In this document: piece by piece, positions 1-33,044 of the stretch
How the letters are laid out: each line of letters begins with the position of its first letter
Numbering within the stretch: the first letter of the stretch is position 1
Source of the DNA: an uncultured Lachnospiraceae bacterium
GTDB lineage: Bacteria > Bacillota > Clostridia > Lachnospirales > Lachnospiraceae
Direction of reading: 5' to 3'
NCBI GenBank assembly: GCA_947588675.1
Contig: CANPYY010000024.1
Coordinates: forward strand, 1-33,044
Length of the DNA: 33,044 nt
Program-made: the position numbers and the translations under genes
The notes under the pieces: model-generated
The model's database searches: none
What the model saw: the letters and a program-made list of their open reading frames with translations, nothing else
What the model was told of the DNA's origin: nothing

Positions 1-6
1 GCCCAA
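1..6 (-). CDS. Possible first codons of a gene running off the left edge
   Basis: Only a putative TTG start codon (base 6 downwards) and one further codon lie in the window. Support is indirect: on the minus strand a strong AAGGAGG ribosome binding site lies about 6 bases before this TTG, and a good promoter lies at 46-74. TTG starts with strong ribosome binding sites are used by several other genes here. Nothing can be said about the product. Confidence 0.35.
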
Positions 7-45
7 ATTATTCCTCCTTAATACAGGGGAATCCTTTGTGTAGTT

Positions 46-74
46 ATTGTAACACATAATCTGTAATAATGCAA
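46..74 (-). promoter_or_regulatory. Predicted sigma-A promoter for the gene leaving the left edge
   Basis: On the minus strand there is a TTGCAT -35 box (69-74), a 17-base spacer and a TACAAT -10 box (46-51) with an upstream TG, giving an extended -10. It points out of the window and sits about 40 bases before the predicted TTG start at base 6. The same -35 hexamer and spacing occur in the promoter of the 1028-residue CHAP/cohesin/dockerin gene. Confidence 0.5.
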
Positions 75-118
75 TACGTTTTTTTACTCATATTTATTCC
101 AATTCTCAACATTCATAG

Positions 119-150
119 GACTATATATCTTAAACAGAACATATGTAGTC
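119..150. repeat. Inverted repeat after the zinc-ribbon gene
   Basis: The arms at 119-128 and 141-150 match at 9 of 10 positions around a 12-base loop. The repeat lies just downstream of the stop of the minus-strand gene at 158-1204. It is not followed by a clear U-tract on that strand, so a terminator role is possible but not shown. Confidence 0.35.
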
Positions 151-157
151 TTAACTT

Positions 158-1204
158 TTATTCGTTCTTGAATGAATATTTTTGCACTTGCGCAATTGTA
201 TCGGAATTTATTGCAGCTATTGCAGCATATTGTGCAGCTAAAACCGTATTTTTTTCTATCTCTATTGCATGTTGAAGTATTGATTCATTTTGTTTTACCA
301 ATTTTTGATTATACGCATTAGTCTTAGCAATTTCTATGATAGTATCCTGTTGCTGATTAATTACTGTATCTAATTTACTGCTTATTTCATCCAAATCACA
401 ATGATACAAAGCTTCCTTTAATGTAGCCATAGATGTGGATATGTATTCATATAAAAAATAAATTGCATATATATTTCTATATTTAAAAGGAATGATATTA
501 ATACTATATGCCTTATCAAGTAACCGTTCCGTATTCTCTAACTCCGTTTTTTTAATTGCAAGATTATCGGTACATATCTTCTTTTTTTGAAGTTCTGATT
601 TTAATCGTTTTTCATCATTACTGACATTTCTTTTATATTTTATCTGTATTGAAATCATAGAATAAACAAAGGCAATAGCGCACAGAACCGTGGCTATTAC
701 AAGCAGTGATTCTGTATATATAGATTTGGATAATGTATCACCTACCGAGTCGATCAAATTGTATATTGCATCAAATACTGAATCATTTTCGCGATAAGCA
801 TATAATTCCTGACGTTCAACAAATTCCCTCATTTCAGGCTCCATGTTTATTCTATTCACTCTTTCTTGATGAATCATCAAAGTTATTATCAAAAGCCATA
901 TAAACAAAATCAAGGGCACAAAAAAAGAGGCACGCACCCAATTTTTCTCAATCTTTTTCTGTATTCCCAAAGAATTTATTGTATTTTTTAAATGATTTAT
1001 TTCAGTATTTAATTTGTTTTTGGCAAACTCCAACGTTCTGATATTACCCAAATAATTTATCATAACATCTTTGTTAAACGTATTGTTTATACCGATATTT
1101 GTTTCCATATTTTTAATACTTATATAATAAGAATTTTCAGCACCACAATTATGGCAAAATTTTTGATCATCTTGTATTTCAGCTCCACATTTCGTACAGT
1201 TCAT
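158..1204 (-). CDS. Zinc-ribbon membrane protein with coiled coils
   Basis: This is a 348-residue protein of unknown function. Residues 3-20 hold two CxxC knuckles (C3, C6, C17, C20), the pattern of a short N-terminal zinc ribbon. Two hydrophobic membrane segments follow at about 93-111 and 163-185, separated by an acidic stretch of roughly 50 residues. Long charged, probably coiled-coil segments lie before the first membrane segment (about 55-90), after the second (about 190-235) and near the C-terminus. The likely topology puts both ends in the cytoplasm with a short external loop. No catalytic motif was recognised. The ATG has only a weak GGGG ribosome binding site. It has its own orientation-matched neighbours but about 70 bases separate it from the next gene upstream, so operon membership is unclear. 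Confidence 0.8.
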   Translation of the reverse strand: MNCTKCGAEIQDDQKFCHNCGAENSYYISIKNMETNIGINNTFNKDVMINYLGNIRTLEFAKNKLNTEINHLKNTINSLGIQKKIEKNWVRASFFVPLILFIWLLIITLMIHQERVNRINMEPEMREFVERQELYAYRENDSVFDAIYNLIDSVGDTLSKSIYTESLLVIATVLCAIAFVYSMISIQIKYKRNVSNDEKRLKSELQKKKICTDNLAIKKTELENTERLLDKAYSINIIPFKYRNIYAIYFLYEYISTSMATLKEALYHCDLDEISSKLDTVINQQQDTIIEIAKTNAYNQKLVKQNESILQHAIEIEKNTVLAAQYAAIAAINSDTIAQVQKYSFKNE

Positions 1205-1275
1205 ATAATTTACCCCGCTATCATTTCATATATTTAAAGATATCAAACTATATATTCAGATATTACATTAAACAA

Positions 1276-2175
1276 TTATCCCCATGCCGGATATTCTTTA
1301 AAGAAATTAACCTCTTTGCTCCAATCAATTTCCGGTATACTAATCCAACCTTGATTACCATACTGGTCTTTTATGTATGCATATACATCCTTTGCATTGG
1401 TCATACCATAATCATTCGTATATACACCTGTATACACTATTTTATATATTTTCAGGGTTGTTCCTGCAGATATATTTTTTAATATTTCAGATGTTGCTGA
1501 TGCATCTTTATATAATACAGCACCATAAGAAAGCATATAATTATATCTGCGTTTATGTCCCTTTTCATTATAAATCCATATATTATTCAATTCGTTAGTA
1601 TATACAGGATGCAGTTTTCCATTCTTAAACTGTAATTTAATATCCGTAAAATAACTATTTATATTAACATTTACTGGAGTATCGGCCTTTACAAATGTTA
1701 CAATACCCTTGCCATTAGTTTTTATTTTTACCATTCTTCCTATATCAAAGTATTTATATTTTCCTCCAAGTTTTCCTATTGTATGTAATTTACCTTTTTT
1801 GTATTTAAAAATGCCTCCATCCTCTATGCAAGCAGAATCTACTATACCATAAAAAACTATCTCCTTACCTTTTTTATTCTTTTCTATATCAATAATTCTG
1901 CAATATATTCCAAAACTTGAAACAGCACTAGTAGTTTTAACTTTATTACCATTTATATATAGATGATAATAATAACAACCTTCATATTGTGCTTTACCTT
2001 TTTTTATATATATTTTTTCTTTTCCCTTGTTTCCGTCAATATCAATATAATATGTTTTTCCGGTTTTAATTTTTATTGAATTATTTGCTGCTTTAGCAGT
2101 AGAATTAGGATGTACAGCAAATAAACACATTATTACAGCCGCAAAAATAAATGTGCATATACTCTTTTTTAACAT
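1276..2175 (-). CDS. Secreted protein with C-terminal SH3-like domain
   Basis: The product is 299 residues and is predicted to be exported: an N-terminal KK pair, a hydrophobic stretch and an AKA-type signal peptidase site near residue 30. The next part has a DIDGNKG motif resembling calcium-binding or FG-GAP-like repeats, followed by several short beta-rich Lys/Gly/Tyr segments. Residues from about 235 onward resemble a bacterial SH3 domain, with a GTTLKIYKI-type strand and a GWISIPEIDW end. The ATG at 2175 is preferred over an in-frame start 45 bases upstream because it has an AAAGGGG ribosome binding site at correct spacing and avoids overlap with the upstream gene. It is one of seven adjacent small secreted-protein genes. 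SH3-like domains often bind cell wall, so wall association is inferred. Confidence 0.8.
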   Translation of the reverse strand: MLKKSICTFIFAAVIMCLFAVHPNSTAKAANNSIKIKTGKTYYIDIDGNKGKEKIYIKKGKAQYEGCYYYHLYINGNKVKTTSAVSSFGIYCRIIDIEKNKKGKEIVFYGIVDSACIEDGGIFKYKKGKLHTIGKLGGKYKYFDIGRMVKIKTNGKGIVTFVKADTPVNVNINSYFTDIKLQFKNGKLHPVYTNELNNIWIYNEKGHKRRYNYMLSYGAVLYKDASATSEILKNISAGTTLKIYKIVYTGVYTNDYGMTNAKDVYAYIKDQYGNQGWISIPEIDWSKEVNFFKEYPAWG

Positions 2176-2203
2176 AATATTTATCCCCTTTCTTGCATAC
2201 AAT

Positions 2204-3058
2204 TTACCACAACAGACCATACGCCTGATAACTGCCGCCCTGACTTGATTTTTGTATAATATCTTTACCTTTTTTATTATCTACAACTAAGACTACCTTT
2301 TTACCTTTTATTCTGAATGTAATATTTTCGTTATAAACCAACTCATCACTGCTGGCATACTTATGAAGATTAACATTAATTATTCCATTAGAACGTTTGT
2401 AGATATCTCCTACATTATAACCAAGTTTTCTCGCCTGATTAATATATTTATTTGCATTTTTATATTTTTTCAGCTTGCCTAAAGATATCTGCCTTACTTT
2501 ATATTCCTTAAATTCTTTCCCTGTCCATTTAATATAATACGTTTTCCATGTATGCCCTTCTTCATTACTATTCATATCAAATGCAGAGGGGGTAATATAG
2601 AACTTTTTGCCTGATATCTGCTTTAATCCTTCTCCACACTTTTCTACTCTAATTACATTGCCTGATGATATATAAAAACACTCAGATGAGGAACCACTTC
2701 CATACCATCCTGTTTCACAAACAAACAATTTCTGTCTGGCACTGACTTTACACACTTTAACCTTCTCTTGATATACAGATTTTTCTTCGTCATAAACACA
2801 TTTTACATAGCTGTCATTTGCAAACCATATCTGATTTTCTTCATACTCCAATCCTGTAACGGCAAATAATTCCTTTGTTCCATCATTATCATAATCATCA
2901 TAGTACTCTGCCAGAATATTATCCGATATCTGATTTTTAATCTTATCCCTTAATTCCTCTTTCGTTGCTGCCAATGCTCTCTGAGGGTTTAATCTTACAA
3001 CAAATGTCAGAATAATACCCAACGCCAAAATAAAAACTAATTTCAAAATTTTGTTCAT
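2204..3058 (-). CDS. Secreted protein with EF-hand-like DxDxDG motif
   Basis: This 284-residue protein has an N-terminal signal peptide ending near ALAA (about residue 31). Shortly after it, around residues 54-65, comes a YDDYDNDGTKELF motif: an Asp-rich loop followed by ELF, as in the calcium-binding loops of FG-GAP/VCBS-like secreted proteins. The remainder is beta-rich with several Cys and Tyr residues and no recognised catalytic motif. The ATG has a GGGAGG ribosome binding site. The same loop style occurs in the proteins at 1276-2175 and 5064-5915, suggesting a locally expanded set of distantly related exported proteins. The function is unknown. Confidence 0.78.
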   Translation of the reverse strand: MNKILKLVFILALGIILTFVVRLNPQRALAATKEELRDKIKNQISDNILAEYYDDYDNDGTKELFAVTGLEYEENQIWFANDSYVKCVYDEEKSVYQEKVKVCKVSARQKLFVCETGWYGSGSSSECFYISSGNVIRVEKCGEGLKQISGKKFYITPSAFDMNSNEEGHTWKTYYIKWTGKEFKEYKVRQISLGKLKKYKNANKYINQARKLGYNVGDIYKRSNGIINVNLHKYASSDELVYNENITFRIKGKKVVLVVDNKKGKDIIQKSSQGGSYQAYGLLW

Positions 3059-3105
3059 AATATTTTCCTCCCGATAATATACAACCTATAAATCTTCCTA
3101 TTCTT

Positions 3106-3651
3106 TCAGTATATCTTTGCACTGTCTGGTATCCAGCTTTCCTGTGCGGTAATAAAATTTTCCATACCCTTTTTATATAACAGATATGGTAGTCCTTTCC
3201 TCTGATCATACATATCTCTACCGTTTTTATAGTCTTTTACTTTACCTTTAGCATTTATGAAACGATATAATTTGCCACCAGCACCGTAATATGTCCTATA
3301 TTCTTTGACTTTTCCATCTACCCTCCTGTATGCAAAAGCAAACACTAACTTAAGCGAACTGTCATAATAATATTCAACAGTATATTTTTTCAAGGTCGTA
3401 TCATCGTAATAATTTGGATATGTAATTGTTTTAACAAGATACTTTTTTTTCATATTCCAATAATCTGTATATTTACCTTTCTCGCCGGTCTTTTTATATG
3501 ATTTTAATTTACCATTTGTAGTATAATATATTTTTCTTGAATGTTTTACGACAGAATTAACGCCCTTAGCCTGTACTTCTTCTGTGCTAAATACTATATA
3601 AATACCTACAAGCATTATACTTATGATAAAGAATTTTTTTAACAATTTCAT
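3106..3651 (-). CDS. Small secreted Lys/Tyr-rich protein
   Basis: The product is 181 residues, with a signal peptide in the first 27 or so residues (KLLKK, hydrophobic core, VQAKG). The mature part is basic and Tyr-rich and contains repeated short motifs of the form YYxxxGKLxxY and GKVKxY. These suggest small beta-hairpin repeats somewhat like MORN or YwqK-type repeats, but the match is too weak to name a family. The ATG at 3651 is chosen over one 54 bases upstream because an AGGAG ribosome binding site sits 8 bases before it and the signal peptide starts there. The function is not recognised. Confidence 0.72.
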   Translation of the reverse strand: MKLLKKFFIISIMLVGIYIVFSTEEVQAKGVNSVVKHSRKIYYTTNGKLKSYKKTGEKGKYTDYWNMKKKYLVKTITYPNYYDDTTLKKYTVEYYYDSSLKLVFAFAYRRVDGKVKEYRTYYGAGGKLYRFINAKGKVKDYKNGRDMYDQRKGLPYLLYKKGMENFITAQESWIPDSAKIY

Positions 3652-3758
3652 ATTGACTCTCCTGTCATGGTGTAAACCATTTCTGTAATCTGACTTTATT
3701 TCCACTCGGCTTAATCAAAAACAGTACATCCGTATATCGCCCTTGATAATAATTTATG

Positions 3759-4343
3759 TTATATTTTGTAATTTCCCAGATTATTTTCTTCTTTTTTGAT
3801 ATCAACATATTCCCTCTTTTTATTCTTACCATTCAGATCCATTGACATTTTATTTCCTGTACTTTCATAGTAATACTCTCCATATTCATATGTTTTTTTA
3901 AGTTCATCATAATAAATTCTTTCTCCAACTATAACTGGACTTGCGCCCATTCCCAACTTCTTAGCCTTTTTCCCATCTTTAGATATTTTGTATATGTATA
4001 CCCTGGTAATTTCCCCTCCTGATGTTCCATATCCCTTTGTCCATGAGACATAAATATAATTTCCTTTTACAGCTATATTAGAGAACCCATTTGTATAATT
4101 TTTCTTTTTTATATATGGATCATATGCCTTACATGAATATATTTTTTTAGTTTTCCCTTTCTTTGTGTCATATCGCATTATCGGTTTCGATGGTGCAATA
4201 TAATAAATATACTTACCTGCCCTTGCCGCGTATTGACTTGAATATCCGGTAAGAGTTTCCGCACTTACTGTTTCAAAACTTAATACATTAAATAGCGCAA
4301 TAATAAGACATTCTATCATTATAAATCTTATATTTCTTTTCAT
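3759..4343 (-). CDS. Secreted beta-propeller-like protein (DUF5050-like)
   Basis: This is a 194-residue exported protein with an N-terminal hydrophobic signal segment ending near VSAE. The mature part contains repeated blades of the type GKYIYYI...RYDTKKGK and GNYIYVSW...VYIYKISKDGKK, as in the DUF5050-like repeats of larger clostridial secreted proteins. Only about three blades are present, fewer than a complete propeller, so it is either a short variant or needs to assemble. The in-frame ATG 18 bases upstream lies within the GGAGG ribosome binding site, so the start at 4343 is preferred. The function is unknown and the family assignment rests on pattern only. Confidence 0.7.
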   Translation of the reverse strand: MKRNIRFIMIECLIIALFNVLSFETVSAETLTGYSSQYAARAGKYIYYIAPSKPIMRYDTKKGKTKKIYSCKAYDPYIKKKNYTNGFSNIAVKGNYIYVSWTKGYGTSGGEITRVYIYKISKDGKKAKKLGMGASPVIVGERIYYDELKKTYEYGEYYYESTGNKMSMDLNGKNKKREYVDIKKEENNLGNYKI

Positions 4344-4416
4344 AATAATGGTTTCCTCCATTTCAATTTTATTGTTTACTATACTCTATAGCCGTTTACT
4401 TTTGATATTAATATTA

Positions 4417-4995
4417 TCATTCATATTCAAAAAAGCCTTCTTTTCCACCTACGTTATATATACCATAACACGGAAGTTTATTAAATTTTTCTGCTCCATA
4501 AAGCCATGTTTTAAAGGCATCCGGCAATTTGGTCATTTTACTTCCCGGCAAATATATACGAAATTCTTTAGCATCATCAAATCCATATGGATCAGAATAA
4601 ATATATTTTATTCCTTTTTTGTAATATTCCTTTCCAACTTTGCCTTTCTTTTTTATATACTTCAACTTCATTGAATAAGTATATTTGTTTATACGTTTGG
4701 GTTTAGTAAATTTACCGCTGAAATTACAGATATATACTGTTCCATTTGGATATTTGGGACCCGTATCACCAAGATCAGAATCATGATACTTTCCTTGAAA
4801 TCTGCCATTATCAGTTAATTTAATATCCGTACTCCATCCACCTGCACCACTGGAAAAAGTAAATTTCTTTGGCATTTTTGCAAAGATATTATTCTTTGAA
4901 CTTGCTGATACATATGTATAACTCCCTGAACAGACACTTACACCACTTAAAATAAGACTAAACATCAGAAGAATCGTTATTATTTTTTTATTCAA
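4417..4995 (-). CDS. Small secreted protein, function unknown
   Basis: The product is 192 residues with an N-terminal signal peptide (KK, hydrophobic stretch, VSASS). The mature protein begins with a Gly/Ser-rich segment (FSSGAGGWSTDI) and a conserved-looking block, NFSGKFTKPKRINKYTYSM, reminiscent of uncharacterised lipoprotein-like proteins of Firmicutes; no function is known to me. The C-terminal part ends in a GIYNVGGKEGFF motif. The start is TTG, supported by a GTGGAGG ribosome binding site about 9 bases upstream and by the signal peptide beginning there. There is no lipobox cysteine at the expected position, although a Cys at residue 22 could be tested as one. Confidence 0.75.
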   Translation of the reverse strand: MNKKIITILLMFSLILSGVSVCSGSYTYVSASSKNNIFAKMPKKFTFSSGAGGWSTDIKLTDNGRFQGKYHDSDLGDTGPKYPNGTVYICNFSGKFTKPKRINKYTYSMKLKYIKKKGKVGKEYYKKGIKYIYSDPYGFDDAKEFRIYLPGSKMTKLPDAFKTWLYGAEKFNKLPCYGIYNVGGKEGFFEYE

Positions 4996-5063
4996 GATAT
5001 ATCGCCTCCACTTTTATATATCATCTATTATTTGAAAAACATTAATCTGATTAAATTTTACAA

Positions 5064-5915
5064 TTATTGCAATAATCGTTTCCAATCAAAGCCAGTAACG
5101 TTATCATAATATGATAATCTTTCATCATCACTAATATTTTTTCTTCCATCATTATCAATATAAAAACTCTGTCCCATATCCTGATCGACTTGGAATATAT
5201 ATTTTAAGCGATTATTTTTCAATTTGTAAAAAGGTAAACTTGTAGTCCCTGAAAATGGTTTAAACTCTGGAGATACTAAAACCGCATTGTATCTTTCTGA
5301 ATAGCGATATGAACCATATCCATATGTTTCATCTGCAAGTATAACTTTCTTTTTATCCAAAACAAACGTCCATGTATTATAAAAAGGTGCATCAGCATTC
5401 GATTGAATAAGTAACTCTGGAACCTTATCTGCATTTAAATCTGTAATTACATATTCTAATGATTTTTTATCCCAGCTACCCATGAAATCAGAATATTTTT
5501 TAGACGATAAAAACTTTTTCCAAATTGATGTTGTCTTATTAACATTTGTTACATTTTTCTTTACAGTAACACTAACAATTTTCTTTATATTCTTATTGTT
5601 TTTTGATATCACTGTGATTTTTGTATTTCCTTTACTTTTACCCATTACTACGCCTTTTTTAGTCACAAATGCAACTTTCTTGTCACTTGATTTGTATATA
5701 ACTGACTTGCTAGCGTTTTTCGGCATAACTTTTTTGACTTTGATAACTGCCTTTTCACCTGCATGCAATGTCAATTTTGCTTTGTTCAGTATAAATTTTT
5801 TTGTTTTCATTGATGCCTTTATTATATTAGGCTGCACTAACATAACCAAAGACAGTAACCCTGTCACTAACATTACGCTTGTTAATAATCTGAATTTTTT
5901 ATTTATTTTGTACAT
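5064..5915 (-). CDS. Secreted protein with bacterial Ig-like (BIG2) domain
   Basis: This 283-residue exported protein has a signal peptide at about 1-34, then a BIG2-type Ig-like domain at about 41-119 with the typical Lys-rich pattern YKSSDKKVAFVTKKGVV. The C-terminal half begins with DLNADKVPELLI, a loop like that of other calcium-binding-type exported proteins of this group, and later has DNDGRKNISDDE. The start at 5915 has a GGAGG site 7 bases upstream. A longer in-frame reading of 120 bases upstream would overlap the preceding gene and put the signal peptide internally. BIG2 domains usually act as spacers or binding modules on the cell surface; no enzymatic motif is visible. Confidence 0.82.
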   Translation of the reverse strand: MYKINKKFRLLTSVMLVTGLLSLVMLVQPNIIKASMKTKKFILNKAKLTLHAGEKAVIKVKKVMPKNASKSVIYKSSDKKVAFVTKKGVVMGKSKGNTKITVISKNNKNIKKIVSVTVKKNVTNVNKTTSIWKKFLSSKKYSDFMGSWDKKSLEYVITDLNADKVPELLIQSNADAPFYNTWTFVLDKKKVILADETYGYGSYRYSERYNAVLVSPEFKPFSGTTSLPFYKLKNNRLKYIFQVDQDMGQSFYIDNDGRKNISDDERLSYYDNVTGFDWKRLLQ

Positions 5916-5976
5916 ACTCTTACCTCCGCAAAATGTAATATCCTCAATGGCAATAATTTCAGAATATTTTTTAAAT

Positions 5977-7443
5977 TTATCTATACTCTGCTCTACTATA
6001 AATATTGTTAATTCCGCCAATAGATAACTGGTCATTTATACTATCATATATCAATTCAGATGACCCTGGTATTTGTGAAAGTGATTGAGTTTCCTGCCAT
6101 AGTTTAGCCGTAGCATCATCAATAATTTCAAGTTTACCTTTATCAAGCTGTGTTCGGCTAATTACCGTTCCAAAAGCTACAACAACCGTATTTTCTATCC
6201 AAGTACCATCACTATTTATCTGATATTCCTTAACCCCCCTGTCACTAATCCATATTCCCGCTATACTATCCAGCAAATTACCATTGGCATTATAATTTAA
6301 ATTATCTGCGCCATCACGATACTTTTCTTTACCATTAAGTATTAGAATATCTTCATTTGTTAAGCACCAAAAATTAGTTCCATATTCATGGTGAGAATAA
6401 AAGTCATCCCACGATTCAGTACTCCATATATAATTCTCAATCTTAAGATCTGCCTCTTCAATATCAGTATCCCAGTAAATAGTAAGCGTTTTGTCATCTG
6501 ATATCAAATATGAACCATTTGATTGCCATGGCATTTCTCCGGAACAATGCTCACTGTCAATAAAATTATATTCAGGAACTATTGAACCTAAAGCTCCCCA
6601 TGAACCAATAATGCTTTTTCGTAACTGTTCGGCTGTTTCATTATAAATTTTATTCCAATGCGCATACAATGTAATATTACCCTTAATTCTTGTATTGAAA
6701 TCGAACAAAGTCCCTCCGTTTATATCGGTATACCAACCATCAAAAACATACCCAGACCTAGATGGTCTTGCTGGTTTTATAGCTTTACTATTTTCCATAA
6801 CAGTCTGCGACGAAACATCACTTCCACCATTACTATTGAAAGTTACAACGTATTTTTGTAATGTATGCTTTGCTTTTGTTATTATTATCCTGCATTGCAA
6901 ATAATATGTTGCCTTTGCCGTTTTAATTTCTGACTTAATAGTTGCTACCCCATTACTTTTAGCCGTTACAATACCTTTTTCATCTACTGTGGCAATTTTA
7001 GGATTATTAGAAATCCATATATATTTTGCTTGCTTTGGCTTGTTTTCAATATATAGTTTCGCCGTCTCCCCTAACACTAAAGATAAAATTCTTTTAGATA
7101 ATTTAGGTTTTTTAACAGTAACTTTATAGATTAATTTTGCTGCTTTTGAATTTTTCTTTATGGAAATAGTAATTTTAGCATTTCCACTTTTTACTCCTTT
7201 AACCTTACCTTTTTTTGATACTGTTGCAATACTCTTTTTAGATGATTTGTACGTAATCTTTGCACTTTTTGGTATGTTTTTTATCTTTATTTTTGATGTT
7301 TCGCCAATTACTATACTTGCCAGCTTTTTTACAAGTTTAGGTTTTGCCATTGCTTCAACAGACAATCCAATAGCAGGAATCAACGTAATAACCACTAAAA
7401 AACTCAGCACTAAAACAAACTTTTTTTTAGACTTCTTTCTCAT
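5977..7443 (-). CDS. Secreted BIG2 / InlB-repeat protein
   Basis: The product is 488 residues. Residues 1-33 form a signal peptide, about 36-111 and 113-190 are two BIG2-type Ig-like domains, and about 198-263 is one InlB B-type (Listeria-Bacteroides) repeat with the hallmark FNSNGG ... GYVFDGWYTD ... LYAHW. The C-terminal 220 residues are acidic and Trp-rich (several short DGTW, GIWISD and SWDDF motifs) and may form a lipocalin-like beta-barrel; I do not recognise the family. No LPXTG or membrane anchor is present, so it is secreted or held non-covalently. An AAAGGA ribosome binding site precedes the ATG at a slightly long distance. It is the first gene of the row of exported-protein genes. 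Confidence 0.85.
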   Translation of the reverse strand: MRKKSKKKFVLVLSFLVVITLIPAIGLSVEAMAKPKLVKKLASIVIGETSKIKIKNIPKSAKITYKSSKKSIATVSKKGKVKGVKSGNAKITISIKKNSKAAKLIYKVTVKKPKLSKRILSLVLGETAKLYIENKPKQAKYIWISNNPKIATVDEKGIVTAKSNGVATIKSEIKTAKATYYLQCRIIITKAKHTLQKYVVTFNSNGGSDVSSQTVMENSKAIKPARPSRSGYVFDGWYTDINGGTLFDFNTRIKGNITLYAHWNKIYNETAEQLRKSIIGSWGALGSIVPEYNFIDSEHCSGEMPWQSNGSYLISDDKTLTIYWDTDIEEADLKIENYIWSTESWDDFYSHHEYGTNFWCLTNEDILILNGKEKYRDGADNLNYNANGNLLDSIAGIWISDRGVKEYQINSDGTWIENTVVVAFGTVISRTQLDKGKLEIIDDATAKLWQETQSLSQIPGSSELIYDSINDQLSIGGINNIYSRAEYR

Positions 7444-7694
7444 ATATATTAGATTCCTTTCTTTTTTCGTTAATACTGCTTAATAATATTACTTTACTCT
7501 CGACTTGTCTCTTTAATGTATTCCATTCTTAATTATTCGAGTCAAGCACAAAACAGCATTTAAATAACTAGGTTGAAAAATACTAGATTCATATTTTTAA
7601 TTATCTCTAAAATGATGAATATATACCTATTGCATCCGAAATATCTCAAAACCATCTTCATATTATTAATTTTTTTTGATAGTAAAAGTATGCG
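7444..7694 (-). promoter_or_regulatory. AT-rich gap with a weak promoter candidate
   Basis: This 251-base gap is the largest between left-side genes. On the minus strand a TTGACT -35-like box (7540-7545) precedes a TACATT -10-like box (7515-7520) with a 19-base spacer, longer than ideal, so it is only a candidate promoter for the secreted-protein genes. No hairpin with a U-tract was found for the upstream Sel1 gene. The remaining sequence is AT-rich without recognised features. Confidence 0.3.
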
Positions 7695-8198
7695 TTATTT
7701 TATATTAGTCCAAATAGTCTCGCTCAATTTTAATAAATCTTCAACTGTTTTACAATTAGCAAAAGTACCGTCATCAATAATATACTGCAGTGTATCTCTT
7801 GCAGGTTCATAACCTTTCTTATAACTACAAATTACATGATTTACTCCTGCTGAAAAAATAAGCTTTGCCTCTTCATCTTTAGCATCAAAAGATTCCATTA
7901 TGTATGTTGTACCAAGAGAATGTTCACATTCCGCACTGCCAAGATCAACAGCCATTTTATATTTTTCAATAGCTTTTTGGTAGTCTTGTTGAGCTCCAAT
8001 TTCTCCTGATGCATATGCGTCACCTGCAATTTTTAACAGCAAAATTTTATCTTCTGTTTTTACTGCTTTTAACAAAGCATTCTCTACGGCTGAAATTGTC
8101 AATTCTTTCTTTTTGGAAGGTGGATTTTCATTAGTAGTCTCTATTTCCCTCTTATCATTTATCATATCATTCGCTTTTTTCTTTGACTTAAATAACAT
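7695..8198 (-). CDS. Sel1-repeat protein
   Basis: This is a 167-residue cytoplasmic-looking protein: no signal peptide, a Lys-rich N-terminus, then helical repeats. The segment AGDAYASGEIGAQQDYQKA followed by YKMAVDLGSAEC fits one Sel1-type repeat (A/G-rich, Y, A positions), and a second, degenerate repeat lies around residues 92-130. Sel1 repeats are alpha/alpha scaffolds for protein-protein contacts. It is four bases downstream of another Sel1-repeat gene, and its AGGAGG ribosome binding site lies over that gene's end, so the two are probably co-translated partners. No effector function can be read from the sequence. Confidence 0.75.
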   Translation of the reverse strand: MLFKSKKKANDMINDKREIETTNENPPSKKKELTISAVENALLKAVKTEDKILLLKIAGDAYASGEIGAQQDYQKAIEKYKMAVDLGSAECEHSLGTTYIMESFDAKDEEAKLIFSAGVNHVICSYKKGYEPARDTLQYIIDDGTFANCKTVEDLLKLSETIWTNIK

Positions 8199-8202
8199 TT
8201 CT

Positions 8203-8631
8203 TTACCTCCTGATCCATTTATTTTTAAAATTACTATATTTATAATATTGATTTAACATTTTATAAGATTCCTGATCCCCATTACTGGCTGCTACATTAA
8301 ACCAGTAACCTGCTAAATTTGCATCGTAATACATACTGGAAATATTTCCATGATAAAGTAAACCCAGATTATATTGTGCAGTAATATGTCCTCTATTTGC
8401 AGCTTCTGTCCACCATAAACATGCTTGTTCCGGATTATATCCTATATATTGCCCTTGGAAATAGTAGTTACCTAATTCAAACATAGCCTCAACATTTCCA
8501 TTTTGTGCATTTTGTATCAAAGTATCAAAATATTGCTTTGTCTGCGAATCAAGTTGTTCTATCTGATTTGCTGTTCTTTTGATTCTTACGTTTTCCCCTG
8601 CCAATTTTGCCAAGTTATTTAATAATCCCAT
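8203..8631 (-). CDS. Sel1-repeat protein
   Basis: The product is 142 residues. After a Leu/Asn-rich N-terminus (MGLLNNLAKLAG) there are at least two Sel1 repeats: about 49-82 (AMFELGNYYFQG ... ACLWWTEAANRG) and 83-118 (AQYNLGLLYHG ... AGYWFNVAASNG). The repeats match the family well at the A..LG..Y.G and A..W...AA..G positions. The protein has a basic tail, KNKWIRR. It lies directly upstream of the second Sel1 gene at 7695-8198. The ribosome binding site is poor: an AAAGGA lies rather far upstream of the ATG, so translation may be weak or the start slightly different. It probably acts as a scaffold; the partner is unknown. Confidence 0.78.
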   Translation of the reverse strand: MGLLNNLAKLAGENVRIKRTANQIEQLDSQTKQYFDTLIQNAQNGNVEAMFELGNYYFQGQYIGYNPEQACLWWTEAANRGHITAQYNLGLLYHGNISSMYYDANLAGYWFNVAASNGDQESYKMLNQYYKYSNFKNKWIRR

Positions 8632-8741
8632 AATTTATAAACATTCCTTTCATTGCAATTCATAAAATGTAACAACTTCATATTAATTATTTTAATATAG
8701 TGCTGTATTATTAGTTTAGTTTCATATTAATAAGCTTTAAA

Positions 8742-8924
8742 TTATTTATACGATAAACAACCTTGCCTTTCACTAGGATAATAATACCTGTCATACCATC
8801 TACAATATTGTCTGCCATTATTATCTTTTTTGCCGGGATTCCAGTATGCACACCCACCTTTATCATCACAACGATATCCACACATTTTACCGTATGGAAG
8901 CTTTATTGATTTCTTTTCAATCAT
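8742..8924 (-). CDS. Small Cys-rich protein (60 residues)
   Basis: The gene is short but well supported by a GGGAGGTGA ribosome binding site ideally placed before the ATG. The product has five cysteines (C15, C19, C25, C41, C56), many aromatic residues and a tail motif, DRYYYPSERQGC. There is no signal peptide, so a cytoplasmic metal-binding (zinc or iron-sulfur) or disulfide-free structural role is more likely than a secreted peptide. The pattern C-x3-C-x5-C is not that of a standard zinc ribbon. It lies between the JAB protease gene and the Sel1 genes on the same strand. The function is unknown. Confidence 0.7.
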   Translation of the reverse strand: MIEKKSIKLPYGKMCGYRCDDKGGCAYWNPGKKDNNGRQYCRWYDRYYYPSERQGCLSYK

Positions 8925-9012
8925 AACTATTCACCTCCCTTTTATTATCATAATATGACATCATTTATTGCACAGATTCTAACTTACAACCAAATAAAAA
9001 TAATATGTAATC

Positions 9013-9462
9013 TTAGATATTTACAATTTCTATTTTATCATTTATTATAACTATTTCTTCTCCTATCTTCTCTGCAACATAACCGATAATACAGCACTTA
9101 GGGATAACAATTGGAAAAAATACTTTTCTTACTGTATCTGGCAAACTTTTCATAATTTGCTTTATATATTCAATATCACTGCATGAAAGAAATTTTTCTT
9201 TATTCATATGACTATGTAATAATCCAGCAAATTCAATAGACTCTGTTTTCCATCTTTCAATAGATTCATTTAAAAACAAAATATTTGGTATGTATATAGC
9301 TTTATCATCTAACTGTATATTCCTATCATGAATATATTTGCAGACTATTCCGTTTTTTGAACCTAGTATACCGCCATTTTCAGGAGGCACTTTTTGAAAA
9401 GATGCCATAATCTTTTTAAATGTATTTTTATCAATCTTCATACCATCATCATCTATCTTCAT
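9013..9462 (-). CDS. JAB/MPN-family metalloprotease
   Basis: This 149-residue protein carries a complete JAMM zinc motif: an upstream Glu (E28 in PPENGGILG) and H83-x-H85-x7-S93-x2-D96 (HSHMNKEKFLSCSD). These residues bind zinc and activate water in JAB/MPN isopeptidases. Prokaryotic members cleave ubiquitin-like conjugates, remove peptides from sulfur carriers, or act in phage and defence loci. No E1, E2 or ubiquitin-like gene is visible nearby; neighbours are a Cys-rich small protein and Sel1-repeat proteins. There is no signal peptide, so it acts in the cytoplasm. Two in-frame ATGs (9462 and 9441) are both preceded by poor ribosome binding sites, and the N-terminus contains a near-duplicate MKID pair; the start is therefore uncertain. 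Confidence 0.8.
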   Translation of the reverse strand: MKIDDDGMKIDKNTFKKIMASFQKVPPENGGILGSKNGIVCKYIHDRNIQLDDKAIYIPNILFLNESIERWKTESIEFAGLLHSHMNKEKFLSCSDIEYIKQIMKSLPDTVRKVFFPIVIPKCCIIGYVAEKIGEEIVIINDKIEIVNI

Positions 9463-9579
9463 TTTTATTTAGTAAATATTGTAATTAAAATCAACACTTA
9501 CAAATTATATACAATCTCATCAGGTTTACTTCCATTAATACAATGTGATATTTAAAAGGGATAATAAACATGGTCAATA

Positions 9580-10761
9580 TTACTTTATTCTCGTTTTTGC
9601 TTTCTTTGACCATTTTCCATATGCAGTCTGATTACCCTCTTTTTTATATGCCCTTACCTGAAAATAATATTTTTTTCTGTGTTTCAATTTTTTGATTATC
9701 TTACTGGTTTTTCCCTTAACCTTTACGGTCTTAACAGATTTTTTCATACTCTTATTTGTAGAATAACGTATCTGATAACCGTTTGAATTACTTATTGAAT
9801 ACCATGAAAGATTACATTTACCCTTGCCAACAGAACAATATACGGTTTCTACTTGTCCCAATTGCAGCTTATCCTTATAATTGTCCATATAAGAATGACC
9901 GCACAGTTCACATTTATGTATCTGATATCCTTTGCTTGTGTATGTTGCATCTACATATTGGGTTTTATAGTCATGGCTGCAATTAGATTGATTTAACGCA
10001 GATACATTAAAAATATATCTTCCAGGATCACCTGCAACTTTTATATAATAAGTTCCTGCTTCAAGGACTACATTTTCATTTGATGTTTTAGGTGCCGTCA
10101 CTGTACCGCCATACATATACTTATAATATTTTCTTTCTGATAGATCGTTATTATATATAGATATGTCTGTATCATCTTTATATATTTGTATATTTACAGA
10201 GTAATAACCGGTGTTTGAAACAACCATACAATACCAATCTTCGCTATCTGTTACCGTTATTGCGCCTGTTATTTGATTGCTTAAAGAATATGATTGTGGA
10301 GAATCATAAGATATTGCACTGATATCATTTGTTCCATAACTTGTAAACGATGCATTTATTTTATATTTGCCATTATACCCATATACTTTCATATAATATG
10401 TACCTGATGATAATGCATAATTACTTACTGTAGTTTTAGGTTGAGTTTCATTTCCTCCATATGTATATATATGATATAATCTTTCCGACAAATCTTCTGT
10501 ATATAAGTCGTATGATAATTCATCAATATACGACATCATTCTGAACTCTACTTCACCGTCAGACGGAATTACAAGCCTGTACCAATGATCCCCGCTCTCT
10601 TCCGTAATCCATTTGTCCTCACTCCACGCTCCTGTAAACGCCATGTCAGATGCAGAAGTATAATCTGCTGCAGATGCTGTTTTTAAATTCATACCAAACA
10701 CTGTTGATACAGTTATTGCCATAGCCATTATCATAATAATAAATCTTTTAATTTTGTTCAT
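9580..10761 (-). CDS. Secreted PPC-domain / FnIII protein
   Basis: The product is 393 residues. A signal peptide ends near ASA (about residue 31). Two duplicated PPC-type (pre-peptidase C-terminal) beta-sandwich domains follow at about 40-142 and 155-256; both contain DLSER...YGG and SGTYY(M/I)KV motifs, showing a recent internal duplication. Residues 261-293 hold a Cys/His module (CSHDY...KCELCGHSY) like the Cys repeats of the 1028-residue protein, and about 305-393 is a fibronectin type III-like domain ending in a very basic tail. The ATG at 10761 is preferred because the only upstream in-frame start, a TTG, lies in the ribosome binding site. It is 54 bases downstream of the cohesin/LRR gene, so it is likely to be co-transcribed. 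Confidence 0.85.
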   Translation of the reverse strand: MNKIKRFIIMIMAMAITVSTVFGMNLKTASAADYTSASDMAFTGAWSEDKWITEESGDHWYRLVIPSDGEVEFRMMSYIDELSYDLYTEDLSERLYHIYTYGGNETQPKTTVSNYALSSGTYYMKVYGYNGKYKINASFTSYGTNDISAISYDSPQSYSLSNQITGAITVTDSEDWYCMVVSNTGYYSVNIQIYKDDTDISIYNNDLSERKYYKYMYGGTVTAPKTSNENVVLEAGTYYIKVAGDPGRYIFNVSALNQSNCSHDYKTQYVDATYTSKGYQIHKCELCGHSYMDNYKDKLQLGQVETVYCSVGKGKCNLSWYSISNSNGYQIRYSTNKSMKKSVKTVKVKGKTSKIIKKLKHRKKYYFQVRAYKKEGNQTAYGKWSKKAKTRIK

Positions 10762-10815
10762 TGTCTTCCTCTCCAATTAACCTTACTGTATTTGCAATCA
10801 TAATTTTTATACATA

Positions 10816-11952
10816 CTATTTAATCTGCTTTATCTTAAAAATCTTCTTATATCTTTTAACTTTTCTTTTTGGTCCTTTTATTACTGCTTTTTTATTGATT
10901 TTATTAAATGCTGCATTCCCTACTTTTTTTAACACAAGAGTCTTTATAGTGATTTTCTTTAACCCTAAACATTTAAAAAATGCTTTTTTCCCAATAGATA
11001 TTACATTTTTTCCAATAATCACAGTTTTAATTTTCTTACTTCCTGAAAAAGCATTAGCTGTAATAGATGTAACTTTATACTTATCACCGGCAAATGTTAT
11101 TGCTACAGGTACTATAACTTTCTTAATATTTCCATTCGCTCCCAGTACTTCTGCCGTCTTTTGTGTCATATCAGTAATTCTGTAATAAATATTGCCAATC
11201 AATATTTTATTATTTTCATCCAACGATTGCATAGGTTCGCTATCTTTAATTGGCGCATAAGATACCGCAGGTTTAGAATTAAAATAATCTCCAGTTTGCT
11301 GTACTGTATTTTGGGGTTGCTCTGTGACGGATGGAATATCTGTTGGCATTTCCACAGGTTTATTTGTCGGAATATTTATCGGTTTATCTGTTGGAATTGC
11401 CGTTGGTTCTTCTGTTGATTTTGCCGTTGGTTCTGCCGTCGGAGCCTTTGTTGGTTGCTGTGCTTCTATAACATCTACATAGCCTTCCTCAACTTCAAAA
11501 TATACACTTTCACCTTTCATATTAAATACATCATCCGTATCATATGAAATATTAATAGGATATCTACCCGGCTCAGCATTAGGATTTATCTCAAAGGTAA
11601 ACAATGCTATTATTCCATCATCACCAACATCTACCTGTGAATTAAATCCTGATATTGAATACGGCGAATTATAATTCTGTGAAGTTCCTGTATTAAAATC
11701 CTTTGCAGTTTCTTTAAATTCCACATTAGTAAGTTCAAAAATAACCATATCGTATTCAAGTACCATTCTAAATGCTGTTATTCCCGGATTATTTTTTATC
11801 TGTACAGGTATCTGCACACTGCCTCCTGCACATTTTTTCATATTGCCAACTATGATTTGCGGCGTTCCTGCGGCATATGCATTTATATCTAAAACAAATA
11901 AATTACACATTACCATTGCTACAGCAATAACTACTGCCAATATTCTTTTCAA
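10816..11952 (-). CDS. Secreted cohesin-domain protein with BspA-like LRR
   Basis: This 378-residue exported protein has a signal peptide at about 1-27, a cohesin domain at about 31-161 (NNPGITAFRMVLEYD, NSPYSI, DDGIIALFTF, VEEGYVDV), a Pro/Thr/Glu linker of PT-x-x-PT repeats at about 166-210, and a C-terminal BspA-type leucine-rich repeat region at about 250-350 (ITANAFSG, VIIGKNVISIGKKAFFKC) followed by a basic tail. The cohesin is clearly homologous to that of the neighbouring 1028-residue protein. Cohesins bind dockerins, and that neighbour has a dockerin. The TTG start is supported by a strong GGGGGAG ribosome binding site; the gene starts 18 bases after the upstream stop, so both share a transcript. 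BspA-like repeats often mediate adhesion; no anchor motif is visible. Confidence 0.88.
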   Translation of the reverse strand: MKRILAVVIAVAMVMCNLFVLDINAYAAGTPQIIVGNMKKCAGGSVQIPVQIKNNPGITAFRMVLEYDMVIFELTNVEFKETAKDFNTGTSQNYNSPYSISGFNSQVDVGDDGIIALFTFEINPNAEPGRYPINISYDTDDVFNMKGESVYFEVEEGYVDVIEAQQPTKAPTAEPTAKSTEEPTAIPTDKPINIPTNKPVEMPTDIPSVTEQPQNTVQQTGDYFNSKPAVSYAPIKDSEPMQSLDENNKILIGNIYYRITDMTQKTAEVLGANGNIKKVIVPVAITFAGDKYKVTSITANAFSGSKKIKTVIIGKNVISIGKKAFFKCLGLKKITIKTLVLKKVGNAAFNKINKKAVIKGPKRKVKRYKKIFKIKQIK

Positions 11953-11970
11953 AACATCTCCCCCTTACAA

Positions 11971-14900
11971 TTATTTATTAATATATTGCTGCAATGCAAC
12001 GATATCACGCATATTTAACTTTTGATCCTTATTAAAATCTGCTGCCTGCTTGCTGTATTTTACATCCCATCCATTTATTACCTGCTGCAAAAGTACGACA
12101 TCTCGCATATTGATACTTCCGTCGGAATTAACATCACCAGCTTCAGCTGCATCAACACATATAAACCCTTCTTCTACATCTACTTCAATCCTATCTCCTG
12201 AGATATTGAATATATCATCCGGGTCATATTCAATGCCAATCATATATTCGCCGTCTTCTGCATTCTCATTCACTTTAAACTTGAGCGTTGCAATTATCCC
12301 GTTATCGTTAAAGTCTTTTTCGGCAGAATACATTGAAAATGAATATGGCGAACCATATTTTTCAGAAGATGCCCGATTCATCGAGGATAATGCTTCTCCA
12401 AATGCGAAATCCGTCATTGTAAGCGCTTCCGTGTCATAATCCAGCACAAACCTCATTGAAGTAATCCCCGGATTATTCTCAAGTTTTACAGATACCGTTA
12501 CTTCTTCTCCCGCTTTAGTATGTACTGCTTCCATTGAAATCCTTGGTGAGCTTTCATCATATACCGGAATGTATTCTGATTCCCTTGTTTCCTCATATTC
12601 ACAGTTAATGCACTTCCTGCTTTCTGTCCCGTTCTCCTTCACTGTTGCTTCTTTTACCGTCTTCCACTCATCAAATACATGTTCAAGTTTCGGCAGTACT
12701 TCTTTATTAGCATGGGTATCGCACTCAGAACAGATATCTTCCCTTACTCCTTCATTGCTGCATGTTGCTTCTTTAGTTACCACTGAAACAAAACTATGCT
12801 CTTTTACAGGTATCTCCGTTTTATCTGTCTCATCATTACATAGCGTACAGCGTTTTACCTTTATCCCGCTTTCAGTACAGGTTGCTTCCTTTATAATCAT
12901 CTCTGCATAATTATGTCCGGTCGCAGGTATTATCTTTGCATCCTTTGTTTCACTGCAAGTCTTACAGTGAATAGATTGACTTCCATCTTCAGTACACGTT
13001 GCTTCTCTGTCAACTGTATATTCTAAATTCCATTCATGTACATGTACGGGTGGAACATATACTTCTTTCCATACCGCATATAATGTTACTGCTTTTTCCT
13101 CCTTATATGCTGTTCCCGGCTGATAGGAAACTGTCTTTGCTGCTTTATCTGTGCTCCAGCCAAGGAACTCATATCCTTCTCTTACCGGTTTATCGCTACT
13201 CAATGTAAGATTTTTCCCATATGTCTTCGTCTGTGCGGCAGGTGCTTTTGTTCCCCCGTTTGCATCATATTTTACTGAATATGTAACCGGTGTCCATATC
13301 GCATAAAGCGTCATGGCACAATTTCCCTTCTCAATCGCAGAATTTATCTTTGTAGGAATAAGCTTGCTGTCATTCTGATCAAATATCGTGCCTCCGCTTG
13401 CTTTCGTCCCCCATCCTGCAAACTTATACCCTGTTCTTGCAAGTCCAAAAGTTGACGCATTACACAACCCGTTTGTTTTAGCATCGTTATATGTCCACGT
13501 CTGGACTTTTTTCTTATTATCCGACTTCTGATAAACTATGCTGTTGTTTAATTTATATGTATCCGAAACTAAACTTCCTCCATTCGCGTTAAATGTAACA
13601 TCAAGTTTATTTGGGTTCCATACGGCATAGAACGTATATGTATCATTCGTCTTACTGCCTTCAAGCCATGACTTATTGAACTTGCCGCTGAATGAATTTT
13701 TATATAATGATTTACTATACTTTTTACTTTTTATTACCGAATCCGTATTCCATCCATTACTTCCCGCATACCAAGTCTTGTCTGAATTTCTGTATACGTT
13801 CCAGCCTCCAAAAGTATATCCTTTTTTTGTATATTTATTTGCCGCAAGAGTAATAGTGCCATTATATTGTGCCGAACCATTTGACATTGAACCGCTTCCG
13901 CCGTTCGAGTTATATTTTATCGTATCCTTTAATGCAGATATCGGTATCCATGCAACCTTGTATCCTGCATTTCCTACCAATGGATACAAAGCCTGGACTG
14001 CTTTAGATGTATGTCCGATTATCTGGAATTTGTCACCCGAACCCACATATCCGTCTGTTTTTGAATTACTTTTCAAGTCACTTCTTGCATATGATTTTAT
14101 CTGTTTACCCGCTTTCATATTAAAAACATCATATGATTGATCAAAGAACACTGACGTCTTTACATATCCAGAGTCCGTACCCCCTGTTTTATCAAGCGGA
14201 AATGTAACTTTACACCAGCCATTTTTATATATAGTATTTATAGTGCAAAGGTCTGTATCATAGATTTTATTTGCCTTAGCGTTTCCGCTTATAGCGTTAT
14301 ACACTGTTGTTTTACCCGTATTAAGCGTATACGCTTTCATAGGTGTTGAATATCTTTTATCTTTTTCTGCGCATTGACTACATGAAGCAACAACTCTGGT
14401 CTTACCAGTGTATTTTGTAGCTCCACAAGAACATTTTTTATACTCCTTATGCGGATGTGCTGCTTCATATTCGGTTTTAGTATATGAATGTGTATGCGGT
14501 TCCTGACCACCATACTTTGGAACTCCAAAATAATAATCACTTATTTTTCTTTTCAATGAAAAAACCCCTTGATTCCCTCCATTGGGATTATTTGTATTCC
14601 CCTCTATTGAATAAAAATAATTTCCACTAACAGACGATACTAATCCCACATGACTCCAACTATCCGTAAAAAACAAATCCCCTGATTTTGGTATATAACC
14701 CTTGCTACCATATTCCATCGGAATATTAAAACAATCTTTTTCATGTCCGGCACGTGCAGAAGTTTTCAGTATGCTTTCCGGAATACCTGCCTGTCTGGCA
14801 CACCAACTTACAAAGTAAGCACACCATTTCTGATTATTATTTCCAAAATATTTTCCATATTTGTTATTATCTTTAGAACCTTCTGTATAACCTATTTGTG

Positions 14901-15057
14901 TTTTGGCAACACCGATAATATCTTTTCGATAGTTACCGGTATTTTTATAAGTATTTTCATATGCCGCCTTCACCTTAACTTCCGATATCGGCACAATAGA
15001 AATCATCATTACAGTTATTAATACCATTGATAAAAACTTTTTTAATCTATTCTTCAT
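11971..15057 (-). CDS. Secreted CHAP / InlB-repeat / cohesin / dockerin protein
   Basis: The 1028-residue modular protein reads: signal peptide 1-32; CHAP amidase/peptidase about 41-183, with probable catalytic C79 (KWCAYF), H136 (SHVGLV) and E152; a Cys pair module about 189-230; two SH3-like modules about 236-376; three InlB-type repeats about 379-480, 484-588 and 591-663; four Cys-rich repeats about 673-830 (REATC.., KEATC.., KEATC.., KEATV..); cohesin about 837-967; and dockerin 973-1028, with two calcium loops starting at D975 and D1007. CHAP domains cut peptidoglycan cross-links or amide bonds. A cohesin and a dockerin on one chain allow oligomers or binding to the cohesin of the next gene. 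The ATG has a GGAGGAGG site. It faces a divergent XRE regulator across a palindrome-bearing promoter. Confidence 0.92.
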   Translation of the reverse strand: MKNRLKKFLSMVLITVMMISIVPISEVKVKAAYENTYKNTGNYRKDIIGVAKTQIGYTEGSKDNNKYGKYFGNNNQKWCAYFVSWCARQAGIPESILKTSARAGHEKDCFNIPMEYGSKGYIPKSGDLFFTDSWSHVGLVSSVSGNYFYSIEGNTNNPNGGNQGVFSLKRKISDYYFGVPKYGGQEPHTHSYTKTEYEAAHPHKEYKKCSCGATKYTGKTRVVASCSQCAEKDKRYSTPMKAYTLNTGKTTVYNAISGNAKANKIYDTDLCTINTIYKNGWCKVTFPLDKTGGTDSGYVKTSVFFDQSYDVFNMKAGKQIKSYARSDLKSNSKTDGYVGSGDKFQIIGHTSKAVQALYPLVGNAGYKVAWIPISALKDTIKYNSNGGSGSMSNGSAQYNGTITLAANKYTKKGYTFGGWNVYRNSDKTWYAGSNGWNTDSVIKSKKYSKSLYKNSFSGKFNKSWLEGSKTNDTYTFYAVWNPNKLDVTFNANGGSLVSDTYKLNNSIVYQKSDNKKKVQTWTYNDAKTNGLCNASTFGLARTGYKFAGWGTKASGGTIFDQNDSKLIPTKINSAIEKGNCAMTLYAIWTPVTYSVKYDANGGTKAPAAQTKTYGKNLTLSSDKPVREGYEFLGWSTDKAAKTVSYQPGTAYKEEKAVTLYAVWKEVYVPPVHVHEWNLEYTVDREATCTEDGSQSIHCKTCSETKDAKIIPATGHNYAEMIIKEATCTESGIKVKRCTLCNDETDKTEIPVKEHSFVSVVTKEATCSNEGVREDICSECDTHANKEVLPKLEHVFDEWKTVKEATVKENGTESRKCINCEYEETRESEYIPVYDESSPRISMEAVHTKAGEEVTVSVKLENNPGITSMRFVLDYDTEALTMTDFAFGEALSSMNRASSEKYGSPYSFSMYSAEKDFNDNGIIATLKFKVNENAEDGEYMIGIEYDPDDIFNISGDRIEVDVEEGFICVDAAEAGDVNSDGSINMRDVVLLQQVINGWDVKYSKQAADFNKDQKLNMRDIVALQQYINK

Positions 15058-15087
15058 AATTTCCTCCTCCTATCCAAATAATATTTA

Positions 15088-15116
15088 ATTATATACTTAA
15101 TAAGTTTATTATGCAA
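15088..15116 (-). promoter_or_regulatory. Promoter of the CHAP/cohesin/dockerin operon
   Basis: On the minus strand a TTGCAT -35 box (15111-15116) and a perfect TATAAT -10 box (15088-15093) are separated by 17 bases, about 30 bases before the ATG at 15057. One of two mirror-image palindromes sits inside this spacer, which is the classic position for a repressor. Confidence 0.6.
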
Positions 15117-15128
15117 CACTTATTAAGT
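15095..15128. promoter_or_regulatory. Paired palindromic operator candidates
   Basis: ACTTAATAAGT at 15095-15105 and its exact reverse complement ACTTATTAAGT at 15118-15128 are spaced centre to centre by 23 bases, so two sites about two helical turns apart lie on the same DNA face. The first is inside the CHAP-operon promoter spacer; the second is just upstream of that -35 box and about 30 bases before a weak TACAAT -10-like box (15154-15159) of the XRE gene. The likely binder is the XRE protein encoded at 15184. Confidence 0.6.
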
Positions 15129-15183
15129 TTTATTTTTCTTATTTATTTACTGATACAATCAAGTACATAAGGAGGAAAAAACC

Positions 15184-15507
15184 TTGAAGAATTTAAAAGA
15201 ACTTAGAAAACAGCATGGTTTAAGCCAGCAGAAACTTGCTGATATTCTTCATGTAAGCCAGCAGTCAATTTATAAATACGAACATGATATAACTTCACCG
15301 GACCTCGAAACCCTATCTTTAATGGCAAAATACTTTGATACATCTGTTGATTATATAATTGGAATTACAGATGTTTCACACAGAATAGAAAACATTGTTG
15401 ATACAATGTTAAATGAAGATGAACTGAATATTATTACTAAATACCGCAGACTTGATAATTATCAAAAAGATATAATACACATGGTAGCAGACAGCTACCT
15501 AAGATAA
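15184..15507 (+). CDS. XRE-family transcriptional regulator
   Basis: The product is a 107-residue DNA-binding protein. An XRE/Cro-type helix-turn-helix occupies residues 1-60 (LRKQHGLSQQKLADILHVSQQSIYKYE), followed by a short C-terminal helical region of about 45 residues with no sensor domain visible. The start is TTG with an AAGGAGG site 8 bases upstream. It is divergent from the large CHAP/cohesin/dockerin gene; two palindromic operator-like sites lie between them, so it likely represses that operon and perhaps itself. The gene ends in a hairpin terminator. Small XRE regulators of this kind also occur with prophages and toxin systems, but no such genes are near. Confidence 0.88.
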   Translation: MKNLKELRKQHGLSQQKLADILHVSQQSIYKYEHDITSPDLETLSLMAKYFDTSVDYIIGITDVSHRIENIVDTMLNEDELNIITKYRRLDNYQKDIIHMVADSYLR

Positions 15508-15551
15508 AAGACAACTCGAAATGCTCCCACTTCAAGCTGTCTTTTTTATTT
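15506..15551 (+). terminator. Rho-independent, probably bidirectional terminator
   Basis: The outer stem pairs AAAAGACA (15506-15513) with TGTCTTTT (15538-15545), with an inner stem CTCGAA/TTCAAG (one mismatch) around a short loop. A T-rich run follows on the plus strand and an A/T run precedes on the other side. It sits between the convergent XRE and CvpA genes and can end both transcripts. Confidence 0.8.
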
Positions 15552-15581
15552 TAATCATGCTGTTATTTTACTAAAACAAAT

Positions 15582-16103
15582 CTATACGTTAATCATATTA
15601 AATACCCTCTGCCATTGCTCCAGAAGCTGCATAAGCGGATTATATGCATTTATTTTGGTCAAAAGCGTGCTCTTTTCAAATAAACTGTATATTTCATTGC
15701 TCCACGGCATACCTATAAAGTATCCCGCTATAAAAAATATAAGCCATACTACGATAACTCCTCTTATCATGCCTGCTGCAAGACCAATGATACTGTTTAT
15801 CTGTTTTGCAATCGGAATTTTATTTATCAGATTCAAAAGTCTTGTTATTGAACCCAGTATTCCTACGACAATTCCATATATGATAACAAACGCCGCCGGT
15901 ATAACATAACGGAATCCTCTTGGGAGGCTTCCCATAACTGCGGCGCATACAACTGCCGCAAGCAAAGAACCTATTATCATCTTTACAATTGAATATGCAG
16001 TCATTATAAAGCCTGTTCTGAAACCATCTACTATAAAAGCAATCAATACAATAACCGTAATCACTTCAAGTATATTAATACTTATACCTTTTATTTCTAT
16101 CAT
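15582..16103 (-). CDS. CvpA-family membrane protein
   Basis: This 173-residue integral membrane protein has four hydrophobic segments (about residues 10-30, 34-58, 66-90 and 105-130) and a short amphipathic tail. The arrangement, with the DGFRTGF loop after the first helix and the IVVWLIFFIAGYF segment, matches the CvpA (colicin V production) family, whose cellular role is in envelope integrity rather than colicin itself in most bacteria. The start at 16103 is preferred: the ATG 18 bases upstream lies in the ribosome binding site, which itself overlaps the end of the upstream DUF5711-like gene. The two genes are thus translationally linked. Confidence 0.82.
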   Translation of the reverse strand: MIEIKGISINILEVITVIVLIAFIVDGFRTGFIMTAYSIVKMIIGSLLAAVVCAAVMGSLPRGFRYVIPAAFVIIYGIVVGILGSITRLLNLINKIPIAKQINSIIGLAAGMIRGVIVVWLIFFIAGYFIGMPWSNEIYSLFEKSTLLTKINAYNPLMQLLEQWQRVFNMINV

Positions 16104-16110
16104 ATGTGCA

Positions 16111-17295
16111 TTACCCCTCATTCAATTTAACGTATGATATTTTCGTATCATCTATTACATAATATGAATTTTTGCCTCTGCCCTTTATAAAATACTGCAC
16201 CTGTGAATCAAATGTACAGTTGAGCTTTTCGCTTCCATTTGCACGTAATATCCTGCATCCGGTATCTGAGGTAAATATTACTTCACCGTCAACCATTTTA
16301 GCATCATTATAACTGTAATCAATCTCTTTATCAAGTATTTTATCCCCGGACCTGTTGTACAATACTATCTGCCGTGACATCTCCTCACCGTTCCCTGCGA
16401 ACAAAAATCCCACATGGCTGTTATCAAATAATGAACCAATAATTTCCTTATCAAATACCTGTGTGGTGGATTCTGCGGGCTGTTTCATATTGGAAAACAG
16501 GGAAAATCCGTTATCCAGAAATACGCATACATCGTCGTCGCCTATAAATTCAGCTCCTACGGCAAGCGAATCGCTGTATGTCTTCCCGCCGACTATTCTG
16601 TTCTTATCCTGTCCTACTTCTGAAAAATTATAGAAACATACATTGCTTACGGGGTCTCCTCCCGATACGGCAAGATATACTGTTACAAGACTTTTTGCAT
16701 CCGGTGAAAATGCAATATCCACCGGATATCCGTCTTCTGATACATTGCTTGGCACTTCCACCAGAAGCTTATCAGAAGAAGAATACGGGTCATATAGTGA
16801 AATTACATCTGATTTTGAATCCTCGAGAACTACTGCTACTACTCCCTGCGACGCTACCCTGAGCATACTGACCGGCAGCGGAGTTTCTATAACGGTTCCC
16901 TCATCCGAGCCATTATATATGTATACTTCTTTTCCTCCCTGCTCCGCTATTGCAACATATTGTCCGCACGTATCTACCATAGGCGTGCTCATTTCATAGC
17001 TTCCATTCCACAGCACTTCGCCTTCACTATTTACGGCAGACGCTCCATCCCTGCTGTATTTCAGAAGGTTTCCTCCGTAATATTCATATTGCACGCTGTT
17101 GCTGTCCGTTCTTTCAAACGACGCCGTTTCCGTATATCCCGTATAAGTTTTCGTCCTTATCCCGTTCCATACAAGGAAAAAAATAAATCCAACCGCGGCA
17201 GCCGCCAGCACTATGCCTATTACAAATAATATACGTTTTCTTACTTTTTGTCTTTCCAGGCGGTATTCATTACTCCTGTCATTAAGTGTTTCCAA
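16111..17295 (-). CDS. Membrane-anchored beta-propeller protein (DUF5711-like)
   Basis: The product is 394 residues: a short basic cytoplasmic segment, one membrane helix at about 20-43, then a large external domain with WD/PQQ-like repeats (for example SAVNSEGEVLWNGSY, VVAVVLEDSKSDVISLYD, DIAFSPDAKSLVTVYL). This matches the DUF5711 proteins that I recall from Lachnospiraceae. The gene starts with TTG behind a GGGGAGG site and ends overlapping the CvpA ribosome binding site. The LysM-protein gene lies 93 bases upstream on the same strand. The set suggests a role at the cell envelope; the ligand is unknown. Confidence 0.82.
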   Translation of the reverse strand: METLNDRSNEYRLERQKVRKRILFVIGIVLAAAAVGFIFFLVWNGIRTKTYTGYTETASFERTDSNSVQYEYYGGNLLKYSRDGASAVNSEGEVLWNGSYEMSTPMVDTCGQYVAIAEQGGKEVYIYNGSDEGTVIETPLPVSMLRVASQGVVAVVLEDSKSDVISLYDPYSSSDKLLVEVPSNVSEDGYPVDIAFSPDAKSLVTVYLAVSGGDPVSNVCFYNFSEVGQDKNRIVGGKTYSDSLAVGAEFIGDDDVCVFLDNGFSLFSNMKQPAESTTQVFDKEIIGSLFDNSHVGFLFAGNGEEMSRQIVLYNRSGDKILDKEIDYSYNDAKMVDGEVIFTSDTGCRILRANGSEKLNCTFDSQVQYFIKGRGKNSYYVIDDTKISYVKLNEG

Positions 17296-17340
17296 AATAT
17301 TTCCTCCCCGGTATACTTACCTTTCTGTATATTGTATCAT

Positions 17341-17374
17341 ATTTTACAAACAATATATACATCTTTTGTAAAAT
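17341..17374. repeat. Inverted repeat before the DUF5711-like gene
   Basis: ATTTTACAAA (17341-17350) and its reverse complement TTTGTAAAAT (17365-17374) flank a 14-base AT-rich loop between the LysM gene and the DUF5711-like gene. A TACAAT -10-like box with an upstream TG lies just downstream on the minus strand, so this may be an operator or a weak hairpin between genes. There is no U-tract to support termination. Confidence 0.4.
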
Positions 17375-17388
17375 TGTCCCATTCACCA

Positions 17389-18687
17389 TTATTTTTCAGG
17401 AATCCACAGCTTCTGTCCTTCATATATCATATCTTCATTTTCAAGATTATTTAACTCTTTTATTTTTTTCACATATTTTACGGAGCGGAATATTTTTTCT
17501 GATATGCTTCCCAGATTATCACCGCTCTTTACAATATAAAAGCTATACTTTGACGCTGTATTGTCAGACATAACCGGCTGTTCCCCCGGAGAATCATTTC
17601 CTTCTTCCTGCACGGGAGTTGCTTCATGAAGCTCACCCGCATCTTTATTTTCTGTCTGCGTTTTATCTTCGGACTGTTCTTCGGCTGCCTGTTCAGCCGG
17701 CGGCTGCGCAGTTGTTTCCGTCTGCACATCAGATATACCGGCGTCCGCCACCTGTCCTTCCGGCATCTGCGCATCTGTTCCCTGGTTTTCTCCTCCGGCA
17801 GCAGACGGTGCTTCAGTCTGTATAGCGGACGGAGTTTCCGTAACCTGTATGTTCTCATTATCTGCTGTCTGCTGCCCGTCCTGTACGAGCAGATTATCAG
17901 ACGAGGTTTCTTCAATATTCTGCGGTATATCCGTCGCCGTATCGTTTGACGCCGTCTGCGATATATTATTATTCCTGTATATCACGCTTGTACCTACAAG
18001 CAGTATAACTGCGGCTACAAGCATACCGGCTGCATATACCGTTTGCATGAATTTTCTCTTTTCACTTTTTTCCTGACGTTTGCTTAATATATTTCTTATA
18101 TCTTTTACTACGCGGTCTTCGCTTTCCGCAGTTTCTTCTTCTTTTCCATTTGCCGCAAGCATATAGTTGTGCATTGTATCATTTTTCTGATAATATATAT
18201 AAAATCCCTTGCGTTTTATAAATGTGTTATTTATAAAATCAAAAAACAGTTCTTCCTTTTCTTCACAGTCATATACCATAAATATATAATTTTTACCCGA
18301 AAAATTACTGCTGTGTATATTAAGCAGCCGCTTATCAGGCTGCGCGTCATTAATACATCCGATATACATCCAGCCCACAATTTCTTCATCTTCATAAAAT
18401 TCCTTGATTTTATCGTATATTCCCGACCACATATCATTTGAAAACACAGTTTCTTTCATTTCTGCAAATTCATCAATAAGTACCATTCCATTTATGTACG
18501 TTTCTACTTCCTTGCCCGCGTTTTTTTTATGACCAAGAAGCACTGCTGCCGCACAGCTCATATTATTTTCATCCGTCAGCGAATTACCTATTCCCTTGGT
18601 AAACGTAATGACATAGTCCTCTACATATATTTTATGCGCTTTATCAATATTTCCTACCTGGCGGACATTTTTAGGTGTTTCATTCAT
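17389..18687 (-). CDS. LysM protein with cytoplasmic MPN-like domain
   Basis: The product is 432 residues. An N-terminal domain at about 17-177 has the layout of an MPN/JAB fold (AAAVLLGHKK, EIVGWMYIGC, LNIHSSNF, YIFMVYD), but the HxH zinc ligands are absent. Then come a basic helix, one membrane segment at about 213-237, a long Gln/Glu/Thr/Pro linker at about 242-379 and a LysM domain at about 382-430 that should bind peptidoglycan. The protein would therefore sit in the membrane, with LysM outside and the MPN-like part inside. The start at 18687 is chosen because an AGGAGG site sits about 10 bases upstream; a second ATG two codons earlier is too close to it. It is the first gene of the LysM/DUF5711/CvpA set. 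Confidence 0.8.
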   Translation of the reverse strand: MNETPKNVRQVGNIDKAHKIYVEDYVITFTKGIGNSLTDENNMSCAAAVLLGHKKNAGKEVETYINGMVLIDEFAEMKETVFSNDMWSGIYDKIKEFYEDEEIVGWMYIGCINDAQPDKRLLNIHSSNFSGKNYIFMVYDCEEKEELFFDFINNTFIKRKGFYIYYQKNDTMHNYMLAANGKEEETAESEDRVVKDIRNILSKRQEKSEKRKFMQTVYAAGMLVAAVILLVGTSVIYRNNNISQTASNDTATDIPQNIEETSSDNLLVQDGQQTADNENIQVTETPSAIQTEAPSAAGGENQGTDAQMPEGQVADAGISDVQTETTAQPPAEQAAEEQSEDKTQTENKDAGELHEATPVQEEGNDSPGEQPVMSDNTASKYSFYIVKSGDNLGSISEKIFRSVKYVKKIKELNNLENEDMIYEGQKLWIPEK

Positions 18688-18744
18688 ACACATTCCCCTC
18701 CTGATGCCTTTAAAAACACCATAACACCCACTTTGTACTTTGTC

Positions 18745-18773
18745 ATTATATTTCGGTTGCCATAGTTTTTCAC
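18745..18773 (-). promoter_or_regulatory. Predicted promoter of the LysM gene set
   Basis: On the minus strand a GTGAAA -35-like box (18768-18773), a 17-base spacer and a perfect TATAAT -10 box (18745-18750) lie about 55 bases upstream of the LysM gene start at 18687. Confidence 0.5.
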
Positions 18774-18930
18774 TATTTTGCAATATGGGACAATTGCATT
18801 CATTATATACCCGCATTATTGTCGCATCATAGGTATATTCAGGCAATTATGCGATATATTTTTTTCACGCTGCGGAGTAAATATTTCCACACATGAGAAT
18901 ACTTGTTAAAAAATAATAAGGAGATTTTAT

Positions 18931-19509
18931 TTGGACGCTTTATTAAATAAAAATAATTCGGGAAAAGAAAAAAGAAAATCGGTGAAATATTTCAATCCGG
19001 GAAACAAAAATTCATACTCTGATTTTTGCAATTCCCTTTCACTTCTTCTGGCAAATAATAATGCAGACACAAGGGATATAGTTATCATCTGCATCGGCTC
19101 TGACCGCGCAACCGGCGACTGTCTTGGGCCTCTCGTAGGCAACAGACTTATAAAATGCGGCCTGCCGGTGTCCGTATACGGAACTCTTGACTCACCCGTC
19201 CATGCCCGCAATCTTTCCGAAACTCTTGATAAGATACACCGCTATCATTACAATCCTCTCATAATAGCAATCGATGCTTCGCTCGGCAACAGCCGGCATG
19301 TCGGTTACGTTACCCTTGGAAAAGGCGCTCTTAAACCCGGCACGGGTGTTGAAAAAGACCTGCCGCAGGTAGGCGATATATGTATAACCGGAATCGTAAA
19401 CGTATCAGGCATGATTAACCAAATGCTGCTCCAGACAACCAGACTTAACCTCGTTATGCAGCTCTCGGATTTTATTTATAATGGTTTAAAAGGCATGTTT
19501 ATTTACTGA
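18931..19509 (+). CDS. yyaC: YyaC-family (DUF1256) sporulation protein
   Basis: The 192-residue protein contains the family signature GSDRATGDCLGP at about residues 55-66, then SPVHARNL and IAIDASLG, and VGDICITGIVNVSG; these are the conserved blocks of YyaC (DUF1256). YyaC is found in spore formers and, as I recall, is related in fold to the HybD-type hydrogenase-maturation peptidases and the spore GPR protease; its substrate is not settled. The start is TTG with an AAGGAG site upstream. The stop lies one base from the stop of convergent recR, with no terminator between them. Its presence suggests a spore-forming organism or ancestry. Confidence 0.88.
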   Translation: MDALLNKNNSGKEKRKSVKYFNPGNKNSYSDFCNSLSLLLANNNADTRDIVIICIGSDRATGDCLGPLVGNRLIKCGLPVSVYGTLDSPVHARNLSETLDKIHRYHYNPLIIAIDASLGNSRHVGYVTLGKGALKPGTGVEKDLPQVGDICITGIVNVSGMINQMLLQTTRLNLVMQLSDFIYNGLKGMFIY

Positions 19510-19510
19510 G

Positions 19511-20107
19511 CTATAACTCAACTCTGCCTTCGTATGCCCTCATGAGAGTTATCTCATCTACATATTCAAGATCTCCGCCTACAGGTACTCCGCTTGCAAT
19601 CCTCGTCACTTTTATGCCTGTAGGTTTAATAAATTTGCTGAGAATCATTGCCGTTGCTTCTCCTTCTGTGGTAGAGCCTGTTGCAATAATCACCTCGTCA
19701 ACTTCTCCCTCCAGACGTTTTATAAGTTCCTTCATTTTTATATCGGCTGGCGTAATTCCAAGCTGCGGGTTTACCACCCCATGAAGTACGTGATATACTC
19801 CCTTATACTGCCCTGTCCTCTCATATGCAACCAAATCCTTTGGTTCCTCTACAACCATTATCTGATTATGAAGCCGCTTCTCATTGCTGCATATCGGACA
19901 CACTTCCTGGTCAGTAATGGTTAAACATTCCCTGCAGTACCGTACCTCTTTACGCGCCGTTACCATTGCTTCTGCCAGCGAATTTACATGTTCTTCAGGC
20001 ATATTAATAATATGGAACGCCAGACGCTGCGCAGTCTTAGCGCCAAGTCCCGGAAGTCTCATAAGCTCCTGTATAAGTTTATTAACGGACTTACTGTAAT
20101 AATCCAT
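19511..20107 (-). CDS. recR: Recombination protein RecR
   Basis: The 198-residue product has the full RecR layout: an N-terminal helix-hairpin-helix (LPGLGAKTAQRLAFH), a four-Cys zinc finger (C58, C61, C70, C73), a Toprim domain starting VVEEPKDLVAYERTG and a Walker-like C-terminal region (SGVPVGGDLEYVDEITL). RecR works with RecO and RecF to load RecA on gapped DNA. The ATG has an AAAGGAG ribosome binding site. Usually recR follows dnaX and ybaB; here it follows hypE by 12 bases at the end of the hydrogenase operon, which is unusual, and its 3' end abuts yyaC. Confidence 0.96.
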   Translation of the reverse strand: MDYYSKSVNKLIQELMRLPGLGAKTAQRLAFHIINMPEEHVNSLAEAMVTARKEVRYCRECLTITDQEVCPICSNEKRLHNQIMVVEEPKDLVAYERTGQYKGVYHVLHGVVNPQLGITPADIKMKELIKRLEGEVDEVIIATGSTTEGEATAMILSKFIKPTGIKVTRIASGVPVGGDLEYVDEITLMRAYEGRVEL

Positions 20108-20119
20108 CTTCTCTCTCCT

Positions 20120-21100
20120 TTAACATATCCTCGGAAGTCCTTCGCCAACGAGTACCCCTACTCCACGTCTGCCGCCTAAGTGCGTATTTACTACTACACC
20201 TTCGCCTGCTGAAACATTTCCTATTATTGCTGCATTCTGACCATACATACTGCTCTTTATAATGTCAAGCGCCTTATCTGCATGTTCTTTTTTTACTATC
20301 GCCGCAAGCTTTCCTTCATTCCCCATATACAACGGGTCAAGACCCAGAATTTTACTGAATGATTTTACCCTTTTATCTACAGGTATCAAATCTTCAGATA
20401 TCTCTATCATACACCCTGAAGATACGGCAAGCTCATTTAAAACTGTCGCAAGCCCGCCTCTTGTTATATCCCGCATTGCATGTATCTCTATATGTTCATC
20501 AAGCATACTTTTAACCATATCGGTAAGCGGCGCGCAATCGCTCTGTATATCATTTTCTATCTTCATACGGTCGCTCAATATCGCTGCATGATGGTCGCCC
20601 ATATTTCCCGATACTATAACCGCATCTCCTATACCGCAGTTAGCGCTTGCACAATCAATGCCTTCGGATACAAATCCTACGCCCGAAGTATTAATGTACA
20701 TTCCGCCGTTTCCGTTTATTACCTTAGTATCTCCCGCCACAATAATTACTCCGGCCTCGGACGCAGTATCTGCCATTGACTGTACCGCCTGTTCCAGAAT
20801 ACCGCTTTCAAGCCCTTCCTCAAGTATAAATCCGCAGGTAATATATTTAGGCACGGCTCCCCTCATAAGAAGATCATTTACAGTACCGCATATTGCAAGC
20901 CTTCCAATATCTCCACCTTTGAATATCAGGGGATTTACAACAAAGCTGTCAGTTGTCATTGCAATACGCGGCGCGCCTTCTACCACAGCGCTGTCTTCCA
21001 TCCTGTCAAGTACAGGGTTTGAGAATCTGTTCGCAAATACATTATTTATAAGTTCGGTTGTCTGCAGCCCCCCGCTGCCATGTGCAAGTGTTATTTTCAA
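20120..21100 (-). CDS. hypE: Hydrogenase maturation protein HypE
   Basis: The product is 326 residues, typical of HypE. It starts with LAHGSGG, has the AIRS/PurM-type ATP-binding fold (VNDLLMRGA, RDITRGGLATVLNE) and ends exactly in PRIC, the conserved tail whose last cysteine (C326) receives the carbamoyl group from HypF and is dehydrated to a thiocyanate using ATP. This cyanide is then passed to the iron on HypC/HypD. The start is TTG with a GGAGG site 7 bases upstream. It is 20 bases after hypD and 12 bases before recR. No residue needed for function is missing by eye. Confidence 0.96.
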   Translation of the reverse strand: MKITLAHGSGGLQTTELINNVFANRFSNPVLDRMEDSAVVEGAPRIAMTTDSFVVNPLIFKGGDIGRLAICGTVNDLLMRGAVPKYITCGFILEEGLESGILEQAVQSMADTASEAGVIIVAGDTKVINGNGGMYINTSGVGFVSEGIDCASANCGIGDAVIVSGNMGDHHAAILSDRMKIENDIQSDCAPLTDMVKSMLDEHIEIHAMRDITRGGLATVLNELAVSSGCMIEISEDLIPVDKRVKSFSKILGLDPLYMGNEGKLAAIVKKEHADKALDIIKSSMYGQNAAIIGNVSAGEGVVVNTHLGGRRGVGVLVGEGLPRIC

Positions 21101-21120
21101 AACACTACCTCCATATTATC

Positions 21121-22167
21121 TTATTTTCTCCTGTTAGTATAATAATGGTAACATGCGCCTTCCGTTGACACCATACATGCTCCCTGTGGCGAAGACGGCG
21201 TACACGCCTTATTGTAAAGCGCACATTCCGTAGGCGACTTAATCCCTGCAACTACTTCTCCGCAACTGCAGCCTTTATTAAATATAACATCTTCGGTAAG
21301 CCCTTCGCTTCCTGCATCAAATTCAGCATATTCAGGTTTTAATATAAGTCCTGAAGCCTTTATTATACCCATACCGCGCCATGCGGCATCGCAAGGCATA
21401 AAATATTGTTTCACCATGTTTTTTGCAGCAATATTTCCCTCTGCAGTAACCGCGCTTTTATACATATTAAGCACAATACCCTTTCCGCGTGATTTTACAA
21501 GCGCATATATTGCGGCAAGAAGTTCTTCTCCGGTAAATCCCGCAACTGCAAACGGTACAGAAAGTTTTTCCGCAACAGGTATAAATTCATTGCTTCCGGT
21601 AATCACGCTTACATGGCCCGGCGCTATAAATCCATCTATACATTTTCCTGCGTTATATACTTTTTCTATAGCTGCAGGCATGGTTTTAAGCGCGGTAAGA
21701 AGCTTTATATTCGTAATTTTTTTCTCAACCATCTCTTTTATAAGCAGGGCATATACGGGCGTTGTGGTTTCAAAGCCTACTGCCGCAAATATATAAGTCA
21801 CATCCCTGTTTTCTTCTGCAAGGCTTATTATATCGAGCGGTGAATATACCATGACTACATTTCCGCCCTCGGCGCTTATATCGCGCAACGACTTTTTGCT
21901 TCCCCTAACCCTTATCATATCGCCAAAAGTAACCACGCATGTTTTTTCCGCAACAGACAATTCCACAAGCCTGTCAATATATGCCGAAGCCGTTACGCAC
22001 ACCGGGCATCCCGGTCCGGATACAAGACATATTTTATCAGATATTATATCGGTAATCCCGCTTTCCGATATAGCCGCCGTGTGTGTTCCGCACACTTCCA
22101 TTATTGATATGTTATCCCCGTCATAATTTTTCAGGTAATCTATTATTTCTTTTATATCATCAGACAT
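21121..22167 (-). CDS. hypD: Hydrogenase maturation protein HypD
   Basis: The product is 348 residues with all HypD hallmarks: CGTHT near the N-terminus, GPGCPVC, FGDMIRVRG, AAVGFETT, APGHVSVI and the C-terminal Cys cluster that binds a [4Fe-4S] centre (KGCSCGEV...PTEC). HypD with HypC assembles the Fe(CN)2CO group of [NiFe] hydrogenases. Its ATG shares one base with the hypC stop (TGATG), so the two are translationally coupled, in keeping with their tight complex. The gene ends 20 bases before hypE. Confidence 0.96.
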   Translation of the reverse strand: MSDDIKEIIDYLKNYDGDNISIMEVCGTHTAAISESGITDIISDKICLVSGPGCPVCVTASAYIDRLVELSVAEKTCVVTFGDMIRVRGSKKSLRDISAEGGNVVMVYSPLDIISLAEENRDVTYIFAAVGFETTTPVYALLIKEMVEKKITNIKLLTALKTMPAAIEKVYNAGKCIDGFIAPGHVSVITGSNEFIPVAEKLSVPFAVAGFTGEELLAAIYALVKSRGKGIVLNMYKSAVTAEGNIAAKNMVKQYFMPCDAAWRGMGIIKASGLILKPEYAEFDAGSEGLTEDVIFNKGCSCGEVVAGIKSPTECALYNKACTPSSPQGACMVSTEGACYHYYTNRRK

Positions 22168-22391
22168 CAGCTTTCTCCCGTAATCTCCTCAAGCTCTTTA
22201 AAAAGGCTAATCATATTATCAGCTTCATCCCTGTTAAGTTTCTGTATAATCATACCGGCATGGACAAGTACATAATCCCCTTCACATACTTTGACAATAC
22301 CCGTATGTGCGCTGACAATATTGCCGTCAAATTCAACTTTCGCATTATTGCCCTCTATTTTCTTTACTATTCCCGGCAATGCAACACACAT
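22167..22391 (-). CDS. hypC: Hydrogenase maturation chaperone HypC
   Basis: The product is 74 residues and begins MCVALPG, with the essential Cys directly after the initiator Met. This settles the start: a GTG 12 bases upstream falls inside the AAAGGTGG ribosome binding site, which is at proper distance from the ATG at 22391, and only that start puts Cys at position 2 after Met removal. HypC carries the Fe(CN)2CO unit with HypD and delivers it to the large subunit EchE. The gene overlaps hypD by one base and follows hypF by 14 bases. Confidence 0.96.
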   Translation of the reverse strand: MCVALPGIVKKIEGNNAKVEFDGNIVSAHTGIVKVCEGDYVLVHAGMIIQKLNRDEADNMISLFKELEEITGES

Positions 22392-22405
22392 AAAATTTAC
22401 CACCT

Positions 22406-24751
22406 TTACATATTATTTTGTATTCCTGTCGCTATATATGCCTGTCCAAGCGCAATACCGCCGTCGTTCACAGGAACCTTCTCATTAAAGTATACCACAA
22501 ATCTGTCATTTTTCAGCTTCTCAATTATCATTTTTGTAAGAAGCCTGTTCATAAATACTCCGCCCGATAATGCAATCTGTATTTCGCCTTCTTTTGTTTT
22601 GCTATACATATATACATACGCCGATACCGCATCCGCTATCGCCTCATGAAAAGCATACGCCGCTTCATTTCTTTCATCAGCCTCTTTATACATACCCTGT
22701 ATTTTTAATTCCGCAATCTGTCTTATCAAATCGGATGTATTCCATATTCCATTTTCATATTTAAGCGTGTATTTTATATTTCTTACCCCGCCGCAGGTTT
22801 TTTCCCCGTACGTTTCATATATACCTGCCGCCTTTTCAAGCGCCATTGCGCATTCGCCCTCATAATTGTTATAATGCCTTATCCCGATAAGCGCGCTTGC
22901 CGCATCAAACAGTCTTCCCATGCTTGAAGAATATGCTATACCTATTTTATATTCCAGCACGCTTTTTACGATTGAAAGCTTTTGCATATTTTCAGGCGTT
23001 TGCATATCAAATATTTTCTCCGGTTCTACTCCTGCCCGAATAAGATAGCACATAAGCGCCATATCTGCGTCTTTTGCAATTTCATCGCCGCCGCACATAG
23101 GAATTGTTTCAAGATGCGTAAGCCTGTCAAATGAAACGCCTTTCATAAGAAACACTTCTCCGCCCCATATCGTACCGTCGCATCCGTACCCCGTACCATC
23201 AAATGCAAAACCAAGCAATTCACCTTTAAGGCCGTGTTCTGCCGCCACAGATGCTATATGCGCTTTATGATGCTGCACTTCAATCACTTCTTCATAATCA
23301 TACACCATTTTTGCCATCTGCGCGCTGTAATATCTGGGATGCATATCACATGCAAGTATATCCGGTTTAAAGTTATACAGATTTCCTATCCTGCTAATAT
23401 TGTTCTTCCAAATTCCCCCTGCATCATAATCATCCAAATCTCCGAAATACTGGCTGCATACTGCCTGTGAATCTTTCAGATAGCAAAAAGCTGCTTTCAA
23501 ATCCCCGCCTGACGCAAAAATAGTTTTTTTTGATTTACAATTGCTCAGATATACCGGAAGCGGCACATATCCCCTTGCCCTTCTTAATACCTGTACATGG
23601 CTGTCAATCACCCTGACTATTGAATCGTCAAGAGGAGTTACTATCTTTCTGTCATTACATAATATTCCGTCAATAATTCCCTTTGATTTAACAAGCGAGC
23701 GCATTTTTTCATCCGATATTATAATAGGCTCGCCGCCTAAGTTTCCGCTTGTCATTATAAGCGGAGCGCACTCATTAGCAAGATATATCTGTACGGGATT
23801 GGAGGCAAGCATGGCTCCTATATACATACTGTCCCCGCATACATTGTCAAATATATCATTTTCTGCAAGTTTTTTTACAAGTACAATAGGTCTTTCCCTG
23901 CTTATAAGACATTTTTCCTCAATATCGTTTACATATGCGTATTTTTTTACTTCATTTACATTTTTAAACATGACTGCAAAAGATTTGCTCTGCCGCCTTT
24001 TCAGTTCTCTGAGTCCCGACACCGCATCTGTATTATCCGCCCGGCAGGCAAAATGATATCCGCCAATATCTTTTACGGCGATAATATCCCCTTTATCAAG
24101 CATATCTCTTGCTTCAAAAAGCGCATCTGTACCGGTTATTTCCGTACCATCGTCTTTTATAAGTTTTAACACAGGCCCGCACTCATGGCACGCTATAGTC
24201 TGCGCATGGCATCGTATATCCTGCGGCCTTACGTATTCATAGGCACACTTACCGCACATATCAAAATCCCGCATACTTGTGGTTTCCCTGTCGTACGGTA
24301 TATCCGTGATGATACTGTATCTGGGACCGCAATCCGTACAACTTATAAACGGATGCATATATCTTCTGTCATTTTTATCATACATCTGCGCCTCACACCG
24401 GCTGCATGTTGCTATATCCGGCGATATAACCGGCGTCTGCTCCCGCGTTTCCGGTGCGTCGCTTTCTGCAATAACAAATCTGCCCGTTTTCACTCCTGCG
24501 TTTTTTTCATACTCATCATCGGAAATTTCATCCACATCCATTCCGAGTATTTCTGCACCGTCAGGGGTATCCAAAGCGAGGCGTCGGACATATTCATCCA
24601 ACGCCTCTTTATCTCCCGTAATATTAATAATTACAATTCCATTTCTGTTCCGTACATTGCCCGACAGATTAAGTTCATTCGCAAGCCTTAATGCAAAAGG
24701 TCTGAAACCAACTCCCTGTACAAGACCATACAGTTTTATACATAAATTCAT
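22406..24751 (-). CDS. hypF: Hydrogenase maturation carbamoyltransferase HypF
   Basis: This 781-residue protein makes the carbamoyl group of the cyanide ligands from carbamoyl phosphate and ATP and passes it to HypE. In order: acylphosphatase domain (VQGVGFRPF, residues about 10-95), two C4-type zinc fingers (about 115-200; CSRC, CTDCG, CGKC, CHECG), a YrdC-like nucleotide domain (about 210-380) and a Kae1-like carbamoyl-transferase domain (HHKAHIASVAAEHG, FDGTGYGCDGTIWGGE). The start at 24751 has an AAAGGA site and lies 10 bases after echF; a longer in-frame reading would overlap echF by 38 bases and lacks a good ribosome binding site. Full length and intact by eye. Confidence 0.95.
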   Translation of the reverse strand: MNLCIKLYGLVQGVGFRPFALRLANELNLSGNVRNRNGIVIINITGDKEALDEYVRRLALDTPDGAEILGMDVDEISDDEYEKNAGVKTGRFVIAESDAPETREQTPVISPDIATCSRCEAQMYDKNDRRYMHPFISCTDCGPRYSIITDIPYDRETTSMRDFDMCGKCAYEYVRPQDIRCHAQTIACHECGPVLKLIKDDGTEITGTDALFEARDMLDKGDIIAVKDIGGYHFACRADNTDAVSGLRELKRRQSKSFAVMFKNVNEVKKYAYVNDIEEKCLISRERPIVLVKKLAENDIFDNVCGDSMYIGAMLASNPVQIYLANECAPLIMTSGNLGGEPIIISDEKMRSLVKSKGIIDGILCNDRKIVTPLDDSIVRVIDSHVQVLRRARGYVPLPVYLSNCKSKKTIFASGGDLKAAFCYLKDSQAVCSQYFGDLDDYDAGGIWKNNISRIGNLYNFKPDILACDMHPRYYSAQMAKMVYDYEEVIEVQHHKAHIASVAAEHGLKGELLGFAFDGTGYGCDGTIWGGEVFLMKGVSFDRLTHLETIPMCGGDEIAKDADMALMCYLIRAGVEPEKIFDMQTPENMQKLSIVKSVLEYKIGIAYSSSMGRLFDAASALIGIRHYNNYEGECAMALEKAAGIYETYGEKTCGGVRNIKYTLKYENGIWNTSDLIRQIAELKIQGMYKEADERNEAAYAFHEAIADAVSAYVYMYSKTKEGEIQIALSGGVFMNRLLTKMIIEKLKNDRFVVYFNEKVPVNDGGIALGQAYIATGIQNNM

Positions 24752-24761
24752 ATTAGTTCCT

Positions 24762-25325
24762 TTATACAAACGAGATACATTTCTTTGGACATTTCTCACT
24801 GCATACTCCGCAATGCTGACACATATCTTCCGTAAGCGTCCATGCCTTATTGGGCCTGTCTACGGCAATCGCCTCTGCCGGACAATTCTTTGCGCACAGT
24901 CCGCAGAACACACACGAGTCAAGGTCAGCCTTTGGAAGCTTCCCTGAAATATCCTCTGCGGGCGCTTCCGCCTTCTTTTCAACCGGTTTACCCTTAAATA
25001 CATCTTCAACTTTCGTTACATCAGGCTCCGTATACACGTTCTCCATATGAAGACATTTTTTAGGACACCCTTCCACGCAGTTAGCGCACTGTACGCATCC
25101 CATTCTGTCTATCTTCCATGTTCTTTCATTTCTGTCAACCGTAATAGCTCCCGAAGGGCATTTTCTGCTGCACAGTCCGCAGAAAAGACAATCGTCGATA
25201 TCTATTGCAACACGTCCGCGGTATCTTTCCTTATATTCTTTCTTTACATAAGGATATTCACGGGTTGCAGGTTTGGAAAAAAGATTCTTAATCGCAAACC
25301 TTGAAAATTTCATAATTCCTGACAC
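24762..25325 (-). CDS. echF: Ech hydrogenase subunit F, four-cluster ferredoxin
   Basis: The product is 187 residues. It has four complete CxxCxxCxxxC(P) motifs (first Cys at 46, 77, 138 and 169), enough for four [4Fe-4S] clusters. The two halves (about 40-95 and 132-187) are clearly repeats of each other, separated by a Lys/Ala/Glu/Pro-rich linker (about 112-131). Classical EchF has two clusters, so this version looks like a duplicated EchF, which could extend the electron wire between ferredoxin and EchC. The start is GTG with an AGGAGG site; an internal ATG four codons later has a weaker site. It lies between echE and hypF. Its position after EchE makes it the sixth Ech subunit. Confidence 0.9.
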   Translation of the reverse strand: MSGIMKFSRFAIKNLFSKPATREYPYVKKEYKERYRGRVAIDIDDCLFCGLCSRKCPSGAITVDRNERTWKIDRMGCVQCANCVEGCPKKCLHMENVYTEPDVTKVEDVFKGKPVEKKAEAPAEDISGKLPKADLDSCVFCGLCAKNCPAEAIAVDRPNKAWTLTEDMCQHCGVCSEKCPKKCISFV

Positions 25326-25338
25326 TTTGCATTCCCTC

Positions 25339-26418
25339 CTATCTCTCTGTACAGCTTACACATGGGTCAATTGTAAGAATGAGAATCGGCACATCCGCAT
25401 AATCACATCCCTGCAGAATCTTAACAAGCGGTGTAAGATTCGTAAAGGTAGGAGTACGTACACGTGCACGGTCCAGATTCTTAGTACCATTCGCTTTTAC
25501 ATAATATATTGCTTCTCCACGCGGCTGTTCAACACGCATGAATGCTTCTCCATCAGGATTACCCTTCACTGCAATAGAAAGCTCCCCATCAGGAATCTGC
25601 GCTACAGCCTGCCTGATAATATCAAACGACTGGAACAGTTCCTTTATTCTGACCTCACAACGTGCATATGAGTCACAATCATTACTCGTTATTATCTTAA
25701 AATCAATATTGCTGTATGCCGCATAGCCGGTCTTTCTCGTATCAATCTCAATTCCGCTGGCCCTCATCATAGGTCCTACCGCTCCTGTCGCAATAGCATC
25801 CTCTTTCGTAAGGATACCAACTTTCCTGAGTCTTGATTCTACCGTATAATCCGTAAGGAATACATCGCAAAGCTTCCTTATCTCGTCTTCCATTGCATCA
25901 AATTCCTTAACAAATGACGCCAGCATATCTTTATCCATATCTTTCAGGACGCCGCCGATTTTATTAACTGAAAAAATAACACGTCCGCCCGTTGAAGCCT
26001 CAAACATATCCAGTACCTTTTCCCTCATTCTCCAGCACTGATAAAATAACGCCTCAAATCCAAATGCGTCTGCCAACAGTCCAAGCCACAGAAGATGGCT
26101 GTGTATACGCGACATTTCGCACCAGATTGTCCTAAGATATTTTGCCCTGTCGGGTATCTCCACATCAAATATTCTTTCAAGGGCTTCGCAATAACCCATT
26201 CCGTGCATATAACTGCATATACCGCATATACGCTCAATTACATACAAATAATCATTAAAATCCCTTTTTTCTATCAGCTTTTCAAGGCCTCTGTGAATAT
26301 ATCCTATTGAAGGTATTGCCTCGATTACTTTTTCGTCCTCAAGCACAAGGTCAATGTGTATCGGCTCCGGCAGTACCGGGTGCTGCGGTCCAAAAGGAAC
26401 AACACTTCTCTTACCCAT
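25339..26418 (-). CDS. echE: Ech [NiFe] hydrogenase large subunit
   Basis: The 359-residue catalytic subunit carries both NiFe-binding pairs: C65 and C68 in RICGICS, and C353 and C356 in DPCVSCTER at the extreme C-terminus. All four ligands of the NiFe site are present, so this is a true hydrogenase rather than a complex I NuoD subunit, which lacks them. The protein stops three residues after the last Cys, so there is no C-terminal extension to remove; a maturation endopeptidase is not needed. It resembles NuoD in length order and motif spacing. The start has an AGGAGGT site. It is 15 bases after echD. Confidence 0.96.
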   Translation of the reverse strand: MGKRSVVPFGPQHPVLPEPIHIDLVLEDEKVIEAIPSIGYIHRGLEKLIEKRDFNDYLYVIERICGICSYMHGMGYCEALERIFDVEIPDRAKYLRTIWCEMSRIHSHLLWLGLLADAFGFEALFYQCWRMREKVLDMFEASTGGRVIFSVNKIGGVLKDMDKDMLASFVKEFDAMEDEIRKLCDVFLTDYTVESRLRKVGILTKEDAIATGAVGPMMRASGIEIDTRKTGYAAYSNIDFKIITSNDCDSYARCEVRIKELFQSFDIIRQAVAQIPDGELSIAVKGNPDGEAFMRVEQPRGEAIYYVKANGTKNLDRARVRTPTFTNLTPLVKILQGCDYADVPILILTIDPCVSCTER

Positions 26419-26433
26419 AATCAGTTCTACCTC

Positions 26434-26775
26434 CTATTTTTTAAATGGTGTTTCCTGCTCTATACGATACAGTTTATTGTTATAATCAAGATACATCGAA
26501 TCAACCTTTACCCCAAACAGTTCTTTCATCTCATTTTCATAGAAAACTGCTGAAGGATATATATCTCCTATACTGGCAATCCGGGTATCTTCATCGATAA
26601 CTATTCTGTAATTGATAAATTCATAACCCTTTGCAAATGAATAAGAAAGCTCATATCCGCCCGGAACGCTTACTGCACATATCTGTACAAGACGTGCGTT
26701 ATCACGTTTCATTTTAAGGGCATATCCTGACAATTCGCTGCTGTCAATAACAGTCAATTCATATTCTTCCCTCAT
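26434..26775 (-). CDS. echD: Ech hydrogenase subunit D (NuoC-like)
   Basis: The product is 113 residues, a short NuoC/30-kDa-like protein: an N-terminal MREEYELTVID strand, then the family segment YRIVIDEDTRIASIGDIYPSA and ENEMKELFGVKV. It is thought to bridge the large subunit and the rest of the soluble arm. The start at 26775 is chosen because a GAGAGGTG site precedes it and the gene then begins one base after the echC stop; a longer reading adds 11 residues that overlap echC. It is 15 bases before echE. No metal ligands are expected or seen. Confidence 0.92.
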   Translation of the reverse strand: MREEYELTVIDSSELSGYALKMKRDNARLVQICAVSVPGGYELSYSFAKGYEFINYRIVIDEDTRIASIGDIYPSAVFYENEMKELFGVKVDSMYLDYNNKLYRIEQETPFKK

Positions 26776-26776
26776 A

Positions 26777-27196
26777 CTACACCTCTCGTTTCTTTTCCAG
26801 AATGTCAAGCGCTTTTACAACACCGTCAATGATTGACTCCGGTCTTGCAGCACATCCCGGCACATATACGTCAACGGGTATTACCTTGTCGGCTCCGCCA
26901 AGTATATTGTAACAGTCCTTAAATACGCCGCCGTTACATGCGCATATACCTACTGCAACTACTACTTTCGGATTCGGCATCTGTGAATATATCTGTTCAA
27001 CTACCTGTTTATTCTGTGTATTAATTCCTCCGGTAATAAGAAGGATATCTGCATGCTTTGGATTACCTGTATTAATAATTCCAAATCTCTCAACGTCATA
27101 CACCGGGGTCAGACATGCCAGAACCTCGATATCGCACCCATTACAACTGCTTCCGTCATAGTGCAAAAGCCATGGTGATTTTGATATTTTTGCCAT
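26777..27196 (-). CDS. echC: Ech [NiFe] hydrogenase small subunit
   Basis: The product is 139 residues, homologous to NuoB. It has the four ligands of the proximal [4Fe-4S] cluster: C18 and C21 (SSCNGCD), C85 (GICACNGG) and C115 (PGCAARPE). No twin-arginine signal is present, so it faces the cytoplasm, as in group 4 enzymes. It passes electrons between EchF clusters and the NiFe site of EchE. The ribosome binding site is GGAGGAG. It begins 15 bases after echB. Confidence 0.96.
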   Translation of the reverse strand: MAKISKSPWLLHYDGSSCNGCDIEVLACLTPVYDVERFGIINTGNPKHADILLITGGINTQNKQVVEQIYSQMPNPKVVVAVGICACNGGVFKDCYNILGGADKVIPVDVYVPGCAARPESIIDGVVKALDILEKKREV

Positions 27197-27211
27197 GATG
27201 TCTCCTCCTTC

Positions 27212-28087
27212 TTAAAACAGATACTGAAGAATCAGTAAGTTTACGGTTCCCAATATAAATGTTACAGCCCAGGCAGATGAAAGCATAAGTTTCCACTTAA
27301 CCCTGGCGCTTGTATTATCTATCAGTATCTCAATAAAGTATACTATGAAACATACCAGAATCGCAAGTGGAATACTCCACCAGTGACTGTTAATAACAAA
27401 CAATGCAACTACTCCGAGAAGCATAATATTTTCATACCAGTGCGATATTTCAAGTATGGCAAACATACCGCCTGAAAGTTCCGTAGTAATACCTTTTACC
27501 ATTTCCTGATGCGCATGATGTGACGTACTTATATCGAATGGCGATTTACGGAATTTTATTGTCAGGATATATACAAATCCAATAAAAATTCCCGGAAGAT
27601 ATATAATTGCCGAAACATCCTGTCTTGCTATATCGTTTACGGCAAAAGTCCCGGTAGCTTTATAGAATCCTACCGCTGCCAAAAGTACCATAGGCTCATA
27701 AGCAAGCATCTGCGCAAGCTCTCTCATTGCTCCCATTCTCGAAAACGGTGAATTAGGGAAACTTGCCGCCAGAACAAAGAACATTACTGCCGTAGTGAGA
27801 ACAAAGAATACAAGCAGTATATCCAGTCCCGCAAAAAAGCATGAACCTGTAAATATTATAAATGCAAGGAAACAGAACATGTACAGATACTGCATACGTC
27901 CTATTGAAAGCGTTTCCTTGTTAATGAGCTTAATAACATCATAGAACGGCTGCAGTACGGAAGGCCCCTTCCTTCCCTGCATCCTTGCGGTAATCTTTCT
28001 GTCAATTCCCGAAAGCAGTCCGCCAAGCAAAGGCGCAAGCACTATAAATGCAATAACCCTGATTAAAACAGCAACATATGCACTCAT
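27212..28087 (-). CDS. echB: Ech hydrogenase membrane subunit B (NuoH-like)
   Basis: The product is 291 residues with about eight hydrophobic segments and the NuoH/HycD signature ARMQGRKGPSVLQPFYDVIKL after the first helix, plus SPFSRMGAMRELAQMLAYEPM and the charged loop KFRKSPFDIS. This subunit docks the hydrogenase onto the ion-translocating membrane part. The ATG at 28087 shares one base with the echA stop (TAATG), with a GGAGG ribosome binding site in the echA tail; a longer in-frame reading of 60 bases upstream adds a Cys-rich run unlike the family start, so it is rejected. Confidence 0.94.
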   Translation of the reverse strand: MSAYVAVLIRVIAFIVLAPLLGGLLSGIDRKITARMQGRKGPSVLQPFYDVIKLINKETLSIGRMQYLYMFCFLAFIIFTGSCFFAGLDILLVFFVLTTAVMFFVLAASFPNSPFSRMGAMRELAQMLAYEPMVLLAAVGFYKATGTFAVNDIARQDVSAIIYLPGIFIGFVYILTIKFRKSPFDISTSHHAHQEMVKGITTELSGGMFAILEISHWYENIMLLGVVALFVINSHWWSIPLAILVCFIVYFIEILIDNTSARVKWKLMLSSAWAVTFILGTVNLLILQYLF

Positions 28088-29997
28088 TATAAAGCACCTC
28101 CTATTCCGATAACAGCAAATATAACAATTACGGCAGAGGCAAGGCATATAGTTAATCTCATAAGTTTATGTTCATCTACCATATCAGTAAAGTACCAGTT
28201 TGCAACATTAAGTGTCTTAACGTTATCAAATGAGTCAACAAACGACTTATTGTCACCTGTATTTATACCTGCCATATATTCATTACTCTTTGTCATGTTT
28301 ACATTCTTCACAAATATATTTCCAATAACCGGAATTACTACCAGCGCAACAAGCATAAGAAGCATTATGTACATATCGGATGCTGAAAGTACCGGATCTA
28401 TTATCTTTCCGTAAAGTTCATAAAGCATCGGCTGAAGCAGATAATATGCGATAACCGGAAATACAAAACAAAGCGCAATCATCATAAATGCATGTATTCC
28501 CATTGAACACCACTGGTTTGCCGACGTTTTATTACGTTCAGCCTCACCCGGAACCTGAACAAGCACTTTGCAGAGCCATTTTGTCCAGTAGAACAGCGTC
28601 GTTGCGCTTCCAAATACAAGGAATATTATAAGCACAACATTGTTTGCATCAATAAATGCCTTTAAAACTGCCCATTTGGAAATAAGCATACCAAACGGTG
28701 CTAAAAACATTCCTGCTATTCCTATGCAGAGAATAATTGCCAGCGCCGGGAATCTCTTTATAAGACCTGTCATATCTTCAATATTCCTTGAACCGGTAGC
28801 ATTTTCTATAGCTCCGACTGTCTGGAACAAAAGCGACTTTGATACCGCGTGGAATATTACAAGCAGCACTCCTGCCCATACCGTCTGCGCGACGCCGACG
28901 CCTGCACAGGCAGTAATAAGTCCCAGGTTTGATATTGTCGAATATGCGAGTACGCTCTTTCCGTCACTTTGCGTAATTGCAAGAACACTTGCCGCAAAGA
29001 ATGTAAGTCCTCCGATAAGCGCCACCATTGTACCTGCATATGTACCCGCCATTACAGGCGCAAGCCTTAAAAGCAGATATACGCCTGCCTTAACCATGGT
29101 TGCGCTGTGAAGGAGCGCAGACGAAGGCGTAGGCGCTACCATTGCACCGAGAAGCCATTTTGAAAATGGGAACTGCGCCGACTTGGTAAGTCCGGCAAAG
29201 GCAAGAAGTATAACCGGTATTATTACCATCTGGCCGTCACCGACAGATACAAGTTCTTTTAATGTACTTATATTCAAAACAAGCTCCGAATATATGATTG
29301 CTATACAGAAGCCAAGACCTCCGAGCAGATTCATCCATAAAGCCCTGAAACAATTGGTAATTGCTTCTTCGGTCTTTGTATATCCGATAAGAAGGAATGA
29401 TGAAACACTCGTAATCTCCCAGAAGAAATAAATCCAGACAAGATTATTTGAAAATATAAGTCCGAACATTGCTCCAAGGAATACAAAAAGCATACCGAAG
29501 AAAAACGGTCTTCTGTCCTTATACTCGGTATGATGGTTGTGATAATCTTTTAAATACCCAACCGCATATACACATATCAAAGTACCAACTACTGCTACAA
29601 TCAGGCACATTACTATAGTAAGCCTGTCACAGAACAGATGCATCTGCGCTTCAGCTTCAGGCTTGTCTGCAAGAAGCTCAAACCAGAGCATAAGACCTGT
29701 CTGTAATAAAGATAAAACTGCAGGCAGAACTTTTTTATACCGTATACTGAGCACAACTATCAGCACGGTTAAAAATAATTCGCCGCACATCATTATTCTA
29801 TCAATCATTTCTGTTTCCTCAAGGTAAGCTACTGCCTCCCCTGAAATCAGGTGCATTACTGAAAAACAGACAGCCGCAGCAATAATTAATATACTGCTCG
29901 CATATACGACAATTTTTCTTACGTTATCATTTTTGGTACATGCCAAAATCGCTGCTGCCACAAATGGAAATAGAATCAAAAATCCGACAAATTCCAT
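28087..29997 (-). CDS. echA: Ech hydrogenase membrane subunit A (NuoL-like)
   Basis: The product is 636 residues, nearly all hydrophobic, with about 14-16 membrane helices. It contains the antiporter-type block of NuoL/MrpA: FFWEITSVSSFLLIGYTKTE, then LLGAMVAPTPSSALLHSATMVKAGVYLL. It is the probable proton or sodium pumping subunit. It is the first gene of the ech-hyp operon; the order A-B-C-D-E-F matches the known ech operons. The ATG is about 11 bases after GGAGG. A leader with hairpins and a strong promoter lie upstream. Confidence 0.93.
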   Translation of the reverse strand: MEFVGFLILFPFVAAAILACTKNDNVRKIVVYASSILIIAAAVCFSVMHLISGEAVAYLEETEMIDRIMMCGELFLTVLIVVLSIRYKKVLPAVLSLLQTGLMLWFELLADKPEAEAQMHLFCDRLTIVMCLIVAVVGTLICVYAVGYLKDYHNHHTEYKDRRPFFFGMLFVFLGAMFGLIFSNNLVWIYFFWEITSVSSFLLIGYTKTEEAITNCFRALWMNLLGGLGFCIAIIYSELVLNISTLKELVSVGDGQMVIIPVILLAFAGLTKSAQFPFSKWLLGAMVAPTPSSALLHSATMVKAGVYLLLRLAPVMAGTYAGTMVALIGGLTFFAASVLAITQSDGKSVLAYSTISNLGLITACAGVGVAQTVWAGVLLVIFHAVSKSLLFQTVGAIENATGSRNIEDMTGLIKRFPALAIILCIGIAGMFLAPFGMLISKWAVLKAFIDANNVVLIIFLVFGSATTLFYWTKWLCKVLVQVPGEAERNKTSANQWCSMGIHAFMMIALCFVFPVIAYYLLQPMLYELYGKIIDPVLSASDMYIMLLMLVALVVIPVIGNIFVKNVNMTKSNEYMAGINTGDNKSFVDSFDNVKTLNVANWYFTDMVDEHKLMRLTICLASAVIVIFAVIGIGGAL

Positions 29998-30068
29998 TCA
30001 GAATCCATCCTCCCCTCAAACTAAGTATTATTAAAGTAACGAACAATCATTACCAGAATATGATTATA

Positions 30069-30142
30069 CCATCTCGACTGGCGTCTCGATGGAGATACTC
30101 GTCAAATGCCTCTTGACGCAAGCGTCGTCGGCACTTTCCTCG
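30069..30142 (-). promoter_or_regulatory. GC-rich structured 5' leader of the ech operon
   Basis: Between the predicted promoter and echA is a 74-base stretch that is richer in G+C than the flanking DNA. It contains CCAT/ATGG (30069-30072 and 30089-30092) closing a bulged hairpin, CGTCAA/TTGACG (30100-30105 and 30113-30118) and GACG/CGTC (30115-30118 and 30123-30126). The last two compete for the same bases, so only one can form at a time. It carries no U-tract. It may be a regulatory leader RNA or a dispersed intergenic repeat; the function is unknown. Confidence 0.5.
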
Positions 30143-30144
30143 TT

Positions 30145-30174
30145 ATTATATCATATGGCCGTTATACAATTCAA
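30145..30174 (-). promoter_or_regulatory. Predicted promoter of the ech-hyp operon
   Basis: On the minus strand a TTGAAT -35 box (30169-30174), an 18-base spacer and a perfect TATAAT -10 box (30145-30150), preceded by TG, make a strong extended -10 promoter. It lies just after the leuB stop and about 150 bases upstream of echA. No terminator is evident between leuB and this promoter, so some leu read-through is possible. Confidence 0.6.
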
Positions 30175-30181
30175 CAAAAAG

Positions 30182-31255
30182 CTACTCTAAATATGATAAA
30201 ACAGCATCTCCCATTTCCCTACATCCGACAAGCGTGCAGCCATCCTGCATTATATCTCCTGTCCTAAGACCGTTATCAAGCGCTTTCTTCACGGCTTTTT
30301 CAATAGCGTCCGCCTCATCCGGCATATCAAAACTGAAACGGCACATCATTGCGGCGGAAAGTATAGTACCGATAGGATTGGCTTTATTCTGTCCGGCAAT
30401 ATCAGGAGCTGAACCATGAATCGGTTCATAAAGTCCGCATCCTGTTTCGCCAAGGCTTGATGACGGAATCATTCCAATTGAACCTGTAATCATGCTCGCC
30501 TCGTCAGATAATATATCACCAAACAGATTTTCCGTAACTATGACGTCAAACTGTGAAGGCTCCTTTACTATCTGCATAGCGGCATTGTCAACAAGCATAT
30601 CGCTGTATTCAACTTCCGGATATTCATCTTTAAGCCTGTGCATTACCTTTCTCCAAAGGCGGCTTGTATCAAGCACATTTGCCTTATCCACGCTGGTAAG
30701 CTTACGGTTTCTTTTCATAGCGGTTTCAAATCCGATACGTCCTATACGTTCAATTTCATGTTCCGCATACTCCATAATATCCGTTGCAACTTCTCTGCCA
30801 TCTTTATTTACAGTAGTATGCTCGCCAAAATATACGCCGCCTATAAGCTCCCTTACAACTATGAAATCAATGCCTTTTTCAACAATGGAAGGCTTCAGAG
30901 GACTTGCCTGCGCAAGCTGTTCCCACAATTTTGCGGGTCTGTTATTAGAGTACAGTTTCATTCCGCCCCTGAGAGCCAGAAGTCCTTTTTCAGGTCTTTT
31001 GTCACCCGGTACATTATCCCATTTAGGACCTCCTACCGCGCCTAAAAGCACGCTGTCCGAAGCAAGACACCTGTCAAGCATCTCTTTTGGAAGAGGTTCG
31101 CCCCACTTATCTATTGCGCAGCCTCCCATATCCACATCTACATACTCAAAATTATGATTATACTTTTCTGCAACCGCATCAAGTATCCTTATAGCTTCAT
31201 TTACAATTTCAGGTCCTATGCCATCTCCGCGTATAACAGCTATTTTCTTATCCAT
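30182..31255 (-). CDS. leuB: 3-isopropylmalate dehydrogenase
   Basis: The 357-residue product shows the family start IAVIRGDGIGPEIV, the ALLGAVGGPKW-like block (VLLGAVGGPKWD), a substrate Arg region with RPE and LRGG, and the NAD-binding segment ending EPIHGSAPDIAGQNKANP. It oxidises and decarboxylates 3-isopropylmalate to 2-oxoisocaproate with NAD+, the third step of leucine synthesis. The ATG follows the leuD stop by one base, and its GGGAG ribosome binding site lies in the leuD end. It is the last leu gene in the window. Length and motifs are complete. Confidence 0.97.
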   Translation of the reverse strand: MDKKIAVIRGDGIGPEIVNEAIRILDAVAEKYNHNFEYVDVDMGGCAIDKWGEPLPKEMLDRCLASDSVLLGAVGGPKWDNVPGDKRPEKGLLALRGGMKLYSNNRPAKLWEQLAQASPLKPSIVEKGIDFIVVRELIGGVYFGEHTTVNKDGREVATDIMEYAEHEIERIGRIGFETAMKRNRKLTSVDKANVLDTSRLWRKVMHRLKDEYPEVEYSDMLVDNAAMQIVKEPSQFDVIVTENLFGDILSDEASMITGSIGMIPSSSLGETGCGLYEPIHGSAPDIAGQNKANPIGTILSAAMMCRFSFDMPDEADAIEKAVKKALDNGLRTGDIMQDGCTLVGCREMGDAVLSYLE

Positions 31256-31256
31256 A

Positions 31257-31748
31257 TTATTTTTCTCCCTTTCCGATTGACGCCATAAGCCCGCCTTCTG
31301 ATATTATATTCTGTATAAATTCCGGAAACGGCTCGGCATTATATGTTTCACCGCGCGTAATATTCGTTATAACGCCGGTATCAAAATTAACTGCAACCTC
31401 ATCTCCGTCTTTAATTGCATCGCTTGCCGCTTCACATTCCATTATTGGCAGTCCGATATTAATGGCATTGCGGTAAAAAATACGCGCAAACGTCTTAGCT
31501 ATAACGCAGGATATGCCTGCCGTCTTAATTGCAAGCGGCGCATGTTCCCTCGATGAACCGCATCCAAAATTCAGTCCGCCTACCATAATATCCCCCGCTT
31601 TTACCTTGCCGGTAAAATCCTTATCTATATCCTCCATGCAATGCAGTGCAAGTTCTTTTGCATCAGGCGTATTAAGATAACGCGCAGGAATAATAACATC
31701 TGTATCTACATTGTCACCGTATTTATGTACATATCCTTTTGCTTCCAT
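31257..31748 (-). CDS. leuD: 3-isopropylmalate dehydratase small subunit
   Basis: The product is 163 residues, of the short LeuD type that pairs with about 420-residue LeuC proteins in many anaerobes and archaea. The motif [19 protein letters not shown] is the family hallmark and carries the catalytic Ser and the Arg/Glu/His contacts. With LeuC it isomerises 2-isopropylmalate to 3-isopropylmalate. The ATG has a GGAGG site and lies two bases after the leuC stop. The gene lies one base before leuB. Confidence 0.96.
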
Positions 31749-31750
31749 AC

Positions 31751-33010
31751 TTATACCTCCTTAGGATTACTTATATAGCCTGTCAGCGCTGAAGCAGCCG
31801 CTACTGCCGGACTTGCAAGATATACTTCGCTTGATGTATGCCCCATGCGTCCGACAAAGTTTCTGTTCGTGGTCGATATACATTTTTCACCCGATGCCAG
31901 TATTCCCATATATCCTCCAAGGCATGGTCCGCAAGTAGGGGTTGACACAACGCAGCCGGCATCTACAAACGCTTCCATATAGCCTCTGGTAATACATTCT
32001 TTATATATCGCCATAGTTGCAGGAATAATTATTACCCTTACTCCTTTTTTCACTTTTTTACCTTTAAGTATCTCATAAGCTGTTTCCATATCAGATATTC
32101 TTCCATTAGTACAGCTTCCTATTACCACCTGGTCAATTTTAATATCTGAGGCTTCGCTTACAGGATGTGTATTTTCCGGAAGATGCGGATATGATACCGT
32201 AGGTTCAAGCTCTGAAAGATTAATTTCTATAGTCTGCGTATACTCTGCATCTTCATCCGCCTCATATACTTTATATTCTCTCTGCGTTCTTGCGTCCAGG
32301 TATTCCCTTGTAATATCGTCCACAGGGAATATTCCGTTCTTTGCTCCGGCTTCAATAGCCATATTGCATATGGTAAGACGGTCATCCATACCAAGCGAGC
32401 TTACTCCTTCGCCGCAAAACTCCATACTCTGGTATAAAGCTCCATCAACGCCTATCTTTCCTATAATATCAAGAATCACATCTTTTCCCGATACCCATTT
32501 TTTAAGCTTGCCTTTAAGTACTATTTTAATTGCAGAGGGAACTTTAAACCAGCATTTTCCCGTTGCCATTCCCGCTGCCATATCGGTACTTCCGACACCT
32601 GTTGAAAACGCTCCTACGGCGCCGTAGGTACATGTATGGCTGTCCGCTCCTATAATACAATCTCCAGCCGTTACAATACCTTTTTCCGGAAGAAGCGCAT
32701 GTTCAACTCCCATTTCTCCTACATCATAAAAATTCTCTATATCATACTTATACGCAAACTCCCTGCACTGCTTTGACTGCTCTGCCGCTTTTATATCCTT
32801 GTTTGGGGCAAAGTGGTCAAGTACGATATTAATACGTGTGCGGTCATATACACTATCAAACCCTGCCTTTTCAAATTCATTTATTGCAACAGGAGTTGTT
32901 ATATCATTTCCCAGCACTATATCAAGCGAAGCATTTATAAGCTGTCCCGCTTTCACCTCCGGAAGTCCCGCATGTGCTGCAAGTATCTTCTGCGTCATAG
33001 TCATTCCCAT
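31751..33010 (-). CDS. leuC: 3-isopropylmalate dehydratase large subunit
   Basis: The 419-residue product begins [15 protein letters not shown] and has the Cys residues of the aconitase-type [4Fe-4S] cluster: one in [10 protein letters not shown] and two in [29 protein letters not shown] is the conserved substrate block. The start at 33010 is preferred: an in-frame ATG nine bases upstream abuts the AAAGGAG ribosome binding site with no spacer, while the downstream ATG has correct spacing. With LeuD it forms isopropylmalate isomerase. The leu promoter and any T-box leader are outside the window to the right. Confidence 0.96.
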
Positions 33011-33044
33011 ATATGTCATCTCCTTTTATATAATATAATCACTA

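Follow-up and report, generated by a model that had tools for sequence, protein, structure and literature searches.

Background

Wall hydrolases that carry dockerins have been reported within cellulosomes. The protein RflaF_05439 of Ruminococcus flavefaciens consists of two NlpC/P60 modules and an X-dockerin, is said on the strength of the paper's own unpublished results to bind the cell-surface ScaE cohesin, and had no detected protease activity, according to the relevant section of PMC3573020. For R. champanellensis, a review section describes lysozyme activity of the cellulosome and floats the idea of a 'lyticome' (PMC6403190). The Limousia mucinolysome, as outlined in a section of PMC12997984, is a cohesin-dockerin complex of mucin-degrading enzymes with several scaffoldins. 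ScaC-type adaptor scaffoldins join a single cohesin to a single dockerin and are proposed in sections of PMC4081043 and PMC11557425 to switch or extend a complex. The latter section also defines the monovalent adaptor scaffoldin by one dockerin and one cohesin, and it describes single-cohesin proteins in the presumably non-cellulolytic genome of Lachnoclostridium sp. MSJ-17, where two such proteins have C-terminal membrane helices and up to 39 dockerin proteins could be bound (PMC11557425).

Here we analyse a two-gene locus within a 33,044-nucleotide stretch of DNA (the window) from an uncultured Lachnospiraceae bacterium. Gene A encodes a CHAP protein with a cohesin and a dockerin, and gene B a second cohesin protein. 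Like RflaF_05439 as described in that section, A joins a cysteine-peptidase-type head of a wall-hydrolase superfamily to a dockerin; however, RflaF_05439 is an X-dockerin enzyme without a cohesin from a large-cellulosome genome, whereas the genome of the window has no cellulosome. Like the ScaC-type adaptors, A has one cohesin and one dockerin on a single chain, but those adaptors are portrayed amid many dockerin proteins, whereas A is fused to CHAP and holds the one Pfam dockerin of its genome. The R. champanellensis system and the 'lyticome', as sketched there, share with the window the dockerin-carried wall hydrolases, yet they are cellulosomal, and the window holds a dedicated two-gene system outside a cellulosome, with a swapped head. 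Morais 2016 and Bensoussan 2017 are reportedly the sources for the lysozyme activity and the 'lyticome' idea. Clostridium perfringens has non-cellulosomal cohesins on secreted glycoside hydrolases, an arrangement that A resembles.

As far as the sections cited above describe it, the mucinolysome likewise aims cohesin and dockerin at a substrate that is not plant fibre, but its enzymes degrade mucin and its scaffoldins are several. The membrane-helix cohesins of MSJ-17 resemble a glucosaminidase-dockerin and membrane-cohesin pair of the family described below; unlike in the window, up to 39 dockerin proteins could bind in MSJ-17, and the passage on them states no wall-hydrolase role. Among the literature matches listed, a set with subscription papers mostly outside its scope, we found no cohesin-dockerin pair that is dedicated to a wall hydrolase and separate from a cellulosome. 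What would be new here is a dedicated non-cellulosomal two-gene system.

Domain architecture of the locus

The original prediction had placed a cohesin, a C-terminal dockerin, a CHAP domain and InlB repeats on one 1028-residue protein, beside a paralogous cohesin with leucine-rich repeats and no dockerin, and had proposed profile searches for cohesin and dockerin as a check. Both profiles matched, Pfam confirmed this composition of A (Table 1), and the neighbour proved to carry LRR_5 repeats and a cohesin 42% identical to that of A. Chance domain calls in A and B are ruled out by their recurrence in relatives, by selection and by fold.

Table 1. Features of the locus, in window coordinates
Feature	Position	Strand	Description
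Gene A, 1028 aa	15057..11971	minus	N-terminal hydrophobic (signal-like) segment, CHAP, tandem SH3-like module, InlB-type repeats, cohesin, dockerin
CHAP domain (A 73-154)	14596..14841	minus	Pfam
Tandem SH3-like module (A 232-381)	13915..14364	minus	
Best List_Bact_rpt (InlB-type) repeat (A 593-662)	13072..13281	minus	Pfam
Type I cohesin of A (841-942)	12232..12537	minus	NNPGI signature; Pfam and fold
Dockerin of A (973-1027)	11977..12141	minus	Two near-symmetric calcium loops; Pfam PF00404
Gene B, 378 aa	11952..10816	minus	Cohesin, Pro/Thr linker, lysine-rich LRR_5 tail
Cohesin of B	11545..11859	minus	Pfam
PT linker of B (166-201)	11350..11457	minus	
LRR_5, lysine-rich C-terminal tail of B	10837..11076	minus	
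Helix-turn-helix (Xre-type) gene	15184..15507	plus	Divergent; putative regulator
Palindrome pair ACTTAWTAAGT, 12 nt apart	15095..15128	.	Divergent promoter region; putative operator

The head of A matches PF05257 over profile positions 3-81 of 81 (E 9e-9) and contains Cys79, His136 and Glu152/Asn154, which we take to be the putative CHAP catalytic residues. It appears to be a CHAP-type wall enzyme, and peptidoglycan cleavage is its predicted activity. Compared alone with solved structures, the head gave nothing significant, the best match being an engineered protein (E 0.013). The cohesin of A combines a profile match with a type I fold and is assigned to type I; the solved cohesins 2vo8, 2jh2 and 2w1n, presumably those of C. 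perfringens glycoside hydrolases, turn up in the structure comparison. The dockerin matches PF00404 over positions 1-57 of 57 and has the ligands D, N, D, N, D in both calcium loops, as in type I dockerins. The two loops had been judged alike, with Met-Arg at the specificity positions, and their likeness is borne out by the same residues at positions 10, 11, 17 and 18 of both repeats; a dual binding mode of this symmetric dockerin is plausible. Only a few residues link cohesin and dockerin. With one of each per chain, A has the architecture of a monovalent adaptor scaffoldin, and amounts to such a single-cohesin adaptor with an enzyme attached.

Gene B ends in a tail with a net charge of +27 over 89 residues (290-378). 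Other proteins of the genome share ends of this kind: 8 of 14 LRR_5 stretches examined lie at a protein end with a net charge of at least +24 per 90 residues, the lysine-rich tails being judged by eye and charge. Because of its strong positive charge and its likeness to these other proteins, the LRR_5 end of B is more suggestive of a tail for surface retention than of a specific adhesin, which weakens the earlier BspA-type adhesion reading. Pfam and inspection of the ends found no SLH, LPXTG, LysM or C-terminal transmembrane segment in B, only an N-terminal hydrophobic segment; B therefore falls outside anchoring scaffoldins as defined by a cohesin with a known surface-attachment signal. We infer that B is attached to the surface through its lysine-rich tail, and it would then be in effect a single-cohesin anchoring scaffoldin.

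B starts 18 bp past the stop of A on the same strand, with a ribosome-site-like stretch, and the two genes are probably co-transcribed and their products secreted. The divergent Xre-type gene is 81% identical in another genome of the same genus (G304), where the palindrome pair is also conserved; this pair occurs once in the window's genome.

Cohesins and dockerins in the genome

The window's genome (2.37 Mb) has one Pfam dockerin, that of A, and two Pfam cohesins, those of A and B. This answers the proposed search for other dockerin proteins, and it upholds the earlier view that the locus is not an ordinary cellulosome, which the count of one dockerin and two single cohesins rules out: there is no multi-cohesin scaffoldin with several dockerin-bearing glycoside hydrolases. 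The assembly comprises 92 contigs and is given as 95.22% complete, which leaves room for another cohesin or dockerin outside it.

Our own profile detected a third, divergent cohesin (E 4e-20) on a 429-residue protein (G000 contig C1, about 19.3-20.6 kb) with a C-terminal membrane segment by sight. The Pfam search at E 0.001 missed it, and NNPGI, the signature that the cohesins of A and B share, is absent. Its gene adjoins one for a SagB-like glucosaminidase present in all ten genus genomes. By our own profile this enzyme has no dockerin in the three genomes checked, which leaves the third cohesin without a dockerin on its neighbour and makes it an additional partner candidate for the dockerin of A.

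Exchange of the catalytic head

G304 shares the locus with an M23 peptidase domain (E 5e-25) in place of CHAP, and the 840 residues after the swapped head are conserved together with the partner gene. Nucleotide similarity covers window positions 10790-14496 (82.9%) and 15013-17593 (76.2%); the stretch separating these two blocks is unmatched, and it is here that M23 stands in for CHAP. G304 has exchanged its catalytic head, and the alternative of a loss is ruled out. In this M23 head an Asp aligns at a His position that we assume to be an M23 zinc ligand, so its activity is uncertain. Omega values indicate purifying selection on the A cohesin (0.118), the A dockerin (0.082) and the B cohesin (0.121). 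Judged by these comparisons, the catalytic head is exchangeable and the docking part conserved; the cassette itself is accessory within the genus.

Of the 61 genomes searched, counting that of the window, 3 have the tandem SH3-like module behind the head, on four proteins that all carry a cohesin, a dockerin or both: CHAP-Coh-Doc, M23-Coh-Doc, lysozyme-Doc-M14, and a cohesin protein with no Pfam match in its head. Three of the four thus have a Pfam wall-enzyme head. The last two are neighbours in another genus genome, where a related form of the module lies on the lysozyme-dockerin-carboxypeptidase protein and on the adjoining cohesin protein. An AF2 model of A 232-381 (pLDDT 79.1, built from 4 sequences) gave no Foldseek match that reached E 0.001, and for this reason the module is named SH3-like only; the best matches (E 0.008) were NlpC proteins, which we believe carry tandem bacterial SH3 domains. 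The case for a wall role is strongest in these comparative data, the head swap and the lysozyme-dockerin relative.

Proposed mechanism and alternatives

We consider it reasonably probable that A and B together make up a small peptidoglycan-hydrolase system, docked at the surface and non-cellulosomal, in which B anchors, A docks, and the cohesin of A may chain further copies. The lysine-rich LRR_5 end of B would hold it on the cell surface; in the presence of calcium, the A dockerin is predicted to plug into the B cohesin, and this would park the CHAP head at the wall; and the cohesin of A would offer a second socket, where additional A molecules could join. A surface complex of two proteins with a cell-wall or adhesion role had been suggested before; the operon, the CHAP to M23 swap and the lysozyme/carboxypeptidase relative all fit its cell-wall version. 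The target may be the cell's own wall or that of other bacteria. We lean slightly towards surface-held peptidoglycan lysis or turnover over core growth, since the cassette, which has a putative regulator to itself, is accessory in the genus.

If true, this would extend cohesin-dockerin use past plant fibre, starch and mucin to bacterial cell walls, in cellulosome-free bacteria. One Pfam dockerin and few cohesins in the genome make partner choice directly testable, and the CHAP to M23 swap on a conserved docking tail would be a natural counterpart of designer-enzyme exchange.

Self-assembly of A, each dockerin entering the cohesin of the next molecule to give head-to-tail CHAP chains that end on B as filament anchor, is unlikely. 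In its favour, A has both halves, its dockerin is symmetric and the only one by Pfam in the genome, and cohesins as similar as those of A and B could accept one dockerin. Against it, adaptors such as R. flavefaciens ScaC are described, in the sections concerned, as joining different partners (PMC4081043, PMC3573020). Binding within one A chain is improbable given the short linker.

The locus could instead serve mainly as an adhesin or matrix builder through its InlB-type repeats and LRR_5, with CHAP secondary, for instance in wall passage or anchoring. Not every protein related to the Coh-Doc tail is a wall enzyme, as judged from domains: the 25 scanned include 13 with LRR_5, 13 with List_Bact_rpt and one each with GH16, Lectin_C and MACPF. 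We nevertheless hold this to be quite improbable, as the head in G304 is exchanged for another peptidoglycan-hydrolase-type domain rather than lost, and the SH3-like module is limited, in the genomes searched, to cohesin or dockerin proteins, mostly with wall-enzyme heads. Docking of A on the third cohesin, which would bring CHAP to the glucosaminidase site and leave B as competitor or surface store, would suit the membrane segment of that protein and its dockerin-free neighbour, but is likewise quite improbable given the sub-threshold Pfam score, the missing NNPGI signature, the adjacency and joint occurrence of A and B, and the presence of the glucosaminidase in every genus genome.

Cohesin and dockerin genes across the family

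Among 299 Lachnospiraceae genomes, 80 have both cohesin and dockerin, 35 dockerin only, 34 cohesin only and 150 neither (odds ratio 10, p 6e-19, phylogeny ignored). A common pair in the family is a SagB-like glucosaminidase-dockerin with a membrane-anchored cohesin encoded by the next gene. SagB has a membrane anchor or an SpdC-type partner. Tentatively, and at slightly less than even chances, we propose that cohesin and dockerin in this family largely tether peptidoglycan hydrolases, not plant-polysaccharide enzymes. They would do so in two forms: the accessory, head-swapping surface lytic complex of the window, and the common pair of a SagB-type glucosaminidase-dockerin with a membrane-spanning, cytoplasmic-tailed cohesin next door. 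In the latter, plug and socket would replace the SpdC-type partner or the membrane anchor of SagB, and wall cutting could thereby be coupled to the cell interior. The pair would give a testable answer to how autolysins are placed at the membrane in gut Firmicutes. In 11 of the 45 glucosaminidase-linked cohesin genes the enzyme has no dockerin, so cohesin genes persist without one in some loci.

A cohesin-dockerin pair at a single locus

Checks by HMM and by a genome-wide search for dockerins upheld the original prediction of a cohesin and a dockerin on the CHAP protein (gene A) and a second cohesin on its neighbor (gene B): Pfam finds two cohesins and one dockerin in the window's own genome (2.37 Mb, 92 contigs, 95.22 % complete), all at this locus. 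A third cohesin-like domain was found by a custom profile only (E 4e-20). It lies on a 429-aa protein that has, by sight, a C-terminal membrane segment and adjoins a SagB-like glucosaminidase without a dockerin; this glucosaminidase is present in 10 of 10 genus genomes. DUF5711, a gene near the A-B pair, is present in 9 of 10, with no match in G306. The pair occupies the DUF5711 site in the window's genome and in the same-genus genome G304, and was not seen beside DUF5711 in the seven other genus stretches read, some of them breaking off after a few genes. G304 also holds the only full-length-like match to A in the genus, the remaining matches being partial. We therefore take the A-B cassette to be accessory in the genus. 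A LysM protein adjoins DUF5711 in the window; of the 8 further stretches read from the genus, 7 have a relative next to DUF5711.

Exchange of the enzymatic head

The A-B locus of G304 is syntenic with the window, the alignment being interrupted by an interval without nucleotide match in G304. There, gene A carries Peptidase_M23 (E 5e-25) in place of CHAP. Beyond this head the two proteins are 86.7 % identical across 840 residues, a stretch that takes in the cohesin and the dockerin. At a position occupied by His in one aligned enzyme, presumably as a zinc ligand, the M23 head carries Asp, and its activity may for this reason be altered.

Nei-Gojobori omega between the window and G304 is 0.118 for the A cohesin, 0.082 for the A dockerin, 0.121 for the B cohesin and 0.108 for A 188-832, with 0.084 for DUF5711 as a control; in gene B, the linker reaches 0.34 and the LRR tail 0.30. 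Against the fetched locus L074, dS is low in the cohesin-dockerin-cohesin block (0.31-0.46) and higher elsewhere (0.72 in A 188-832, 1.59 in DUF5711); a recent exchange of the docking block is possible.

Gene order and a putative operator

Only 18 bp, including a purine-rich site, separate the A stop from the B start, and a strong ribosome-site-like stretch precedes gene A. Between A and a divergent helix-turn-helix gene lie two exact copies of ACTTAWTAAGT. The number of sites alone is unremarkable: when one mismatch is tolerated, the expectation for the window is 1.15 sites, and at least two appear in 32 of 100 shuffles. The pair pattern, by contrast with its reversed control (zero places), occurs at a single place in the window's own genome, and G304 retains both copies at identical spacing, adjoining TATAAT. 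That both copies are exact and paired, that the pair is unique in the genome and that it is kept in G304 speaks for a putative operator.

Just downstream of B, a 398-aa protein shows, below Pfam cut-offs, weak PPC-like stretches together with an fn3-like end rich in lysine. In G304, B adjoins a relative of window 158-1204 in its place, and about 9.5 kb thus differs here between the two genomes.

Features of the A-B locus and of related loci
Feature	Location	Detail
398-aa protein	9580-10776	downstream of B
Aligned block, G304	10790-14496	82.9 %
Docking block	11473-12549	cohesin-dockerin-cohesin
Unmatched interval, G304	between 14496 and 15013	between aligned blocks
Aligned block, G304	15013-17593	76.2 %
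ACTTAWTAAGT, two copies	15095-15105 and 15118-15128	12 nt apart
Helix-turn-helix gene	15184-15507	points away from A; HTH_3 E 2e-18
LysM protein	17389-18846	adjoins DUF5711
Phage_lysozyme + dockerin + Peptidase_M14 gene, then directly Big_3 + cohesin gene	L076:4462-10253	G299
Wider-pair loci	L043-L045, L047, L049-L052, L054-L056, L059-L062, L079-L084	
Wider-pair loci, continued	L090-L092, L114-L117, L119, L120, L127, L129-L131	
Acidic-motif C-termini of cohesin genes	L047, L050, L060, L062, L081, L096, L098, L112, L113, L119, others	
Hydrophobic-strand ends		e.g. SNVTIVPN, PSIIIIG, SNVIIISP, SNVTVIN

A model for the A-B pair

Residues 290-378 of B contain 26 Lys and 2 Arg versus 1 Asp and no Glu (net +27, pI 10.9). 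Fourteen stretches, covering part of the genome's 41 LRR_5 match places, were examined; in 8 of them a protein carries net +24 to +34 in its last 90 residues, with six of the ends judged LRR_5-type and two fn3-type by eye, and in the other 6 net +24 is not reached. Judged from this composition, the lysine-rich end would be a common surface-retention tail, perhaps binding acidic wall polymers.

We consider the following mechanism somewhat probable as a whole. A and B would be secreted, B would be retained by its cationic tail, A would dock onto B in a calcium-dependent manner, the cohesin of A would allow optional chaining, and peptidoglycan would be cut locally. What is observed are the domains, their adjacency, their conservation and the head swap; the weakest step of the mechanism is that A would dock onto B instead of onto another A or onto the third cohesin.

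Wall-hydrolase-type proteins with dockerins have been reported within cellulosome systems: Ruminococcus flavefaciens has NlpC/P60 modules with X-dockerin (PMC3573020), and R. champanellensis shows lysozyme activity in a cellulosome context, with the suggestion of a 'lyticome' (PMC6403190). Adaptors with cohesin and dockerin on one protein (Coh-Doc) are likewise described (PMC4081043, PMC11557425). None of the literature matches listed describes a dedicated non-cellulosomal pair.

Relatives of the Coh-Doc tail and of the SH3-like module

Scanning genome contigs for the Coh-Doc tail yielded 34 loci, mainly from Clostridia and Oscillospiraceae MAGs, many of them ruminant-gut; 21 (manual count) encode a Coh-Doc protein plus a separate cohesin protein. 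Domains were scanned in 25 dockerin proteins of this kind, of which 24 each represent a different one of the 34 loci and the last comes from L048. All match dockerin, 18 Pfam cohesin, 13 LRR_5 and 13 List_Bact_rpt. Phage_lysozyme2, M23, CHAP, Amidase_6, NLPC_P60 and C39 match once each, as do GH16, Lectin_C and MACPF (tallies of domains, not proteins). Wall enzymes are thus a recurring cargo of the class alongside other cargo, and the non-wall cargo argues against taking this class to be dedicated to wall enzymes.

The 150-residue SH3-like module of A, whose fold weakly resembles tandem SH3, has four matches in 3 of 61 genomes searched (the window's own included), all three of the window's genus: window A, G304 A (83 %) and two adjoining genes of G299 (32 and 35 %). 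The first G299 gene encodes Phage_lysozyme-dockerin-Peptidase_M14 and the second Big_3-cohesin, with an N-terminal head without Pfam match; together they are a possible multi-enzyme wall-lytic complex. Given the domain sets of these four proteins, wall-enzyme heads of differing families are carried on related modules together with cohesin or dockerin.

A wider glucosaminidase-cohesin pair in the family

Elsewhere in Lachnospiraceae, a gene pair is common in which a secreted SagB-like glucosaminidase with a C-terminal dockerin is directly followed by a membrane-segment cohesin with a cytoplasmic tail. Across 299 family genomes, dockerins occur in 115 and cohesins in 114 (E 0.001 or better), and both are present in 80 (odds ratio 10, p 6e-19, uncorrected for phylogeny). 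The 81 loci fetched are a non-random set, with L043-L062 chosen for the two matches side by side, L094-L113 from genomes without a dockerin match, L114-L128 from genomes without a cohesin match, and the others mixed. The custom profile recovers a cohesin gene in 7 of the 15 'cohesin-less' genomes (L114-L117, L119, L120, L127). The upstream neighbor of the 71 cohesin-only genes in these loci is a glucosaminidase with dockerin in 34 cases, a glucosaminidase without dockerin in 11, dockerin only in 6, cohesin plus dockerin in 2, cohesin in 1, another gene in 12 and none in 5. A later membrane segment is present in 45 of 45 glucosaminidase-linked cohesin proteins by simple hydropathy scan.

The NCBIfam SagB model matches 14 of 20 glucosaminidase proteins of the wider pair (best 4e-17), judged at E 0.01 or better and not by its curated cut-off; Pfam Glucosaminidase matches 1 of the same 20. 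One Glu, to which we ascribe a catalytic role, is conserved in all 20. The best solved-structure match of the glucosaminidase profile is 6u0o_B (E 2e-21), which we take to be the staphylococcal SagB-SpdC complex. At E 1e-30 the profile finds 154 of the 299 genomes, with a dockerin also in 82, a cohesin in 78 and neither in 53, and at no fewer than 34 places among the matches listed, glucosaminidase and dockerin agree in both contig and reading-frame length. Some lineages can clearly do without the dockerin.

Acidic motifs of the DDDFEFIDLD type are frequent at the end of the membrane cohesin's cytoplasmic tail and resemble short motifs for binding a partner in the cell interior. Some dockerin-less glucosaminidase genes (L096, L105, L112, L113) end in a short hydrophobic strand, as if it substituted for the dockerin as another mode of docking.
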